From positions 199,345 to 263,344 of the forward strand of contig NZ_KE159748.1 in the NCBI RefSeq assembly GCF_000403455.2: DNA of 64,000 bases, read 5' to 3'. The notes beneath the pieces were generated by a model that saw only the letters and a list, made by a program, of their open reading frames with translations, made no database searches and was not told the origin of the DNA. Shown here one piece after another: positions 1 through 64,000 of the stretch (its first letter is position 1; every line of letters starts with the position of its first letter). The position numbers were made by a program, and so were the translations under genes. The stretch is from Dorea sp. 5-2. GTDB taxonomy: Bacteria; Bacillota; Clostridia; Lachnospirales; Lachnospiraceae.

Positions 1-1049
1 TGCGATTTAATACGCTTGTAGCGGTCAGTTATTTCAGGATGTTTCTTAGAACGCAATAAACCATTTGCAATTTGTACCAGTATTGGTTTAATATAATTAC
101 CAGCACGGGAAATTCGAGTCGATTTGATTTTTTTGTTGCTTTGGTCATTGCGGGGACAACATCCTGCCCATGAAACGAGGTGCTTAGCTGTGGGGAAGAC
201 AGACATATCACCGCCGATTTCGGAAAGGATTTGTATGGCAGTCATGGGACGTTTACCAAATCCTGGAACTGTACGAATTAGATCAAGAGCAGCTTCATAT
301 TTATCAGAGAGACGAAGGATCTCCCGTTCTATTTCTTTAAGATGCTTTTCTAATTCATCGATATGGTTGAGACACTGGCGAAGCTTTACGGCCTGTTCGG
401 GAGAAATAGCTCCATCAACAGCAGCCTGGATTTCTTCGACAGGTGTTTTACAGCGGCCATCTACGAAAGGCGCTACATCAAAAATTTCCCCGGGATGAGC
501 GAGCATATATTCCGTAATGGAACGAGAAGATTTTCCAAACACATCACTGAAGACATCGTCCAGTTTAAGGTTTGATACGGTAAGACAATTCTGTGCACGG
601 TTCTTTTCACCGGTAATCATACAGGTGAGTTTGAAACGGTATCTAACCAGATCTCTTAAATGACGGATGTCGGCAGGCGGGATAAAGGAAGGCTTAATCA
701 TTTCACACATGAATAAGTTGCAGATCCATTTTGCGTCCTTTCGGTCAGTCTTATTTCCTTTTTGAGGTTTTGTATATTTGGGATGAGCGAGGATAACAGA
801 AATATCCGCTTTTTCCAAAACATTGAATACAGGGATCCAGTATTTGCCTGTCGATTCCATGCAAACTTCAGAACAATTGTACTTTGCAAGCCAATCACAC
901 AGTTCCTTCAATCCTTTGGAAAAAGAAGAGAAACGAGCTTGCTTGTATTCAGTTCTGCCATTCGAATCTGTGATACCGATACAGGCATAGATCCAAGTTT
1001 TGTGGACATCAAGTCCACAGCAGTTGAAACGAAAAATTTTAAAAGCCAA
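1..1049 (-). CDS. IS110-family transposase (3' end beyond the window)
   Basis: DEDD-type recombinase of an IS110-family insertion sequence; 349 codons are visible and the C-terminus runs off the left edge. The N-terminal RuvC-like domain shows GLDVHK near residue 15, then CMESTG and KTDRKDA, which together supply the acidic catalytic set. The C-terminal Transposase_20 domain shows VPGFGKRPMTA and SWAGCCPRN, typical of the family. I chose the TTG start at 1049 because AGGAGG lies 8 bases upstream and no ATG in this frame precedes the conserved GLDVHK. No stop or frameshift is seen in the visible part, so the element may be active. Family members are usually about 400 residues. Confidence 0.93.
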   Translation of the reverse strand, partial: MAFKIFRFNCCGLDVHKTWIYACIGITDSNGRTEYKQARFSSFSKGLKELCDWLAKYNCSEVCMESTGKYWIPVFNVLEKADISVILAHPKYTKPQKGNKTDRKDAKWICNLFMCEMIKPSFIPPADIRHLRDLVRYRFKLTCMITGEKNRAQNCLTVSNLKLDDVFSDVFGKSSRSITEYMLAHPGEIFDVAPFVDGRCKTPVEEIQAAVDGAISPEQAVKLRQCLNHIDELEKHLKEIEREILRLSDKYEAALDLIRTVPGFGKRPMTAIQILSEIGGDMSVFPTAKHLVSWAGCCPRNDQSNKKIKSTRISRAGNYIKPILVQIANGLLRSKKHPEITDRYKRIKS

Positions 1050-1061
1050 TAAAATAACCTC

Positions 1062-1264
1062 CTGCTATTTGTAGGAATAAAACTGACAGGGACTGGTCAT
1101 CCGGCAAAATCGAGTCGACTTAGGAAGAGATAAGTTTACGGGCTACTGGAATGCGCCATTCATTGATGCCTTAACGGATGACCGACAACATATAATTATG
1201 CGAGGTCGCCGCTATACAGCCCCGCCACTCACCTCCACGTGTTCTGTAGTGTGTCAGTCTTATT
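1062..1264 (-). ncRNA. Probable IS110 bridge RNA region (left non-coding end)
   Basis: IS110 elements encode a bridge RNA in the non-coding end upstream of the recombinase, read in the same direction. Here the roughly 200 bases before the TTG start contain a perfect 9-bp inverted repeat, GGTCATCCG at 1095-1103 and CGGATGACC at 1175-1183, enclosing further foldable sequence. An extended -10 box (TGGTATTAT on the minus strand, 1271-1279) is placed to start a transcript near 1264. The role comes from knowledge of the family; the structure is seen; the exact ends are inferred. Confidence 0.5.
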
Positions 1265-1279
1265 AATAAGATAATACCA

Positions 1280-1570
1280 GAAGGAAAATAAATTAGAAAG
1301 CGAAAGTGGCTAAACGGGTTTCATAACCCCATCGGTGCCTTTCGCAGAAAGGCGGATTATAATTATGATAAAAGGACGAAAGAGCATCAGTGTAGGATAA
1401 AGAAATGTTTTAAATAGGTGTCAAAAGGCACGTGCGGCATGGATGCATCCATCCATTCTACAGAACCCTGCTGACCCGGATGCGACATACCGGGAAAGGC
1501 CGGGAGACAGCACCGTGGGTACGTGTTGTAAAAAGGATTAAATACAAGCCCTTTTGACTTCCCTAATTTT
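1280..1570. other. Intergenic stretch without a recognised gene
   Basis: This is the outer flank of the IS110 element and the upstream region of the coiled-coil gene. It has a small hairpin (GGGTTT-CAT-AACCCC near 1314-1328) and no convincing reading frame with a ribosome site. The element boundary with host DNA probably lies near 1280-1330 but cannot be fixed without an empty-site comparison. Confidence 0.4.
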
Positions 1571-1599
1571 TTGACATTATATCCCGAGTATGATATAAT
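1571..1599 (+). promoter_or_regulatory. Strong sigma-A promoter overlapped by an 8-bp inverted repeat
   Basis: TTGACA (1571-1576), a 17-base spacer and TATAAT (1594-1599) with an extended TGA make a near-consensus promoter. ATTATATC (1576-1583) and GATATAAT (1592-1599) form a perfect inverted repeat with an 8-base loop that covers the spacer and the -10 box, so it could be an operator. It drives the gene at 1647. Confidence 0.8.
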
Positions 1600-1646
1600 G
1601 TAAGGCATCAGGACAGCAATGTAAGGTGTAAAAGAGGTGATTTGGA

Positions 1647-2174
1647 ATGTCATTAACAAATGAAGACCTGTTGGCAATTTCTCAATTGCTGGACACAAAA
1701 TTAGACGCAAGATTAAAGCCGATCGAGAATGATATCAAATCAATCCGGGACGAACAGATACTGATGAAAGATGAACAAAGGAGACTCTGGGAAGGACAAA
1801 AAGGACTTTGTGACGAGCAGAGAAAACTTTGGGAAGGACAAAAAGAGCTTCGAGACGAACAAAAGAAGATTCGAGACGAACAGAAAGAGCTTCGAGACGA
1901 ACAAAAGGAGCTACGAGATGAGCAAAGGAAACAGAGGGAGGAACTAAAGGAGCTTCGGGAAGGACAAAAAGAGCTTCGGGATGAACAAAAGAGAATCAAC
2001 TTGATCATTGAAAATGATATTCTGCATGGCATTAATATTCTGGTTGAAAATTACGTACCTGCGGCAAAGCGGTTTGAGAAGGCGGTAGAGCGGATGGACG
2101 CAATGCAAGCCGATATTGATATCATGAAAAAAGTGCTTGCGGAACACAGTGAGAAGCTGGAAAAGATATCATAG
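1647..2174 (+). CDS. Coiled-coil protein with (K/R)ELRDEQ heptad repeats
   Basis: A 175-residue soluble protein of unknown function. Residues 1-35 are an ordinary N-terminus (SLTNEDLLAISQLLD). Residues about 38-118 are an almost uninterrupted run of seven-residue repeats such as KELRDEQ, rich in Glu, Arg, Lys and Gln, which should form a long coiled coil. The C-terminal part (about 120-175) is also amphipathic. There is no signal peptide or membrane segment. The ATG at 1647 follows AAGAGGTGA at good spacing. Similar small proteins with variable numbers of this heptad are common in Lachnospiraceae, but I know no assigned role. Confidence 0.8.
   Translation: MSLTNEDLLAISQLLDTKLDARLKPIENDIKSIRDEQILMKDEQRRLWEGQKGLCDEQRKLWEGQKELRDEQKKIRDEQKELRDEQKELRDEQRKQREELKELREGQKELRDEQKRINLIIENDILHGINILVENYVPAAKRFEKAVERMDAMQADIDIMKKVLAEHSEKLEKIS
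1758..1998 (+). repeat. Tandem 21-bp coding repeat (heptad units)
   Basis: Successive 21-base units encode variants of the KELRDEQ heptad; the units at about 1842-1925 are the most alike at DNA level (GAGCTTCGAGACGAACAAA and near copies). Because the unit is a multiple of three, copy-number change would lengthen or shorten the coil without breaking the frame. Confidence 0.75.
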
Positions 2175-2268
2175 TTTAAAGATCAGGCTCGTAATACATA
2201 TGAAGATAAAATATGGGAGACGGACAGTATATGTTAGTCTCCCATTAACTATTGGAAGAATTATTCTT

Positions 2269-2296
2269 TGTAACAGAGGAAAAAATATGATATAAT
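2269..2296 (+). promoter_or_regulatory. Promoter of the amidase gene
   Basis: TATAAT at 2291-2296 with extended TGA, and TTGTAA at 2269-2274 with a 16-base spacer. The TGATATAATR core is the same as in the promoter at 1571. It lies about 75 bases before the start codon at 2372. Confidence 0.6.
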
Positions 2297-2371
2297 ACAG
2301 TGACCGGCAGATCAAGCGGTTCTTACGTCACTATACAGGATTAACAACGGAGTATAAAGGAGAAATGCAAG

Positions 2372-5300
2372 ATGGTTAGAAAAGGGGAAGTACAAAGAAG
2401 AATAATAACTTTTGCTTTGATTTTTGTAATGGTGTTATCTCTCATGCCGTTACAAAGCGTCAAGGCATCCGAGGTGAACCAAGAAATATCAGAGGAGGAT
2501 CCGGAAGTATCAGAATCACTTATCAAGTACATATATGTGGAAAATCCATATCAGAATACGCCGGGAATACAGAATATAGCGGTTTCTTTCCAGGATGGAA
2601 TAAATATCACGAATGCGGTATTGACGTATGAGAAGGAAGGGACGGCAGAACTGGCGGAGGTTTCGGTTAGCGAGGTTCAAGAGGGAACCGCATTATTTTC
2701 AATTGATTATACGGATGAATCGCAGTCAGGGATCTATCGTCTGGTGAAGGTTACGGCAGAGGCGGACGGATCTGTACATGAGATCGACCTGAATGAGATC
2801 GGAATCGACAGCCGGTACGGTGTGAATCAGGAATGTACGACAGAACCAGATGCGGTGGTTGAAGAGGACGATGCGAAGATGTCGAGATCCGGCGGCGCCG
2901 AAGAGCCGGGTGTAGAGGCAACGTTCTTTACCTTGGACGATGAGGGTGAACTTACAGAGAATGATACCATCGGAGAAGCCATCGAGACGGCGAACGAAGA
3001 CGGTATGGAGAACATGGCAAGGGGCGCTAAGGCAGCCGCTGCGTATGCGTCGGAAAGAGATAAGAATCTTGTGATCGTTCTGGATCCGGGGCATGGAGGA
3101 TCTGACGGCGGCGCTTCCGGTAATGGTGCGAATGAGAAGGATCTTACGCTGAAGATTACGAAATACTGCCGTGAGGAATTGGAAAAATACAGCGGCGTCA
3201 CGATCTATATGACCCGGGAGACGGATAAGGCAGTGGACCTGTCTGAAAGGGTGGACTATGCCAAGCAGATGGGTGCGAATGTATTCATAAGCTTTCATCT
3301 GAATTCGACAGGCTTAGGTACGGCAAAAGGAGCGGAAGTCTATTATCCAAACAGTAATTACCGTCCCAATGTAGGAAGCCAGGGAGCAGCGTTGGCGCAG
3401 CAGATCCAGAATGAATTGGTGGCGTTGGGAATCGTAAACCGCGGGATCAAGATCAGGAACAGTGCGTCGAACAGTACATATCCGGATGGTTCTCTCCAGG
3501 ATTATTATGCTGTGATCCAGAGAAGTAAGCGTGCGGGGTTCCCGGGACTTATCATTGAACATGCTTTTATTGACAATACAGATGATTTTAACAGGTATCT
3601 GAGTTCAGATGCGAAGCTGAAAGCGCTTGGTCTTGCGGATGCACAGGGAATTGCCAATTATTTCGGATTAGGAAAAGGCGAGTGGAAATCAGACGATAAC
3701 GGATGGAAGTTCCAATATACGAATGGAACCAATCCGAAGAGTACCTGGGAGTTTATCGCAGGGTTTTGGTACTATTTTGATGCGGACGGTTACAGGATGA
3801 CCGGTTTCCAGACGATCGGCGGCGCGAAATACTATTTGGAAGACGACGGTAAGATGAAGATCGGCTGGCTGCAGAGCGGTGATAAAAAGTATTATTTTGA
3901 CGTATCAGGAGCTATGCAGAAAGGCTGGCTGCTGCTTGACGGTTCCTGGTATTATATGGATTCGGATGGAGCGATGACAACCGGTTTCCAGACGATCAGC
4001 GGCAAGAAATATTATCTGGATCCCCAAAGCGGCATTATGATAATCGGCTGGCGGAAGATTGACGGTAAATGGTATTATTTTAACGGAAGCGGCCATATGA
4101 TGACCGGCTGGGTCTGGGTAGAAGATAAATGTTATTATATGGATGAATCCGGAGTAATGGCAGAGGATACATGGATTGGAGAGTATTACGTAGACAAGAG
4201 CGGCGCGTGGATTCCCGGAAAGAAGAAAGATGATGCCCAGGGCGGGAATCAGGGCGATAAACCCTCTGAACAGAAAGCAGGCTGGATCAAGAGCGGGGAT
4301 CTCTGGTGGTATCGTCATGCTGACGGAAGTTATACCAAGTCAGATTGGGAAGAGATTGACGGCAAGCGCTATTACTTTGACGCATCAGGCTGGATGAAGA
4401 CCGGTTGGCTGTTGTTGGAAGGTAAATGGTATTATCTGGATGCGTCAGGCGCGATGAAGACCGGTTGGCAATGGGTAGGCGGCAAGTGCTATTATATGGA
4501 TGAGTCCGGAGTGATGGCTGCAGATACCTGGATCGGTGAAGATTATGTAGACGGAAGCGGCGTATGGGTTCCGGGAAAGAAGAAAGAACCGGCAGGCTGG
4601 ATCCAAAGCGGCAGCCGTTGGTGGTATCGCCACAGTGATGGAAGTTACACCAAGTCAAACTGGGAGAAGATTGACGGTACGTGGTATTATTTCGATGCGT
4701 CAGGCTGGATGAAGACAGGTTGGCTGTCGACAGGCGGCAAATGGTATTATCTGAGTGCATCCGGCGCGATGGCGACAGGATGGACCTGGGTAGGAAACAA
4801 GTGTTATTATCTGGATGCATCTGGTGCGATGGCTGCGGATACCTGGATCGGAGAATACTATGTAGACGGAAGCGGCGCATGGATACCGGGGAAGACAAAG
4901 CAGGAACCAACGGGCTGGATCCAAAGCGGAGATCGCTGGTGGTACCGTCACAGTGACGGAAGTTATACCAAGTCCAATTGGGAGAAGATCAATAGCAAAT
5001 GGTATTACTTTGATGCAGCGGGCTGGATGAAGACCGGGTGGCTTTTGCTTAAGGATACATATTATTATCTGGATCCGGCGTCCGGAGCGATGCAGGTCGG
5101 ATGGCTCAATGAGAACGGCAGCAAATATTATCTGAATCCGCAGACGAATTCTTATGGAGCAGAAGGCAGCATGGCAAAGGGATACCGCGAGATCGACGGC
5201 GAGTGGTACTTCTTTAACAAGAAGCGTTCTCCTGTAGGCGCATTATACTATACAGGCGTTACTCCGATCATGGGAGAGAGCGCTCTGGGTAATGATGAGA

Positions 5301-5806
5301 ATACGGTGGTAAGTAAGATGGTCAGCCAGTTTACGAATCATGGCAAGCCATATCCGGGAGAAGAACTTGCTAAGGGAGGCGCACCGGATATTACAGAGTT
5401 CTGTAAGATTATTTATCAGGAAGCTCTGATAGAAGGTGTAAGACCGGAGGTCGTATTCGCACAGGCGATGTTGGAGACGGGTTATCTGCAGTTTGGCGGA
5501 GATGTGAAGATCGATCAGTTTAATTTCGCCGGGATCGGCGCAATCGGCGGCGGGGAACCTGGCGAAAGATTTCAGGATGTACAGACAGGGTTAAGGGCGC
5601 AGGTTCAGCATCTGAAGGCATATGCATCGAATGAAGCTCTGAATCAGGCTTGTGTGGATCCTAGATTCAATAAAGTTACCAGAAACAGCGCGCCTTACAT
5701 CGAATGGCTGGGAATTCAGGAGAACCCGACAGGCGCGGGTTGGGCAGGAGGAGCCGAATATGGATTTAATATGATAAAGAATCATATAAATCCGATGCTG
5801 CAGTAG
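2372..5806 (+). CDS. Secreted N-acetylmuramoyl-L-alanine amidase / glucosaminidase with choline-binding-type repeats
   Basis: A 1144-residue wall hydrolase. Residues 1-33 are a signal peptide (LSLMPLQSVKA). After a linker, an Amidase_3 domain (about 230-425) shows the zinc ligands in DPGHGG (H241), NEKDL (E255) and SFHLN (H309), and the catalytic glutamate in IIEHAF (E396). Residues about 435-960 are some 20 aromatic cell-wall-binding repeats (GWxxxxGKWYYxDxxG). The C-terminal 165 residues form a LytG-type glucosaminidase domain (VVFAQAMLETG, FNFAGIGA). So it should cut both the stem peptide link and the glycan strand of peptidoglycan. The ATG follows AGGAG by 9 bases. It is probably followed in the same transcript by the GerMN lipoprotein. 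Confidence 0.93.
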   Translation: MVRKGEVQRRIITFALIFVMVLSLMPLQSVKASEVNQEISEEDPEVSESLIKYIYVENPYQNTPGIQNIAVSFQDGINITNAVLTYEKEGTAELAEVSVSEVQEGTALFSIDYTDESQSGIYRLVKVTAEADGSVHEIDLNEIGIDSRYGVNQECTTEPDAVVEEDDAKMSRSGGAEEPGVEATFFTLDDEGELTENDTIGEAIETANEDGMENMARGAKAAAAYASERDKNLVIVLDPGHGGSDGGASGNGANEKDLTLKITKYCREELEKYSGVTIYMTRETDKAVDLSERVDYAKQMGANVFISFHLNSTGLGTAKGAEVYYPNSNYRPNVGSQGAALAQQIQNELVALGIVNRGIKIRNSASNSTYPDGSLQDYYAVIQRSKRAGFPGLIIEHAFIDNTDDFNRYLSSDAKLKALGLADAQGIANYFGLGKGEWKSDDNGWKFQYTNGTNPKSTWEFIAGFWYYFDADGYRMTGFQTIGGAKYYLEDDGKMKIGWLQSGDKKYYFDVSGAMQKGWLLLDGSWYYMDSDGAMTTGFQTISGKKYYLDPQSGIMIIGWRKIDGKWYYFNGSGHMMTGWVWVEDKCYYMDESGVMAEDTWIGEYYVDKSGAWIPGKKKDDAQGGNQGDKPSEQKAGWIKSGDLWWYRHADGSYTKSDWEEIDGKRYYFDASGWMKTGWLLLEGKWYYLDASGAMKTGWQWVGGKCYYMDESGVMAADTWIGEDYVDGSGVWVPGKKKEPAGWIQSGSRWWYRHSDGSYTKSNWEKIDGTWYYFDASGWMKTGWLSTGGKWYYLSASGAMATGWTWVGNKCYYLDASGAMAADTWIGEYYVDGSGAWIPGKTKQEPTGWIQSGDRWWYRHSDGSYTKSNWEKINSKWYYFDAAGWMKTGWLLLKDTYYYLDPASGAMQVGWLNENGSKYYLNPQTNSYGAEGSMAKGYREIDGEWYFFNKKRSPVGALYYTGVTPIMGESALGNDENTVVSKMVSQFTNHGKPYPGEELAKGGAPDITEFCKIIYQEALIEGVRPEVVFAQAMLETGYLQFGGDVKIDQFNFAGIGAIGGGEPGERFQDVQTGLRAQVQHLKAYASNEALNQACVDPRFNKVTRNSAPYIEWLGIQENPTGAGWAGGAEYGFNMIKNHINPMLQ
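4279..5215 (+). repeat. Three tandem ~312-321 bp wall-binding supermodules
   Basis: Within the amidase gene, units beginning at 4279, 4591 and 4912 each open with GWIxSGxxWWYRHxDGSYTKS and continue through the same series of shorter repeats; the first two close with a WIGExYVDxSGxWxPGK linker. The third is shorter and diverges into the C-terminal domain. The spacing (312 and 321 bases) shows recent internal duplication. Confidence 0.8.
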
Positions 5807-5841
5807 ATGCAGGCTGATAAAAACGAAAGGAAGGGATGATT

Positions 5842-6465
5842 ATGAAAAAGAGATTGTGGTTTCTGGCTTTCGCATTGATATTCATGCTGTGTTTTACGGC
5901 GTGCGGTAAGGAGGAAGAACCGCAGCCGTCGACAGATGTTCCGGAAGAAGAGATACAGGACACAGATGAAGAAGATGAGACGGAAGATGTGGATTCGGAG
6001 GATGGCTCGGACGAAGTTTTGGCAGAAGACAGTCAGGACAGTGACCCGTCAGGATCGGATCTTGCGGAACCGGACGCAGGCCCAGCCAGTATTACCGTTT
6101 TTTATAGTAATGCTGACGCGACCGGGCTTGACTCCGAGGAGGTGCAGATTGCTGCCTTATCACCGGAGGAAGTGCTGAAGGCATTGGTGGAGAAGGGGGC
6201 GCTGTCCGCGGATATTCAGGTTCTTTCATTGGAGACTAAGACGGTAGACGGAAAAGAATCCGTAGAAATGGATCTGAATGAAGCGTTTGTTCCGTATCTT
6301 TCCAGTGTCGGTTCCACAGGTGAATATTATGTGATGGGGAGTGTATGTAATACATTCCTTAAGGCATATGACTGTGAGCAGATCAAGATTACGGTCAATG
6401 GCGAGGATCTGGCTACCGGACATGCGGAATATCCGGGGTATATGACAGAATTCCCAGGGGAATAA
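5842..6465 (+). CDS. GerMN-domain lipoprotein
   Basis: A 207-residue predicted lipoprotein. The N-terminus has a lipoprotein signal ending CFTAC with the lipid-attachment cysteine at about residue 20. Then follows a very acidic linker (residues about 25-85, mostly Glu, Asp and Ser). The C-terminal 120 residues resemble the GerMN (sporulation and spore germination) domain: ITVFYSN, EVLKALVEKG and NTFLKAY. GerMN domains bind wall or spore-coat partners; the exact role is unknown. I start at 5842, since the upstream ATG at 5836 abuts the GAAAGGAAGGG ribosome site. It lies 35 bases after the amidase and is likely co-transcribed. Confidence 0.85.
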   Translation: MKKRLWFLAFALIFMLCFTACGKEEEPQPSTDVPEEEIQDTDEEDETEDVDSEDGSDEVLAEDSQDSDPSGSDLAEPDAGPASITVFYSNADATGLDSEEVQIAALSPEEVLKALVEKGALSADIQVLSLETKTVDGKESVEMDLNEAFVPYLSSVGSTGEYYVMGSVCNTFLKAYDCEQIKITVNGEDLATGHAEYPGYMTEFPGE

Positions 6466-6488
6466 GTTGAATGAGTAAGTTTTTTATA

Positions 6489-6512
6489 GGCGGTCATAAG
6501 ACCGCCTGTTTT
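6489..6512 (+). terminator. Rho-independent terminator after the lipoprotein gene
   Basis: GGCGGTC (6489-6495), a 4-base loop, and GACCGCC (6500-6506) followed by TGTTTT. Confidence 0.85.
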
Positions 6513-7089
6513 AGTTGAGAGTGATGATCAACCTAAAGAATTTAGCTCCGTATTTGCTCTATTACAAGATTTATATTACCAATATTGTTCCAGGATGGAT
6601 ATGTGGCTGTAAATATTGTGTAGCATAATATCAATGTGGACACTGAATAAAATGTCAAAGCGTTGCAGATTATGTGTGGCTGAATGAAAAATATTGTACA
6701 TCAAAATTTACACAGAAAACAGGGAGTGCTTTATTTGATATTTTGTTTAAGAAATTTTATAATGGCAGAAACAGGGGTGATTTCATAGGTATGTCAACTG
6801 GAAGTGCCCTTGCGGCACTCACAGGGAGTCTGATATCCCAGGCAACCCTTACCACCATAGGAGTGCTGGTTCCTTCGCGCAAGACCAACGAGCTGAGATT
6901 GGAGATACCGTGTCTGTCGGCGGAGATGCGGTACGTGCCGTCTGTTGGCGAGATCATTTTTTCGTCAACATCAAAAGAGGTGGGATTTTGCTCTTTGGGC
7001 TTGGCATTATGCTGGCGGCGAATGAAGTGGAGCGGGCATCCAGGCGCTGATCCAATGCAAAAATTTTTCTGTAAATCTTCAGGTTTCCC
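6513..7089. other. Gene-poor stretch, possible degraded gene
   Basis: About 575 bases without a supportable gene. Between about 6760 and 7050 the plus strand has coding-like sequence in two different frames: one reads STGSALAALTGS, the other HFFVNIKRGGILLFGLG and ends at a stop at 7048-7050. Neither has a ribosome site nor a family I recognise. The simplest reading is a frameshifted remnant. The AT-rich part 6513-6750 shows nothing. Confidence 0.35.
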
Positions 7090-7127
7090 TTGCTATTATT
7101 TCGGTATGCCGATATAATACTACCGAA
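7090..7127 (+). promoter_or_regulatory. Promoter with inverted-repeat operator for the hipBA-like pair
   Basis: TTGCTA (7090-7095), a 17-base spacer and TATAAT (7113-7118). TTCGGTA (7100-7106) and TACCGAA (7121-7127) form a perfect 7-bp inverted repeat that straddles the -10 box. Such placement is typical of autorepression by the XRE antitoxin encoded just downstream. Confidence 0.75.
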
Positions 7128-7140
7128 GGGAGTGAGGAAG

Positions 7141-7566
7141 ATGATCCTGGACACACTGTTGAAAAAGCAAAATATAACAAAATATCGTCTTGCAGTGGAG
7201 GCAGGCATTCCCCATGCAACTCTGAGTGATATCTGCAGTGGTAAGACTCGGCTAGAAAAATGCTCGGCTGAAACCATCTATAAAATTGCAAGGGCTCTTG
7301 GCGTTTCCATGGAGATTCTGACGGAGGACGGAATCCGGGCAACAGAAAGAGAACACACCTATGAGCAGGGATTGCCGGAATACCTGCAGCATGATCTGGA
7401 TGCGTATAAGGACGGTTTGAAAAAAGGCGTGTCCTATTTGGACTGCTTGTGGGGAGAGTTGTATGGCAGCATCGATATTGCACAGATCAATGACGGCGCA
7501 ATCACGCCGGAACACGCAGATTATCTGCGGCGGAAATATTTGTGGAGGGAACGAGGATATGAATAG
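7141..7566 (+). CDS. XRE-family HTH antitoxin (HipB-like)
   Basis: A 141-residue DNA-binding protein. Residues about 5-55 form an XRE helix-turn-helix (KYRLAVEAGIPHATLSDICSG, then TIYKIARALGVSME). The C-terminal half is acidic and helical without a known domain. It probably represses its own promoter through the inverted repeat at 7100-7127 and neutralises the downstream kinase. The ATG at 7141 has GGGAGTGAGG just before it. It overlaps the next gene by 8 bases (ATGAATAG), so translation is coupled. HipB proteins of enterobacteria are shorter; assignment as antitoxin rests on gene order and overlap. Confidence 0.8.
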   Translation: MILDTLLKKQNITKYRLAVEAGIPHATLSDICSGKTRLEKCSAETIYKIARALGVSMEILTEDGIRATEREHTYEQGLPEYLQHDLDAYKDGLKKGVSYLDCLWGELYGSIDIAQINDGAITPEHADYLRRKYLWRERGYE

Positions 7567-8488
7567 AACCATTGATTTCACAAATTGCAGACGGATGCCT
7601 GGGCGGGCTTATAACGGGGCAAACGGAAAAAAGATCGCAGTGGAATTTGAGGGGAATCAGTATATGCTGAAATTTCCTCCTTCCGGAGAGGGAAAGCTCA
7701 CTGAGCTGTCCTATACCAACAGTTGCTTCAGCGAACACATTGCCAGCGGCATTTTTAATCTTCTCGGCGTAGAGACCCAGAAAACGAAGTTGGGTACGTT
7801 TACCATCGCCGGAAAGACGAAGGTAGTGTGCGCCTGCCTGGATTTTACGGTGGAGGGAAAGCAACTTTTGGATTTCTGCTCGATTAAGAATACCATTCTG
7901 GATTCTGACTCCAACGGGAGCGGAACAGAGTTGGAGGATGTTTTGGAAACCATCGATAAGCAGCAATTTGTTGATCCTGTCCGACTAAAGGATCATTTTT
8001 GGGATATGTTCGTGGCAGATGCACTGCTTGGAAATTTTGATCGTCACAATGGAAATTGGGGATTCCTCTATGACCCGGCAGAGAAAAAGAGTAGTATCGC
8101 GCCGGTCTTTGACTGTGGAAGCTGTCTGTTGCCCCAGGCAGATGAGGAAGTGATGCGTAAGGTATTGACCGATTCGGTAGAGAGGGATATGAGAATCTTT
8201 CGTTTTCCCACCTCCGCACTTAAGCAGAGGGGACGGAAAATCAATTATTATGATTTCTTGCTCCGGGCAGAGGACGAGGATTGCGGTCAGGCCGTTAAAC
8301 GCATCTATGAGAGAGTTGACATGGAACGGATTAGGTCGTTTATTGACGAAATTCCGTATCTGATGGATCTGCAGAGGCAGTTTTATAAGAGCTATATCGC
8401 AGCAAGGCTTGATCTGCTCCTTCGGCCTGCTTATGAAATGATGGCTCAGGAAGCGCCGGAGCAGACCGAGCCAACGCTTACGATGTAA
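7559..8488 (+). CDS. HipA-like serine/threonine kinase toxin
   Basis: A 309-residue protein of the HipA/CtkA-like kinase fold. Visible motifs: YMLKFP (K38, likely ATP-binding lysine), the catalytic loop FDRHNGNW (D161 and N166) and FDCGS (D185, metal-binding, in place of DFG). HipA toxins phosphorylate translation factors such as glutamyl-tRNA synthetase and cause growth arrest; the target here is unknown. The length fits the short CtkA-like forms that lack part of the HipA N-terminal domain. The start overlaps the antitoxin stop, with GGAGG upstream. It could instead be a solitary kinase of another phage-related family. Confidence 0.75.
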   Translation: MNRTIDFTNCRRMPGRAYNGANGKKIAVEFEGNQYMLKFPPSGEGKLTELSYTNSCFSEHIASGIFNLLGVETQKTKLGTFTIAGKTKVVCACLDFTVEGKQLLDFCSIKNTILDSDSNGSGTELEDVLETIDKQQFVDPVRLKDHFWDMFVADALLGNFDRHNGNWGFLYDPAEKKSSIAPVFDCGSCLLPQADEEVMRKVLTDSVERDMRIFRFPTSALKQRGRKINYYDFLLRAEDEDCGQAVKRIYERVDMERIRSFIDEIPYLMDLQRQFYKSYIAARLDLLLRPAYEMMAQEAPEQTEPTLTM

Positions 8489-8506
8489 CGATCAAATATC
8501 AGATTT

Positions 8507-8835
8507 ATGACGCCTGATGGATATTTTTCCAAAACTTTTCCAGGCAATTGCATTTTTGATGCTGCAGGAGAAGCAGGGAGTCCGTGAGTTAGGAGGAGAG
8601 CTTAGTAAAATTATATACCAGGAGGAAAGCGGGCGTACTATGAAAAAATGGTGAATCATGCAATCAGCTGGCTTGAACAATCCCATATCATGTCGCAAAG
8701 ACTGCGGACAGACTGTTAGAAGATGGTAAGCTTGATTATCTGTATCTTCTAAAAGGGGATATGAAAGGCGGAACTTATGCCGCCTTCATTTGGCACAAAT
8801 CTCCCACAAAATGGAAGTATGACAGGATCAACTAA
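8507..8835 (+). pseudogene. Broken gene of unknown family, at least two frameshifts
   Basis: Coding sequence can be followed across three frames: MTPDGYFSKTF from 8507, then AIAFLMLQEKQGVRELGGELSK to a stop after MKKW near 8655, then YHVAKTADRLLEDGKLDYL and TYAAFIWHKSPTKW to a stop at 8833-8835. Each piece has clean codon use, so this looks like one former protein of about 105-110 residues. I do not recognise the family. Its end overlaps the convergent permease gene by 4 bases. Confidence 0.6.
8765..8786 (-). terminator. Possible terminator of the ABC exporter operon
   Basis: AAGGCGG and CCGCCTT form a 7-bp stem with an 8-base loop, just downstream of the permease stop on the minus strand. 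The T-run that follows is weak, so the call is tentative. Confidence 0.4.
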
Positions 8836-9983
8836 GCACTTTGCCGTAACCGTGAGATCACCATGGCGACCCCAAGGATCGCAGCAGCAAATAAGACCTG
8901 CATCCCGTAACACGTATAGAGGGACGCCTGCTGTGCAGAACTTAAGGAGCTGTTATTTGCCAGAAGCCCAGTGGCGACTTCATACCAGTAAGCAGGAAGA
9001 AACTGTGCGAAGGTCCGTACGCCCTTTCCTAGTATCTCCAGATCAACGAATACGCCGCACAGGAAAGACATACCAAGGGATACCACATTGACCACCGGGC
9101 TGAGTGCTTCCTCGCTGTGCACCAGCGTTCCGATCAGGAAAGACAGCGACAGCGCAACCAGCGTCATGAGGAAACTGTTGAGCATGTAGTAAGGCATGTT
9201 GGGGTCGTTGGTAAATGTGCTCCCATACATCAGGAACGGCATAAGGGTACAGATGCCGTAGACGGCGCCCCCGACCGTGGCAAATCCCAGGATCAGCTGT
9301 AAGTTCTGGCTGCGTGCAGGAACTGCCGAGCACATCATCCGTCTCTTCACATCCTGGTTGTGGAAGGCGATCATGATGTAACTCATAGAATAGCAGAGGA
9401 TGGAGATCAGGATATAGGGCATATACTGATACATAAAAGCATGAAGCGGCTGTACCCCGCCGAAACCATTCTTGTCGATGAGCGTCACTTCTGCTTTGTC
9501 CGTGCAGTTGTCAATGACACTTTGGACGGCGTCAGAGAGTGGAAATCCGCTCCTTGTCATGATCCGTACGTCATTCATGAATGTATTGATCTGCTGATCC
9601 ACATAGAATCCGCTGTTGCTGCCCGGAACCTTCGTCACCGGAAGCGCCTCGTCCCCATAAAGGCATCGTTGTTCAACATCTTCCGGAATGGTCACAACAT
9701 AGTAGATTTCCCGATAGAATATGCGATCCTGGATAATAGCAGGGTCATTGGGAAGATCCACCAACGTATGGTACTGGCTGAGGTAATCCGTAAGTCCTTC
9801 GGCAAGCCTGCCGCCGTCCTGGTCGATCACGGCGATATCCAGGCTGACCTGCTCAAATTCATCCATATTTCCCCCGGTTGCCTTCTGGACCAGGACTGCT
9901 ATGGACAGAAAGATGATGAGGTACAGGATCACCATACGGATATTTCTCTTTGTGATCGTAAGAAATCCTCTATATACTGTCAT
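8832..9983 (-). CDS. ABC-2 type exporter permease
   Basis: A 383-residue membrane protein. One membrane segment lies near the N-terminus (ILYLIIFLSIAVLVQK, about 17-32), then an external domain of about 150 residues, then five or so segments in the C-terminal half (YILISILCYSMSYIMIAF, AVYGICTLMPFLMYG, FLMTLVALSLSFLIG and others). This is the layout of ABC2_membrane_3 permeases. It should pair with the neighbouring permease and the ATPase to export an unknown substrate. The start has GGAGG 7 bases upstream and overlaps the preceding permease gene by 14 bases. Confidence 0.85.
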   Translation of the reverse strand: MTVYRGFLTITKRNIRMVILYLIIFLSIAVLVQKATGGNMDEFEQVSLDIAVIDQDGGRLAEGLTDYLSQYHTLVDLPNDPAIIQDRIFYREIYYVVTIPEDVEQRCLYGDEALPVTKVPGSNSGFYVDQQINTFMNDVRIMTRSGFPLSDAVQSVIDNCTDKAEVTLIDKNGFGGVQPLHAFMYQYMPYILISILCYSMSYIMIAFHNQDVKRRMMCSAVPARSQNLQLILGFATVGGAVYGICTLMPFLMYGSTFTNDPNMPYYMLNSFLMTLVALSLSFLIGTLVHSEEALSPVVNVVSLGMSFLCGVFVDLEILGKGVRTFAQFLPAYWYEVATGLLANNSSLSSAQQASLYTCYGMQVLFAAAILGVAMVISRLRQSA

Positions 9984-11112
9984 AACGTTCCCTCCTTATG
10001 CCTAAAAATGCGACTGTTAGAAGCAATGTACTCATCACGGCGAGAATCACAAGGCATCTGGTAAACCGTTCCATGTCGTTATAGATGCCCATGCAGTAAA
10101 ATGCGTCGCTTAGGACTGCCGCCGGATTGATGCGGTTGATGATGGGGCAGTGAAGTTCAATGATATTCTTCATATTGCCGAACATCAATCCCGCCAGGAA
10201 GCCGGGGAACAGTGTAAATAGTACGCAGACGCCGATCTTCATTCCATAGGATATCCGGGCGAGACATCCTATGGCGACACCCAGGCAGACGCCGATCATG
10301 CTGCCCATGAAATCTACCAGAAGCAGGGCGCCGACGTCGTTTCCCAGACTGATCCCAAGCACATGGGTAATATACAGGCACAGGATCAGGATATTGAAAA
10401 AATGGATGATGAATAGTACAGTCATGTCGATCAGGATCAGGGTAAGCTTATGTGTCGGCGTAATGCTGCGCCTTGCGCCAAGCGCCGATATATTCGCCTG
10501 CCCGTCTATGCTTGACTGGACGCCTAAGAATGCTCCGGAGAGGCAGGCATAGGCGACTAACGCAAAAAAATACTGGACATTGGGGTTTAAGTCTTTGCCG
10601 CCAAGGGAAACCTCGGCAGTCGTATTCCGGTAATCATTCATAGCGTCTAAGGCGTCCGGAAGTTTCTCCGGATGGGTCATGGCAATCTCGCGGAACATGG
10701 CGGCATTCTGGTTGTAGCTTTCCAGAACGGATGTCAGGATACTCTCGTTGAGGCCGTTCTTAGCAACAGTCAGGGAAGGAGTGTCTCTGACATAGAAGAT
10801 ACCGGAGATGGTCTCTTCATTCAGTGCACTAAGCGCTTCTGATTCCGTGGAAATATCCTGGATGTCCAGCGTCTCGCCGTCCATCTGTGTCAGGAAGCCT
10901 TCAAAGGCTTGGGCATTTTCCGACGGATCCGTATCTTTGACCACGGCGACCTTGATCTTATCCCAGCGGGATTCTCCCGTGCTTTCAAGCCCGGCGCTTC
11001 CGAAAGACAGGTAGAAGAGAGTGCCGAGTATGATCGGGAATAAAAGCGCCCAGAACATATTCGAGGAATTCCGTATGGTCTGTACGAAACGATATCTGAA
11101 TAAATGCAACAT
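9970..11112 (-). CDS. ABC-2 type exporter permease
   Basis: A 380-residue paralogue of the next permease in the operon: an N-terminal membrane segment (MFWALLFPIILGTLFYLSFG), a large external domain (about 45-180) and a C-terminal membrane block that ends LLLTVAFLGIRRERY. The two permeases likely form a heterodimer. GGAGG precedes the ATG. It lies 12 bases after the ATPase gene. The substrate is unknown; the closeness to the lanthipeptide region is noted but there is no shared promoter element. Confidence 0.85.
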   Translation of the reverse strand: MLHLFRYRFVQTIRNSSNMFWALLFPIILGTLFYLSFGSAGLESTGESRWDKIKVAVVKDTDPSENAQAFEGFLTQMDGETLDIQDISTESEALSALNEETISGIFYVRDTPSLTVAKNGLNESILTSVLESYNQNAAMFREIAMTHPEKLPDALDAMNDYRNTTAEVSLGGKDLNPNVQYFFALVAYACLSGAFLGVQSSIDGQANISALGARRSITPTHKLTLILIDMTVLFIIHFFNILILCLYITHVLGISLGNDVGALLLVDFMGSMIGVCLGVAIGCLARISYGMKIGVCVLFTLFPGFLAGLMFGNMKNIIELHCPIINRINPAAVLSDAFYCMGIYNDMERFTRCLVILAVMSTLLLTVAFLGIRRERYDSI

Positions 11113-11124
11113 TCCTCATTCCTC

Positions 11125-12069
11125 CTAATCTCTTAATTCTTTGCCTGTGATCTCAAGGAAAACGTCGTTGAGAGTGGGCAGTTCCGAGAAGACTCTGCCG
11201 AAACGGACGTCCTTCTCCTGTAAATAATTCAGGAGGCGCACCAGGTTGTGCCTTGCGGCGCCGAGCCGTATCTTTAATATCTGGTCTTCATAGCTTACGT
11301 CGAAGACGTGGGGAAGTTCCCGGATTCCGGAAAGCAAAGTTTCGTCTAATGCGATGGCTTCGATGGTGATGGTTTCGCCGGTCTTGATCATCTGTTTCAA
11401 TTCTTCTGTGGTTCCCGTTGCCAGCACATGTCCGTGGTCGATGATGGCGATGCGGGTGCAGATCTGTTCTACCTCTTCCATATAGTGAGAGGTGTAGATG
11501 ATGGTGGAACCCTGCCGGTTCAGCTCTACGATCCCTTCCAGGATCTTATTGCGGCTCTGCGGGTCTACGGCAACGGTAGGTTCATCCATGATGATAAGCC
11601 TGGGTTTGTGGACGATGCCGCAGGCGATGTTGAGCCTTCTTAACAGGCCGCCGGAGAGCTTCTTCGGGCGCATTTTCGTAAAGTCTTCTAACCCTGTAAA
11701 GGCAATCGCTTCCTCGACGAGCTGACGCCGTTTTGCCTTGTCCCGGATGTACAGGCCGCAGAAATAGTCGATATTCTCACGGACAGTCATCTGTTCGAAT
11801 ACGGCGACATTCTGCATCACGACTCCGATCTGCCGCTTGATGTCGTAGCTGTTAGGGGTCATGTTTTTGCCGAATATGGTGATGGTGCCTTTGTCGTACC
11901 GAAGCAGTGCAAGCAGGCAGTTGATGGCAGTGGTCTTGCCGGAGCCGTTAGGCCCGAGTAGCCCGAAGATCTCTCCTTCCTGTATGGTCAGATTCAGGTG
12001 GTCAAGCGCCACCAGGTTCTGATACCTTTTCACCAGATTTTCTATCCGGATAATATTGGTTGACTGCAT
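11125..12069 (-). CDS. ABC transporter ATP-binding protein
   Basis: A 314-residue cytoplasmic ATPase, first gene of the three-gene exporter operon. Walker A GLLGPNGSGKTT (about 35-46), the Q-loop VVMQNVAVFEQM, the signature KLSGGLLRRL, Walker B LIIMDEPTVAVDPQ and the switch histidine in YTSHYMEEVE are all intact. The C-terminal 80 residues resemble the regulatory tail of drug or Na+ exporter ATPases (CcmA/NatA type). I start at 12069, because CCAGGAGGCG lies 6-8 bases before this ATG, and an upstream in-frame ATG at 12090 has no ribosome site. Confidence 0.9.
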   Translation of the reverse strand: MQSTNIIRIENLVKRYQNLVALDHLNLTIQEGEIFGLLGPNGSGKTTAINCLLALLRYDKGTITIFGKNMTPNSYDIKRQIGVVMQNVAVFEQMTVRENIDYFCGLYIRDKAKRRQLVEEAIAFTGLEDFTKMRPKKLSGGLLRRLNIACGIVHKPRLIIMDEPTVAVDPQSRNKILEGIVELNRQGSTIIYTSHYMEEVEQICTRIAIIDHGHVLATGTTEELKQMIKTGETITIEAIALDETLLSGIRELPHVFDVSYEDQILKIRLGAARHNLVRLLNYLQEKDVRFGRVFSELPTLNDVFLEITGKELRD

Positions 12070-12210
12070 AGAATCGCCTCCTGGTTTCATAATGATGTAG
12101 TCTGGATTATATTGTATTTATAGTTAGTATAATGTACGGATGTCTATGTTGGTAGTGTCAGGTGTCAGAAGAAGATATGACAAATGTAATGTTGAATACT
12201 TTCGATTTTG

Positions 12211-12272
12211 GAAGCCAAAAACATAGTTTTCACGGACAATATGCTGCGGCAGAATATGATTACTGTTATAAT
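12211..12272 (+). promoter_or_regulatory. LytTR-type element D with -10 box
   Basis: Half-sites AGCCAA (12213-12218) and GGACAA (12234-12239) are in direct repeat, 21 bases apart, with an A-run then a T-run between them. TATAAT lies at 12267-12272, 27 bases after GGACAA. It is one of four related elements in 12.2-19.9 kb; this copy has one extra base between half-sites. It places the start codon of the next gene at 12313 rather than upstream. Confidence 0.65.
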
Positions 12273-12312
12273 GCATGGCATATATTATGTGGATTTTATA
12301 AAGGAGTATGAA

Positions 12313-12873
12313 ATGAAGAGATACAATGGTATGGAGGTAGAGGGTATTAAATTGGGAGTCCGTAACATAGAGGACTTGGGATTATCAAGTAAGGATGCAT
12401 TGGAGAAAAGTGTCGTCTGGCTCAGGGAGAAGTATGAGATAACAGGTGATGTAAGGTATCTGGACAAAGCTGTATGGCATATCTATGCTTATCTGGAAAT
12501 GGGATATCCGTATGAAAGCGCGAAGGAAGAATTTCAGGCTGTATTGGATGCGCTTGGAGAGAAAGAAGAAGAGGTGTTCCCGAAACGAAGCTGGGGAAGT
12601 AAGAAGGTTCCCTTGAAGAAGATGCGGATTAACCAGTTGTTGGGTAGATGGAACCCGGGCTTACAGTCGATGAAAATATCTGACGCGGTGGAGGATATCA
12701 TAGAAAAAGCCAGAAACAGGCAGGTCGGAGAATACACATATCATTGCGGAAGGGTGATCAAACAGGATGGAGAAAATACTTTGTGGGAGAATACCTGTAG
12801 GCTCTATGTCCGAGATGAGGAAGTTGTGTTCTATAATGTAAATAAGGGTAAATATTATATTCTTGCAGAATGA
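12313..12873 (+). CDS. Hypothetical protein, member of the local LytTR regulon
   Basis: A 186-residue soluble protein with no signal peptide, membrane segment or family I recognise. The N-terminal two thirds looks helical (EKSVVWLREKYEITG, YAYLEMGYPYESAKEEFQAVL). The C-terminal 50 residues look like a small beta fold (YTYHCGRVIKQDG, TCRLYVRDEEVVFYNV). The frame is open further upstream, but AAGGAG sits 6 bases before the ATG at 12313 and the promoter element ends at 12272, so this start is preferred. It may have a role in immunity or regulation of the lanthipeptide locus, but that is only guilt by promoter. Confidence 0.75.
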   Translation: MKRYNGMEVEGIKLGVRNIEDLGLSSKDALEKSVVWLREKYEITGDVRYLDKAVWHIYAYLEMGYPYESAKEEFQAVLDALGEKEEEVFPKRSWGSKKVPLKKMRINQLLGRWNPGLQSMKISDAVEDIIEKARNRQVGEYTYHCGRVIKQDGENTLWENTCRLYVRDEEVVFYNVNKGKYYILAE

Positions 12874-12894
12874 AGCGCGGATTTGGGGCTTTTC

Positions 12895-12954
12895 ACGGTC
12901 AAAAATGAATTTTTAAGGACAAAGGGATGAAAAAATTCCAATTTGTGGTATTCT
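12895..12954 (+). promoter_or_regulatory. LytTR-type element A with -10 box
   Basis: Half-sites GGTCAA (12897-12902) and GGACAA (12917-12922), offset 20 bases, with AAAAAT and ATTTTT between them. TATTCT at 12949-12954 is 26 bases after GGACAA. There is no good -35 box, as expected for an activator-dependent promoter. It precedes the regulator gene, so autoregulation is likely. Confidence 0.7.
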
Positions 12955-12997
12955 TATAGGTGTAAGGTTGGATGGAATCGACCGGAAGAGAGGGCAA

Positions 12998-13714
12998 ATG
13001 ATGAATATTGCACTTATAGATGATGAGGCAGCAATTTTAGGAAATGTCAGAAAGTGTGTTGAGAATGAGATTGTCCCGCAGGATGAGGCGAGCCTTTTTA
13101 CTTATACACGGGCGAAAGATTTTCTTCAGGCAATGGAACAGGGGTATGAGTTTGATATCCTGGTTTCGGACATTGATATGCCGGATATGGGCGGACTGGA
13201 GTTGGGGAAGCAAATACAAGAAAAAGGCAGCGGTCCATATCTGGTATTCCTGACGGCGTATCTTGAGTATGCGGCGGAGAGTTATATCATAGAGGCATAC
13301 CAATATATTCTCAAGGAAGATATGGAAAAGAGGCTGCCGCCTATCCTGAGACAGTTGATTGACCGCGTGAAGAAGGAGAAACAACAATTCAGGATGATTG
13401 GCACACCGACAAGTAAGGTGCGGGTGTATTATAGGGATATGATATACATAGAGAAGGAAAAGGGATCAAAATATATTTGCTACATAACAGAATATGGTAT
13501 ATATAAAGAAAGAATTCCATTAAATCAACTGAGTCAGGAACTTGTAAGTGATGAATTTATCTTAGTTGAACGTAGATACATTATAAATGTTTCACATATT
13601 GCCAGTATGAAAGATGGTATGATTCTGATGGATAATGAGGCGAAGATATTTGTTAATAGAATCAGCTTCAAGAAAATAAAAGAGCAGATTAGTCTGTACA
13701 GGGGGAACCTGTAA
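12998..13714 (+). CDS. LytTR-family response regulator (AgrA-like)
   Basis: A 238-residue regulator. The receiver domain (1-120) has IALIDDE (acidic pocket), the phosphoacceptor in VSDIDMPD (D58), the conserved Thr in VFLTAYLEYA and the Lys in YILKED. The C-terminal LytTR DNA-binding domain (about 140-238) includes YIEKEKGSKYICY and VERRYIINVSHI. LytTR proteins bind direct repeats about two helical turns apart, which matches the four elements found nearby. Its gene overlaps the kinase gene start (TAATGG). The start is the first of two ATGs after GAGAGGGC. Confidence 0.92.
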   Translation: MMNIALIDDEAAILGNVRKCVENEIVPQDEASLFTYTRAKDFLQAMEQGYEFDILVSDIDMPDMGGLELGKQIQEKGSGPYLVFLTAYLEYAAESYIIEAYQYILKEDMEKRLPPILRQLIDRVKKEKQQFRMIGTPTSKVRVYYRDMIYIEKEKGSKYICYITEYGIYKERIPLNQLSQELVSDEFILVERRYIINVSHIASMKDGMILMDNEAKIFVNRISFKKIKEQISLYRGNL

Positions 13715-14043
13715 TGGGAATTGAGGCTCTTCTTATAGGAATTTCTCTTTTTGAAGTGGGGATGTTGTACTGGCTGTTATGTGGGACTGTATTAGAGAAA
13801 AGATATTTTCAAAAAAAAGATTGGGTAATTCTATGTGTGAATATTGTTAGTGTTGGTGTGGGTGAAGGGATAAATCGTAGTTTGCTTTTTTTCTCGCAGA
13901 ATATTTTTCTTGTTAGTGTTGTATTTACATGCATATGTGTGGTTGCGATAAATGGACAGAATAAACTATTAAAAACAATAATAGTCATTTTGTACTATAC
14001 AATAGTAGCCTTGATAGATTTTTTGTTGCGTTTATGTGCATGA
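13714..14043 (+). CDS. AgrC-like sensor kinase, N-terminal membrane part (split by a frameshift)
   Basis: 109 residues comprising about four hydrophobic segments (LLIGISLFEVGMLYWLLC, VILCVNIVSVGVG, VSVVFTCICVVAI, TIIVILYYTIVALIDFLL). This is the first half of a GHKL sensor. The frame ends at 14043, while the next frame continues the same protein: reading -1 from the T6 tract at 14019-14024 gives DFFVAFMCMTVLRNEFENI without a break. So 13714-15020 is one kinase gene of about 435 codons with a single-frame shift. The zero-frame codons across the tract are T-TTT-TTG, a classic -1 slippery heptamer; mutation, phase variation and programmed slippage all remain possible. Confidence 0.7.
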   Translation: MGIEALLIGISLFEVGMLYWLLCGTVLEKRYFQKKDWVILCVNIVSVGVGEGINRSLLFFSQNIFLVSVVFTCICVVAINGQNKLLKTIIVILYYTIVALIDFLLRLCA

Positions 14044-15020
14044 CAGTATTAAGAAATGAGTTTGAAAATATAGTTTATGTATATGCAAATTCGTTCATGG
14101 AAAGTATGCTTTTTATTTGTGCAAGGCTTATAATAGCTGTTTGTATATGTCTGGTTGTCAAGCAAAGGTTTAACGAGTCATATATACGTGAATATCAGAG
14201 GCTATTATTGGTTATTATGATAATTATGTGTCTGGTGTTAAGGCGTTATCAGATAGAAATTGTAAGAATGATGTATGAGGGCAGGGCACAGGAAGGAGGA
14301 ACAACAGGACTTTCTCTTATGGGTGTTGTGCTGATTACACTTTTTACCGGAATCGTGTACTTGAAGAACAAGACGCTCGAGAAGGAAAAGGAATTGCTGA
14401 TTATGCGTGACACTATGGTGACACAAAAGTATACGGAATTAGAAAAAGCCATGGAAAAGAACCGGCAGTTATCCCATGATCTGAAGAACCATATATTGGT
14501 TTTAAAGCATTTTAAGATGGAAGAGGATTATGAAGGGATAGATAAATATATAGAAGAAATAGAACAGAATTTTTTTGATATAAAGAGAAGAGTCTGGACA
14601 GGAAGCCAGATCGCAGATATGATTCTGGAGCAGAAGAGAACCCTGGCAGAACAGGAAGGTATAACATTTACAATACAGGCAGTTCCGATTGCAAAGTGGA
14701 TGTTTGATGACAGTGAGACTTGTTCCCTGTTAGGAAATCTTCTGGACAATGCGATTGAGGCGAGTAGGAGAATAGACGATAATGTGGAAAAATGGGTATC
14801 TGTAAAGATAGAGAATCAAAAACAGTTATTATTTATAAAGATAGAAAATTCGGTCAGTGAGATACCAGTTATGAAAGATAAGAGACCTATTTCAGTTAAA
14901 CAGGATAAAATAAGACATGGATATGGTCTGAAAAGTGTGGAACGAATTGTGAACAAGTATGAGGGAATGATTACATACAAAGGCAAAGACAGAGCTTTTC
15001 AAGTAAAGCTTTTGTTTTGA
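14034..15020 (+). CDS. AgrC-like GHKL histidine kinase, catalytic part (split by a frameshift)
   Basis: 328 residues holding the last two or three membrane segments (SMLFICARLIIAVCICLVV, LLLVIMIIMCLVL, LMGVVLITLFTGIVYL) and the kinase core. The phosphoacceptor His is in QLSHDLKNHILVL, the N-box in LLGNLLDNAIEASRR, and the G-box in KIRHGYGLKSVERIV. This is the AgrC/HPK10 pattern. It should phosphorylate the adjacent LytTR regulator. There is no separate ribosome site before 14034, which supports its being the continuation of the 13714 frame. The probable signal is a peptide, perhaps the lanthipeptide itself; that is inference. Confidence 0.8.
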   Translation: MCMTVLRNEFENIVYVYANSFMESMLFICARLIIAVCICLVVKQRFNESYIREYQRLLLVIMIIMCLVLRRYQIEIVRMMYEGRAQEGGTTGLSLMGVVLITLFTGIVYLKNKTLEKEKELLIMRDTMVTQKYTELEKAMEKNRQLSHDLKNHILVLKHFKMEEDYEGIDKYIEEIEQNFFDIKRRVWTGSQIADMILEQKRTLAEQEGITFTIQAVPIAKWMFDDSETCSLLGNLLDNAIEASRRIDDNVEKWVSVKIENQKQLLFIKIENSVSEIPVMKDKRPISVKQDKIRHGYGLKSVERIVNKYEGMITYKGKDRAFQVKLLF

Positions 15021-15052
15021 TAAATATTAATAAAATGAAAGGAGGATGTGAT

Positions 15053-15202
15053 ATGCAAAAAGATTTAATTATGGATTATGCGGGAGACTTGTCTATGGAA
15101 CTTGAGGAAATAGAAAAGTTAATTCCGGATGAGGGACAAATGGAAAGTGCATATACACAGACTAAGATGTGTGCAACTTTGTTAACTCTATTGTGTTGTT
15201 GA
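15053..15202 (+). CDS. Class II lanthipeptide precursor (LanA)
   Basis: A 49-residue peptide behind a strong AAAGGAGG site 8 bases away. The leader has the acidic ELEEIEKLI motif (16-24) typical of LanM substrates. The C-terminal core has Thr35, Thr37, Thr42, Thr45 and Cys40, Cys48, Cys49, and ends TLLTLLCC. The CC end recalls the lacticin 481 / ruminococcin A group, but the rest of the core is shorter and different. No GG or GA processing site is visible; SAYT (32-35) is a possible cut region. It sits between the kinase and the LanM gene. Too short to be found by length alone; the call rests on leader motif, core composition and the neighbour. Confidence 0.8.
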   Translation: MQKDLIMDYAGDLSMELEEIEKLIPDEGQMESAYTQTKMCATLLTLLCC

Positions 15203-15325
15203 TCACAAGAAATGTGATAGGGCTGTTGTGAAATGATAGACTTATACCAATAGTATGAGTGTTAATTTTACAATGGCTTTTTTATTATAATTTTAAAGAA
15301 AGTTATGAATAGAAGAGGAAAAGGA

Positions 15326-17392
15326 ATGTTTTTTGAAGGATTTTATGAAGCATTGATTAAATCTGGACTCAATTTGTTGCAACAGAAAGTTCGAGATAAG
15401 AAATCTTTGGAAAGTATATTTCCAGATTTTAAAGAGCAGTTGGCACATCGTTTGCAGAATGTGTGTATCCGAACATTGATCGTAGAAATGCATGACTATG
15501 ATAACCGTGGAGATTTAAAGGGAAAAGATTCAAAAGAAAAATACGAATATTTTTGCAAGGAGATAATTAAAAAAGAGGAATTTATGCAAAGAACATTTGC
15601 ACGTTATCCGGTTCTATGCCAGTGCACAGAAGAAACAGTGAAGAATATGGCAGCATTTTATGCATACATCATAGAATGCTTTCAAAAGGATAGTCAGGCG
15701 ATACAACAGATGTTTTGCCAGGGGAAAGAGGTGCGAAGTATCCACAGGATAAAAGGTGGTTTTTCGGATGTACATAATAAGGGGCGGTGTGTGGTAAGGG
15801 TTCTATTGGATAACGAAGTAGAGATTCTGTACAAACCTCGATCAATGGATAATGAAAAGAGATATGCAGATATGCTGAAATGGTTGGTCAGAGAAACTGG
15901 GATTAGCCAATATGACTATGCAATCTTATCATATCCAGACCATAGCTGGTGCTCTATTGTCAGTTATGCATCCTGTGATTCGCAGAAGGAATTACAAGGC
16001 TATTATCAACGGATAGGCGTACATCTGTTTCTGGCATATCTGTTGGGAACGAAAGATTTGCATTGTGAGAATATCATCGCATTTGGCAGATACCCGGTAC
16101 TGATCGATCTGGAGACATTGACAAATATCCGCTATAACCGCAACCGAGTAACTGCAAATGATGAGATCTTCTATCAACTGTCACAATCCGTATTATATAC
16201 AGGGATTCTGCCGTTCTATCACTGGAATCAGGAAGGGAAAGGAGTCAACAGCAGTGTGGTAAGTGGTACGGCAGGACAGCAATATCCTTTTAAAGTTCCG
16301 GTGATCATTCATGGGGGAACTTCTGATATGAGGATTGCATATCGGTATCCGGAATCAGTGAAAAACCAGAACCTTGCAACGATAAGGGGAGAGTTTAGGG
16401 AGCCGTTGCAGTATATGGAGAACTTGCAAAAAGGATTTCGGGCGGCATATTTTGCGGTTATGAAGAAAAAAGAGGAATTCCGTATATTATTAGGGAGATT
16501 GAAAGGCTTGAAGTGCCGGTATCTGATGGCAGATACACAGCGTTACAGTATGGTTCTGTCGGGTTCCTATCATCCGGAACTGCTGAGAAATCAGGCGGAT
16601 CGGGAGCAATTTCTCTATTCTATGCAAAAGGGGAGGAAGCAGGACGAGAAAGAAATCGTGGATAGGGAAGTAAAGGCGTTATCAGGTGGTGATATTCCAT
16701 ATTTTTACTATAATATGGATGAAACGGATCTAAGAGATAGCCAGGGCGGGAGAATCAAAGCTTATTTTGCGTGTAGACCGATAGATCTGCTATATCAAAA
16801 AGTAGAAGAACTGTGTGAAAAAGATATGGGAAAACAGTGCGAATATATAGAACTTGCATTGGAGATGACGACCGATAGAACCGAACGGTTTATGAACGGA
16901 GTATACCGTTTAAAAGAATACAATATTTTGAAAATGGATAAGGCTGTAAAGTTAGCACGATTGAAGAAGAACATCGAGGTATTGACGGAACGTGTACTGC
17001 GAAATGTAGTATGGAACTGTGAGCATAATGAGGTGAGTTGGTATACGGTGCAGTTTTCTGGCGGGAGCAGTAAGAGCTGGTCGATTTGTCCGATGAATAT
17101 GTATCTGTACGACGGCTTAGCGGGAATGTTGTTGTTAATATATAGCTTGAAGAGGAAGGACAAGAGAGCGGAGATTGCCGATATTTATGAAAATCTGAAA
17201 AAAAGGCTGTTCCAATATACGGATGCAGGTTTACAGTCATTAGAACATCTTCAAACCCAGAATACGGGAATCTATGAAGGGGAAGGTTCGGTTATATATA
17301 TATACATACTTGCTGATGTATCAAGAGGGGGCGGGAGAGGAATATCTGGATTATGCGCAAAGGCATGTCCGAATCATAGAGCAATTAATTGA
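15326..17392 (+). CDS. LanM lanthipeptide synthetase, dehydratase part (frameshifted)
   Basis: About 688 residues of a class II lanthipeptide synthetase. The DUF4135 dehydratase domain is clear: an ATP-site lysine in EILYKPRSMD, the catalytic loop GTKDLHCENII and LIDLETL. It would phosphorylate and eliminate Ser/Thr of the precursor. The start of the LanC cyclase domain is present (YLYDGLAGMLLLIYSL). The true protein continues in another frame from the (TA)6 tract at 17293-17304; after that the last 29 residues here are out of frame. One added TA unit restores a single open frame to 18110. The ATG at 15326 has AGAGGAAAAGG before it; 15305 is an alternative. Confidence 0.88.
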   Translation: MFFEGFYEALIKSGLNLLQQKVRDKKSLESIFPDFKEQLAHRLQNVCIRTLIVEMHDYDNRGDLKGKDSKEKYEYFCKEIIKKEEFMQRTFARYPVLCQCTEETVKNMAAFYAYIIECFQKDSQAIQQMFCQGKEVRSIHRIKGGFSDVHNKGRCVVRVLLDNEVEILYKPRSMDNEKRYADMLKWLVRETGISQYDYAILSYPDHSWCSIVSYASCDSQKELQGYYQRIGVHLFLAYLLGTKDLHCENIIAFGRYPVLIDLETLTNIRYNRNRVTANDEIFYQLSQSVLYTGILPFYHWNQEGKGVNSSVVSGTAGQQYPFKVPVIIHGGTSDMRIAYRYPESVKNQNLATIRGEFREPLQYMENLQKGFRAAYFAVMKKKEEFRILLGRLKGLKCRYLMADTQRYSMVLSGSYHPELLRNQADREQFLYSMQKGRKQDEKEIVDREVKALSGGDIPYFYYNMDETDLRDSQGGRIKAYFACRPIDLLYQKVEELCEKDMGKQCEYIELALEMTTDRTERFMNGVYRLKEYNILKMDKAVKLARLKKNIEVLTERVLRNVVWNCEHNEVSWYTVQFSGGSSKSWSICPMNMYLYDGLAGMLLLIYSLKRKDKRAEIADIYENLKKRLFQYTDAGLQSLEHLQTQNTGIYEGEGSVIYIYILADVSRGGGRGISGLCAKACPNHRAIN

Positions 17393-18110
17393 GGGAGATG
17401 TGAAATATGATCTGCTTAATGGAAATGCCGGGGCAATCCAGGCATTGTTGCTGTTGTATGAAATCATTCCAGATAAAATATATCTTGAAATAGCAGAAAG
17501 TGCAGCGGATATGTTGGAAAAGTCAGCAAAAAAACAAGAATGTGGGATTGGCTGGATAACGGAGGAAGGAATGCCGCCCATGGCGGGAGCGGCACATGGG
17601 AATGGCGGGATATTGGTGGCTTTTTTACACTTGTGGCATGTGACGTCGAAAGACAAATATGAACAGTTGGCGGAGAAAATCTGGGAATATGAAGAATCCT
17701 TATATAATCCGGAGATGAATAACTGGATGGATGTGCGTGAGGGGAAACAAAAGATAGATGATATAGGGGCTATGGCATGGTGTCATGGAGCGCCGGGGAT
17801 CTTGTATTCAAGGTTGAAGTGCTATAAATATGTAAAAGATCAGAAATGGAAGGAGCGCCTTAGAAAAGATATGTGCAGAGCATATAAAAAATTGAGGGAA
17901 TATTGGGGAAGAGATAGTTGGTGTTTGTGCCATGGGATATGCGGGAATCTATGGATATTGGAAAAGGCATCAGAGCTTCTTGGGGATAAAAAAGAGATAT
18001 TTAATTATTATCCGGCGAAGGAGGATGTTTATTTATTACCGCAGGAGAAGGAGAATCCAGGACTCATGAATGGATATGGAGGGATTTTATTGTATTTAAT
18101 GCGAAGATAA
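17274..18110 (+). CDS. LanM lanthipeptide synthetase, cyclase part (frameshifted)
   Basis: The remaining LanC-like cyclase domain, about 270 residues after the frameshift. It carries GAAHGNGG, the zinc-site motifs WCHGAPG and LCHGICGN, and a typical C-terminal MNGYGGILLYL. In the joined protein this domain would add the cysteine thiols to dehydrated residues. Its first dozen residues here are the out-of-frame reading of the upstream domain. It lacks its own convincing ribosome site, so in the present state it may not be made. Joined length would be about 930 residues, within the LanM range. Confidence 0.85.
   Translation: MKGKVRLYIYTYLLMYQEGAGEEYLDYAQRHVRIIEQLIEGDVKYDLLNGNAGAIQALLLLYEIIPDKIYLEIAESAADMLEKSAKKQECGIGWITEEGMPPMAGAAHGNGGILVAFLHLWHVTSKDKYEQLAEKIWEYEESLYNPEMNNWMDVREGKQKIDDIGAMAWCHGAPGILYSRLKCYKYVKDQKWKERLRKDMCRAYKKLREYWGRDSWCLCHGICGNLWILEKASELLGDKKEIFNYYPAKEDVYLLPQEKENPGLMNGYGGILLYLMRR
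17293..17304 (+). repeat. (TA)6 microsatellite at the LanM frameshift
   Basis: Six TA units lie exactly where the LanM frame changes. Insertion of one unit (or loss of two) gives the continuous reading SVIYIYTYLLMYQEGAG. This is the usual behaviour of a slipped-strand contingency tract, although six units is short for high-rate switching. Confidence 0.7.
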
Positions 18111-18164
18111 ATAGTAGGTGATTATATAATTTTTTAGTCTTGTTAGTGTGAAAAGAAAATTTTG

Positions 18165-18213
18165 ACAGCTAAAAATGTATTTTTATGGACAATAGGTGGC
18201 ATGATATTATAAT
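18165..18213 (+). promoter_or_regulatory. LytTR-type element B with a closer -10 box
   Basis: Half-sites AGCTAA (18167-18172) and GGACAA (18187-18192), offset 20 bases. TATAAT (18208-18213) is 15 bases after GGACAA, 11 closer than in elements A and C, that is, one helical turn. TGGACA plus a 16-base spacer also makes a passable sigma-A promoter. No clear gene follows. Confidence 0.6.
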
Positions 18214-18413
18214 AAGATTGACTTATCGAACAAATAATGATAGATGGTGGGCTTGAGAGAAATACACTAAAAAAGGGTAGACTTACCCCTTGGTGCTATC
18301 AGCTGCTTTTGATAGGGAGTTCGCGTTGTATAGTGCAAAAAAGGAGGCTGTCTATATCTCGACAGCCCCATATTCTGTGCTATTCCCCAATATGTTTTAG
18401 TGCTTACCAACGG
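18214..18413. other. Gene-less stretch after element B
   Basis: A promoter points into this stretch, yet I find no frame with a ribosome site and sensible content. The longest plus frame (18237-18419) is rich in unlikely residues and runs through the opposing terminator. A small hairpin CTATCA-N8-TGATAG lies at about 18296-18315. The region may be the scar of a deleted gene, or it may encode a short RNA. Confidence 0.4.
18338..18367 (-). terminator. Terminator of the secreted-pair operon
   Basis: On the minus strand GGCTGTC, an 8-base loop and GACAGCC are followed by TCCTTTTTTG. It lies 47 bases downstream of the stop at 18414. Confidence 0.8.
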
Positions 18414-19160
18414 CTATAAAAGATCTAGAAGATTTTCCGAACATTTTGTTATGCTTGTTATCAGTCGCTCTTTTGCAGCGTTAAAATACAATTCTGCATT
18501 TTTATTGTGAGAGTCAGAAATACGATTAAGGCTGTTATCGACACTGTATCCGTGAGTTTTCTGCTCCGTATAACTGAGCAGGAAACTAAGTTCATCGTTC
18601 CATTGAGCAGCCTGCCCGGTATGACCGATTCTCTTCCATGCATTGACGAGAGACTGAGTTCCGGAAATAAAGTTAAATCTTTCTCGAAGCCCTTTTTCCT
18701 GTCCTTGCATACAATCGTAAGGATTACTTATTGTTTTGTATTCTCCTGGCTTGAAATGAGCTAATGCCTGTAATTCAAGGGTGCTTGTATTATATGGATT
18801 GATTTGTTTTACGTTAATCTTTTCTTCAAAGTACATTCCATGCTCATCTACACCTTTTGCGATCAATACAGGTGAGTCGTCCGTAGATTCGGCGGCATGA
18901 TAAAATTTATACCCACAATTGCCTGTACTATGATAAAAAGAAATGGAGTTACCGTCTTTTAAAGCATATTTACCTGGTATTTTCTTTATGTCATCCCAAG
19001 TAATCCCTTTTCCAACAGAGGTTTGCTCAATATAAGCCACGTTACCAGATATTGTGGTTTTGAATGCTTCACTTGAACTATTTTTTCTGCTTCTATTCGA
19101 GTCCTGGTATCTTGATTGACCTGTTGTTGAAGAATAATTTCTATAAAAATTATCTATCAT
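18414..19160 (-). CDS. Hypothetical protein of the LytTR regulon, second gene of pair
   Basis: A 248-residue protein with no signal peptide or membrane segment. The N-terminus is rich in Ser, Asn, Arg and Tyr (NFYRNYSSTTGQSRYQD). The middle shows ISGNVAYIEQTSVGKGITWDDI, and the C-terminal half is helical (NAELYFNAAKERLITSI). I do not recognise a family. The ATG overlaps the stop of the upstream secreted-protein gene by 4 bases, with GGAGG before it, so the two are translationally coupled. Element C, upstream of the pair, puts it under the same control as the lanthipeptide genes. Confidence 0.8.
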   Translation of the reverse strand: MIDNFYRNYSSTTGQSRYQDSNRSRKNSSSEAFKTTISGNVAYIEQTSVGKGITWDDIKKIPGKYALKDGNSISFYHSTGNCGYKFYHAAESTDDSPVLIAKGVDEHGMYFEEKINVKQINPYNTSTLELQALAHFKPGEYKTISNPYDCMQGQEKGLRERFNFISGTQSLVNAWKRIGHTGQAAQWNDELSFLLSYTEQKTHGYSVDNSLNRISDSHNKNAELYFNAAKERLITSITKCSENLLDLL

Positions 19161-19609
19161 TCAAAATTTTCCTCCGTTAGATTAAAAGTATAATTCAGAT
19201 TCCATATTTTTGGAGTACCATTAGTTGAATTAAAAACTGCTTCCATTTTGTAAGCGCCAGGATGGTATATTTTTTGAGATTTATAATACATTTTCCAGCC
19301 TATGGCGTAAGTGTTAGAAGAGTTCATTATTCCATCTGTTTTATAGGCAATCAATTTTGTTCCGGCTAAAGTTACGCTTCCTGGTCCGGTTCCCATTTCT
19401 TCAATAACAAAATAAATGCATCTGTCTGTTTTATCGTATCGCCAACTTGGTAGTACCCTAAGACTTGTAATTGGTGGAGCCGCAACCCTAAGATTAGATT
19501 GAGGTTCCACATTATTAGAAGTTTCAGCGGCGAACGAAGTTACGGACATTCCCATTAACATGGCTAACATTAATAATAAACTTAATACTTTTTTCATTTT
19601 GATTCCCAT
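19157..19609 (-). CDS. Small secreted protein of the LytTR regulon
   Basis: A 150-residue exported protein. The signal peptide is obvious (KKVLSLLLMLAMLMGMSVTSFAAE, cut near residue 28). The mature part of about 120 residues looks like an all-beta domain (LRVLPSWRYDKTDRCIYFV, YAIGWKMYYKSQKIYHPGAY). No family is recognised. I start at MGIKMKK; an in-frame ATG at 19672 with AAAGGAG close by would add 21 residues ahead of the signal peptide and is a real alternative. It is first in an operon with the 18414 gene and lies about 200 bases downstream of the -10 box of element C. Confidence 0.82.
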   Translation of the reverse strand: MGIKMKKVLSLLLMLAMLMGMSVTSFAAETSNNVEPQSNLRVAAPPITSLRVLPSWRYDKTDRCIYFVIEEMGTGPGSVTLAGTKLIAYKTDGIMNSSNTYAIGWKMYYKSQKIYHPGAYKMEAVFNSTNGTPKIWNLNYTFNLTEENFE

Positions 19610-19810
19610 AGATATAGTTTTCCTTTCAGTAAAATCTGATAAAGATTTTTTTACACTACTTTTTTGTTTCATACTTCTCCTTTCATTTATTAGATATTTT
19701 CCCAAATTATTTAACACATTAACATTTATGTGCTATTGGGAAAGCACAGCGCCAAGATTTTTTGCCTAATTAGTACAGAGCTGTTAAACGGAAAAATATC
19801 TTACATTTTT

Positions 19811-19870
19811 ATTATAGTACTTTAGGGGAAAAACTCAATCGATTGTCCTTCAAAATTGATTTTTGGCTGT
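19811..19870 (-). promoter_or_regulatory. LytTR-type element C with -10 box
   Basis: Read on the minus strand: half-sites AGCCAA and GGACAA (19843-19848), offset 20 bases, with AAAAAT and ATTTT between. TATAAT (19811-19816) is 26 bases after GGACAA, the same distance as in element A. It drives the secreted-protein pair. Confidence 0.7.
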
Positions 19871-19955
19871 CAAAATTTCCAATTGCAAACATAAAAAAGC
19901 TGAAAGAGTGAATTCATAAGGCGGTGCTATTCCCTAAAAGAGGGAGCATTTGCCT

Positions 19956-20108
19956 ATGAACAGCGTATTAAAGAAAAATATGATATTCAATAGTGTTCTG
20001 ATGTTGAGGCTAGGCGTTCTGTCATTGCTATTTATGATTTATGTTGTATTATATTTTATGATTGGCATCATTACTACATGTGTAAATGTGCCGTTGAGTT
20101 CATATTAA
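19956..20108 (+). CDS. Possible 50-residue membrane microprotein
   Basis: A short frame with AGGGAG 9 bases before the ATG. It encodes a positively charged N-terminus and one hydrophobic stretch (VLSLLFMIYVVLYFMIGII), ending TTCVNVPLSSY. It has no family I know. It might be a signalling or toxin-like peptide, or a remnant. It does not resemble AgrD. Low confidence. Confidence 0.35.
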   Translation: MNSVLKKNMIFNSVLMLRLGVLSLLFMIYVVLYFMIGIITTCVNVPLSSY

Positions 20109-20159
20109 ATGGTGATGCTCGAAACACTAATAATTTATGGGGAAAATATAGTGGGGATG

Positions 20160-20168
20160 TGGTATAAT
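20160..20168 (+). promoter_or_regulatory. Extended -10 promoter of the NarL-type two-component system
   Basis: TGGTATAAT, an extended -10 box; no good -35 box is visible. It lies about 55 bases upstream of the kinase start. Confidence 0.5.
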
Positions 20169-20221
20169 CAGATTACGCGACGGACGGCGGGCATCTGGGA
20201 AGGATAACAGGAGGCGATGGG

Positions 20222-21397
20222 ATGAAGCGTGTATTGGATCTGGCGGTGTTATGGATATACTGTATTACGGCAGCGATTTTTGTACCGGTTGACATTCCGT
20301 TTGTGGCGGCGTCTCTTGCGGCGGTGATCTATGGGTGCGGCAGCAGTTTGGTACGGTCAGGCGGTATACGGTTTGGGCTGACACTGTTGTTTCTTTCCTT
20401 TTCGGTTATATGTCCGCAGTTTCTGATCTACGTGCCTCTTACGGCATATACTTTGTTGGACGCAGTCCAACCTGCGGCGCAGGAAGGGAACCCAACCGGG
20501 CTGGATGAGGATATGGCTTGCAGATTGTCCCCGGGGTGTGATATATTGGATGCACGCAGTTATGTGTCAGGATTTCTGGTGTGTTGTTTCGGTGCAGCCT
20601 TTTATCTTTCTTCCGACCGGGCTTTGATCTGGTTTACGGCTGTGGGGTGTATGATCGCGGGGGTGGTACAGTATCAGACCGGGCGGTATGGCATGTTGGA
20701 TGCAAAATACCGCAGAACCAGGGATGACAGTGTGGAGAAGAACCTGCTCCTGAGGGAGAAGAACCAGAGCCTCCTGGAAAAGCAGGATTATGAGATCTAT
20801 ACGGCGACTCTAAGGGAGAGGAACCGGATCGCAAGGGAGATCCACGACAATGTGGGACATATGCTGTCCCGGTCGATTTTGATGGTGGGGGCGATGAAAG
20901 CAGTCCACGGGGAAGGCAGTCTTAAGGAACCGCTGTGCCGGTTAGAGGATACCCTGAGCGCCGCCATGACCAGCGTGCGTGAGAGTGTCCACGATCTGCA
21001 TGACGAGGCGATTAATTTAAAGGAAGTCCTGGAGAGCCTTACGGGAGAATATACTTTCTGCCAGACGCGGCTTGTGTATGACATGGGATATGAGGTCCCG
21101 CGGGAGATCCGGTATGGGTTCATTGCGATCGTCAAAGAGGCGCTGAATAATGTGATGAAGCACAGTAACGCTACATGGGTGCAGGTGGTGGCGCGGGAAC
21201 ATCCGGGGATGTATCAGCTGGTTATAGAGGACAACGGGACATCCGGGATCGGAAGAAAACATGACGGGTATGGCGGAGGGATCGGGATCCGTAATATGAA
21301 AGAGCGTGTGGATACATTCGGCGGTAATCTTGAGATTCAGACGCAGAAAGGCTGGAGGATCCATATTACCGTGCCGAAGAAGGCGGATGAAAGATGA
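20222..21397 (+). CDS. NarL-type sensor histidine kinase (HisKA_3)
   Basis: A 391-residue kinase. Residues 1-165 contain several hydrophobic segments (LAVLWIYCITAAIFVPVDIPF, FGLTLLFLSFSVICPQFLIYV, FLVCCFGAAFYLS), an intramembrane-type sensor. The HisKA_3 region has the phosphoacceptor in RNRIAREIHDNVGHMLSR. The HATPase_c domain has VKEALNNVMKHSNA and GIGIRNMKERV. It should phosphorylate the adjacent NarL/LuxR regulator; the genes overlap by 4 bases or lie 62 apart depending on the regulator start. GGAGG precedes the ATG. The stimulus is unknown; related pairs often control a nearby ABC exporter. Confidence 0.9.
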   Translation: MKRVLDLAVLWIYCITAAIFVPVDIPFVAASLAAVIYGCGSSLVRSGGIRFGLTLLFLSFSVICPQFLIYVPLTAYTLLDAVQPAAQEGNPTGLDEDMACRLSPGCDILDARSYVSGFLVCCFGAAFYLSSDRALIWFTAVGCMIAGVVQYQTGRYGMLDAKYRRTRDDSVEKNLLLREKNQSLLEKQDYEIYTATLRERNRIAREIHDNVGHMLSRSILMVGAMKAVHGEGSLKEPLCRLEDTLSAAMTSVRESVHDLHDEAINLKEVLESLTGEYTFCQTRLVYDMGYEVPREIRYGFIAIVKEALNNVMKHSNATWVQVVAREHPGMYQLVIEDNGTSGIGRKHDGYGGGIGIRNMKERVDTFGGNLEIQTQKGWRIHITVPKKADER

Positions 21398-21459
21398 GCC
21401 AAAAAGAAGAGAATGTGAGATATAAATGGGATGTAGTGGAGAAGAAAGAGGATTGCTTT

Positions 21460-22083
21460 ATGAGAATTGTGATCATAGACGATGATTTGTTGGTAACGGG
21501 GGCGCTGAAAACCATATTGGAGGCTGATGATGACGTCACGGTTGCCGGGACGGGACAGGATGGCGGCGAGGCGCTTGGGCTTTATCGGAAATATCTGCCG
21601 GACGTGCTGTTGATGGACATCCGGATGCAGGAGGTCAGCGGTCTTGAGGCGGCGGAACAGATCATGAGAGAATACCCGGAGGCAAAGATCCTGCTTTTGA
21701 CTACATTTGCAGATGACGAGTATATCGTGAAAGCATTAAAGTACGGTGTCAAAGGCTATCTGCTCAAGCAGGATTACGCAAGCATCCTTCCGGCGATCCG
21801 GGCGGTCTGTACCGGGCAGACAGTATTTGGGACGGAGATCGTCTCGAAGATCCCGCAGCTTCTGCAGGAGAAGAAGACGTTTGACTGGGCGGCATATGAG
21901 ATCAGCGAGAAGGAGATAAGGGTCATGTCGCTGGTGGCGGAAGGATTCAGCAATAAGGAGATCGCACAGGAACTGTTCTTAAGCGAGGGGACAGTGCGTA
22001 ATTATATCAGTAATATTCTGGAAAAACTCGGGCTGAGGGACCGCACACAGTTGGCGGTGCATTATCTGAAGGCTGTAGGATGA
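21460..22083 (+). CDS. NarL/LuxR-family response regulator
   Basis: A 207-residue regulator. The receiver domain has IVIIDDD, the phosphoacceptor in VLLMDIRMQ and LLLTTFADDEY, then KGYLLKQD. The LuxR-type helix-turn-helix is at about 145-205 (EKEIRVMSLVAEGFSNKEIA, LFLSEGTVRNYISNILEKLG). I start at 21460, where MRIVIIDDD begins the domain and AAAGAGG is well placed; an upstream ATG at 21394 overlapping the kinase stop would add 22 poorly conserved residues. Confidence 0.9.
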   Translation: MRIVIIDDDLLVTGALKTILEADDDVTVAGTGQDGGEALGLYRKYLPDVLLMDIRMQEVSGLEAAEQIMREYPEAKILLLTTFADDEYIVKALKYGVKGYLLKQDYASILPAIRAVCTGQTVFGTEIVSKIPQLLQEKKTFDWAAYEISEKEIRVMSLVAEGFSNKEIAQELFLSEGTVRNYISNILEKLGLRDRTQLAVHYLKAVG

Positions 22084-22084
22084 T

Positions 22085-22117
22085 TTATTCCCGCGAGCAA
22101 CGAGCCAAGCGGGCATG
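22085..22117 (+). repeat. Interspersed palindromic element, copy 1 (short)
   Basis: Starts TTATTCCCGCGAGCAACGAG and ends GCGGGCATG, directly after the regulator stop codon. It matches the first half of copy 2 exactly over about 33 bases and then stops. Confidence 0.7.
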
Positions 22118-22157
22118 TTTAAAAAAGATTTGCAGAAGAAAAAGGAGATGAGAATCT

Positions 22158-23111
22158 ATGATCGTACTGAGCAGAAAAGAAATCGAGGAACTCATGAATT
22201 TGAATGAGATGATGGATCAGATCGAAGAGGCATACCGGATCTTCGGAACGGGTGAATATTATATGCCGCCAAGGCCTTCCGTGGAGCATGAGAATAAAAC
22301 ACTCATGTATATGCCATGCTATACGAAGGATGTGATCGGGACAAAGATCCTGTCGATTTTTCCGGAAAATGCGGCGCTTGGCCTGCCGTCCATCGACGGG
22401 GTGGTGCTTTTGAATGATCCGGTGACAGGAACGCCGGTCGCCGTGCTTGACGGCCAGGCAGTGACTGCCTACAGGACCGGGGCGGTAGGGGGCGTAGGGA
22501 TCCGTCATCTCTCCGGAAACGACTGCCATACGGTGGGGATCGTGGGAGCCGGCGTACAGGGCTTCCATCTGGCGCTCTATGCCTGTGCGGCGCGGGAGAT
22601 CCATACGGTCTATATCTACAATCACAGCAGCAGGGATCTTACGGAATATCTGGACAGATTGGAAAAAACTATTGATAACCCTGCCGTAAAAGTAGTACAA
22701 TGTAAGACGGTGGAAGAATTGGTGAGAAAGAGCGAGATCATCTGTACGGCGACGCCGGCGAAGGAACCGGTATTACCGGATGATAAGGCGCTGCTTGCGG
22801 GCAAATGTATCATAGCCGTCGGTTCTTATACACCGCAGATGCGTGAGATACCGGATGCTGTATGGGATCTTGTGGACAAGGTCTATATCGAGCTTCCTTA
22901 TGCGTGTGAGGAAAGCGGAGATTTGAGCCAGCCTCTTGCAGAAGGAAGGCTTACACAGGACAAGATCGTGCTCATGGATCAGTATCTGGCGTCGGGCGCC
23001 AGGGAAGGAGTATCAAAAGAGACTACGTATTTCAAATCGGTTGGAATGGGTCTTTTTGATGTATGCATTGCGCAGAAATTATTGGAAAAAGCAAAGGAGA
23101 GAAAATCATGA
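22158..23111 (+). CDS. Ornithine cyclodeaminase / alanine dehydrogenase family protein
   Basis: A 317-residue cytosolic NAD(P)-dependent enzyme of the OCD/mu-crystallin family. It shows RPSVEHENKTLMYMPCY, GTKILSIFPENAALGLPS, the TAYRTGAVGG motif and the Rossmann GIVGAGVQGFHLAL. Members act on ornithine, alanine, or reduce cyclic imino acids such as pyrroline- or piperideine-2-carboxylate; the substrate here cannot be told from sequence. It overlaps the RidA gene by 4 bases, fitting enamine/imine chemistry. AAAAAGGAGATG precedes the start. Confidence 0.88.
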   Translation: MIVLSRKEIEELMNLNEMMDQIEEAYRIFGTGEYYMPPRPSVEHENKTLMYMPCYTKDVIGTKILSIFPENAALGLPSIDGVVLLNDPVTGTPVAVLDGQAVTAYRTGAVGGVGIRHLSGNDCHTVGIVGAGVQGFHLALYACAAREIHTVYIYNHSSRDLTEYLDRLEKTIDNPAVKVVQCKTVEELVRKSEIICTATPAKEPVLPDDKALLAGKCIIAVGSYTPQMREIPDAVWDLVDKVYIELPYACEESGDLSQPLAEGRLTQDKIVLMDQYLASGAREGVSKETTYFKSVGMGLFDVCIAQKLLEKAKERKS

Positions 23112-23485
23112 AAGTAGTAGCAACAACGAACGCACCAGAAGCATTAGGACCATATTCACAAGGATATGTGCACAACGGGATCTTTTATTCCGCAGGCCAG
23201 GTTCCGATCAACCCTGCGACAGGGGCAGTGGAGGCAGAGACCATCGAAGGACAGGCAGACCAGGTGTGCAAGAATTTAGGCGCAGTCTTAGAGGCAGCAG
23301 GCACATCATTTGACCATGTGCTTAAGACCACATGTTTCCTTGCCGATATGGGCGATTTTGCAGCGTTCAATGAAGTATATGCAAAGTATTTCACATCTAA
23401 GCCGGTAAGAAGCTGTGTGGCAGTGAAGACGTTGCCTAAGAACGTAAAATGTGAGGTAGAGCTGATCGCGGTTGTGAATGAGTAA
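23108..23485 (+). CDS. ridA: RidA-family enamine/imine deaminase
   Basis: A 125-residue RidA/YjgF/UK114 protein. Visible: APEALGPYSQGY at the N-terminus, YSAGQVPINPATG, the active-site arginine in KPVRSCVAVKTLP, and CEVELIAV at the end. It hydrolyses reactive enamine or imine intermediates to keto acids and ammonia. The ATG overlaps the cyclodeaminase stop (ATGA) with AAAGGAG upstream, so the two are coupled and may process the same intermediate. Confidence 0.93.
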   Translation: MKVVATTNAPEALGPYSQGYVHNGIFYSAGQVPINPATGAVEAETIEGQADQVCKNLGAVLEAAGTSFDHVLKTTCFLADMGDFAAFNEVYAKYFTSKPVRSCVAVKTLPKNVKCEVELIAVVNE

Positions 23486-23562
23486 GGACGGCGGGTCGGC
23501 AGAAAGATAGACAAAAAAGACTGAGAATAAGACAGAATCATGAAAAGAAGGAGATAAGAATT

Positions 23563-24396
23563 ATGGCAGAAGAACAGCAGAACGGCTGCACGTCATCGGA
23601 TTGTGCCGGGTGTGCACATGCAGGGTCATGCAGCAGTAAGCCCCAGGATTTAAGACAGCCGGCGAACCCATTTTCAAAGATCAAGAAGGTGATCGCCGTT
23701 GTCAGCGGCAAGGGCGGTGTGGGCAAGTCCATGGTAACGGCGTCACTCGCAAGGATGATGCGCGAGCAGGGCTTTTCCGTTGGTATTCTGGATGCGGATG
23801 TGACGGGACCTTCGATTCCGAAGATGTTCGGGATCCATGAGAAGGCACAGGGCGACGAGTCAGGGATCTTCCCATGCGAGGCGAAGGACGGCACGAAGAT
23901 TATGTCAGTGAATCTGCTCCTTGAGAATGAGTCCGATCCGGTCATCTGGAGAGGCCCGGTGATCGCGGGCGTCGTAACCCAGTTCTGGACAGACGTGATG
24001 TGGGGCGAGTTGGATTATCTGTTCGTGGATATGCCGCCGGGAACCGGAGACGTGCCGCTTACGGTGTTCCAGTCTCTTCCGGTGGATGGCGTGGTGATCG
24101 TGACATCCCCGCAGGATCTGGTTCGGATGATTGTGAAGAAGGCTTATAATATGGCGAAAGCTATGAATATTCCGGTATTGGGGATCGTGGAGAACTATAG
24201 CTATCTGGTATGTCCGGATTGCGGGAAGAAGATTTCCGTGTTCGGGGAGAGTCATATTGATCAGGTGGCAGAGGAACTTGAGATCCCGGTATTGGGTAAG
24301 ATGCCGGTTGATGCAGGGCTTGCAGAGGCAGTGGAGCAGGAGCGGTTCCATGAAGTCAGCAACGAGTATCTGAGCGCGGCTGTAAATAAGATCTAG
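23563..24396 (+). CDS. Mrp/NBP35-family P-loop ATPase (Fe-S carrier)
   Basis: A 277-residue cytosolic ATPase that binds and transfers Fe-S clusters. The N-terminus has a cysteine cluster (CTSSDCAGCAHAGSC). The deviant Walker A is VVSGKGGVGKSM (about 47-58), followed by LDADVTGPSIPKM and the Walker B VDMPPGTGD. The C-terminal CPDCGK provides the CxxC that bridges a cluster in the dimer. The reading frame starts at an ATG with AAGGAG upstream. It may be transcribed with the OCD-RidA pair; a terminator follows at once. Confidence 0.9.
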   Translation: MAEEQQNGCTSSDCAGCAHAGSCSSKPQDLRQPANPFSKIKKVIAVVSGKGGVGKSMVTASLARMMREQGFSVGILDADVTGPSIPKMFGIHEKAQGDESGIFPCEAKDGTKIMSVNLLLENESDPVIWRGPVIAGVVTQFWTDVMWGELDYLFVDMPPGTGDVPLTVFQSLPVDGVVIVTSPQDLVRMIVKKAYNMAKAMNIPVLGIVENYSYLVCPDCGKKISVFGESHIDQVAEELEIPVLGKMPVDAGLAEAVEQERFHEVSNEYLSAAVNKI

Positions 24397-24404
24397 AAAA
24401 ATGA

Positions 24405-24432
24405 GAGCTGTTGTATGCAACAGCTCTTTTTT
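24405..24432 (+). terminator. Rho-independent terminator after the Mrp gene
   Basis: GAGCTGTTG, loop TATG, CAACAGCTC and then six T. Confidence 0.95.
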
Positions 24433-24477
24433 GTGCCGAAAAAGTGTTCACTTGATCAAAGTCGTTCTGAGGGTTCG

Positions 24478-24771
24478 CTAGTCTGGGATCAGCGCCTGTA
24501 CAGTGACTAGGACAGTGTCGCCGGGCTGTTTTCTGATCTTACTTCTGATGTCCTTGCGGATTCTGATGATGTAGCAGATGGAGCTGTCGTCATTCTTCAC
24601 CCCCATATTCACGATGCTTCCGGAATACGGCTCACCGTCGAAGGTAATCTGTGCCTTGACTCTGCCTTTGCCGAATTCTTTTCGGATATCATAAGGGAAA
24701 CGTACAAATGCGCCGCCTTTGTCCGGAACAGGTTCTATAATGGCAGGAAATTCATATATTTTCTGGTTCAT
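24478..24771 (-). CDS. DUF1905-domain protein
   Basis: A 97-residue small beta protein that fits DUF1905 over its whole length: FPAIIEPVPDKGGAFVRFP, GRVKAQITFDGEPYSGSIVN, and IRIRKDIRSKIRKQPGDTV. The family is widespread and its function is not established. It is monocistronic, convergent with the Mrp gene, and has AAAGGAGA before its ATG. Confidence 0.85.
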   Translation of the reverse strand: MNQKIYEFPAIIEPVPDKGGAFVRFPYDIRKEFGKGRVKAQITFDGEPYSGSIVNMGVKNDDSSICYIIRIRKDIRSKIRKQPGDTVLVTVQALIPD

Positions 24772-24940
24772 TGGGGAATATCTCCTTTTTAATATTCTGT
24801 TTATAAGATAATATTAACAGTATTTTTGAGATAATACAACGGATATATTAGGAGGAAGAAAAAAGCGGCGATGGCAGAGCCGGTTATGAGTTATCAGAAA
24901 TTGTTGGAAGAATAGATGTAGAAAAGCTATAGATCTTATG

Positions 24941-24986
24941 ATACGATATATCTAGATTTTTATTTCTGGATATATCGTATTTTTTA
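24941..24986 (+). promoter_or_regulatory. 12-bp perfect hairpin with T-tract just before a regulator gene
   Basis: ATACGATATATC (24941-24952) and GATATATCGTAT (24969-24980) form a perfect 12-bp inverted repeat with a 16-base loop, followed by a T-run. The ribosome site AGGAG of the next gene begins at 24986. It could act as an attenuator in the leader, a terminator of upstream transcription, or a regulator operator. Confidence 0.6.
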
Positions 24987-24999
24987 GGAGAAAACAGGT

Positions 25000-25677
25000 A
25001 TGGAGTATAAGATCATGATCGTAGAGGATGACAAAGTCATTGCCCGGGCGCTGGCTTCGCATCTGAGCAAATGGAATTATGACACAAGATGTATAGAGGA
25101 TTTCAAGAATATTATAGAGGAATTTGAACAGTATGATCCGCAGCTTGTCCTTCTGGATATCATGCTCCCGTTCTTCAACGGATTCCATTGGTGCCAGGAG
25201 ATCCGGAAGGTATCGGAGGTGCCGATCATCTTCCTGTCTTCTGCCAATGACAACATGAATATCGTCATGGCGATGAACATGGGCGGGGATGAATTTATCG
25301 AGAAGCCCTTCGACCTGCATGTGGTGACGGCGAAGGTGCAGGCTATCTTAAGACGGTCGTATTCCTTCCAGGGAACGTTGAATGTGATGGAGTACCACGG
25401 CGCTGTGCTGAACCTGAATGACGCGACGCTGGTCAACGGGGAACAGAAGCTTGAACTTACGAAGAATGAATTCCGTATCCTGCAGATGCTTCTTGAGAAT
25501 GCGGGTAAGATCGTATCCAGGGACAGTATTATCACGAGGCTGTGGGAGAGCGATGAGTTTATCGACGACAACACGCTGACGGTGAATATTGCAAGGCTTC
25601 GAAAGAAACTGGAGCAGATCGGGCTGGAACAGATGATACGTACCAAAAAGGGAATCGGGTATATGGTGGAACAATGA
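25000..25677 (+). CDS. OmpR-family response regulator (BceR-like)
   Basis: A 225-residue regulator. The receiver has IMIVEDDK, the phosphoacceptor in LVLLDIMLPFFNG, IFLSSANDN and GGDEFIEKPF. The winged-helix DNA-binding domain (about 130-225) has LTKNEFRILQMLLEN and DDNTLTVNIARLRKKL. It overlaps the kinase gene by 4 bases. The pair looks like the BceRS type that answers to cell-wall antibiotics, but no BceAB-type ABC transporter lies beside it. The start is the ATG 9 bases after AGGAG. Confidence 0.92.
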   Translation: MEYKIMIVEDDKVIARALASHLSKWNYDTRCIEDFKNIIEEFEQYDPQLVLLDIMLPFFNGFHWCQEIRKVSEVPIIFLSSANDNMNIVMAMNMGGDEFIEKPFDLHVVTAKVQAILRRSYSFQGTLNVMEYHGAVLNLNDATLVNGEQKLELTKNEFRILQMLLENAGKIVSRDSIITRLWESDEFIDDNTLTVNIARLRKKLEQIGLEQMIRTKKGIGYMVEQ

Positions 25678-26891
25678 GAACGGCAGTTGGGTTTTTGAAA
25701 GAGAAGAAGAACGAGATCGTCTTGTATGTTGTGTTGGTGGGAACCTTTTCAGTTATTTCTTATCTGTATGATATCCGTATGGATGCGGTCGGGTATGCAG
25801 TTCGGTTATCGCTGGTCTGGCTTCTGCTGTCTGGGATATGGGAGTATCTGAAATTCGCAGGGAAGCATAAGCGGCTGCTGGAGGCAGAGCGCAGGCTGAA
25901 TATTGGTGGAAGGGAATTGTCCGGCGCAGATCATCAGACTGCGGATGTAGATATACTGCGTGCGTCAGGTACACGGACTGCGGGTGCGGATACCTTGCAT
26001 ACGGATATAGATTCGGCGTTTCCGGGCGCGGGTTCGCTGATCGAGGAGGATTATAAGCGGATCATTACAAGGCTGTATGAGGCTGGCAGAGAGGCAGAAT
26101 CGGAGGGCAGGATCGCCAGACAGGAGATGATGGATTACTATGGGATGTGGGTGCATCAGATCAAGACGCCGATCGCGGCTATGCATGTCCTGCTGCAGGC
26201 AGCCGGAGAAAGCCAGGCTGAAGGGCAGTATACCAGGGAAATGAGGCTTGAGTTGTTCAAGATCGAGCAGTATGTTGAGATGGTCCTTACTTACCTTCGG
26301 ATGGAGGATATGTCTTCGGATCTGTCCTTTGAGGTTTGTGAGCTGGATTCTGTGATCAGACAGGCGATCCGGAAGTATTCACAGACGTTTATTCTGAAAA
26401 AGATCAAGCTTCAGTATACGGCTGTAGAAACGAAAGTGCTGACTGATGAGAAGTGGCTTGTCTTTGTGATCGAGCAGCTTTTGTCGAATGCGTTGAAGTA
26501 TACGCATTCAAGCATTTCTGTTTATATGGCGGATTATGCGCCGGCAGTGTATGAAGAGGATATGCAGGAAGAAAAGGGATCGGAAAGCCCAAAGAACGGC
26601 GCGGCTCTGCCATCCAAAGAACAGGGAAGCCTGGGAAGGATGGGGAAGAAGCGCTGTCTCGTCATAGAAGACAACGGGATCGGGATCTGTCAGGAAGACT
26701 TGCCCAGGGTGTTCGAGAAGGGATTCACGGGATATAATGGACGTACCGATAAGAAATCCACGGGAATCGGATTGTATCTGTGTAAATCTGTGATGGATAA
26801 GCTGCGTCATCAGATGTGGATCGAATCCGAAGTCGGGGAGGGAACGAAGGTGTATCTGTCACTGGCTCGGAAGCCGGCATGGTATGAATAG
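25674..26891 (+). CDS. Intramembrane-sensing histidine kinase (BceS-like)
   Basis: A 405-residue kinase. Two membrane helices near the N-terminus (IVLYVVLVGTFSVISYLYD and AVRLSLVWLLLSGIWEYL) with almost no external loop mark the intramembrane-sensing class. The phosphoacceptor His lies in MWVHQIKTPIAAMHV, the N-box in IEQLLSNALKYTHS, and the G-boxes in VIEDNGIGI and STGIGLYLCKSVMDKL. Unusual insertions of low-complexity sequence occur at about 85-125 and in the ATP lid region at 285-325. It works with the regulator that precedes it. Confidence 0.9.
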   Translation: MRTAVGFLKEKKNEIVLYVVLVGTFSVISYLYDIRMDAVGYAVRLSLVWLLLSGIWEYLKFAGKHKRLLEAERRLNIGGRELSGADHQTADVDILRASGTRTAGADTLHTDIDSAFPGAGSLIEEDYKRIITRLYEAGREAESEGRIARQEMMDYYGMWVHQIKTPIAAMHVLLQAAGESQAEGQYTREMRLELFKIEQYVEMVLTYLRMEDMSSDLSFEVCELDSVIRQAIRKYSQTFILKKIKLQYTAVETKVLTDEKWLVFVIEQLLSNALKYTHSSISVYMADYAPAVYEEDMQEEKGSESPKNGAALPSKEQGSLGRMGKKRCLVIEDNGIGICQEDLPRVFEKGFTGYNGRTDKKSTGIGLYLCKSVMDKLRHQMWIESEVGEGTKVYLSLARKPAWYE

Positions 26892-26978
26892 GCGCAGACA
26901 AATCGGTAACGCGCTAGTTCGTCCGGCATGTCGTTGAGGAAGCGGAACATAGCGGATAACTAGATGGAGGTAGTATGG

Positions 26979-28184
26979 ATGAAAAAAGCAGGCTATTATT
27001 CTTCCGGTGAATTTGCACGCATGGCGGGTGTTACGTTGCGGACGATCCGGTATTATGATAAACAGGATATCCTGAAGCCGTCGTTCGTGAATGAATCGGG
27101 AGCCCGTTTCTATACGGATCAGGATTTTGCAAGGCTTCAGCAGATTCTACTGTTGAAATATCTGGGGTTTTCACTGGAAGATATCCGGGAGATGCTCATC
27201 GGCGATATGGATTATCACTTTATGCTGAATTCGTTGGATATACAGCTTAAATTAGTCCGGGATCGGATTGAGCAGATGCAGCTGGTAGAAAAGGCGATCC
27301 AGGATACTTCGGAAGAGATCCGCAATGAGCATACCATAGACTGGAACAGGATGCTGAACCTGATACATCTGACAGGTATGGATCAGAGCCTGAAGAATCA
27401 GTACCAGAACGCTTCGAATATTTCCGCCAGGATCAATCTGCACCGCCTGTATTCGCAGAACGAGAAAGGGTGGTTCTCATGGATCTATGAACAGTCCGGA
27501 ATCTATCCGGGGATAAGGGTGTTGGAGATTGGCTGCGGGGACGGGACACTTTGGACAGATAACCAGAACAGGATCCCCGAGGGAGTCAGGATCGTATTGT
27601 CGGATATCTCCGAAGGAATGCTAAGAGACGCACGTAGGGCGATCGGAGCCGAAGACGGACGGTTTTCCTATGCTGTGTTCGATTGCGGCAGGATTCCTTA
27701 TGAGGACGCCGGGTTTGATCTGGTCATTGCGAATCATGTGTTGTTCTATTGCGAAGAGATCCGCCAGGTTTGCAGGGAAGTCCTGCGTGTACTGAGGCCG
27801 GGCGGGCGGTTTCTGTGCAGCGCGTACGGAAGGGATCATATGAAAGAAGTCAGCCAGTTAGTGCAGGGATTCGACGACAGGATCGTATTGTCTGCAGATA
27901 AGCTCTATGACAGGTTCGGTATGGAACATGGGGCGGATATCTTGGAAGAGTTTTTTTGTGATTGCCAGTGGAGGGGATATGAAGACTGTCTGGTCGTTCC
28001 GGAACCGGAACCTTTGATTTCCTATGTGCTTTCCTGTCATGGCAATCAGGGACAGTTTCTTACGGAGCGTTATAAGGAATTCCGGGCTTATGTGAAGCGG
28101 AAGACGGATAGAGGCTTTCGGATCACGAAGGAGGCAGGGATATTCTTGTGTGAAAAAAGTGCGGAGTACATTAGTTTTGAGTAA
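26979..28184 (+). CDS. MerR-type regulator fused to a SAM-dependent methyltransferase
   Basis: A 401-residue two-domain protein. Residues 5-75 are a MerR winged helix-turn-helix (SSGEFARMAGVTLRTIRYYD, FSLEDIREMLIG), followed by a coiled dimerisation helix. From about 160 comes a class I methyltransferase with VLEIGCGDGTLW, LSDISEGML, FDCGRIPYED and VLRVLRPGGRFLC. Such fusions are found in Clostridia; the methyl acceptor and the DNA target are unknown. I start at the ATG at 26979, 8 bases after GGAGG; the ATG at 26964 overlaps that site. No obvious partner gene. Confidence 0.88.
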   Translation: MKKAGYYSSGEFARMAGVTLRTIRYYDKQDILKPSFVNESGARFYTDQDFARLQQILLLKYLGFSLEDIREMLIGDMDYHFMLNSLDIQLKLVRDRIEQMQLVEKAIQDTSEEIRNEHTIDWNRMLNLIHLTGMDQSLKNQYQNASNISARINLHRLYSQNEKGWFSWIYEQSGIYPGIRVLEIGCGDGTLWTDNQNRIPEGVRIVLSDISEGMLRDARRAIGAEDGRFSYAVFDCGRIPYEDAGFDLVIANHVLFYCEEIRQVCREVLRVLRPGGRFLCSAYGRDHMKEVSQLVQGFDDRIVLSADKLYDRFGMEHGADILEEFFCDCQWRGYEDCLVVPEPEPLISYVLSCHGNQGQFLTERYKEFRAYVKRKTDRGFRITKEAGIFLCEKSAEYISFE

Positions 28185-28190
28185 TAAGGG

Positions 28191-28283
28191 CTTGCTGCCC
28201 ATGTCGGCTGTCGCGTTGTCGCCGGTCGGCAATGCCTCCGCAATGTCTCCTCCGAAGACGCACAGTTGACACGGACAGCAAGC
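28191..28283. repeat. Long imperfect inverted repeat
   Basis: GCTTGCTGCCCATGTCGGCT near 28191-28210 pairs with the complement of the stretch ending ACACGGACAGCAAGC at 28283, over about 25 bases with several mismatches. It lies between the MerR fusion gene and the palindromic element copy 2 and may end the MerR transcript or belong to a mobile repeat. Confidence 0.5.
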
Positions 28284-28284
28284 A

Positions 28285-28346
28285 TTATTCCCGCGAGCAA
28301 CGAGCCAAGCGGGCATGCTTGCATGCACATTTGGCGACTGCCGCGA
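28285..28346 (+). repeat. Interspersed palindromic element, copy 2 (full)
   Basis: Begins TTATTCCCGC and ends TTTGGCGACTGCC. Inside are GCCAA and TTGGC arms around the palindromes GCATGC-TT-GCATGC, so it can fold into one hairpin. It is the best full-length copy, almost the same as copy 4. Confidence 0.75.
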
Positions 28347-28367
28347 GGTCTTTGACTACTTCAAGAT

Positions 28368-28727
28368 TTAGTGAAGCGGTCCCTGCCCATGTTCTTCGTC
28401 CCGTAATTCCAAAAGATGGAGCTGTTTGAACAGGTCTTTTTTCGAGCGGATTGACAGCCGCTGGTATCTTATCAACAGATCTCTTGCATCGTCAGACAGT
28501 TCTCGGGATTCTGCCAGGATAATCTCTGTAGATTCGTCATTCAGCAGATAGTCGATGGATACATGGAACAGATTAGCAAAGGCTGTCAGCTTTTCGTGGG
28601 ATGGCTGACGGTTTTTGGTCTCATATCCTGCGATCGTGGAACGTGCCATGTTCATACGTTCTGCTACGTATTCCTGTGTCATATTGTTTTCGAGTCTTAA
28701 AGTTCTTAATTTGTCTGCAAATGCCAT
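28368..28727 (-). CDS. XRE-family transcriptional regulator
   Basis: A 119-residue regulator. The N-terminal helix-turn-helix (about 5-60) reads KLRTLRLENNMTQEYVAERM and RSTIAGYETKNRQPSHEKL, followed by HVSIDYLLND. The C-terminal helix region is charged. It is divergent from the rml operon and could regulate it; the shared intergenic region is about 245 bases. The ATG has AGGAG upstream. Confidence 0.88.
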   Translation of the reverse strand: MAFADKLRTLRLENNMTQEYVAERMNMARSTIAGYETKNRQPSHEKLTAFANLFHVSIDYLLNDESTEIILAESRELSDDARDLLIRYQRLSIRSKKDLFKQLHLLELRDEEHGQGPLH

Positions 28728-28973
28728 AATATCATCTCCTCTTTTGTACAACATATCTGGAATATTTTAACAATAGTTGCATAGAAGAACATGAAATGTG
28801 TCAATACTAAACGAAACGTTGCATAATGGAACTAAAATGTGACAATAAATTATTAAAATATGGAAAAAGTACTTGAAGGTAACCTTAGGTCACCCATTAT
28901 AATCATCTCAACTCAGGAAGATCATTCCATAATGAAAACAACAATCTTTCATGCAATAAAGAGGAGGTTCCAT

Positions 28974-29870
28974 ATGAAAGGAATTATACTAGCAGGAGGT
29001 TCGGGCACGCGCCTGTATCCTCTGACGATGGTAACGTCGAAGCAGCTTCTGCCGATCTATGATAAGCCGATGATCTATTACCCGATGTCCGTATTGATGA
29101 ATGCAGGGATCAGGGATATACTGATCATCTCGACGCCGCAGGATACGCCAAGGTTCCAGGAACTGTTAGGGGACGGGCATCAATTTGGCGTGCATCTGTC
29201 ATATGCGGTTCAGCCAAGTCCGGACGGGCTTGCGCAGGCGTTCATCATCGGAGCAGATTTTATCGGCAACGATACGGCGGCGATGGTATTAGGAGATAAT
29301 ATTTTTGCGGGACACGGTTTGAAGAAAAGACTGAAGGCGGCGGTTGAGAATGCGGAGTCAGGAAAAGGCGCGACCGTGTTCGGATATTATGTAGACGATC
29401 CGGAACGTTTCGGTATCGTTGAATTCAATCACGAGGGGAAAGCGATATCTATTGAAGAGAAGCCGGAGAAACCAAAGAGCAACTACTGTGTGACAGGATT
29501 ATATTTCTATGACAATAAGGTAGTGGAATATGCAAGTAACCTTAAGCCGAGTGCAAGAGGCGAGCTGGAGGTTACGGATCTGAACCGGGTATATCTTGAA
29601 GAAGGGAAACTGAATGTGGAGCTTCTGGGGCAGGGATTCACGTGGCTTGATACGGGGACTCATGAGAGTCTTGTGGATGCGACGAATTTCGTCAAGACAG
29701 TAGAGTCTCATCAGCATCGTAAGATCGCATGCCTGGAGGAGATCGCGTATCTGAACGGGTGGATCACAAGAGAAGAAGTGCTTAAAGTATATGATGTACT
29801 GAAGAAGAACCAGTATGGACAATATCTGAAAGATGTCCTGGACGGGAAATATCAGGACGGATTATATTAA
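28974..29870 (+). CDS. rmlA: Glucose-1-phosphate thymidylyltransferase
   Basis: A 298-residue enzyme, first step of dTDP-L-rhamnose synthesis: glucose-1-phosphate plus dTTP to dTDP-glucose. It shows the nucleotide-binding [16 protein letters not shown], the Lys in [22 protein letters not shown] and [10 protein letters not shown]. The start at 28974 follows GAGGAGG; the frame is open further upstream but that part is not conserved. It heads the order A-B-D-C. Confidence 0.95.
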
Positions 29871-29928
29871 GATGTATTGTTTTAGCAATTGTTAGGATTA
29901 AGGAAAGAGAAAAAGGAGAATAATAGTT

Positions 29929-30948
29929 ATGAATATTATCGTAACCGGCGGAGCCGGATTCATCGGAAGTAATTTTGTGTTCCATATGTTAGAGAAATAT
30001 CCGGAATACCGGATCGTGTGCCTGGACTGCCTGACTTATGCCGGAAACCTGTCTACGCTGAAACCGGTCATGGACAATCCGAATTTCCGATTTGTCAAAG
30101 AGAGTATCACGGACAGGGAAGCTGTCTATCGCCTGTTTGAAGAAGAACATCCGGATATGGTGGTGAATTTTGCGGCGGAGAGCCATGTGGACCGTTCGAT
30201 CGAGGAGCCGGAAGTGTTCCTGGACACGAATATTAAGGGAACGGCGGTTCTTATGGACGCCTGCAGGAAGTATGGGATCACCCGCTATCATCAGGTATCG
30301 ACAGACGAGGTATATGGGGATCTCCCCCTTGACCGGCCGGATCTGTTCTTTACGGAAGAGACTCCGATCCATACAAGCAGCCCTTACAGCTCTTCGAAGG
30401 CGGCGGCAGATCTTCTGGTGCTGGCATATCACAGGACGTACGGGCTTCCTGTGACGATCAGCAGATGTTCGAATAATTACGGCCCGTATCATTTCCCGGA
30501 GAAGCTGATCCCGCTGATGATAGCCAATGCGCTGAACGACAAGCCGCTTCCGGTGTACGGCAAGGGTGAGAATGTCCGCGACTGGCTCTATGTGGAGGAT
30601 CATTGTAAGGCGATCGATCTGATCATTCACAAGGGACGCGTGGGAGAGGTCTACAATATCGGCGGGCACAATGAGATGAAGAATATCGACATCGTGAAGA
30701 TCATCTGTCAGGAATTAGGCAAACCAGAGAGCCTGATCACATATGTGACAGACCGGAAAGGCCACGATATGCGTTATGCGATCGATCCTACGAAGATCCA
30801 CAGTGAGCTTGGATGGCTTCCGGAGACAAAGTTCGCAGATGGGATCAAGAAGACCATACGCTGGTATCTGGACCATAAGGATTGGTGGGAGACGATCATC
30901 TCCGGTGAGTACAGGAATTATTATGAGAAAATGTATGCGAACAGATGA
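29929..30948 (+). CDS. rmlB: dTDP-glucose 4,6-dehydratase
   Basis: A 339-residue short-chain dehydrogenase/reductase that makes dTDP-4-keto-6-deoxyglucose. It shows the NAD motif VTGGAGFIGSNF, FAAESHVDRSI, the catalytic STDEVYGDL and YSSSKAAADLL (Tyr and Lys), and NNYGPYHFPEKLIP. Length is normal for the family. It lies 58 bases after rmlA with AAAAGGAG before the ATG. Confidence 0.96.
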   Translation: MNIIVTGGAGFIGSNFVFHMLEKYPEYRIVCLDCLTYAGNLSTLKPVMDNPNFRFVKESITDREAVYRLFEEEHPDMVVNFAAESHVDRSIEEPEVFLDTNIKGTAVLMDACRKYGITRYHQVSTDEVYGDLPLDRPDLFFTEETPIHTSSPYSSSKAAADLLVLAYHRTYGLPVTISRCSNNYGPYHFPEKLIPLMIANALNDKPLPVYGKGENVRDWLYVEDHCKAIDLIIHKGRVGEVYNIGGHNEMKNIDIVKIICQELGKPESLITYVTDRKGHDMRYAIDPTKIHSELGWLPETKFADGIKKTIRWYLDHKDWWETIISGEYRNYYEKMYANR

Positions 30949-31024
30949 GAACCTGTTCTGTTAAGAGAAGCAGGATACGCTGATCTGCAGAGCGAATAGT
31001 GGATGTGTAAGGGAGGTAAATGAT

Positions 31025-31966
31025 ATGAAAGTATTTGTGACCGGAGTGGCAGGGCAGTTAGGCCATGATGTGATGAATGAACTTGCGAAGCGCGGGTATG
31101 AGGGGATCGGCAGTGATATCGCCCCGGAGTACAGCGGTGTGGCGGATCACTCTGCCGTGACATCCATGCCTTATGTGCAGCTGGATATCACAGATGCGCA
31201 GGCAGCAGAAGAGAGGATCACCGCGGCAGAGCCGGATGTGGTGGTACATTGTGCGGCATGGACGGCTGTGGATCTTGCCGAGGATGAGGATAAAGTAGAG
31301 AAAGTACGTGCGATCAACGCAGACGGCACGGAGAATATCGCGAAGGTGTGTAAGAAGCTGGGTTGTAAGATGGTCTATATCAGTACGGATTATGTGTTTG
31401 ATGGACAGGGGACAGAAGCCTGGCTGCCGGACTGCAAGGATTACAAGCCGCTGAATGTTTATGGCAAGACGAAGCTTTTAGGAGAGCTTGCCGTGGCAGA
31501 GAACCTGTCGAAATATTTTATCGTGCGGATTGCCTGGGTATTTGGAAGGAACGGCAAGAATTTTATCAAGACGATGCTGAATGTAGGAAAGTCACATGAC
31601 AGGATCACGGTTGTGGATGATCAGATCGGTACGCCAACATATACGTTCGACCTGGCGCGGCTTCTGGTTGACATGATAGAGACAGAGAAGTATGGTTATT
31701 ATCATGCGACGAATGAAGGCGGTTATATCAGCTGGTATGATTTTACGAAAGAGATCTTCCGCCAGGCAGTGGAGCTTGGGCATGAAGAATATGCGCCAAA
31801 ACGGGTGCAGGTAATTCCGGTGACGACAAAAGAGTATGGCGCATCGAAAGCCGTAAGGCCGTTCAACAGCAGGCTGGACCGCAGTAAACTTGCGGAGAAT
31901 GGATTCGAACCGCTTCCATCCTGGCAGGATGCCCTGAACAGATACTTAAGAGAGCTTGAATTTTAG
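31025..31966 (+). CDS. rmlD: dTDP-4-dehydrorhamnose reductase
   Basis: A 313-residue SDR enzyme, last step to dTDP-L-rhamnose. It has VFVTGVAGQLGHDVM, AAWTAVDLAEDE, YISTDYVFDG, and the YGKTKLLGE catalytic motif. The length is slightly above average because of a short insertion near residue 35. AGGGAGG precedes the ATG; the gene is 76 bases after rmlB. Confidence 0.95.
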   Translation: MKVFVTGVAGQLGHDVMNELAKRGYEGIGSDIAPEYSGVADHSAVTSMPYVQLDITDAQAAEERITAAEPDVVVHCAAWTAVDLAEDEDKVEKVRAINADGTENIAKVCKKLGCKMVYISTDYVFDGQGTEAWLPDCKDYKPLNVYGKTKLLGELAVAENLSKYFIVRIAWVFGRNGKNFIKTMLNVGKSHDRITVVDDQIGTPTYTFDLARLLVDMIETEKYGYYHATNEGGYISWYDFTKEIFRQAVELGHEEYAPKRVQVIPVTTKEYGASKAVRPFNSRLDRSKLAENGFEPLPSWQDALNRYLRELEF

Positions 31967-32041
31967 AGTGTTCCGGCAGGTAATTCCTACCTGCCGGATA
32001 CATATGGTCTGGAGTGTATTTGTAATTGAGGAGAGGATACT

Positions 32042-32650
32042 ATGGGACAGATTAAGGTAGAGAAAAATGTGGGAGGGATCAAAGGGCTCTGTGTGATCGA
32101 GCCTGCCGTCCATGGAGACGCCCGCGGATATTTTATGGAGACGTATAATCTAAGAGATATGGAAGAAGCCGGGCTTACGATGAATTTTGTGCAGGATAAC
32201 CAGTCTTGTTCTGCCAAAGGAGTTCTGCGCGGCCTGCATTTTCAAAAGGAATTTCCACAAGGGAAGCTGGTCAGAGTGATCCGGGGTTCGGTATTCGATG
32301 TGGCGGTTGACTTAAGGAGAGACAGCGAGACTTACGGGAAATGGTTTGGCATTGAGCTGACAGAAGAGAATAAGAAGCAGTTCTACATTCCGGAAGGCTT
32401 TGCACATGGGTTCCTGGTGCTGAGCGATGCGGCGGAATTCTGTTATAAGTGTACGGATTTCTATCATCCGGGTGATGAGGGAGGACTGGCGTGGAATGAT
32501 CCCCAGATCGGCATCACATGGCCGGAGTTAACGGGAGAGTACCCCGGAAACGCGTCGGCAGAGGGATATCGCCTGAAGGATGGGACGGCATTGAACTTAA
32601 GTGAGAAAGACCAGCTCTGGGCAGGATTAAGAGATACCTTTCAATTTTAA
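32042..32650 (+). CDS. rmlC: dTDP-4-dehydrorhamnose 3,5-epimerase
   Basis: A 202-residue cupin enzyme that epimerises C3 and C5 of the keto sugar. Landmarks are GDARGYFMETY, VQDNQSCSAKGVLRGLHFQ with the catalytic His, FDVAVDLRRDSETYGKW and YIPEGFAHGFLVLSD. It ends the rml operon and is followed directly by a strong terminator. GAGGAGAGG precedes the ATG. Confidence 0.96.
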   Translation: MGQIKVEKNVGGIKGLCVIEPAVHGDARGYFMETYNLRDMEEAGLTMNFVQDNQSCSAKGVLRGLHFQKEFPQGKLVRVIRGSVFDVAVDLRRDSETYGKWFGIELTEENKKQFYIPEGFAHGFLVLSDAAEFCYKCTDFYHPGDEGGLAWNDPQIGITWPELTGEYPGNASAEGYRLKDGTALNLSEKDQLWAGLRDTFQF

Positions 32651-32670
32651 ATTAAGAAGATTAAATTAAG

Positions 32671-32720
32671 AAGGGGCTGCCGCAAAGTATCGTCAGAAAC
32701 TTTGCGGCAGCCCCTTTTTG
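32671..32720. terminator. Bidirectional terminator between rmlC and the glycosyltransferase
   Basis: An 18-bp stem, AAGGGGCTGCCGCAAAGT against its complement at 32699-32716, with a 10-base loop, then a T-run on the plus side. The A-residues before the stem provide T on the minus strand, so it can end both converging transcripts. Confidence 0.95.
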
Positions 32721-32743
32721 CAGATTGCAGAAGCGATCAATAG

Positions 32744-33724
32744 TTATTTTCTGCATATTTTCCGTGTAAACCAGTCTCTTGCATATGCGAATGTATGGCG
32801 GATCAACTGGGCTTCGATCCGTATATAGTTAGGAAGATGGCGAATGCAGAACGGGACTTTTTTCTGGGATCTCATGGTGCGCATGCCTTCCTGTATCCCT
32901 TCTTTATACTCTTTCCCCCAGCCTATTTTCAAAAAGAATACATATTTCACAAGATACCCGCTCAGAAGAGGCAGGAAGTTGAGGATCAGGATCGGCAAAG
33001 GCATATTTTTGTAGTTTACATACAGATTGTTGCGCGCCGAGAGCTTTACCTTGAACGCATTATACTTGGAACCGCTGGTACCGCTTCCGACGTGGAAGAC
33101 CTGGGCGGCAGGGCAGAACATATTTCGGTAGCCGTAGATCCTGGCGCGGTATCCGATGTCGATGTCTTCCAGATATGCGAAATGAGCCTCGTCAAAGTAT
33201 CCGATCTTTCGAAAAGCGCTGCGGCGGTAGATAGAAGCGCCTGCGCATGCCGAGAATATCTCATCTGCTTTCGTGTAATTTGTGACAGGGCGTCCTGCGC
33301 CCCGGCAGATTCCCCAGCCGATCACCGTATAGAGATCACCGGCGCTGTCGATCAGTTCCGGGTGGTACATCTGGATCATCTTGCTGCTTACGGAGAAGAT
33401 CCGGGGAGATCGTTCGATGGCATGGAGTAGTTCTTCTACAAAATACGGATCAGCCGTAGTATCATTATTAAGAAGGATCACATAGGGGGTGCCGGAACGG
33501 CGGATCCCGATATTTACTGCTTTGCTGAATCCATAATTCTGGTCAAGGGCGATGATCTCGATCTTTGGATAATGTTCCTTCATATATTCGATGCTTCCGT
33601 CTGTGGAGGCATTGTCGACGACAAGGATCTTAAAATCTTTACAGGTCTGTTCTTCAAGAGAAGCAAGACAAGGTTTCATAAAGTGTTTTCCGTTATAGTT
33701 AGGAATTACGATTGTTATTTTCAT
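32744..33724 (-). CDS. GT2-family glycosyltransferase (rhamnosyltransferase-like)
   Basis: A 326-residue GT-A enzyme. It shows ITIVIPNYNGKHFMKPCLAS, VVDNASTDGS, VILLNNDTTADPYFVEEL with the metal-binding acidic pair, and GYFDEAHFAYLEDIDIGYRA. C-terminal residues include a hydrophobic stretch (LPILILNFLPLLSGYLVKYVFF) for membrane attachment. The closeness of the rml genes suggests rhamnosyl transfer, but the sugar cannot be proved from sequence. It is transcribed alone, opposite to the rml operon. Confidence 0.9.
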   Translation of the reverse strand: MKITIVIPNYNGKHFMKPCLASLEEQTCKDFKILVVDNASTDGSIEYMKEHYPKIEIIALDQNYGFSKAVNIGIRRSGTPYVILLNNDTTADPYFVEELLHAIERSPRIFSVSSKMIQMYHPELIDSAGDLYTVIGWGICRGAGRPVTNYTKADEIFSACAGASIYRRSAFRKIGYFDEAHFAYLEDIDIGYRARIYGYRNMFCPAAQVFHVGSGTSGSKYNAFKVKLSARNNLYVNYKNMPLPILILNFLPLLSGYLVKYVFFLKIGWGKEYKEGIQEGMRTMRSQKKVPFCIRHLPNYIRIEAQLIRHTFAYARDWFTRKICRK

Positions 33725-33923
33725 ATAGATTACCCTTAGAAACCACCGGGATGCAATATCTGCCGATGATCTCTTCCTAAAGTATATTTGCTGTCATCTG
33801 TATTACCGACTTATTATAGCAAATAAATTCGTTTTGTGCTATATTAATTTACAATATCATGTAACCATTGAAATATGCGCCGGCGTGGATCAAACGAGCC
33901 GTCGCAGAGCAGGAGGCAGGATC

Positions 33924-34946
33924 ATGGAGAAGGATAAATTCAGCAATCAGGTCAGATGGTATAATTTTATTTTGTGTATTCTGGTTGTTTTGATTCATAC
34001 GAATAACACCGACATATTTATCGGGCAGGCTCCTGCCGTGAATGCGATAGAGTCTTTTCTGACAGATCAGGTGGCAAGAACCGCTAATGCAGGATTTTTC
34101 TTGTGTTCAGGATATCTTTTTTACCGGAATTTTTCTATGGACCGGCTGGCGGATAAGTGGAAGAGACGCCTTTTCAGTACGGTGCTTCCGTTTGCCGTCT
34201 GGAATCTGTTCTATTATTTTATACGCCTTGCCGCCGCAAAGATCGCGGGGCCGCTAGGAGCGTTCCGGCAGGAGGCTGTATGGAGTTTCAGTGAATTGTT
34301 TCAGGCGGTCGTCCTTTACAAATACAACACCATTTTCTGGTTTCTGCAGTTTCTGATCGTATATATCTATGTCTGCCCGTTGATCTACCTGCTGATCCGT
34401 AACAGATATATAGGATTTGCTGTGCTTTTGGGCGTCCTGCTGCTTGCCGGCAGCGGGTGTCTGTATGGATTCGGGAGTACCTGTGCGTCTATGGTGAACT
34501 GGTTGTTTCTCTACATGGCGGGCGGATATCTGGGACTCCATGGGAAGCGCCGGGTTGAAACCCAGGCGGGATCGCCGGGCGTGCTGTTATTCACAGTTTT
34601 GGGATCTGTGACGTCGCACCTGTTCTTCCGGGCATGCCCGGAGCTTACCGGACAGCTGTTGTATTATCTGTTTGACGCGATGCTTCTGTGGAATGTATTA
34701 AGTTATAGGAAGCTTCCGGAGGCAAGATGGTGGATGAAGGATACTTTTTACATATATGCGGTTCACTTCCTTATCGTCCGGGCGGGGAACAAACTGGTGT
34801 ATGCATGTCTTGGCAATGCTTTGGGGGCAGGGCTTTGGATGTTTCTGCTGCTGCCGGTGTCCGTCGTCGTATTCTGTGCATATTCAGGACGTTTTTTGAA
34901 GCGGTATACTCCGTTTTTCTGGAAGGTCATATCGGGAAACCGGTAA
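33924..34946 (+). CDS. Acyltransferase-3 family membrane protein
   Basis: A 340-residue integral membrane protein with about ten segments. It opens RWYNFILCILVVLIHTNN with the conserved membrane histidine, then FFLCSGYLFYRNF and KWKRRLFSTVLPFAVWNLFYYF. This fits the Acyl_transf_3 group that O-acylates surface glycans. The start follows AGGAGG at good distance. It is probably a decorating enzyme for the polysaccharide made by its neighbours; donor and acceptor are unknown. Confidence 0.82.
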   Translation: MEKDKFSNQVRWYNFILCILVVLIHTNNTDIFIGQAPAVNAIESFLTDQVARTANAGFFLCSGYLFYRNFSMDRLADKWKRRLFSTVLPFAVWNLFYYFIRLAAAKIAGPLGAFRQEAVWSFSELFQAVVLYKYNTIFWFLQFLIVYIYVCPLIYLLIRNRYIGFAVLLGVLLLAGSGCLYGFGSTCASMVNWLFLYMAGGYLGLHGKRRVETQAGSPGVLLFTVLGSVTSHLFFRACPELTGQLLYYLFDAMLLWNVLSYRKLPEARWWMKDTFYIYAVHFLIVRAGNKLVYACLGNALGAGLWMFLLLPVSVVVFCAYSGRFLKRYTPFFWKVISGNR

Positions 34947-35005
34947 TTTGCGTCTCTTTTTTGAGATCATTAATAGAATGTTAAGAAAAAGAGTGTAATA
35001 ATGGG

Positions 35006-35034
35006 TTGCCGATAGTGGCAAATTATTGTATTAT
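35006..35034 (+). promoter_or_regulatory. Promoter of the polysaccharide assembly operon
   Basis: TTGCCG (35006-35011), a 17-base spacer and TATTAT (35029-35034), about 46 bases before the start of the sugar-phosphate transferase gene. Confidence 0.65.
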
Positions 35035-35079
35035 AAAATGAAATGTTTTTTTGAGTTATATGGTTTTTTACGAAAATAG

Positions 35080-36492
35080 GTGGAGAAATTGATTAAAGAC
35101 AATCAAAAATTGTTAAACAGGCTCCATGTGGTAGTTGACGCGCTGGCGTTGGTGTTTTCCTATATTTCGGCATGGTATATCAGGTTTAAGAGCGGGATCT
35201 TCGAGTTGGATCCGTGGTTTTTCTCTCTGGGAGATTATATGCGAAGCCTCTTTATCCTCGTGCCTGCGTATCTGATCCTGTACTATGTCTTTCAGTTGTA
35301 TACGCCGAAGCGTGTACAGGGACGAAGGCTTGAAGCATGGCATATCATACAGGCGAATGTGATCGGAATGATGGCGTTCATCCTGTATCTCTATATCATG
35401 AGACAGCCGGATTTCTCCAGGCTGATGATCTTCGTATTTTTCGGTATTAACATCTGTGTGGAAGTGACGATCCGGAACATTATCCGCGAATGTCTGCGCA
35501 ATATGCGGCGGCAGGGTTATAATCAGAAGCATATCGTGATGATCGGGTACAGCCGGGCGACGGAACAGTATATCGACAGGGTTAGGGCGAATCCGGAGTG
35601 GGGTTATATCATCCGGGGAATTCTTGCAGATAATGTGCAGAGAGGCACGCAGTACAAAGGGATCAAGGTGATCGGGCGTACGGAGAACCTGACGATCATA
35701 CTGCCGGAGAATAAGCTGGATGAGATCGTGATCACGCTTGGACTGGCGGAATACCACAAGCTGGAACACATCGTGGGTATGTGTGAGAAGTCGGGAGTGC
35801 ATACGAAGTTCGTTCCGGACTATAACAACATTATCCCGACAAAGCCTTATACGGAAGACCTGCTGGGTATGCCGGTCATCAATATACGGAGGGTACCTCT
35901 TAATAATGTGTTGAACGCGCTGGTGAAGAGGTGCGTGGATGTGTTCGGTGCAATGGTCGCGCTGCTCCTGTTCGCACCGGTGATGGCAGTGGTTGCCGTG
36001 ATCATTAAGGTTACGGCGCCGGGACCGCTGATCTACAGTCAGGAAAGGATCGGTCTTCAGAACAAGCCGTTTCGGATGTATAAGTTTCGTTCTATGGTTG
36101 TCCAGGATCAGTCTTCGGAGAAGAAGCAATGGACTGTTCAGAATGATCCGCGGGTTACGCCCATCGGAAGATTCATCCGTAAGACGAGTATAGACGAGCT
36201 CCCGCAGCTTATCAATGTGCTGATGGGGGATATGAGCCTGGTCGGGCCAAGGCCGGAGCGCCCGCAGTTCGTGGAGCAGTTCAAGGAGGAGATACCGCGG
36301 TATATGATCAAACATCAGGTGCGTCCGGGACTTACCGGGTGGGCGCAGGTGAACGGATACCGCGGAGATACGTCTATCCGTAAGCGGATAGAACATGATC
36401 TGTATTATATTGAGAATTGGACGTTGGGATTTGATCTTAAGATTTTATTTCTGACATTTTTTAAAGGTTTTGTGAATAAGAATGCATATTGA
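35080..36492 (+). CDS. Undecaprenyl-phosphate sugar phosphotransferase (initiating transferase)
   Basis: A 470-residue polyisoprenyl-phosphate hexose-1-phosphate transferase (WbaP/CpsE type). Four membrane helices fill residues about 15-120; a CoA-binding-like middle domain follows ([17 protein letters not shown]). The C-terminal catalytic domain begins at a fifth helix ([22 protein letters not shown]) and has [35 protein letters not shown] and [12 protein letters not shown]. It loads the first sugar of the repeat unit on the lipid carrier. The GTG at 35080 lacks a clear site; a TTG at 35089, just after GGTGGAG, may be the real start. Confidence 0.93.
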
Positions 36493-36524
36493 TCTATGCG
36501 GTCTGCGGGGTCTTTGACTTTCGG

Positions 36525-36582
36525 GGCGGTCGCCGGATATCCATGCGGGCATGGCTGCTTGGCTCGCTGCTTCGCGGGAATA
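36525..36582 (-). repeat. Interspersed palindromic element, copy 3 (divergent)
   Basis: On the minus strand it begins TTATTCCCGCG and ends GGCGACCGCC, with the palindromes in the middle changed to GCCATGCCCGCATGG. It lies between the transferase stop and the LCP start, inside the operon. Confidence 0.65.
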
Positions 36583-36595
36583 AAGGGAGACAGAT

Positions 36596-37870
36596 ATGGG
36601 TAATAGGAACGATAAGAGAGCGGATAGAAGGGAACGAGAGAGACGGGGGCAGGATACTGCACGCCGGGACAGGAGAGAACGAGGAAGAGAACGAGATAGA
36701 AGAGACCGGGACAGAAGAGACCGGGAGAGAGCAGACAGGGACAGACGGGGCAGAAGAAGGCATGCCGGAATGACTCTGGATGAGCGCAGGAAACAGCGAA
36801 AGAAGAGGAGGCGCAAGCGGTTTGCGATCCTTGCACTGGAGATCGTCATACTTTTGCTCCTGTGTGTCGTCGGTTATGGTTTTTTGAAACTGGGGAAACT
36901 GGATTTCAAGGTACTGGATGAAGAGAAACTGGAAGCATACCGGGATACCGGACCCTATACGAATATCGCACTGTTCGGGCTTGATTCGAGGAACGGTGAA
37001 TTGGAAGGCGGCGTACAGAGCGATTGTATCATGATCGTCAGCATTAATAATGAGACCAATGACGTGAAGCTCTTATCTGTCTATCGTGATACGCTGCTCC
37101 AACAGAAAAACGGGACATATGAGAAAGCGAATTCGGCGTACAACCGAGGAGGGCCGGAAGAGGCGATCAGTCTGCTGAACCGTAATTTCGATCTTGATAT
37201 CAGGAATTATATGAGTGTCAATTTTACGGCATTGGTCAATGTGATCGACCTTCTGGGAGGGATCGATCTTGAGATGACGTCGGAAGAGGCTGACTGGAGT
37301 AACCGGTATGCCGTCGAGACAGCAGAGGTTGCAGGAAAAGAGTGTATCAACATTGAGGTAAAAGACGGAACGCAGCATGTGGACGGGGTACATGCCGTGG
37401 CTTTTGCAAGGATCCGTTATACGGAGGGGTATGACTTTAAGCGGACACAGCGGCAGCGGATCGTATTGAATAAAGTTGCCGAGAAAGCGAAGGAGGCGAA
37501 TCTTCTGACACTGAATAATATCGTGGATGAAGTATTCCCGCTGGTGTCTACAAGTTTTTCTGTGAAGGACATGTTGGGATTTGCGGCAAATATACTGGAT
37601 TATGAGTTGGTGGAGACGGGAGGATTCCCGTACCAGGTAACGACCAGCGACACTGTCCGGGATCATAACGGAGCCTATGTCGTGCCGATCGATCTCGCAG
37701 AGAATGTAAGACAGATGCATCAGTCTCTTTTTGCGGAGGAATCCTATGAGCCGTCGAAAAAGGTATGCGACATAAGAGATGCGATCATATATCTGACCGG
37801 TGTCTCAGAGGGCGCGGAGGCATATAATACAATGTTTGAAGGAGACGTTCATAATGAGGGTGCGCAGTAA
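36596..37870 (+). CDS. LytR-CpsA-Psr family glycopolymer ligase with Arg/Asp-rich N-terminus
   Basis: A 424-residue LCP protein that should attach the finished glycan to peptidoglycan. Residues 1-80 are cytoplasmic and extraordinarily charged, with runs of RDRR and DRRDRERADRDRR. One membrane helix follows (FAILALEIVILLLLCVVGYGFL, about 82-104). The external LCP domain has FGLDSRNGELEGGVQSDCIM, LLSVYRDTLLQ, NRGGPEEAISLLN and ARIRYTEGYDFKRTQRQR. AGGGAGA precedes the ATG. The Wzy-like gene overlaps its end by 17 bases. Confidence 0.92.
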   Translation: MGNRNDKRADRRERERRGQDTARRDRRERGRERDRRDRDRRDRERADRDRRGRRRHAGMTLDERRKQRKKRRRKRFAILALEIVILLLLCVVGYGFLKLGKLDFKVLDEEKLEAYRDTGPYTNIALFGLDSRNGELEGGVQSDCIMIVSINNETNDVKLLSVYRDTLLQQKNGTYEKANSAYNRGGPEEAISLLNRNFDLDIRNYMSVNFTALVNVIDLLGGIDLEMTSEEADWSNRYAVETAEVAGKECINIEVKDGTQHVDGVHAVAFARIRYTEGYDFKRTQRQRIVLNKVAEKAKEANLLTLNNIVDEVFPLVSTSFSVKDMLGFAANILDYELVETGGFPYQVTTSDTVRDHNGAYVVPIDLAENVRQMHQSLFAEESYEPSKKVCDIRDAIIYLTGVSEGAEAYNTMFEGDVHNEGAQ

Positions 37871-39239
37871 TACGATCATGGAATATGGGACATATATGCT
37901 GGTGTATCTGGCAAGTTATGTCTCGTCTCTGGCAGGGCTTCCGGTGCTGTCAGGCATTCTGTTGGTAATAGAGGCTCTCTATCTGTATGTACATCTGGTA
38001 AGGCAGGCGGGGAGCCTGATCGAGCTTCGGGCGTGGTTTACCCTTGCCTGGGTAGGAGGACAGGGGATCGCCTGCATGCAGCTTAGCAGGCTGCAGACAA
38101 ACTGGCATTACATGACCTGGATCGCTTTCTGCCTGATCTACCTGGGATTTGGGATTGGCTATGAGTGGGGGCAGCAGTATGGTAAGATAGAAGAGGCAGA
38201 ACTTAAGAAGGATGCCGTCGTTGCGGGGCGGCTGTATATCTGTATTGTCCTGCTGGCGGCAGTATCCGTCCTGTGTTTTGTCTGTGAGATGGCGGCGGGA
38301 GACTATATTCCGCTTTTTGCGGGCGAGACACACGGAGCTTACTATTATCAGGCGACAGGGCTTCATTATTTTACGATCAGCTGCATCCTGATCCCGGCGA
38401 TCACGGTACTCTATGTCAAAGTGAGTGAGTCTGTGAGGAATAAGAGACTGTTTTTGCTGATCCCGGCAAATATCCTGGCGGTAGGGATGCCTTTTCTCTA
38501 TGTATCAAGATTTCAGTTAGTATTTGTGGTTGGTTTTGCCGTGGTAACATTCATTATGGTGAATAAGAAGCTGCGGCTTAAGACGATGGGGATCTTGTTG
38601 GGATTGTTGATCCCGGTTTATATCCTGACGGTGATGAGAAGTTCTTATGACGTATCTTATCTGAACCAGGTCTTTGAGATGAAATACGGCAATATGCCGC
38701 TTATCCTGTCGCAGCCATATATGTACATTGCGAATAATTTTGAGAATTTTAATTATATGGTAGTCAATCTTACGGAGCATACATGGGGGCTGCGGCTTTT
38801 GTATCCGTTCTTTGCGCTGACCGGTCTTAAGCGGTTGTTTCCGACGCTTGCCGCGTCGGAGGTATTCCTGATCAAACCGGAACTTACGACGCTTACCATG
38901 TTCTACGACGCATATTATGATTTTGGCGTATTCGGTATCTTTTTCTTTGTTTTCGTGATCGGCATGGCGGCGAAGGTATTGATGAACGCCATAAAAAAGG
39001 ACTGTAATCCGGTGGTCTATCTGTTCTATGGACAGATGGCGATTTATCTGGGACTTGCCTTTTTTACGACTTGGTTCAGCAATCCGACGACATGGTTCTG
39101 GCTGATACTGACAGGGATAATGTACTGGTTTATAGGGCATGATAGGAGTAAGCACGAATTGAGAAAGAGGACAGAGGATAAGGTTTGCGCGCAGGAAGCT
39201 GCGGTAAAAGAGGATAGGATGGATGAAGAGACAGTGTGA
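37854..39239 (+). CDS. Wzy-like oligosaccharide repeat-unit polymerase, copy 1
   Basis: A 461-residue membrane protein with about twelve segments and a long loop in the second half. It has the look of O-antigen/oligosaccharide repeat-unit polymerases: LHYFTISCILIPAITVLYV, SRFQLVFVVGFAVVTFIMV, SQPYMYIANNFENFNYMV and LTMFYDAYYDFGVFG. It would join lipid-linked repeat units outside the membrane. I start at 37854 after AAGGAG, overlapping the LCP gene. The next gene is a close paralogue. Confidence 0.82.
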   Translation: MRVRSNTIMEYGTYMLVYLASYVSSLAGLPVLSGILLVIEALYLYVHLVRQAGSLIELRAWFTLAWVGGQGIACMQLSRLQTNWHYMTWIAFCLIYLGFGIGYEWGQQYGKIEEAELKKDAVVAGRLYICIVLLAAVSVLCFVCEMAAGDYIPLFAGETHGAYYYQATGLHYFTISCILIPAITVLYVKVSESVRNKRLFLLIPANILAVGMPFLYVSRFQLVFVVGFAVVTFIMVNKKLRLKTMGILLGLLIPVYILTVMRSSYDVSYLNQVFEMKYGNMPLILSQPYMYIANNFENFNYMVVNLTEHTWGLRLLYPFFALTGLKRLFPTLAASEVFLIKPELTTLTMFYDAYYDFGVFGIFFFVFVIGMAAKVLMNAIKKDCNPVVYLFYGQMAIYLGLAFFTTWFSNPTTWFWLILTGIMYWFIGHDRSKHELRKRTEDKVCAQEAAVKEDRMDEETV

Positions 39240-40557
39240 TGTCATGAAAGAATATGGTACGTATACGGCGGCTTTTTTGATCAGTTATCTTGCCTCATGC
39301 GCCGGGTTTTATTATGCGGCGGGGAGTATACTGATGGCGGAAGCGGTCTGGCTGTACGTGCATTGGAGCAGGCAGGCTGAGAATCTGACAGAGCTTAGAG
39401 CTCTTTTTACTCTTGCCTGGGTAGGCGGGCAGGGGGTCGCGTGTCTGAAATTAAGCCGGCTGCAGAGCGATTGGCTGCCGGTTACGTGGCTGTGTTTTTT
39501 CCTGATCTATATAGGGTTTTGCCTGGGGTATGAATGGGGACGGAAGAAACAAGTATCATGCCGCAAAGAGATCGTTAAAGATGATGTGCAGGCGGGAAGG
39601 CTGCTTTTTTGTATCCTTTGCCTTTCGTTGGCGTCTCTTGTGTGCTTTATCTTTGAAGCCGTGAGAGTAGGATTTATCCCGCTGTTTTCAGAGGAACCAC
39701 ATGCATATTCTTATTTTCATGTATCAGGCGTACATTATTTTACGATCAGCTGCATCTTAGTGCCGGCGATCACCGTGTTATACCTTAAGACAGTGCAGGC
39801 GGCGGGTACGAAGGAGAAGCTGATCCTATTGCTGGCAAATGCGGAAGCGGCGGCGATCCCGATCCTGTGTGTGTCAAGATTCCAGCTTTTATTCGCCGTT
39901 GGCTTTGCAGTCGTTACATATATTATGGTTCACAGGACGATCCGCCTGCGTACTCTGGGACTGATCTTTGCGGCGCTGATACCTGTGTATGTGATATTGA
40001 CTGTGTTCCGTCATCATGACGTGGCTTATCTGAATGGTATATTTGAGATGAAATACGAGAAGATGCCGATCTTTATCACGCAGCCGTATATGTATGTCGC
40101 GAATAATTATGAGAATTTTAACTGTATGGCAGAACAGCTCACGCAACATAGCTTTGGGATTCGGATGCTGTTTCCTGTATTTGCGCTGACGGGGCTTAAG
40201 TTCGTGTTCCCGCAGCTTACATCTTCTGTGGTATATCTGACGAAACCGGAACTTACGACACTGACGATGTTCTATGACGCATATTATGATTTTGGCGTGC
40301 CGGGCGTATTCTTATTCGCAGTGTTGGTCGGCGGCGCCGCAGGCAGGATGATGATCGTTATAAAGGAGAGCACGAACCCGGCGGCGTATCTGTTCTACGG
40401 ACAGATGGCGATCTATCTGGGGCTTGCCTTTTTTACCACGTGGTTCAGCAATCCGACGACGTGGTTCTGGCTGGTACTGACAGGGATGATGTATTGGTAT
40501 GTGGGATATGATAAGGATAAAGGACACAGGGAGAAGGAGGAAGGCAGTGGAATATGA
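39223..40557 (+). CDS. Wzy-like oligosaccharide repeat-unit polymerase, copy 2
   Basis: A 444-residue paralogue of the preceding gene; the two can be aligned end to end, with near-identical blocks such as KPELTTLTMFYDAYYDFGV and FYGQMAIYLGLAFFTTWFSN. It is a tandem duplication that has since diverged, mostly in the external loops. It overlaps the first copy by 17 bases. An ATG at 39244 (MKEYGTY) is an alternative start that aligns better with the paralogue. Two polymerases may produce two linkages or may act on different repeat units. Confidence 0.82.
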   Translation: MKRQCDVMKEYGTYTAAFLISYLASCAGFYYAAGSILMAEAVWLYVHWSRQAENLTELRALFTLAWVGGQGVACLKLSRLQSDWLPVTWLCFFLIYIGFCLGYEWGRKKQVSCRKEIVKDDVQAGRLLFCILCLSLASLVCFIFEAVRVGFIPLFSEEPHAYSYFHVSGVHYFTISCILVPAITVLYLKTVQAAGTKEKLILLLANAEAAAIPILCVSRFQLLFAVGFAVVTYIMVHRTIRLRTLGLIFAALIPVYVILTVFRHHDVAYLNGIFEMKYEKMPIFITQPYMYVANNYENFNCMAEQLTQHSFGIRMLFPVFALTGLKFVFPQLTSSVVYLTKPELTTLTMFYDAYYDFGVPGVFLFAVLVGGAAGRMMIVIKESTNPAAYLFYGQMAIYLGLAFFTTWFSNPTTWFWLVLTGMMYWYVGYDKDKGHREKEEGSGI

Positions 40558-41479
40558 GATGGAGCAGGCAGTAGACGTGGTGATTCCCGTATGTCGTCCG
40601 GATGAACGGCTGATGAAGATCCTTAAGAGGCTTAGAAGGCAGAGTTATCCGGTGAGGAAGATCTACCTTATGCATACGAGATCCGGGAAGCTTCCGGACG
40701 GGATAGAGGATATGGAGGGGGTTACCGTTGAGAGTATCGAACCGGAAGAATTCGATCATGGGGCGACTCGCGACAGGGGGCTTCGCTTATCGGATGCGAA
40801 GATCATAGTATTCATGACACAGGACGCCGTGCCGGCGGATACAGAGCTCATCAGGGAACTGGTGCGGCCGTTGCTTGAAGAGAAGGATGTGGGGGTCGCA
40901 TATGCGCGCCAGCTTCCTTCGAAGGACTGTGATGTGATCGAGCGTTATACGAGGACGTTTAATTATCCAAAGGAGAGCCGCATCAAGGGAAGCGGTGATA
41001 TGGAAGAACTGGGGATCAAGACATTCTTCTGTTCGGATGTGTGTGCTGCATATCGAAGAGAGATCTATGAGATGGCGGGAGGATTCACAAAGAAGACGAT
41101 ATTTAATGAAGACATGATCATAGCGGCGCATATGGTAAGGGCGGGATACCGGGTGGCATATGCGGCAAAGGCAAGAGTCGTTCATTCTCATAATTATACG
41201 GGAATACAGCAGTTTAGGCGGAATTTTGACCTGGCAGTATCTCAGGCAGATCATCCCGAGGTCTTTGAAGAGATCCGTTCGGAGAGTGAAGGGATCCGTA
41301 TGGTAAAGCAGACCATGCGGTATCTGTGCAGAAGCAGGAAGGCGTACCTGCTTCCGTCACTGGTCTATAAGAGCGGCTGCAAGTATGCCGGATACCGGCT
41401 GGGGCGTTGTTATCGGAAGCTTCCGCAATGGATGATCTTAAGATGTACGGCGAATCGGTTATATTGGATGAAAAGTTGA
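40547..41479 (+). CDS. GT2-family glycosyltransferase
   Basis: A 310-residue GT-A enzyme. It shows VDVVIPVCRPDERLMKILKRL, EEFDHGATRDRGL, IIVFMTQDAVPAD and FNEDMIIAAHMVRAGYRVAYA, the pattern of rhamnosyltransferases. The GTG start at 40547 is chosen because AAGGAGG lies exactly 6 bases upstream; it overlaps the second polymerase gene by 11 bases. It is the last gene of the 35-41.5 kb operon. Confidence 0.9.
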   Translation: MEYEMEQAVDVVIPVCRPDERLMKILKRLRRQSYPVRKIYLMHTRSGKLPDGIEDMEGVTVESIEPEEFDHGATRDRGLRLSDAKIIVFMTQDAVPADTELIRELVRPLLEEKDVGVAYARQLPSKDCDVIERYTRTFNYPKESRIKGSGDMEELGIKTFFCSDVCAAYRREIYEMAGGFTKKTIFNEDMIIAAHMVRAGYRVAYAAKARVVHSHNYTGIQQFRRNFDLAVSQADHPEVFEEIRSESEGIRMVKQTMRYLCRSRKAYLLPSLVYKSGCKYAGYRLGRCYRKLPQWMILRCTANRLYWMKS

Positions 41480-41495
41480 AAAAATATATTTTTCG

Positions 41496-41524
41496 TTGCA
41501 GTTTTATTGAAAATGCGGTAGTAT
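41496..41524 (+). promoter_or_regulatory. Promoter before the second LCP gene
   Basis: TTGCAG (41496-41501), 17-base spacer, TAGTAT (41519-41524), 50 bases upstream of the ATG at 41574. Confidence 0.6.
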
Positions 41525-41573
41525 TATGTAGTGTATTATCATAAATCGGACTGTTAAGAAAGGATATAGAGGA

Positions 41574-43022
41574 ATGGCAGGGAACAGAAGGCACTATAGA
41601 CGGGGGCGGAGATCGAAGCGCAGAGGGTTCGCATCCTGGTCGATAGGAAAGAAGATTGGGCTGATCCTTGGCGGGACGGTGGCGTTTGTCGCGGCGGCAG
41701 GGGTCGGGATCCTGGCGAGTAAGCTGTCTAAGATAGATCATGTATCATTAAATCCGGAAGAGCTGAATGTATCGGTGGAGGCTCAGGAGCAGAAGAAGCA
41801 CAGAGAGAGAGGAACCGGATATCTGAATGTTGCGCTGTTCGGAGTGGATTCCAGAGATAATGAGCTGGAGGAGGGAACCCGAAGCGACACCATCATGGTG
41901 GCGAGCCTCAACAGAGAGACGTTGGAAGTGAAGATCGCTTCTGTCTACAGAGATACTCTGTTGGAGCAAAGAGGCGGGGCTCTTGATAAAGCAAACGCCG
42001 CGTATTCCTACGGAGGGCCGGAGGATGCGGTTGCAATGCTGAATAAGAATCTGGATCTGGATATCGAGCATTATGTCACGGTGAATTTTAATTCTCTGAT
42101 CGATGTAGTGGATGCGGTAGGCGGGATAGAGATCGATATACAACAAGAAGAGATCCCGTATGTCTGCGGCTACGTCATGGAGCTGATGAAGGTGACGGGG
42201 AAGGTGTCCGCCGGTGTGACCGAGCCGGGACCGCAGGTTCTTAACGGCATGCAGGCAACTGCGTATGCCCGGATCCGGCATACGACGGGGGATGATTATA
42301 GAAGAACGGAACGGCAGAGAGACGTGTTGACGAAGATTGTAGAGAAGCTTCAGGGTGTCTCGGTCGCTCAGTTAAATGAGATCATTGATAAAGTATTCCC
42401 GGAGGTTTCTACGAATTTTACACTGGCTGAGATCCTGGATTATGCCATCGATGCTTTTGATTATAAACTGGGGGAGACGGTAGGTTTCCCGTTTGATAAG
42501 ACGACGGACAAGCTGGCGAACATAGGAGATTCGATTATCCCGGTTACTTTGGAGAGTAATGTGGAAGAGCTCCATAAGTTTCTCTTCGGCGACAGTGAAA
42601 ATTATACGCCTTCAGGTACGATAGCTTCCATAGACAATAAGATCACCGCGAAGGTGGGGAATAAAGAGGCGGATCCAAGCGAAGCCAATCAAGGGTTCAT
42701 GGAACAGCCGGCGGAGAGTTATCCCAATACGGGGAACGGTAATAATTCCTATGGAAACGGGTACAGTGGAAACGGAACTACGGGTACTAACGGTACAGGT
42801 ACCGGTACGGGTAACGGAACGAATGGAAGTGGAAATAACGGCACGTCGGGCGGAACTGGCGGAGGCGGAACCGGAGGTACAGAAGGCGGAACCGGAGGTA
42901 CAGAAGGAGAAACCGGGGGCGGAACCGGAGGTGCAGAAGGCGATACCGGAGGAGCCGATCTTCCAACAGGAGGCGAAGGTCCGGGCGCTTCAGGCCCGAG
43001 CGGCGGTGTCGGCGGCGAGTAG
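41574..43022 (+). CDS. LytR-CpsA-Psr family glycopolymer ligase with Gly/Thr-rich tail
   Basis: A 482-residue LCP protein. A short basic N-terminus precedes one membrane helix (IGLILGGTVAFVAAAGVGILA, about 24-44). The LCP domain has FGVDSRDNELEEGTRSDTIM, IASVYRDTLLEQ, SYGGPEDAVAML and ARIRHTTGDDYRRTERQRD. From about residue 385 the protein is a low-complexity tail of Gly, Thr, Asn and Glu (GGTGGTEGGTGG and the like) some 95 residues long and external. It is paralogous to the LCP protein at 36596. GAGGA precedes the ATG. Confidence 0.92.
   Translation: MAGNRRHYRRGRRSKRRGFASWSIGKKIGLILGGTVAFVAAAGVGILASKLSKIDHVSLNPEELNVSVEAQEQKKHRERGTGYLNVALFGVDSRDNELEEGTRSDTIMVASLNRETLEVKIASVYRDTLLEQRGGALDKANAAYSYGGPEDAVAMLNKNLDLDIEHYVTVNFNSLIDVVDAVGGIEIDIQQEEIPYVCGYVMELMKVTGKVSAGVTEPGPQVLNGMQATAYARIRHTTGDDYRRTERQRDVLTKIVEKLQGVSVAQLNEIIDKVFPEVSTNFTLAEILDYAIDAFDYKLGETVGFPFDKTTDKLANIGDSIIPVTLESNVEELHKFLFGDSENYTPSGTIASIDNKITAKVGNKEADPSEANQGFMEQPAESYPNTGNGNNSYGNGYSGNGTTGTNGTGTGTGNGTNGSGNNGTSGGTGGGGTGGTEGGTGGTEGETGGGTGGAEGDTGGADLPTGGEGPGASGPSGGVGGE
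42730..43020 (+). repeat. Gly/Thr-rich low-complexity coding repeat
   Basis: Imperfect short units such as GGAACCGGAGGTACAGAAGG recur through the 3' end of the LCP gene. They keep the frame and encode the external tail. Confidence 0.7.
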
Positions 43023-43067
43023 GTACAGATACGGCAATCGAAGTATAGAGAGAACGAGGTAGTCTAC

Positions 43068-44627
43068 ATGAGAAGAATCAAGGATGTATTTTTTTCATTG
43101 CTTATAGCGTGTATGTTGTGTGCGGGGATATCGGTTACCGCGAATGCCGCGTCTGGGGAATTGCGGTTTACGGATCCGTCGACGACGGTGGGGGCGGAAG
43201 TAGAAGTTACAGGAAAGCTGTCCTCGGCGTCAATTGTTAAGACTCTGGACGCAACGTTGACATATGATACGGAAATGTTGAGATTCATCAGCGGAGATTA
43301 TGCTTCCGGCGGGAAAGGTACGATCACCATAGGCGGCAGCGGAACCGGCACTTCCCTGGAATTCAAGCTGAAATTCCAGGCGTTGAAAGAGGGAACGGCG
43401 AATATAAAGGTGTCTCAGTCAACGGGAACCGATTCGTCCGACGCGAAGCTGGAGATCACAAACGGAAGTTCCGCGGTTACCATAGGCCCCGGTGACCCGT
43501 CGTTGATCACGGAAGAAGAAGGCGGCGACGAAGGGCAGCCGGCTGCGATCAGCGCCGAGGGACCGCAGGTGGAAGTGGATGGAGAACAGTATAAGATCAC
43601 GAGCGGATTCTCTGATGCGATGATCCCTCCGGGATTCGCCAGGAGTGAGATGACCTTCGAAGGGGAGACTTGCGAGGCGGTCACGCAGCAGGCAGGGAAA
43701 GGTGAATCTGCGGTATATCTGACGCCTCTTAACGGAGGTGATCCGACCTTCTTCCTGTATAATAGTGATGATGGTTCTTTTATTCCTTTCGAAGAAGTCG
43801 AGATCGCTGCGGATCGTTATCTGATCGTATTGAGAGACGACGGAAGTGTAAAGCTTCCGGAAGATTACAAAGAGACTAAGCTTACTCTGAACGGTAAGGA
43901 ATTCACGGCATGGCAGGATCCGACCAAGGCGGAGTATTATGTGATCTATGCGTTGAATGCAGACGGCGATAAGGTGATGTATCAGTATGATACGGTAGAT
44001 GGAACCTATCAGCGGTATATCCCCCAGTCATCTTCGGGAGATTCCGGGAAGAAGAAGGCGGCAAAGGGACTGTGGGGGAAGATCTTGCAATTTGCCGAGA
44101 GCATGTTGGATATTGTCCTGATCGTTGGTCTTATGCTGATGGGGCTTCTGATCGTGGTTCTGATCGTAGTAGGGGTAAAGCTCTATCACCGCAATATAGA
44201 ACTGGACGATCTGTATGATGAATACGGGATTGATCCGGATGACGACGATGATGATGATGACGAGGCGCCTGTTAAGAGAAGAAAAGAACCGGCTAGATCC
44301 GGGAAGGAGAAGAAGTCGACGAAGAAGAAGGCTGAGAATCAGCCTGCCGTGAGAGTTCCGGTGAAGACTATGAATCTCAGAGACGAAGGGATCTTTGACG
44401 ATTATGATTATGACGACGACGATGATTATGATGACTATGAATTTGACGACGACGACGATTACGGTGACACATCTTCTAATGGCGACATAGGATATGATTA
44501 TGATGAGGAAAAATCTGGCGGAGTCATCGACGACCTGGATGAGCTTTTAAGCCATCAGCCGAAGAAGAAGCGGGGACACATGGAGAAAGATGATGCCTTT
44601 CAGGTTGATTTCATTGATCTGGATTAA
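43068..44627 (+). CDS. Cohesin-domain membrane protein with acidic cytoplasmic tail
   Basis: A 519-residue surface protein. A signal peptide (LLIACMLCAGISVTANAA) is followed by a cohesin-like beta domain at about 25-140 (GAEVEVTGKLSSA, LDATLTYDTEMLRFISGDY, LEFKLKFQALKEG). Next is an uncharacterised external region, one membrane helix (IVLIVGLMLMGLLIVVLIVV, about 358-380) and a 140-residue cytoplasmic tail with Asp runs (DDDDDDDDE, DDYDYDDDDDYDDYEFDDDD) and Lys-rich parts. Topology is therefore type I with a very acidic inside. Its role is unknown; the context suggests a partner of wall-glycan assembly. It ends 14 bases before glmS. Confidence 0.82.
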   Translation: MRRIKDVFFSLLIACMLCAGISVTANAASGELRFTDPSTTVGAEVEVTGKLSSASIVKTLDATLTYDTEMLRFISGDYASGGKGTITIGGSGTGTSLEFKLKFQALKEGTANIKVSQSTGTDSSDAKLEITNGSSAVTIGPGDPSLITEEEGGDEGQPAAISAEGPQVEVDGEQYKITSGFSDAMIPPGFARSEMTFEGETCEAVTQQAGKGESAVYLTPLNGGDPTFFLYNSDDGSFIPFEEVEIAADRYLIVLRDDGSVKLPEDYKETKLTLNGKEFTAWQDPTKAEYYVIYALNADGDKVMYQYDTVDGTYQRYIPQSSSGDSGKKKAAKGLWGKILQFAESMLDIVLIVGLMLMGLLIVVLIVVGVKLYHRNIELDDLYDEYGIDPDDDDDDDDEAPVKRRKEPARSGKEKKSTKKKAENQPAVRVPVKTMNLRDEGIFDDYDYDDDDDYDDYEFDDDDDYGDTSSNGDIGYDYDEEKSGGVIDDLDELLSHQPKKKRGHMEKDDAFQVDFIDLD

Positions 44628-44641
44628 CAGGAGTGGAGATA

Positions 44642-46468
44642 ATGTGTGGAATAGTAGGATATATTGGTAACCGACAGGCTGCGCCGATCCTTTTGGACGG
44701 CTTGTCCAAACTTGAGTATAGAGGGTATGATTCCGCGGGGATCGCGATCTGTGACGGCGGGAAGATCGATATGGTGAAGTCTAAGGGCAGGCTTAAGGTA
44801 TTGAGCGAATTGACGCATGACGGAGCAACGCTTCCCGGAACGATGGGGATCGGGCATACAAGATGGGCTACCCATGGTTCGCCGTCCGATACGAACGCCC
44901 ATCCGCATTTTAACAGTGATAAGAGTATCGTTGTTGTCCATAACGGTATTATTGAGAATTATCTGAAGCTTAAGAAGAAGCTTGAGAAGCATGGATATCA
45001 GTTTATCTCTGAGACGGATACGGAGATCATTGCACATTTATTAGACTATTATTATAACGGGAATCCGCTGCAGGCGATCACCAAGATCATGCACCGCATG
45101 GAAGGATCGTATGCACTGGGGATCATTTTCAAAGAGCATCCGGATGAACTCTACGCAGTGCGTAAGGACAGTCCTTTGATCGTCGGGCATACGGACGGGG
45201 GCAATATTATTGCTTCGGATGTTCCGGCAGTCCTTCGCTATACCAGGGATGTGTTTTTCATTGAGAATGAAGAGATTGTCCGTATGACGGAAGGGTCTAT
45301 GGAGTTTTTCAATGTGGACGAGGAGCCGATCTCAAAGGAATCCGTACGGATCGAGTGGGATGTGAATGCCGCTGAAAAGGGCGGATATGAGTATTTTATG
45401 CTGAAGGAGATGTATGAACAGCCGAAGTCTGTTATGGATACATTCTCACCCAGGATCAAAGAGAACAAGATCGTGATAGAAGAATTAGGTATGACGGATG
45501 AGGAGATACAGAATATCAGGAAGATCATGATCATAGCATGTGGTTCTGCTTCTCATGTGGGACATACGAGCAAATATGTGTTCGAAGGACTGGCAAGGAT
45601 CCCGGTGGAGGTAGATATGGCGTCGGAGTTCCGGTATAGGAATCCGATACTGGATGAGCATACACTGGTGGTTGTGATCAGTCAGTCCGGTGAGACGGCG
45701 GATACGCTGGCGGCTCTGAGAGAGGCGAAGGAACAGGGCGCGAAGGTACTTGGAATCGTCAATGTGGTAGGAAGTTCGATCGCAAGAGAGGCAGACAACG
45801 TCATGTATACCTGGGCGGGGCCGGAGATCGCGGTGGCGACGACGAAGGCATACTCAGCGCAGCTGATCGCGATGTATCTGTTGGCGATGAAGTTTGCACA
45901 GGTAAGAGGAAAGATCAGAGATGACGAGACGGCAGAGATGTTAAAGGATATGAAGGCGCTGCCGGCTCAGATAGAGATGATCCTGAATAACCGGGAGAAG
46001 ATCCAGAAGTTCGCGAACCGGTATCTGGCTGCGAGAGACATCTTCTTTATCGGCAGAGGGCTTGACCATGCGATCTCTATGGAGGGTTCCCTGAAATTAA
46101 AAGAGATCTCCTATATCCATTCGGAGGCTTATGCGGCGGGAGAGCTGAAGCATGGGACGATCTCGCTGGTGGAAGAAGGGACACTGGTTGCGGCGGTGCT
46201 GACGCAGAAGCCACTCTATAAGAAGATGATCAGTAATATGGAAGAAGTACGTACCCGGGGCGCTTTCGTAATGGCGGTGACTGTGGAAGGAAATACGGAG
46301 GTTGAGAAGGCGGCGGATTACGTCATCTATATACCTGAGACGAACAGATATTTTGCGAATTCGCTGGCGATCATTCCGTTGCAACTCTTTGCATATTATA
46401 TTGCCGTAGGCCGCGGATGCGATGTAGATAAGCCCAGGAATCTGGCGAAGTCCGTTACCGTAGAGTAG
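44642..46468 (+). CDS. glmS: Glutamine-fructose-6-phosphate aminotransferase
   Basis: A 608-residue enzyme making glucosamine-6-phosphate for wall and glycan synthesis. The start must be the ATG at 44642, because the nucleophile is Cys2 in MCGIVGYIG. The glutaminase domain shows YRGYDSAGIAI, GHTRWATHG and HNGIIENY; the two SIS domains show CGSASHVG, SQSGETADTLAAL and GRGLDHAISMEGSLKLKE; the end is KPRNLAKSVTVE. AGGAG precedes the start. No glmS ribozyme can fit in the 14-base gap before it. Confidence 0.97.
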   Translation: MCGIVGYIGNRQAAPILLDGLSKLEYRGYDSAGIAICDGGKIDMVKSKGRLKVLSELTHDGATLPGTMGIGHTRWATHGSPSDTNAHPHFNSDKSIVVVHNGIIENYLKLKKKLEKHGYQFISETDTEIIAHLLDYYYNGNPLQAITKIMHRMEGSYALGIIFKEHPDELYAVRKDSPLIVGHTDGGNIIASDVPAVLRYTRDVFFIENEEIVRMTEGSMEFFNVDEEPISKESVRIEWDVNAAEKGGYEYFMLKEMYEQPKSVMDTFSPRIKENKIVIEELGMTDEEIQNIRKIMIIACGSASHVGHTSKYVFEGLARIPVEVDMASEFRYRNPILDEHTLVVVISQSGETADTLAALREAKEQGAKVLGIVNVVGSSIAREADNVMYTWAGPEIAVATTKAYSAQLIAMYLLAMKFAQVRGKIRDDETAEMLKDMKALPAQIEMILNNREKIQKFANRYLAARDIFFIGRGLDHAISMEGSLKLKEISYIHSEAYAAGELKHGTISLVEEGTLVAAVLTQKPLYKKMISNMEEVRTRGAFVMAVTVEGNTEVEKAADYVIYIPETNRYFANSLAIIPLQLFAYYIAVGRGCDVDKPRNLAKSVTVE

Positions 46469-46488
46469 GCTGCTATATACTTTATCAA

Positions 46489-46545
46489 GAGCGCTGATTC
46501 TCAAACACTGGTTATACCTTTGTTTGAGAAGAGCGCTCGATTTTT
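46489..46545 (+). terminator. Terminator after glmS
   Basis: GAGCGCT and AGCGCTC outer arms plus inner TCTCAAACA and TGTTTGAGA arms form a long, slightly interrupted stem (46489-46538), followed by GATTTTTA. It overlaps the last base or two of the convergent deacetylase gene. Confidence 0.85.
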
Positions 46546-47413
46546 ACTTGTCAGAGTCATGTTGTTCTTTTTTTGTCAATTCATCTAAAGAATGAAAAGT
46601 GTATCCCATATCTTCCCATTTCCCAAGCAATTCATCCAGAATCTCAGCGTTTGTAGAAGAGGTGCTGTGAAGGAGTACGACAGCTCCTGGATGGATACGT
46701 CCCAACAGTTTGTCAAATGCTTCTTCATGCGAAGGCTGGTCGTCCTGATACCAGTCGACATAGGCAAGGCTCCAGAAGAAGGTGTGATATCCCATATCCT
46801 TTGCCATCTGAAGATTGTCGATACTGTATTTTCCCTGCGGAGGGCGGTAATACTTGGTCATGGTTTCTCCGGTGATCTCCTGATAGAGGTCTTCTACGTC
46901 TCCCAGTTCTTTGGCGAAGGCTTCTTTCGTTGAGATCTGGGACATGTCGGGATGGTGGTAAGTATGGTTTCCGATGATATGTCCTTCTTCATGCATTCGT
47001 TTGACCAGATCAGGGCTCGTGGAGATAAAGTTACCGACAACGAAGAATGCTGCGGGCGCTTTGTGTTTCTTCAGTGCGTCGAGGATGGGCGCCGTATTGC
47101 CGTTTTCGTAGCCGCAGTCGAAGGTCAGATACAGTTTTTTTTCTTCTGTGTCTTCGGCGTAGTAGGTATCATATTCTTTCAGTTCGTCTAAAGTGGCGTT
47201 GGCGTCGGGGGTTTTTCCCTCTTCCTGGAAACTCAGCCCCCAGTTCTCGGCGGCAGGCATGATCGCGGAAGAGACGGCAGGATCGGTATCGTCCCTGCCG
47301 GATCCGGAAGCTTCCGGGGAAAAGCGGGCGGCGAGGGTATATCCGGCAAGATAACACAGAACGAAGAGAAGGATGATACCGATTGCTTTGATATATTTCT
47401 GATATTGTGCCAT
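46544..47413 (-). CDS. PdaA-like polysaccharide deacetylase
   Basis: A 289-residue membrane-anchored or exported NodB-type deacetylase. N-terminal membrane segment: AIGIILLFVLCYLAGYTLAA. The catalytic domain has LTFDCGYENG (the PdaA-type first motif), NHTYHHPDMS (metal histidines), YYRPPQGKYS and GAVVLLHSTSSTN. PdaA removes acetyl groups from muramic acid during formation of delta-lactam in spore cortex, so a sporulation role is possible. I start at the ATG at 47413, 5 bases after TTTGGAG; a GTG lies six bases upstream. Confidence 0.9.
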   Translation of the reverse strand: MAQYQKYIKAIGIILLFVLCYLAGYTLAARFSPEASGSGRDDTDPAVSSAIMPAAENWGLSFQEEGKTPDANATLDELKEYDTYYAEDTEEKKLYLTFDCGYENGNTAPILDALKKHKAPAAFFVVGNFISTSPDLVKRMHEEGHIIGNHTYHHPDMSQISTKEAFAKELGDVEDLYQEITGETMTKYYRPPQGKYSIDNLQMAKDMGYHTFFWSLAYVDWYQDDQPSHEEAFDKLLGRIHPGAVVLLHSTSSTNAEILDELLGKWEDMGYTFHSLDELTKKEQHDSDK

Positions 47414-47600
47414 AGACACTCCAAATGAGTTTGTTACAATATATATATGTATGATTCACCGGAACATGCATGGCGTTCGGGGGAGACTGGTTCTTGCATT
47501 GTATGAGGAAAAAGTGTAGAATGACAAAAGAAGTATTGTATAGTGGAAAATGAAGGATAGATAAGAAAGATAGAAGTATACGGATATACGAGGTGGAAGA

Positions 47601-48191
47601 ATGAAGAATCTATTAGAGAAGGCAGGGTGGGCGGCAGTTGGTTTCACGGGAGCGAATGTTCTGCTGTTTGGTGTCATGTTCCGGCGTCCGAAGGTGCATT
47701 GGGATCAGGAGAAGTATGACTGCGCCGTCGTCTGCGGATGCAGAGTGGAGAATGACGGACAGCCTTCAGAAGTGTTGAAGACGCGGGTGGAGAAAGCCGT
47801 GGAATTATGGAAAGAGGGGAGAGTACGGTATCTTATCATGTCCGGGGCTGGGGTGTATAATGACTATGTGGAAGCAGAGGCTATGAAGCGTTATGCGATG
47901 GAGCTTGGCGTGCCGCAGGAAAATATCCTGGAAGAGAGACGGGCAGTCAGTACTTATCACAATCTTCTGTACTCTGGCAGGATGATGCAGGAATATGGTT
48001 TTCAGGATTGTGTCGTGGTAACCAGCGGATGGCATCTGAGGAAGGCAGATCATTATGCCAGACAGAATGTAGAGCGCTATGTGATGGCTGCGGCTGCCGT
48101 GCCGAAGGGGGAGAAGAGGCTTAGGAACATCTGGCTTCACGTGCGGACGAATCTGCATATGTATCTGAATATGTGGAGAGGGTATTATTAA
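47601..48191 (+). CDS. YdcF-like (DUF218) protein
   Basis: A 196-residue protein of the DUF218/ElyC-SanA-YdcF group. It shows a hydrophobic N-terminus (WAAVGFTGANVLLFGVMF), DCAVVCGCRVENDGQPSEVLKTR, YLIMSGAGVYNDYVEAEAMKRYA and VVTSGWHLRKADHYA. Family members are linked with envelope metabolism, but the reaction is not established. The ribosome site is AGGTGGAAGA. It is 17 bases before the next gene. Confidence 0.85.
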   Translation: MKNLLEKAGWAAVGFTGANVLLFGVMFRRPKVHWDQEKYDCAVVCGCRVENDGQPSEVLKTRVEKAVELWKEGRVRYLIMSGAGVYNDYVEAEAMKRYAMELGVPQENILEERRAVSTYHNLLYSGRMMQEYGFQDCVVVTSGWHLRKADHYARQNVERYVMAAAAVPKGEKRLRNIWLHVRTNLHMYLNMWRGYY

Positions 48192-48208
48192 AAAAGGAGG
48201 AATTCTAT

Positions 48209-48556
48209 ATGTTATTGGTACATTATCCAAAATGCAGTACCTGCCAGAAAGCAAAGAAATGGCTTGAGGGCAGAGAAATCGAATTCGAAGAAAGGGATAT
48301 CAAGAATCAGAATCCGTCAAAAGAGGAGATCAAGGCGTGGCACCTAAAAAGCGGCATGCCGCTTAAGAAGTTCTTCAATACCAGCGGCATGATCTACCGT
48401 GAACTGGGACTTAAGGACAAGCTTGCGGATATGACGGAGGAAGAGCAGTATGAGCTGCTTGCCTCGGACGGCATGTTGGTGAAACGGCCGGTTCTTGTGA
48501 CGGATACGGCGGTACTGACCGGTTTCCGGGAGAAGGAATGGGAGAGCCTGCTATGA
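48209..48556 (+). CDS. ArsC/Spx-family protein
   Basis: A 115-residue thioredoxin-fold protein with the CxxC motif in YPKCSTCQKAKKWL (Cys10 and Cys13), FEERDIKNQNPSKEEI, and KRPVLVTDTAVLTGF at the end. This is the YffB/ArsC-like branch; true Spx would bind RNA polymerase and arsenate reductase would need further cysteines, so the function is open. AAAGGAGG precedes the ATG. It overlaps the adenosine deaminase gene by 4 bases. Confidence 0.88.
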   Translation: MLLVHYPKCSTCQKAKKWLEGREIEFEERDIKNQNPSKEEIKAWHLKSGMPLKKFFNTSGMIYRELGLKDKLADMTEEEQYELLASDGMLVKRPVLVTDTAVLTGFREKEWESLL

Positions 48557-49593
48557 TCGCCGAAGATTATGGGAAGATAGACCTGCACCTGCATCTGGAC
48601 GGTTCGCTTTCGGCGGAGACGGTTTTGAAGCTTGCAAGGAAGGAACATATAGAGCTTCCGGCAGACACGGCAGAGCGCCTGCGCCCGTATCTGACAGCCA
48701 GAGCCGACTGCAGGGATCTGAATGAGTATCTGAGATGCTTCGATCTTCCATTGGCGGTGCTCCAGACGGCAGCGAATCTGGAGGAGGCGGCGTATGAGCT
48801 TGGGAAGGAGCTTGGAGAGAAGGGGATCTGCTATGCAGAGATCCGGTTTGCGCCCCAGCTTCACAGCCGGCAGGGACTTACGCAGGAGGAGGCGGTACGG
48901 GCGGTACTGGATGGTCTCGGACGGGCGATGGAAGACTGTGAGGGCAGGATCAGCCTGAAAGCGATCCTGTGCTGTATGCGGAGAGACAAAAAGCATGCCG
49001 CAGGCGGTACAAAGGGCAATGATGATCAGGCGGATCCGGATATTGGGAATGCTTCATATGCGGCGAATAATATAGAGACGATACATATGGCGGCAAAATA
49101 TCTGGGAAGAGGCGTCGTCGCGGCGGATCTCGCCGGTGCGGAAGGGCTTTATCCGACCAGGGATCATGAGGAAGAATTCACGCTTGCCAGGCAGCTTGGC
49201 GTGCCCTTTACCATTCATGCGGGCGAAGCGGACGGACCGGAGAGTATCTGGAAGGCATTGGAATTCGGAGCCGCAAGGATCGGGCATGGAGTACGGGCGA
49301 TCGAAGATGAGAAGCTGATGGACGAGCTTGCAAGGCGGGGGATCCCCCTGGAGATGTGTCCGTCCAGCAATCTGCAGACGAAGGCAGTGGGAAGTCTTAA
49401 GGACTATCCGCTGCGGGATTATCTGAACAGAGGGATACGCTTAACCGTCAATAGTGACAACATGACGGTGTCAGATACCTGGGCAGGCAAGGAGTTTGCC
49501 CTTCTGTCACGGGAATATGGACTTACGGAAGAGGAAGCAGTGCGATTACTGAACTATGCGAAAGAGGCGGCATTCGAAATGCAGCAGGAGTAA
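48553..49593 (+). CDS. add: Adenosine deaminase
   Basis: A 346-residue metal-dependent hydrolase converting adenosine to inosine. It has the metal motif KIDLHLHLDGSLS, AEIRFAPQLHSRQGL, FTIHAGEADGP, GHGVRAIED and VNSDNMTVSDT. Lengths and motifs fit Add rather than adenine deaminase. The start overlaps the stop of the ArsC-like gene (ATGA), so the two are coupled. A short insertion of charged residues (DKKHAAGGTKGNDDQADPD) near 145-165 is unusual. Confidence 0.93.
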   Translation: MIAEDYGKIDLHLHLDGSLSAETVLKLARKEHIELPADTAERLRPYLTARADCRDLNEYLRCFDLPLAVLQTAANLEEAAYELGKELGEKGICYAEIRFAPQLHSRQGLTQEEAVRAVLDGLGRAMEDCEGRISLKAILCCMRRDKKHAAGGTKGNDDQADPDIGNASYAANNIETIHMAAKYLGRGVVAADLAGAEGLYPTRDHEEEFTLARQLGVPFTIHAGEADGPESIWKALEFGAARIGHGVRAIEDEKLMDELARRGIPLEMCPSSNLQTKAVGSLKDYPLRDYLNRGIRLTVNSDNMTVSDTWAGKEFALLSREYGLTEEEAVRLLNYAKEAAFEMQQE

Positions 49594-49625
49594 GAAAATC
49601 ATAGACCAGTTTAGGAGGCGGTATC

Positions 49626-49990
49626 ATGACGATCCAGGAAATGAAGCAGATGAAGCAGGAGCAGGGGATCTCGGATTCTTATATTGCAGAATTATCCGGC
49701 ATCCCGGTAAAGACAGTACAGAAGATATTTGAAGGACAGACAGAGGGTATCGGATATCATACCTGGCAGGCAGTCGAAGACGTCTTCATTGATAAGATGA
49801 TGATGAGGGAAGGGGCGGCCGCATATGGCGCGGGAAAGAAGCTTATAAGAAGCGGGTGCTGGTATATTTTTTCAAGGGAGAGGCGTCCCCGACGATCTAT
49901 CCCATTGACGCCGAGATCCCGGTGAATATCTTTGACGGGAAGCTGGTATTAAAGTTTGAGCGGATCGCACAGTGGGCAGAGGAAGCATAG
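49626..49990 (+). pseudogene. Remnant of an HTH-Uma2-type protein
   Basis: The 5' part (49626 to about 49790) encodes an XRE-like start, MTIQEMKQMKQEQGISDSY then IAELSGIPVKTVQKIFEG. The 3' part, in another frame (about 49850-49990), encodes KRVLVYFFKGEASPTIYPID and VNIFDGKLVLKFERIAQW, which is the C-terminal end of Uma2/DUF820 nuclease-like proteins. The middle, with the catalytic residues, is missing. So this looks like one gene with a large internal deletion and a shift of frame. GGAGG still precedes the ATG. Confidence 0.7.
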
Positions 49991-50005
49991 AGAGGAGAGA
50001 AAGTT

Positions 50006-50959
50006 ATGAAGTGGAATCAGTTCCGCCTGACGACGACGGCAGAGGCGGAGGATATCGTCAGCAGTATGCTGATGGATTTAGGGATACAAGGAGTACAGAT
50101 CGAGGACAGGATCCCTCTTACGGAGGAAGACAAGGAGCAGATGTTCGTAGACATCCTGCCGGACATTCCGGAGGATGACGGGAAGGCATATCTGACCTTC
50201 TATCTGGAAGAAGAGGAGGATAAAGGTTCGATCCTGATGCGTGTCAGGAACGAACTGGAAGAGATGAGAAGTTACCTGAACGTCGGCGAATGTACGATTG
50301 AGGAATCCCAGACCGAGGACGTAGACTGGGTGAATAACTGGAAGCAGTATTTCCATCAGTTCTATATAGATGATATCCTGGTGATCCCGTCCTGGGAGAA
50401 GGTGGAAGCGAAGGATGAGGATAAACTGGTGATCCATATCGATCCGGGAACCGCGTTTGGGACGGGAATGCATGAGACGACCCAGCTGTGTATCCGTCAG
50501 TTGAAGAAATATGTGACAGAAGGGGCGCAGATCCTGGATGTGGGCTGCGGCAGCGGTATCCTGGGGATGCTGGCTTTGAAGTTCGGTGCGGCGTATTCGG
50601 TGGGAACCGACCTGGATCCCTGCGCCATTGACGCGACCCATGAGAATATGGAAGCCAATGGCATCTCGAAGGAGCAGTATGAGGTGATGATCGGCAATAT
50701 CATTGATGATAAGGCGGTGCAGGACGCGGCAGGGTATGAGAGGTATGATATTGTGGCGGCAAATATACTCGCCGATGTGCTGGTCCCTCTGACGCCGGTG
50801 ATCGTCCGGCAGATGAAGCCGGGCGGGATCTATATCACCAGCGGGATCATAGACGACAAAGAAGCGGTCGTCACGGAGGCTTTAAAAGCGGCGCACCTTG
50901 AGATCTTAGAGGTAAATTACCAGGGCGAATGGGTGTCTGTAACGGCGAGGAGATCATAG
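50006..50959 (+). CDS. prmA: Ribosomal protein L11 methyltransferase
   Basis: A 317-residue SAM-dependent methyltransferase that methylates ribosomal protein L11. The N-terminal substrate-recognition part (SSMLMDLGIQGVQIEDR) is followed by the family motif WVNNWKQYF, then IDPGTAFGTGMHETTQLC, the SAM motif ILDVGCGSGILGMLALKFGA, and DIVAANILADVLVPL. AGAGGAGAG precedes the ATG. It is followed 11 bases later by rsmE, a common pair. Confidence 0.96.
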   Translation: MKWNQFRLTTTAEAEDIVSSMLMDLGIQGVQIEDRIPLTEEDKEQMFVDILPDIPEDDGKAYLTFYLEEEEDKGSILMRVRNELEEMRSYLNVGECTIEESQTEDVDWVNNWKQYFHQFYIDDILVIPSWEKVEAKDEDKLVIHIDPGTAFGTGMHETTQLCIRQLKKYVTEGAQILDVGCGSGILGMLALKFGAAYSVGTDLDPCAIDATHENMEANGISKEQYEVMIGNIIDDKAVQDAAGYERYDIVAANILADVLVPLTPVIVRQMKPGGIYITSGIIDDKEAVVTEALKAAHLEILEVNYQGEWVSVTARRS

Positions 50960-50970
50960 GAGCAGAAGAG

Positions 50971-51708
50971 ATGCAGCATTTTTTTGTGACGCCTTCCCAG
51001 GTGAAGGAAGAAGGAATTTATATAGAAGGTTCGGACGTGAATCATATGAAAAATGTACTCCGGATGCGCTGCGGTGAAGAATTGGTTGTAAGCGACGGCA
51101 ATAACCGCCGGTATCGGTGTGCTGTAGATGGATATGAGGAAGACAAAGTCTTTTTACGGATCCTGGAAGAGAAGACGGTGGATACGGAATTATCCTCCAG
51201 GATCTATCTGTTCCAGGGCCTGCCCAAGCAGGATAAGATGGAGCTGATCGTGCAGAAAGCGGTGGAGCTTGGAGCATATCAGATCATTCCGGTGAGTACC
51301 AGGCGGTCGGTTGTGAAGTTGGATGAGAAGAAGGCGCAGAAGAAGGCGGAACGGTGGCAGCAGATCGCAGTCAGCGCGGCAAAGCAGGCAGGACGGGGAT
51401 ATATTCCGGAAGTGGCGCCGGTCGTATCTTACCGGCAGGCGGTCGAGAGGGCGAAGGAGCTGGATGTGATACTGATCCCCTATGAGCTGGAACGGGGGAT
51501 GCGGGCAACGAAGGAGATCATAGAGGCAGTCCGCCCGGGGCAGTCGGTCGCCGTTTTCATCGGTCCGGAGGGCGGATTCGAGAAGGATGAGGTGGAGCTC
51601 GCGGTAAGCTGCGGTGCAAAGGCAGTTTCTCTTGGCAGGCGGATCCTGAGAACAGAGACGGCAGGGTTAGCCGCGTTGGCTGTTCTGATGTTTCACCTGG
51701 AGGAATAG
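50971..51708 (+). CDS. rsmE: 16S rRNA m3U1498 methyltransferase
   Basis: A 245-residue SPOUT methyltransferase. It has an N-terminal PUA-like part (HMKNVLRMRCGEELVVSDG), then LFQGLPKQDKMELIVQKAVELG, VAVFIGPEGGFEKDEVELA and LGRRILRTETAGLAAL, which forms the knot. I start at MQHFFVTPSQ, 7 bases after AGGAG. It is co-transcribed with prmA. Confidence 0.95.
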   Translation: MQHFFVTPSQVKEEGIYIEGSDVNHMKNVLRMRCGEELVVSDGNNRRYRCAVDGYEEDKVFLRILEEKTVDTELSSRIYLFQGLPKQDKMELIVQKAVELGAYQIIPVSTRRSVVKLDEKKAQKKAERWQQIAVSAAKQAGRGYIPEVAPVVSYRQAVERAKELDVILIPYELERGMRATKEIIEAVRPGQSVAVFIGPEGGFEKDEVELAVSCGAKAVSLGRRILRTETAGLAALAVLMFHLEE

Positions 51709-51795
51709 GGACAAATATATAGTGACAGGTGTGACACTACACGGGGAAACGACATATTCTGGTAATAAGAAAATAATGAATCAGGAAGTGGATCA

Positions 51796-52953
51796 ATGGA
51801 AGAAGTATATTTGGATAATTCGGCGACAACCCGGGCATATGAGTGTGTCGGCGAGCTTGTGAAGAAGGTTATGTGTGAAGATTACGGCAATCCTTCGTCC
51901 ATGCATGCCAAGGGTGTTGCTGCGGAGCAGTATATAAAAGAAGCAAAAGAGACATTTGCGAAGCTTTTGAAGGTGAAGGATAAGGAGATCTTCTTTACCT
52001 CGGGAGGAACAGAGAGTGATAATCTGGCGCTTCGCGGCGTGGCATGGGCGAACCAGCGTGCCGGAAAGCACCTGATCACTACGGCGATCGAGCATCCGGC
52101 GATCATTCATACCATGCGTCATCTGGAGGAAGAAGGGTTCCGTGTGACCTATCTTCCGGTGGATCGTTATGGAAGGGTGAAGCTTGACGCCCTCAAGGAA
52201 GCGTTGTGTGAGGATACGATCCTGGTGTCCGTCATGTATGTGAACAATGAAGTGGGATCCGTGCAGCCGGTCCAGGAGGCGGCAGGTATCGTGAAGGCGT
52301 ACAACAAGAATATCCTGTTCCATGTGGATGCGGTGCAGGGGTTCGGTAAGTACCGGATCTATCCGAAGAAATTGAAAGTGGACCTGTGTTCTATAAGCGG
52401 GCACAAGATCCATGGGCCAAAAGGGACGGGAGTCTTGTATATTGATGAGAATGTGAAGATACGCCCGATCGTATTCGGAGGAGAACAGCAGAAGAATGTC
52501 CGTTCCGGTACGGAGAATGTTCCGGGAATTGCCGGGATCTCTCTGGCGGCAAGGACGGTCTACCAGGATCTGGATGTGAAGGTGGCTCAGATGCGGCGTC
52601 TGAAGCAGCGCTTTATCAAGGGGGTCTGCCGGATCGAGGATACGGCGGTGCACGGCCTCTATGACGAGACATCGGCGCCCCATATCATCAGCGTGGGATT
52701 TGCGGGTATCCGCAGTGAGGTGTTGCTGCATGCCCTGGAGGAAAAAGGGATCTATGTATCCTCCGGTTCGGCGTGCTCATCCAATCATCCCCAGGTCAGC
52801 GGCGTCCTTAAGGGGATCGGCGCAAGACAGGAGTTCCTGGATGCGACATTAAGGTTCAGTATGTCTGAATTTACGACATCAGAGGAGATTGACTATACGT
52901 TGGATACCCTCTATAATATAGTACCAAAGCTTCGCAGATATACCAGGCGTTAA
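51796..52953 (+). CDS. Cysteine desulfurase (NifS/IscS family)
   Basis: A 385-residue PLP enzyme that frees sulfur from cysteine. Landmarks: VYLDNSATT at the start, FTSGGTESDNLAL, TTAIEHPAI, HVDAVQGFGK, the PLP lysine in SISGHKIHGPKG and the mobile cysteine in SSGSACSSN. It lies 22 bases before thiI and so probably supplies sulfur for tRNA 4-thiouridine, the usual NifZ-ThiI arrangement in Firmicutes. Confidence 0.95.
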   Translation: MEEVYLDNSATTRAYECVGELVKKVMCEDYGNPSSMHAKGVAAEQYIKEAKETFAKLLKVKDKEIFFTSGGTESDNLALRGVAWANQRAGKHLITTAIEHPAIIHTMRHLEEEGFRVTYLPVDRYGRVKLDALKEALCEDTILVSVMYVNNEVGSVQPVQEAAGIVKAYNKNILFHVDAVQGFGKYRIYPKKLKVDLCSISGHKIHGPKGTGVLYIDENVKIRPIVFGGEQQKNVRSGTENVPGIAGISLAARTVYQDLDVKVAQMRRLKQRFIKGVCRIEDTAVHGLYDETSAPHIISVGFAGIRSEVLLHALEEKGIYVSSGSACSSNHPQVSGVLKGIGARQEFLDATLRFSMSEFTTSEEIDYTLDTLYNIVPKLRRYTRR

Positions 52954-52975
52954 GAAAAGAGCAAGGAGAGAGAAG

Positions 52976-54157
52976 ATGAGATATCATACATTTCTAATAA
53001 AATACGGCGAGATCGGGATCAAGGGAAAGAACCGTTATCTGTTTGAGGATGCGCTCGTCAGGCAGGTGCGGTTTGCCCTGAAGGACGTGGACGGTGAGTT
53101 TCAGGTCTATAAGTCCCAGGCGAGGATCTATGTGGACTGCGGTGAAGAATATGACTATGAGGATGCGGTGGAGCATCTTGCCAGAGTGTTCGGTATCGTA
53201 GGGATCTGTCCGGTTGTCCGTATGGAGGATCAGGGGTTCGAGCAGCTTAAGAAGGATGTGGTCGCTTATATGGATGAGGCGTATCCCGACAAGAACCTGA
53301 CTTTCAAGGTGGAGGCAAGACGGGCGAGGAAGTCCTATCCGAAGAATTCCATGGAGATCAACTGTGACCTGGGCGAGGCGATCCTAGATGCGTTTCCGGA
53401 GACCAGGGTGGATGTGCATCATCCGGATGTGATGCTGAATGTAGAGATACGAAGGGAGATCTATGTATATTCCCAGATCATCCCGGGAGCGGGAGGAATG
53501 CCGGTGGGAACCAACGGAAAGGCGATGCTTCTTTTGTCCGGAGGGATTGACAGCCCGGTAGCGGGATATATGATCTCGAAGCGGGGAGTCGGCATCGAGG
53601 CGACATATTTCCATGCGCCGCCGTATACCAGTGAACGGGCGAAGCAGAAGGTGGTAGACCTGGCGAAGATCGTGTCCAGGTATGCAGGCCCCATTCGGCT
53701 CCATGTGGTGAATTTTACGGATATCCAGCTGTATATCTATGACCAGTGCCCCCATGATGAGCTGACGATCATCATGAGGCGTTACATGATGCGTATTGCA
53801 GAGCATTTTGCCAGGAAGGACGGATGCCTGGGACTGATCACAGGCGAGAGCATCGGGCAGGTAGCGAGCCAGACGATGCAGAGCCTTGCGGCAACCAACG
53901 ATGTGTGTACGCTTCCGGTATACAGGCCGGTGATCGGATATGATAAACAGGAGATCGTGAATATCTCGGAGAAGATCGGCACCTATGAGACGTCGATCCA
54001 GCCTTTTGAAGACTGTTGTACCATCTTTGTGGCGAAGCATCCGGTGACTAAGCCGAATGTGGAGGTGATCCGGCGGTCTGAGGAACACTTAAGCGAGAAG
54101 ATTGAAGAGCTTATGAAGACGGCGCTTGAGACGGTGGAGATCATCGAGGTGAAGTAA
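52976..54157 (+). CDS. thiI: tRNA 4-thiouridine synthetase
   Basis: A 393-residue ThiI. A ferredoxin-like N-terminus and THUMP domain (about 60-165, ending RREIYVYSQIIPGAGGMP) are followed by the PP-loop AMLLLSGGIDSPVAGYM and GLITGESIGQVASQT. The C-terminal rhodanese domain of enterobacterial ThiI is absent, as is normal in Firmicutes, where the adjacent desulfurase takes over. CAAGGAGAG precedes the ATG. Confidence 0.96.
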   Translation: MRYHTFLIKYGEIGIKGKNRYLFEDALVRQVRFALKDVDGEFQVYKSQARIYVDCGEEYDYEDAVEHLARVFGIVGICPVVRMEDQGFEQLKKDVVAYMDEAYPDKNLTFKVEARRARKSYPKNSMEINCDLGEAILDAFPETRVDVHHPDVMLNVEIRREIYVYSQIIPGAGGMPVGTNGKAMLLLSGGIDSPVAGYMISKRGVGIEATYFHAPPYTSERAKQKVVDLAKIVSRYAGPIRLHVVNFTDIQLYIYDQCPHDELTIIMRRYMMRIAEHFARKDGCLGLITGESIGQVASQTMQSLAATNDVCTLPVYRPVIGYDKQEIVNISEKIGTYETSIQPFEDCCTIFVAKHPVTKPNVEVIRRSEEHLSEKIEELMKTALETVEIIEVK

Positions 54158-54203
54158 GCGTTCCGGCGCAGGTCGCAGAAGTAAGATGACTTGAAAGGGC
54201 GGA

Positions 54204-54261
54204 GGCAGTCGCCAAATGTGCATGCAGGCATGCACGCTTGGTTCGTTGCCTGCGGGAATAA
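54204..54261 (-). repeat. Interspersed palindromic element, copy 4 (full)
   Basis: On the minus strand it reads TTATTCCCGC, then GTGCATGC and TGCATGCACATTTGG, ending CGACTGCC. It agrees with copy 2 at most positions, with paired changes such as GCGGGC to GCGTGC. It lies between thiI and the HPr-like gene. Confidence 0.75.
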
Positions 54262-54321
54262 AAAAAGAGCCGCGGCAATATAAAGCCCAGCCCTTTTCGA
54301 TCCAATATATCAGGCTTTTTA

Positions 54322-54558
54322 TTATTCGCAGATATATGGCTTTAATGTCTCGAGAATTGTATTGATCTCGGCAGTATCCGCATGGATATTCAAATCAATT
54401 GGTTTTGAAAGGTCCAGGCTGAAGATACCCATGATAGACTTTGCATCAATGACATATCTTCCGGATACCAGATCGAAGTCATGGTCAAATTTTGTGATAT
54501 CGTTTACAAAAGATTTTACCTTATCAATAGAATTCAGAGAAATCTGTACTGTTTTCAT
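54322..54558 (-). CDS. HPr-like protein lacking the active-site histidine (Crh-like)
   Basis: A 78-residue HPr-fold protein. The region of the phosphoryl-carrier His15 has no histidine (SIDKVKSFV instead of the HARPA motif). The regulatory serine region is kept: DAKSIMGIFSLDLS, with Ser41 aligned to HPr Ser46. This is the pattern of Crh-like proteins that act in carbon regulation through CcpA, not in sugar uptake. It is monocistronic with AAGGAGG at the start. The regulatory role is inference. Confidence 0.85.
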   Translation of the reverse strand: MKTVQISLNSIDKVKSFVNDITKFDHDFDLVSGRYVIDAKSIMGIFSLDLSKPIDLNIHADTAEINTILETLKPYICE

Positions 54559-54707
54559 CGGACTATACCTCCTTGTCTGTTATGATGTTCTATATTTATC
54601 TTAAGAGGAAGCAGAGAAAAAGTCAAGGAACAATTTGCCAAAGATATAAAGTTATATACGAAAAAATCTGACAGCATGTATAATGAAAGAAAGGAATCAC
54701 TTCGGAT

Positions 54708-56018
54708 ATGAGAAAAGCAGCATTACACAATCTTGGATGTAAGGTGAACGCGTATGAAACGGAAGCCATGCAGGAGCTCCTGGCGCAGCACGGCTATGAG
54801 ATCGTGCCGTTTCAGGAGAAGGCGGACGTATATATCATCAACACATGTACGGTTACGAATATGGCAGACCGGAAATCAAGGCAGATGCTGCACCGCGCCA
54901 GGAAACGCAATCCGGAGGCTCTGATCGTGGCATGCGGCTGTTATGTCCAGGCGAGAAGAGAAGATGTGGATGCATGTGCAGATATTGTGATCGGGAATAA
55001 CCGTAAAAAAGACCTGATAGAAATATTGGCAGAGTATGAGAAGCCGTCCGTGGAGAAGAGGATAGGCAAGGAGAGAGAGGCTGTCCGCCGGGAGATCATA
55101 GATATCGCGCAGGAGAAGGAGTATGAGGGGCTGAATCTGAAGCAGACGGCGGAGCATACCCGCGCCTATGTGAAGGTTCAGGACGGCTGCAACCAGTTCT
55201 GCACATATTGCATCATCCCTTATGTCAGAGGAAGGGTTCGAAGCCGCAGCCGGCAGGACGTGACAGAAGAGGTGCGCAGGCTTTCTGCTAACGGTTACAA
55301 AGAAGTTGTACTGACGGGGATCCATTTAAGCTCCTACGGTATGGATACAAAAGACAGCCTTCTGGAGCTGATCGTCGCTGTACATGAGATCCCGGGTATC
55401 CAAAGGATCCGCCTGGGATCGCTGGAACCCCGGATCATTACGGAGGAATTTGTAAGCAGGATCGCGGCTCTTCCAAAGATCTGCCCCCATTTTCATCTTT
55501 CTTTGCAGAGCGGCTGCGACGCCACGTTAAGGCGGATGAACCGCCGGTATACGGCAGAAGAATATTATGAGAAATGTGAGATCTTGCGGAAATATTTCCG
55601 CGATCCGGCATTGACGACAGATGTGATCGTAGGATTTCCCGGTGAGAGCGAAGAAGAATTTGCGCAGTCAAGGGATTTTATAGACAGGGTCAGCTTCTAT
55701 GAGACGCATGTATTCAAATATTCGAGGCGTGAAGGGACGAAGGCAGCTTCCATGGAAGGGCAGGTCACGGAGCAGGTGAAAGCCTGCAGAAGCAATGAAC
55801 TGATCGAGCTTGGAAGAAGAAAACAGGCGGAATATGAAGACGCGCTGATCGGGACGGTGCAGGAGATACTGGTCGAGGAAGAGATCTGGCATGAGGGCGA
55901 GAGATATCAGACCGGTTTCACCAGGGAATATGTAAAGATTGGACAGAAAATGAGCGGGAACATGGCGAATCAGATAGTAAATGTAGAAATTGAGAGCCGT
56001 TCACAAATAATTCATTGA
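54708..56018 (+). CDS. mtaB: tRNA t6A37 methylthiotransferase
   Basis: A 436-residue radical-SAM enzyme that adds methylthio to t6A37 of tRNA. The UPF0004 domain has LGCKVNAYETEAM, INTCTVTNMADRKSRQ and VACGCYVQ (cluster cysteines); the radical-SAM domain has QDGCNQFCTYCIIPYVRGR, TGIHLSSYG and HLSLQSGCDATLRRMNR; a TRAM domain ends the protein (ILVEEEIWHEGERYQTGFT). A TATAAT box at 54679-54684 lies just before the start. Confidence 0.95.
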   Translation: MRKAALHNLGCKVNAYETEAMQELLAQHGYEIVPFQEKADVYIINTCTVTNMADRKSRQMLHRARKRNPEALIVACGCYVQARREDVDACADIVIGNNRKKDLIEILAEYEKPSVEKRIGKEREAVRREIIDIAQEKEYEGLNLKQTAEHTRAYVKVQDGCNQFCTYCIIPYVRGRVRSRSRQDVTEEVRRLSANGYKEVVLTGIHLSSYGMDTKDSLLELIVAVHEIPGIQRIRLGSLEPRIITEEFVSRIAALPKICPHFHLSLQSGCDATLRRMNRRYTAEEYYEKCEILRKYFRDPALTTDVIVGFPGESEEEFAQSRDFIDRVSFYETHVFKYSRREGTKAASMEGQVTEQVKACRSNELIELGRRKQAEYEDALIGTVQEILVEEEIWHEGERYQTGFTREYVKIGQKMSGNMANQIVNVEIESRSQIIH

Positions 56019-56043
56019 ATTTTTCACGGCAATGGGTTAGAAT
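56015..56043 (+). promoter_or_regulatory. Promoter of the ireB-ruvX-fur-rnj operon
   Basis: TTGAAT (56015-56020), 17-base spacer and TAGAAT (56038-56043), 33 bases before the ireB start. The -35 box overlaps the mtaB stop codon. Confidence 0.65.
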
Positions 56044-56075
56044 AACATTGAAGTATTTTTGGAGGACGTGAGTAT

Positions 56076-56339
56076 ATGAGAGATTTAAGCAGCACACAGT
56101 TTTTTCAGGTAGAAAGCGGTCCGCAGATTCAGGCAAAAGATATACTGGAGATTGTGTACGAAGCATTGAGTGAGAAAGGATATAATCCGGTGAACCAGAT
56201 CGTGGGATATATTATGTCAGGCGATCCGACTTATATCACAAGCTACAACAGTGCAAGAAGCCTTATCATGAAGATGGAGAGGGACGAGCTCGTAGAAGAG
56301 ATGCTTAAGACGTATATCGAGCACAATGGATGGGTATAA
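56076..56339 (+). CDS. IreB family regulatory protein (UPF0297)
   Basis: An 87-residue small protein that matches the IreB/UPF0297 family throughout: STQFFQVE, YEALSEKGYNPVNQIVGYI, SGDPTYITSYNSARSLI. In Enterococcus IreB is a substrate of the PASTA kinase IreK and influences cephalosporin resistance. TTGGAGG precedes the ATG. It is followed 6 bases later by ruvX, the standard order in Clostridia. Confidence 0.94.
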   Translation: MRDLSSTQFFQVESGPQIQAKDILEIVYEALSEKGYNPVNQIVGYIMSGDPTYITSYNSARSLIMKMERDELVEEMLKTYIEHNGWV

Positions 56340-56345
56340 TCTGTT

Positions 56346-56768
56346 ATGAGGATCATGGGACTGGATTATGGGTCTAAGACCGTAGGCGTAGCAATAAGTG
56401 ATTCTCTGGGAATCACTGCCCAGGGGATAGAGACGATCTGCCGTAAAGAAGAGAACAAATTGCGCAAGACTTGCGCGCGGATCGAAGCATTGATAGAAGA
56501 ATACCAGGTGGAGCGGATCGTTCTTGGGCTTCCGAAGCATATGAACAATGAGATCGGGGATCGGGCAAAATTATCCATAGAGTTTGGAGAGATGCTCAGG
56601 CGTCGGACCGGACTGGAGGTCGTGATGTGGGATGAGCGTCTGTCGAGTGTAGAAGCAGAACGGTTTTTGATCGAGAGCAAGGTTAGGCGTGAAAACCGCA
56701 AGCAGTATATAGATAAGATTGCGGCAGTTTTTATATTGCAGGGATATTTGGATTCTATTAGAACCTGA
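56346..56768 (+). CDS. ruvX: Holliday-junction resolvase-like nuclease (YqgF)
   Basis: A 140-residue RNase H-fold protein. It starts [18 protein letters not shown] with the catalytic Asp, then [18 protein letters not shown] and [17 protein letters not shown]. YqgF/RuvX acts in pre-16S rRNA processing and possibly on junction DNA. It is normal in length and sits between ireB and the DUF1292 gene. Confidence 0.95.
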
Positions 56769-56819
56769 TCCGCGGCATTGGGATTATGGTATATACAGGA
56801 CTATTCTGAAGGAGTGAAT

Positions 56820-57080
56820 ATGGAGAAGATAAGATTCAGGTCGGAAGAGATTCAGGATGACGCGGATTTTTTTGTATTGGAGCAGACAAAATTGAATGGT
56901 GTATCTTACATTCTGGTCACGGATTCGGAAGAAGACGACGCAGAGTGTCTGATTCTTAAGGATATATCAAAGGACACATCTTCAGACAGTATTTATGAGA
57001 TTGTAGAAGATGACGTGGAGCTTACGGCGATATCAAAAGTGTTCGAAGAACAGCTTGAAGATATTGAGATTGAAAGGTAA
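56820..57080 (+). CDS. DUF1292 protein
   Basis: An 86-residue acidic protein (many Glu and Asp) of the DUF1292 family: FFVLEQTKLNGVSYILVTD and AECLILKDISKD. It always accompanies ireB and ruvX in Clostridia; its function is unknown. I start at 56820, with AAGGAG 6 bases upstream. Confidence 0.9.
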   Translation: MEKIRFRSEEIQDDADFFVLEQTKLNGVSYILVTDSEEDDAECLILKDISKDTSSDSIYEIVEDDVELTAISKVFEEQLEDIEIER

Positions 57081-57086
57081 TATACT

Positions 57087-57545
57087 ATGTCCATCAGTAA
57101 AGAGAAGTTTAAGGAAATGCTGAAAGAGAAGGGCTTGAAAGTAACCAATCAGAGGTTACTTGTATTAGAAGTACTCGCAGATCATCGCGATAAGCATATG
57201 ACTGCAGAAGACATCTATGAATTGGTAAAGGAAGACTATCCGGAGATCGGATTGGCGACTATTTACCGGACGGTGCAGTTGTTGCGGGAAATGCAGTTGG
57301 TGGATCGGATCAATCTTGATGATGGATGCCTGCGTTATGAGATCAGTGATCTGTTCGATGGGGAGTCGAAGCATCACCATCATCATCTGATATGTAAGAC
57401 ATGTGGGAAAGTAGTTCCGTTTGAGGAGGATCTCTTAGATGAATTAGAGCGCCTGGTTGAGCAGGAGACGGGATTCCATGTGTCGGACCACGAACTAAAG
57501 TTCTACGGACAATGCGAAGAGTGCTTAGTAAAGCAGCAGCAGTAG
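57087..57545 (+). CDS. Fur-family transcriptional regulator
   Basis: A 152-residue metal-responsive repressor. The winged helix covers residues 10-85 (LKVTNQRLLVLEVLADHRD, IGLATIYRTVQLLREM). The metal-binding part has KHHHHHLICKTCGKVVPFEE and FYGQCEECLVK, giving two CxxC zinc-site pairs. It could be Fur, Zur or PerR; the sequence alone does not decide. It follows the DUF1292 gene after 6 bases. Confidence 0.93.
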   Translation: MSISKEKFKEMLKEKGLKVTNQRLLVLEVLADHRDKHMTAEDIYELVKEDYPEIGLATIYRTVQLLREMQLVDRINLDDGCLRYEISDLFDGESKHHHHHLICKTCGKVVPFEEDLLDELERLVEQETGFHVSDHELKFYGQCEECLVKQQQ

Positions 57546-57574
57546 GTACGGAGAAGCACGTGGAGGTGTAGATT

Positions 57575-59242
57575 TTGAAGAAAGAGAACAACGAAAAATT
57601 GCGTATCATTCCGCTAGGAGGACTAGAGAAGATAGGAATGAACATTACTGCCTTCGAATACGGAGACAGTATTATTGTCGTGGATTGCGGATTGGCATTC
57701 CCTGAGGACGATATGCTTGGGATCGATCTTGTGATCCCGGATGTAACATATCTGAAGGACAATATCCAGAAAGTAAAGGGCTTCGTGATCACGCATGGAC
57801 ATGAAGACCATATTGGGGCATTATGTTATATATTAAGAGAGATGAACCTTCCCATCTATGCGACGAAGCTTACGATGGGAATTATTGAAAGAAAACTGAC
57901 GGAGCATAATCTGCTGCGCAGTACGAGACGAAAAGTAGTAAAGCACGGACAGTCCATCAATCTCGGGCAGTTCAGGATTGAATTTATTAAGACGAATCAT
58001 AGTATCCAGGATGCAGCGGCGCTTGCGATCTATTCACCGGCAGGAATCGTCGTGCATACGGGAGACTTTAAAGTGGATTATACACCGGTATTCGGTGATG
58101 CCATTGACTTACAGCGTTTTGCGGAGATCGGGAAGAAGGGCGTGCTGGCGCTGATGTCAGACAGTACCAATGCGGAGAGAAAGGGATTTACCCAGTCGGA
58201 ACGTACGGTGGGGATCACATTCGACCATATCTTTGCGGAGCATCAGAATACAAGGATCATAATCGCAACCTTCGCGTCTAATGTAGACAGGGTTCAGCAG
58301 ATTATTAATTCCGCGTGTAAATACGGCCGCAAAGTTGTCGTAGAAGGCCGTAGTATGGTGAATATTATCCAGGTGGCGCAGGAATTAGGATATCTGAACG
58401 TGCCGGATAAGACTCTGATCGAAATCGACCAGCTTAAGAGTTATCCGCCTGAGAAGACGGTGCTGATCACAACGGGAAGCCAGGGAGAGTCAATGGCGGC
58501 TTTGTCCCGTATGGCGGCGGACGTGCATAAGAAAGTGACGATCATGCCCGGAGATACGGTGATATTCAGTTCGAATCCGATCCCCGGCAATGAGAAGTCT
58601 GTTTCCAGAGTGATCAATGAATTGTCGGCAAAGGGAGCGAATGTCATTTTCTCAGACGCACATGTATCCGGGCATGCGTGCCAGGAAGAACTGAAATTGA
58701 TCTATTCGCTGGTGAAGCCGAAGTATGCGATCCCGGTACACGGCGAATACCGGCATCTTAAGGCAAACGCAGGTATTGCGATGACACTCGGGATCCCGAA
58801 GGAGAATGTATTCATCCTGCAGTCCGGGGATGTGCTGGAATTAAGCTCACAGGAGGCAAAGGTCGTCGATAAGGTCCATACCGGAGAGATCCTGGTGGAT
58901 GGGCTTGGCGTAGGCGACGTGGGGAATATCGTGCTCCGTGACAGACAGCATCTGGCGGAAGACGGGATCTTGATCGTGGTGCTTACGTTAGAGAGAGGAA
59001 GCAACCAACTGTTAGCGGGTCCGGATATCGTATCCCGCGGGTTCGTGTATGTCAGAGAATCCGAAGGATTGATGGAAGAAGCGCGGAACGTGGTGACGGA
59101 CGCTGTGGAGGACTGCCTGCTTCATCAGCGGAATGCGGACTGGAGTAAGATCAAGATGGTAATACGTGATACCATGAATGAATTTATATGGAAGAGGACG
59201 AAGAGAAGGCCGATGGTTCTTCCAATTATAATGGATGTATAA
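57575..59242 (+). CDS. rnj: Ribonuclease J
   Basis: A 555-residue metallo-beta-lactamase/beta-CASP nuclease for mRNA decay and rRNA maturation. It shows IIPLGGLEKIGMNITAFEYG, the metal motif ITHGHEDHIGAL, VHTGDFKVDYTP, SDSTNAERKG, the beta-CASP part TTGSQGESMAALSRMA and SDAHVSGHACQEEL. The start is TTG at 57575 after GGAGGTG. Length is normal. Confidence 0.95.
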   Translation: MKKENNEKLRIIPLGGLEKIGMNITAFEYGDSIIVVDCGLAFPEDDMLGIDLVIPDVTYLKDNIQKVKGFVITHGHEDHIGALCYILREMNLPIYATKLTMGIIERKLTEHNLLRSTRRKVVKHGQSINLGQFRIEFIKTNHSIQDAAALAIYSPAGIVVHTGDFKVDYTPVFGDAIDLQRFAEIGKKGVLALMSDSTNAERKGFTQSERTVGITFDHIFAEHQNTRIIIATFASNVDRVQQIINSACKYGRKVVVEGRSMVNIIQVAQELGYLNVPDKTLIEIDQLKSYPPEKTVLITTGSQGESMAALSRMAADVHKKVTIMPGDTVIFSSNPIPGNEKSVSRVINELSAKGANVIFSDAHVSGHACQEELKLIYSLVKPKYAIPVHGEYRHLKANAGIAMTLGIPKENVFILQSGDVLELSSQEAKVVDKVHTGEILVDGLGVGDVGNIVLRDRQHLAEDGILIVVLTLERGSNQLLAGPDIVSRGFVYVRESEGLMEEARNVVTDAVEDCLLHQRNADWSKIKMVIRDTMNEFIWKRTKRRPMVLPIIMDV

Positions 59243-59293
59243 GCAAAGTTAAAGCTGATGTTTCTTTCAATTATAATGGATGACGTATAAGCG
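59218..59293 (+). repeat. Direct repeat at the 3' end of rnj
   Basis: CAATTATAATGGATGTATAAGC at the end of rnj is repeated about 50 bases downstream, with AC inserted (CAATTATAATGGATGAC then GTATAAGC). The second copy places a TATAAT box at 59272-59277, possibly the promoter of the hybrid kinase (TTAAAG 17 bases upstream). Confidence 0.6.
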
Positions 59294-59358
59294 GAGACAG
59301 AGGGTCAGAAGTTCCGGAGGGGAATTCTGACACTGCAATTCTTAAGGTGATTTGCTGT

Positions 59359-61935
59359 ATGGAAAAGAAAAAAGGAAAAAGTATAGTGCACAGGAGAATG
59401 GTTTTGATCATTCCTGTGTTGTTGGTTTTTTGTATTCTGGGTACCGTAATATTTTTTATCTCAAAGAGGATAACAAATGAGATGTCTGAATCAGCGATCG
59501 GCAATCTCAATGAAAGTCTTGAGCTTCTGGGAAATACACTGGAGACGATCTTACGGAATGAGGCGAAATTTCAGGAGTTGATTGCGCAGGAACTGGTGGA
59601 TGCAGAGGATCCAGATGAATTCGTCCGTTCATACAGAAAAAATGATATGATGGTAAAGATGTCATTGATCCGGACAGGTGAATCGGAAGGGATTTCCAAT
59701 ACAGGCGAAGCCTTTTCAGAGGGGGAAGTGGATTTCTCCAGCGGGAAGACGGTAGACGGGCTGGAGGTTTCCGAATCCTATGTCAATGACATGGGAACCT
59801 GGGCATATACGATGAAATGTCCGGTTATGGAAGATGGTGAAGAGATCGCGTCTCTTTATGTAGAGTATATCTATGATTCGCTGGGAGAAGCGCTGCCGAG
59901 AAGGTTTTATAACGGCAATGCGACGCTTTACCTCATGGACGGAGACAGTAAAAAGTTCGTGTTAAAACCCAAGGGGATCGGAGAGCGAGATGCGGGACAT
60001 ATGAATCTCGAAGATTTTTACCGTGCCAACCGGATCCTGGAAGAAGATACGAAGAAGCATGTTTTGGACAGTATTGATACAGGAAAGAATGTTATGTTCT
60101 ACCATGATATCCAGAATAAGGATTCGCTGATCTATATGTGGTCGGTGAACCAAGGGGCGAATTATCTGATCGGATACGTACCGGTCCAGTCGATACAGCG
60201 GGAAGGTAACGCGGTTAACCAGAATATATATATCGTAGTGGCTGTCATGCTGCTGGCGTTTGTCGGAAGTTGTGTGTCATATCTGTTTTTCGACAGGCAG
60301 CAGGAAAGGATCAGGAAGGAAAGAGATGAAGAGAGAGAGGTACACAACAGACAGCTGACGGAGGCGCTACAGACGGCGCAGATCGCGAATACTTCCAAGA
60401 CAACTTTTCTTTCGAATATGTCCCATGATATCCGTACTCCTATGAATGCGATACTTGGATTTGCAACATTGCTTGCGAAGGATGTGGATAATCCGGATAA
60501 GGTCAGGGAATACACGAGGAAGATCACTGCTTCCGGACAGCATCTGTTAAGCCTTATTAATGATGTGCTGGATATCTCTAAGATCGAGAGCGGCAAGGTG
60601 GTGCTGTCTGTCGGAGAGATCTCGATGAATGATATGATCTCCTCCATAGACGCGATCATCCGTCCGGCGGCCGACGCCAAGAACCAGACCTTTGAGATCG
60701 CCGTGACGGGACTTAAGCATGGCAGATTGATCGGCGATGAGACGAGGATCAATCAGATCCTGATCAACCTTCTTTCTAACGCGGTGAAATATACGCAGGA
60801 AGGGGGAAGTATCTGGCTTCGGATCATCGGGCTGAACCAGCATTCCCACCAGTATGAACATATTCGGATCGAAGTAGAAGATAATGGATATGGCATGACG
60901 TCAGAGTATCTGGAGACTATTTTTGACGCGTTTACCAGGGCGGAGAACAGTACGACGAATAAGGTGCAGGGAACCGGGCTTGGAATGGCGATCACGAAGA
61001 ATATCGTAGAACTTATGGGAGGAACCATAGAGGTTGCCAGTGAAGTGGGGATGGGAACTCTTTTTATTGTTGATCTGGAACTTCGGATCCCGGAGATGGA
61101 GATCAGCGAGCAGTTCTGGAAAGAGAAGGGTATCTCGCGGATCCTGGTGGTAGATGATGAAGAGAGCATCTGCGAGAATGTCAAGATCCTTATGGAAGAT
61201 ACCGAGATCCAGGTGGATACGGCATACAGCGGAGAAGAGGCTCTGCGTATGAGACAGGAGGCTTGTGAGAGCGGGAATGACTATCAGGTGATCCTCCTGG
61301 ATTTTAAGATGTCAGGCATGGATGGCATAGAGACTGCAAGAGAGATGAGAAGTATGGTATTCGGGCATATACCGATCCTGCTTTTGTCTTCTTATGACTG
61401 GGATGAGATCGAGGAGGAAGCAACACAGGCGGGGATTGAAGGATTCCTGGCGAAGCCATTCTTCGTCTCTGCGCTGAAAGAAAAGCTGGTGGAACTTTTG
61501 GATGAACCAGGGCAGGAAGCGGCGGCTCTGCCCAGGGAGGAAGAGAATAGACTGGCGGGGCGGCATTTCCTTGTGGCGGAAGACAATGAGATCAATGCGG
61601 AGATCTTAATGGAACTTCTGGACATCGAGGAAGCAACCTGTGAGATCGTGGAGAATGGAAAGCTGGCGGTGGAACGTTTTGCACAGTCAGAAGCGGGAAG
61701 TTATGACGCGATACTGATGGATGTACAGATGCCAGTGATGAATGGATATGAAGCGGCGAAGGCGATCAGGCAGTTAGACCGTGAGGATGCGAAGATGATA
61801 TTGATCATTGCTATGACGGCGAACGCTTTTGCAGAGGATGTAAAAGACGCTATGGATGCAGGTATGGATGCACATATTGCGAAACCGATCGATATGGAAT
61901 TGTTAAAAAACACATTGGGATTATATCTCAGATAA
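59359..61935 (+). CDS. Hybrid sensor histidine kinase with two receiver domains
   Basis: An 858-residue membrane kinase. It has one membrane helix at about 15-38 (VLIIPVLLVFCILGTVIFFI), a Cache-like external domain of about 240 residues, and a second helix (IYIVVAVMLLAFVGSCVSYLF). The HisKA domain has FLSNMSHDIRTPMNAILGFA; the HATPase has INLLSNAVKYTQEGG and VQGTGLGMAITKNIVELMGG. Two receivers follow: REC1 with ILVVDDEES and ILLDFKMSGMDG, and REC2 with FLVAEDNEINAEI and ILMDVQMPVMNG. There is no output DNA-binding domain, so signals go to a separate partner. The gene precedes a solute-binding lipoprotein that may present the ligand. Confidence 0.93.
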   Translation: MEKKKGKSIVHRRMVLIIPVLLVFCILGTVIFFISKRITNEMSESAIGNLNESLELLGNTLETILRNEAKFQELIAQELVDAEDPDEFVRSYRKNDMMVKMSLIRTGESEGISNTGEAFSEGEVDFSSGKTVDGLEVSESYVNDMGTWAYTMKCPVMEDGEEIASLYVEYIYDSLGEALPRRFYNGNATLYLMDGDSKKFVLKPKGIGERDAGHMNLEDFYRANRILEEDTKKHVLDSIDTGKNVMFYHDIQNKDSLIYMWSVNQGANYLIGYVPVQSIQREGNAVNQNIYIVVAVMLLAFVGSCVSYLFFDRQQERIRKERDEEREVHNRQLTEALQTAQIANTSKTTFLSNMSHDIRTPMNAILGFATLLAKDVDNPDKVREYTRKITASGQHLLSLINDVLDISKIESGKVVLSVGEISMNDMISSIDAIIRPAADAKNQTFEIAVTGLKHGRLIGDETRINQILINLLSNAVKYTQEGGSIWLRIIGLNQHSHQYEHIRIEVEDNGYGMTSEYLETIFDAFTRAENSTTNKVQGTGLGMAITKNIVELMGGTIEVASEVGMGTLFIVDLELRIPEMEISEQFWKEKGISRILVVDDEESICENVKILMEDTEIQVDTAYSGEEALRMRQEACESGNDYQVILLDFKMSGMDGIETAREMRSMVFGHIPILLLSSYDWDEIEEEATQAGIEGFLAKPFFVSALKEKLVELLDEPGQEAAALPREEENRLAGRHFLVAEDNEINAEILMELLDIEEATCEIVENGKLAVERFAQSEAGSYDAILMDVQMPVMNGYEAAKAIRQLDREDAKMILIIAMTANAFAEDVKDAMDAGMDAHIAKPIDMELLKNTLGLYLR

Positions 61936-62025
61936 AGACCAGATGTAAACGGCGGGTTGTCAGGGGAGGATAAAAGTCAATGAATTTGTCAGAAGGGGAG
62001 GCAGAGCAGTAAAAAGGAGTAAGGT

Positions 62026-63327
62026 ATGAAAAGTAATATGAGAAAACTGACAGCAATGACAATGACCGGAATGATGGCTATTATGACAGTTTCCTGTAAA
62101 ACGGAGAAGCCGGAAGTGAATCTGGCTGACAATGCGGGAGACGAGCAGAAGATCGTTGAGATATTTACGCCGATGGAGCGTTCGAACCCGGATGCCAAGA
62201 ATGTTGCAAGAACGGCATTCGATAAGACGGTTATCATGGCAGAGGAAGAGCTGGAGATCAGGATAGAATATAATACCTATACATCTGAGAATTATCAAGA
62301 GAAGTCTTTTGATGATGTTGCACTTGACCGGATACGGAATGATATGGATGATCTGTACCTGATCAATCCGGATGTGATAAAGAAAACAGCGGAAGAAGGG
62401 AAGCTTACGGATCTGTCAGGACTCGATTGTGCAAAGAATATAAGAGACGTGGTCCGCATGGCGAATACGGTGGATGGCAAGCTGGTTGGAATCCCGCAGG
62501 AAGTAGTAGTCTATGGCCTGTTCGTGAATAAGGATATGTTCGATGAATATAAGCTAAGATTACCCAATACGCCGGAGGAATTTCTGGAATGCTGCAGGGT
62601 GTTCAAAGAGAATGGGATTGAAACTCCCATAGGGGCAAATCGTTGGTGGCTTGAGACATTTGTCTTCGCACAGGCATATGCGGAGCTTTATAACGGGGAT
62701 AATACGGAAGCAGAGATTGAAGCGTTAAATACCGGGAAAAGCAAGTACAGCGATTATATGCGTCCGGGATTTGAGTATTTGAAAAAACTGATCGATCTGG
62801 GTTATGTGGATGCAAAAACAGCGTTGACTTATGAAGCGATCGAGGGGGAAGGAGCCGATTTTATGGCGCAGAAGACACCGATCGTGATGGCGTACTGGGG
62901 TGCGGCGAATACGGATACGGCTTATGGGAAACCTAATTTTGACCTGCAGGTGATCGGGTTCCCAAGTTCACTTGGGCAGATGCCGGTCATCTCGATGACA
63001 GGAATAGCGGTTCTTGAGAATGCGGAACATAAGAAAGACGCCATGGATGTCCTGGAGATAATCTTATCGGACGAGGCGCTTCAGACTTACGCCGAGACCA
63101 ATAAGGTGATATCTCCTTCTAAGAATGTTGAGGTAGAGTGTATCCCGGCATTAAAGCCGCTGAACAGTCTGGTCAATGACGGAACTTATGTCCTGGCGAC
63201 CAATGCGGGCATGAAGATGGAGCAGTGGGGGAATACATGCCTGATCGTGAGAAAGCTCATGGAGGGGGCGTCCGTGGATGAATGTATGGCAGAGTTTGAC
63301 CGGCTGCAGGAAGAATCGCTGAAATAA
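62026..63327 (+). CDS. Extracellular solute-binding lipoprotein
   Basis: A 433-residue family-1 solute-binding protein. A lipoprotein signal ends MTVSCKTE with the lipid cysteine near residue 24. The mature part fits the sugar-binding fold: LTDLSGLDCAKNIRDVVRMA, VVYGLFVNKDMFDEYKLRLPN and TPIVMAYWGAA. No ABC permease or ATPase gene is nearby, so it may serve the hybrid kinase just upstream as a ligand sensor, or a distant transporter. AAAAAGGAG precedes the ATG. Confidence 0.88.
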   Translation: MKSNMRKLTAMTMTGMMAIMTVSCKTEKPEVNLADNAGDEQKIVEIFTPMERSNPDAKNVARTAFDKTVIMAEEELEIRIEYNTYTSENYQEKSFDDVALDRIRNDMDDLYLINPDVIKKTAEEGKLTDLSGLDCAKNIRDVVRMANTVDGKLVGIPQEVVVYGLFVNKDMFDEYKLRLPNTPEEFLECCRVFKENGIETPIGANRWWLETFVFAQAYAELYNGDNTEAEIEALNTGKSKYSDYMRPGFEYLKKLIDLGYVDAKTALTYEAIEGEGADFMAQKTPIVMAYWGAANTDTAYGKPNFDLQVIGFPSSLGQMPVISMTGIAVLENAEHKKDAMDVLEIILSDEALQTYAETNKVISPSKNVEVECIPALKPLNSLVNDGTYVLATNAGMKMEQWGNTCLIVRKLMEGASVDECMAEFDRLQEESLK

Positions 63328-63350
63328 GGAAAGAGGTAGTGTTGACCAGA

Positions 63351-63384
63351 AAGGGGCTGTGCAATTTTTCGACAGCCCTTTTTG
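63351..63384 (+). terminator. Terminator after the solute-binding protein gene
   Basis: AAGGGGCTGT and ACAGCCCTT with an 11-base loop and one bulged G, then a T-run. Confidence 0.85.
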
Positions 63385-63416
63385 CAGCAGAAGATATGGA
63401 GGGAAGGAGCGATACT

Positions 63417-64000
63417 ATGGTAAGGGACGAGAGGCTGACTACGTATATCCGGTCTCTGGAAGGACCGGAGGATCCTGTGCTCGAGCAGATTGAACAGGAA
63501 GCGGCGGACACATATGTTCCGATCATCCGCAAGGAGACACAGAGCTTTCTAAAGACGCTTTTGATGATAAAGCAGCCGTCCCGTGTACTGGAGATCGGGA
63601 CGGCTATTGGTTTTTCTGCGATACTGATGAGCGAATATATGCCGGAGGGCGGGCAGATCATCACGGTGGAGAAGTATGAAAAGAGGATACCCATCGCGAG
63701 GGAGAACTTCAGGCGTGCCGGAAAGGAAGGGCAGATCACGCTGATCGAGGGAGACGCCCTTGCGGTTATGCAGGCGCTTGACGGTTCTTTTGACCTGATC
63801 TTCATGGATGCAGCCAAGGGACAGTATATCCGGTATCTGCCGGAAGCCGTCCGGCTGCTTTCGGACGGAGGGGTATTAGTGTCGGATAATGTCTTACAGG
63901 ACGGAGATGTGATCGAATCCCGGTTTGCCGTGGAGAGGCGCAACCGTACGATCCATAGCCGGATGCGGGAGTATCTCTATGAACTGAAGCACCATGAGCG
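63417..64000 (+). CDS. SAM-dependent O-methyltransferase (cut by the right edge)
   Basis: 194 codons of a class I methyltransferase like caffeoyl-CoA/catechol O-methyltransferases (YrrM type). It has the SAM motif RVLEIGTAIGFSAILMSEYMP, IITVEKYEKRIPIARENF, DLIFMDAAKGQYIRYLPEAV and LLSDGGVLVSDNVL. In Clostridia YrrM often precedes U32 peptidase genes and tRNA-modification genes; that part is beyond the window. GGGAAGGAG lies 7 bases before the ATG. The C-terminus is missing only because the window ends. Confidence 0.9.
   Translation, partial: MVRDERLTTYIRSLEGPEDPVLEQIEQEAADTYVPIIRKETQSFLKTLLMIKQPSRVLEIGTAIGFSAILMSEYMPEGGQIITVEKYEKRIPIARENFRRAGKEGQITLIEGDALAVMQALDGSFDLIFMDAAKGQYIRYLPEAVRLLSDGGVLVSDNVLQDGDVIESRFAVERRNRTIHSRMREYLYELKHHE

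Follow-up and report, generated by a model that had tools for sequence, protein, structure and literature searches.

The window analysed here, a 64,000-nucleotide stretch of the genome of Dorea sp. 5-2, probably encodes an Agr-like autoinducing circuit in which a class II lanthipeptide would be the presumed signal. The LanM would dehydrate and cyclise the short core of LanA and the product, alone or with its leader still attached, would activate a multi-TM GHKL kinase, which, as is usual in these families, would phosphorylate the LytTR regulator. The regulator would in turn bind direct repeats with a period of ~20 bp before the operon (P1 and P2), presumably giving positive feedback, and at the site present after LanM (P3) may switch on a cassette of secreted proteins. 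The protein p12313 would serve as a central cytosolic helper to the kinase and regulator, alongside either type of signal gene. The reading draws on features taken from sequence: gene order, conservation of the sites, absence of LanT and, in a few genomes, AgrB and AgrD in place of LanA-LanM.

Table 1. Genes and LytTR-type elements of the locus (positions within the window)
Feature	Position	Strand	Evidence and remarks
P1, before gene 12313	12207..12240	+	PWM 16.2; TATAAT ~26 bp downstream
p12313, 186 aa, orphan family, first gene of the module	12313..12873	+	
P2, before regulator	12890..12923	+	PWM 45.1; same 34 bp precedes the paralogous locus on contig C56
LytTR regulator, AgrA-like	13001..13714	+	receiver PF00072, 9e-14; LytTR PF04397, 3e-11
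Kinase, N-terminal membrane piece, broken frame	13714..14043	+	resembles N part of relatives' 434-436-aa kinases
Kinase, C-terminal piece, other frame	14034..15020	+	HDxxNH box; GHKL domain PF14501, 2.7e-22
LanA, 49 aa, core ..TQTKMCATLLTLLCC	15053..15202	+	61-63% identity to LanA of L029 and L031
LanM dehydratase piece, broken frame	15305..17392	+	DUF4135, 1.8e-98; TIGR03897, 5e-161
LanM cyclase piece, other frame	17274..18110	+	LANC_like, 2e-50; WCHG and later CHG zinc motif
P3, after LanM, no gene behind it here	18160..18193	+	PWM 46.9
p18414, 248 aa, output partner	18414..19160	-	no recognisable signal peptide
p19157, secreted	19157..19597	-	predicted Ig-like beta sandwich
P3', before p19157-p18414 pair	19842..19875	-	PWM 48.1; TATAAT ~26 bp downstream

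The preliminary description had placed a LytTR regulator, a GHKL kinase, a 49-residue LanA and a LanM side by side; the order stands, but the kinase and LanM each lie in two frames. The pieces nevertheless hold the marks of a class II lanthipeptide locus, a LanM with a DUF4135 dehydratase and a LANC_like cyclase (one frame in relatives) adjoining a LanA whose core carries Ser/Thr and Cys. On the regulatory side there are an AgrA-like LytTR regulator and an AgrC-like multi-TM GHKL kinase, recognised as such by PF14501, the C-terminal piece scoring 1.9e-7 against the AgrC model NF046015, far under the cut-off of that model. Kinases of relatives (n=13) have 5-9 hydrophobic segments, and the H-box pattern is found in 11 of them. 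Neither AgrB (by tblastn) nor an AgrD-like pattern was found in the window. The earlier statement that LanT is missing was borne out: the locus has none, and the whole genome gave no match to a C39 peptidase.

A recurring promoter element had also been described at four sites, and all four score above the best value (14.1) from 50 random 64-kb sequences of 35% GC, a background of base composition only; since the PWM was built from pattern matches that included the three strong window sites, only the site at 12207 is an independent match. Copies of P1 in relatives score 10.7-24.2, some individually below 14.1, yet they occupy the same place. The 34-bp pattern, allowing 3 mismatches, has five matches in this genome of 6.14 Mb (0 with the reversed pattern) and occurs in 4/16 chosen relatives (control 0) and in 2/397 genomes of the family, both of the same genus (control 0). 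Across the genus the element is found at P1, P2 and P3; at the post-LanM position of L029 and L031 it is followed by a secreted-protein gene. Homologues of p18414 stand behind the P3 element in L034, L035, L077 and L078, and elsewhere in the genus relatives of the p19157/p18414 pair either follow LanM or are preceded by this element, in keeping with the suggestion that these genes travel with the locus. Relatives with the genes unlinked and lacking the element, which would have refuted the preliminary description, did not occur. Other genera carry different LytTR-type repeats at the operon promoter, read here with the layout of AgrA/ComE sites in mind, and in two unrelated genera (L062 and L116) a second copy of the repeat overlaps the LanM end or follows it closely. 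The repeat of L064 and L065 might belong to a divergent XRE-type gene.

The protein p12313 matches no Pfam or NCBIfam family, and its matches among PDB chains are only to designed or unrelated proteins. An AF2 model from 7 close sequences (pLDDT 73) has a helical N part and a beta C part. Homologues are present in 16/397 genomes of the family, and LanM is present in 13 of these 16 as compared with 19/381 of the others. Outside the genus, LytTR and GHKL genes come next in 16 of the 17 p12313 loci and a LanM is found in 11 (one IS-interrupted), so the expectation that gene 12313 would accompany LytTR-LanM loci held, and on this association the orphan gene is a core part of the module. Two loci were found after the module had been defined: L138 has the full order, and L137 has AgrBD without LanM.

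In L068 and L137, the only two of 33 loci with AgrB by tblastn, the Agr genes stand before p12313 and there is no LanM: L068 has AgrB (PF04647, 7.5e-34) and AgrD (TIGR04223, 2.5e-7) on a contig that ends after the kinase, and L137 has AgrB (PF04647, 9.6e-39) and an AgrD just under the cut-off (TIGR04223, 0.0035). L073 has in that position an AgrD-like peptide alone (0.024, under the cut-off), again without LanM. The AgrD-like pattern recurs in the shorter copies of these three loci (L052, L056 and L132), whilst one unlike peptide in L102 probably matches by chance. No LanM was found in the entire genomes G227 and G029. The parsimonious reading of these three loci, of which two have AgrB and the third just the AgrD-like peptide, is a signal swap in which LanA-LanM would take over the task of AgrBD; tree tests did not favour one direction of the swap over the other (p-AU 0.18 and 0.24). 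A fuller proposal, which we put forward tentatively as something less than an even prospect, is that a single chassis of kinase, regulator and p12313 accepts either LanA-LanM or AgrB-AgrD as the maker of its signal. The lanthipeptide would then replace a thiolactone and work without a dedicated exporter or leader protease, perhaps by reaching the kinase of its own cell from inside the membrane, and p12313 would assist by binding the peptide or the kinase.

The LanMs of p12313-LytTR-GHKL loci fall in one clade of 21 in a midpoint-rooted tree, with moderate support (82/86); the grouping with L103 beside it is supported at 100/99. L103, the nearest LanT-bearing cluster, has a LanA with a ..SGAG leader and a CTFTVEC core, and a LanT. 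No clade locus carries LanT (0/21 vs 15/17 for other LanMs), a contrast which is descriptive because context and tree were used jointly to decide which LanMs belong to the clade. A clear LanT is present somewhere in the genome of 2/20 clade carriers as against 10/10 comparison genomes. If the presumed signal is sensed outside it must leave the cell, and the lack of a recognised export route counts against reading the lanthipeptide as a signal. A LytTR/GHKL pair lies directly upstream on the same strand in 17/21 of the clade vs 1/17 of the other LanMs; L124 has a clade LanM without kinase or regulator, and no AgrB was found by tblastn in the loci of clade LanMs. The LanAs are short, and the leader part of all 21 peptides was without a GG/GA cleavage site; L105 yielded no LanA. 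In the class II motif the acidic residue has a role in lipid II binding. The TxSx[ED]C-type motif of the lipid II binders lacticin 481 and mersacidin, in the form given in PMC13289728, does not occur in the window LanA, which has TQTKMC. Among the 21 peptides examined, 2 of the 18 motif-bearing LanAs have an acidic residue before the ring-A Cys. Ring patterns differ, as L062, L106 and L138 have no Cys at the ring-A place.

The state of the window copy raises the question of whether the locus functions at all. Since relatives carry the kinase as one frame of 434-436 aa (L029, L034, L035) and LanM as one of 926-1017 aa (L029, L031, L034, L035), the window copy is broken or mis-sequenced in both genes; the kinase is split in L037 and L038 too. 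A paralogous locus on contig C56 of the same genome has a stop in its regulator and is flanked by genes judged by eye to be transposase-like. That the locus is decaying and functionless in this genome is thus a serious contender, if somewhat short of an even chance, and the geneless P3 at 18160 agrees with it. However, the two copies are broken in different genes, the gene set is unbroken in G004, and sequencing error may account for the split frames; that the two damaged copies complement each other is only a possibility.

An ordinary lantibiotic directed at killing competitors, its production switched by a LytTR system and its export left to a transporter encoded elsewhere, would fit the zinc motifs (WCxG and CHG) kept in 19/21 clade LanMs and the position of L103 beside the clade, and lantibiotics can be self-inducing. 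Nisin and bovicin are named in this respect in PMC10663231. We consider it unlikely given that 18/20 carrier genomes, three of them single-contig, have no clear LanT, the leaders lack a GG/GA site, the Glu/Asp of the class II motif is gone in 16/18 and some genomes have AgrBD at its place. There is a similarly small chance that the kinase responds to another stimulus and that LanA-LanM, like the secreted proteins, is one of its outputs; the Sporofaciens loci L038 and L076 have the circuit and P3 without LanA-LanM, and in L071 the circuit lacks both kinds of signal gene. Against this, in the other genera LanA-LanM lies directly behind the kinase whilst the genes beyond LanM vary, and the replacement found, AgrBD, is a known signal maker. 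Finally, the LanM could be an effector that forms no rings, on the model of CA_C0082 of Clostridium acetobutylicum, a LanM-type protein whose gene also adjoins Agr-type genes. According to PMC10301443, CA_C0082 homologues are truncated (670-728 aa), have no zinc motif and lie behind a complete agr cluster in all but one species; CA_C0082 itself occurs with AgrBD kept and is not needed for the AgrD-derived signal. The clade LanMs are 926-1061 aa, mostly with an adjoining LanA and without AgrB in their loci, and the window cyclase piece holds both zinc motifs, which makes such an effector very improbable.

The proposed lanthipeptide circuit shares with AgrBDCA the HDxxNH-box multi-TM GHKL kinase, the LytTR regulator and direct repeats before its own operon and effectors, and some loci of the same kinase family carry AgrB and AgrD; it differs in having LanA-LanM for AgrB-AgrD, p12313 as an extra first gene and no dedicated exporter that could be found. 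Cores of the lacticin 481/mersacidin type have the shape TxS/TxxC...T..CC, and this, together with the lacticin 481 ring pattern, is the background against which the LanA core was compared. The core shape is alike, and the nearest LanT-bearing LanM (L103) belongs to such a cluster, but here the core is of ~17 residues, there is no GG/GA and the ring-A acidic residue is mostly lost. Nisin (NisRK) and subtilin offer the precedent of a lanthipeptide that presumably induces its own genes through a kinase, and those systems have LanT; here the lanthipeptide is class II, LanT is absent and secreted proteins would be targets. Autoinducing lantibiotics of this type use OmpR/HisKA regulators according to PMC10663231, as opposed to LytTR/GHKL. 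The preliminary description had called the organisation unusual, which holds only in part: in the family it is not in itself rare for lanthipeptide genes to have LytTR/GHKL genes nearby, as LanT-bearing clusters also do (L110, L120, L122), but the directly upstream, same-strand arrangement does set the clade apart. What is unusual is a LanT-less LanM clade tied to the circuit, and AgrBD replacing LanA-LanM in a few genomes. A literature search that reached no bioRxiv preprints and missed much of the subscription literature found neither a LytTR-GHKL-LanA-LanM signalling unit nor LanA-LanM replacing AgrBD.

The orphan family of p12313 gains a testable role, and the question is raised of how lanthipeptides act in genomes without LanT. 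If the proposed circuit is true, the chemistry of bacterial peptide signals, thiolactone or lanthionine, would be swappable on one receptor chassis, and gut LanM genes would divide into makers of bacteriocins and makers of signals according to LanT, the GG site and the acidic residue; a share of the lantibiotics predicted in the gut may then be signals.

Within the 6.14-Mb genome that carries the window (G000:C34:199345-263344), the gene for the orphan protein p12313 heads a module whose further genes encode a LytTR response regulator (AgrA-like), a GHKL kinase (AgrC-like), the lanthipeptide precursor LanA and its modifying enzyme LanM. After LanM comes the pair p19157-p18414, encoding a secreted protein and a partner with no recognisable signal peptide. 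The kinase of relatives is a single frame of 434-436 aa (L029, L034, L035), split likewise in L037 and L038, and their LanM a single frame of 926-1017 aa (L029, L031, L034, L035); both genes are therefore broken, or mis-sequenced, in the window copy. A second, paralogous module (L029; G000:C56:197061-202420), with transposase-like genes on its flanks by eye, bears the reverse damage, its regulator containing a stop and its kinase and LanM each being one frame. ABC-2-like transporter genes recognised by eye (two permeases, one ATPase; window 8832-12090) lie divergent from p12313, and none was seen at the matching place in the second copy.

Module genes and element copies in the window, and cassettes behind the third element place (P3) in loci of the genus
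Feature	Position or locus	Strand or content
Orphan gene p12313	12313-12873	same strand as LytTR-GHKL-LanA-LanM genes
LytTR response regulator	13001-13714	same strand as p12313
GHKL kinase, two pieces	13714-14043, 14034-15020	same strand as p12313
LanA, 49 residues	15053-15202	same strand as p12313
LanM, two pieces	15305-17392, 17274-18110	same strand as p12313
Gene pair p19157-p18414	19597-18414	opposite strand, after LanM
34-bp element TTTTGACAGYCAAAAATNNATTTTTAHGGACAAT	12890+, 18160+, 19875-	weaker copy at 12207+
Cassette behind P3	window, 19875-	p19157 + p18414
Cassette behind P3	L029	359-aa secreted protein + 457-aa secreted protein
Cassette behind P3	L031, L038	DUF4879 proteins
Cassette behind P3	L034, L035	relatives of p18414

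Homologues of p12313 were found in 16 of 397 family genomes, and LanM is present in 13 of these 16 as against 19 of the 381 without p12313 (Fisher 2e-13). Of the eight named loci with close p12313 relatives, a 287-kb Sporofaciens musculi plasmid (contig C1 of G008, a genome from the window's genus) carries two, and the other six come from assemblies under the names Lachnospiraceae bacterium or uncultured Dorea. The plasmid carries two p12313-LytTR-kinase-P3 copies (L037, L038) with frame breaks in both, and a whole-genome search of G008 found no LanM. Outside the genus there are 17 loci, 15 from the 397-genome search (L060-L074) and two (L137, L138) found by profile only after the module had been defined. 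LytTR and GHKL genes continue from p12313 on the same strand in 16 of these, the exception (L074) being a fragment, and LanM is next in 11 (L060, L061, L062, L064-L067, L069, L070, L072 and L138), interrupted by an IS element in L060 and completing the full module order in L138. L063 stops at a contig edge, its genome carrying LanA-LanM on a different contig, again at an edge (L093/L104), and L071 has the circuit with neither LanA-LanM nor Agr signal genes at the locus.

The remaining three loci without LanM are of the Agr type. AgrB and an AgrD-like peptide, the usual Agr signal genes, stand directly before p12313 in L068 (G227) and in L137 (G684), which otherwise consists of p12313, regulator and kinase, with AgrB matching PF04647 at E 7.5e-34 and 9.6e-39, respectively; L073 (G029, 78% complete) has the AgrD-like peptide only, with no AgrB. 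TIGR04223 is above cut-off in L068 (2.5e-7) and below it in L137 (0.0035) and L073 (0.024), and AgrB occurs in 2 of 33 loci tested. No LanM was found in the whole genomes G227 and G029, nor, in a search of the locus only, at L137. One kinase-regulator-p12313 chassis carries AgrBD or LanA-LanM. In the kinase and regulator trees the three Agr-type loci group with module members (98/98 for the group of 27 kinases), and the best trees nest them inside the module; this nesting falls short of significance (p-AU 0.18 and 0.24), and the swap may have gone in either direction.

A tree of 38 LanM rows, drawn without the split window LanM, the IS-cut L060/L107 enzyme and the later L138, places 21 in one clade (82/86), or 22 at 100/99 (midpoint root) when L103, a cluster standing beside it with the C39 protease-transporter LanT, is added. 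L103 (G011:C20) is a usual-type class II cluster of the window's genus, with LanM, LanT and a LanA of ..SGAG leader and CTFTVEC core. Because gene context and tree jointly served to name the clade members, the contrasts are only descriptive: LanT is at the locus of 0 of 21 clade LanMs versus 15 of 17 others (Fisher 9e-9; profile built from one LanT, both misses being on one 6.4-kb contig), and same-strand LytTR and GHKL genes lie within 4.5 kb upstream of 17 of 21 versus 1 of 17. The four clade misses are L031, which has the kinase alone, L034, whose stretch is cut there (L078 has both genes at that point), L104, which lies at a contig end, and L124. Genome-wide, a clear C39 transporter (E < 1e-15, frame > 600 aa) was found in 2 of 20 clade-LanM carriers (G374, G026) versus all 10 genomes of other LanMs. 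Of the 18 remaining carriers, 7 have weak C39-like matches, which lie in short frames in six of them and in an 892-aa frame in G065 (E 3e-6); among the carriers with no clear LanT, three have their genome in a single contig (G357, G120, G379). The clade enzyme looks able to cyclise, since 19 of 21 retain the zinc motifs, the exceptions being L061 (cut by a contig end) and L034 (lacking WCxG).

The 21 LanAs from these loci measure 42-51 aa after trimming to the likely start and have a leader like AGDLxxELEExExL, with GG or GA in the leader part of none. All end in CC (one extra residue in two), most having been selected by that ending, and 18 have [ST]x[ST]xxC close to the C-terminus. Loss of the acidic residue in the class II motif weakens lipid II binding. 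That motif is given as TVSx[ED]C in PMC13289728; an acidic residue precedes the motif Cys in 2 of the 18 (L117 with E, L072 with D), and Met does so in the window. The later L138 peptide has no Cys at the ring-A motif place, and L105 yielded no LanA. The features that mark a bacteriocin cluster, namely LanT, the GG site and the acidic residue, have been lost from LanA-LanM.

At up to 3 mismatches the 34-bp element has 5 matches in the window genome and is present in 4 of 16 chosen relatives and in 2 of 397 family genomes, both from the window's genus, with 0 for the reversed control each time. It can be read as a direct repeat, TTTTKACRG occurring twice with period 20, which is the layout of LytTR sites (AgrA, ComE). 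In a PWM scan of the genus loci it has three set places: P1 precedes p12313, P2 precedes the regulator, and P3 follows the kinase or LanM. With a score limit of 8, some loci lack one or more of the three, and the scores of several P1 copies are under 14.1, the top score from 50 random sequences. The cassettes behind P3 differ among loci; no gene follows P3 at window 18160, L076 has an apparent insertion there and L033 no clear gene. The p19157-p18414 pair sits between two P3 elements facing each other (window 18160-19875), and one P3 of L033 is likewise directed towards the pair's 3' end, an arrangement that would fit an inversion of the cassette with respect to LanM. Beside other LytTR/GHKL pairs of the genus (L039, L040, L041) are p18414-like and other proteins with no signal peptide (MNINGIG.., MEVGFYTNNF..).

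Beyond the genus p12313-LytTR clade, 21 operon upstream regions were scanned, 15 before p12313 and 6 before the regulator, the latter including L105 and L106 from the window's genus. Exact direct repeats of period 20-22 occur in L061, L062, L064, L065 and L117 and one-mismatch repeats in L116, L072, L063, L066, L071, L105 and L119, with none in 9 of the 21; their sequences vary from lineage to lineage. Second copies were sought in the five exact-repeat loci and in L116 and L072. One lies 8 bp past LanM in L062, with 3 mismatches against an expectation of 0.2 per locus at <=6, and another, with 5 mismatches (0.05 expected), overlaps the final bases of LanM in L116. Each precedes a gene with an apparently secreted or membrane-anchored product, the L116 frame beginning within an apparent signal peptide. 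Further matches in L065 and L072 are weak and at chance level, and the search yielded no second copy in L061 (where the contig ends), L064 and L117. The first gene after LanM passes a simple signal-peptide rule in 10 of 21 clade loci. A one-mismatch L062-type repeat also lies in another genus (L125; G424:C59:39937-39967), apart from its LanM contig. By eye, a divergent XRE-type regulator gene adjoins p12313 in L060, L063, L064, L065 and L138 and is near L071 and L074; it may regulate the operon, and the repeat in L064 and L065 may belong to this gene, which shares the intergenic space.

The nearest system in print is CA_C0082, a LanM-like Agr effector (PMC10301443), which differs from the clade LanMs in lacking the zinc motif and in the retention of AgrBD. 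The literature searched, to which bioRxiv and many subscription papers are external, contained no paper on a LytTR-GHKL-LanA-LanM unit or on LanA-LanM replacing AgrBD. Likely regulator sites stand before the operon and before the secreted-protein cassettes. The sequences directly show the order of the genes, their co-occurrence, the conserved sites, the missing LanT and the AgrBD alternative. The simplest account is an Agr-like circuit with a lanthipeptide as its signal, in which the modification of LanA, its export or lack of export, its sensing, the phosphorylation, the direction of regulation and the role of p12313 are inferred.
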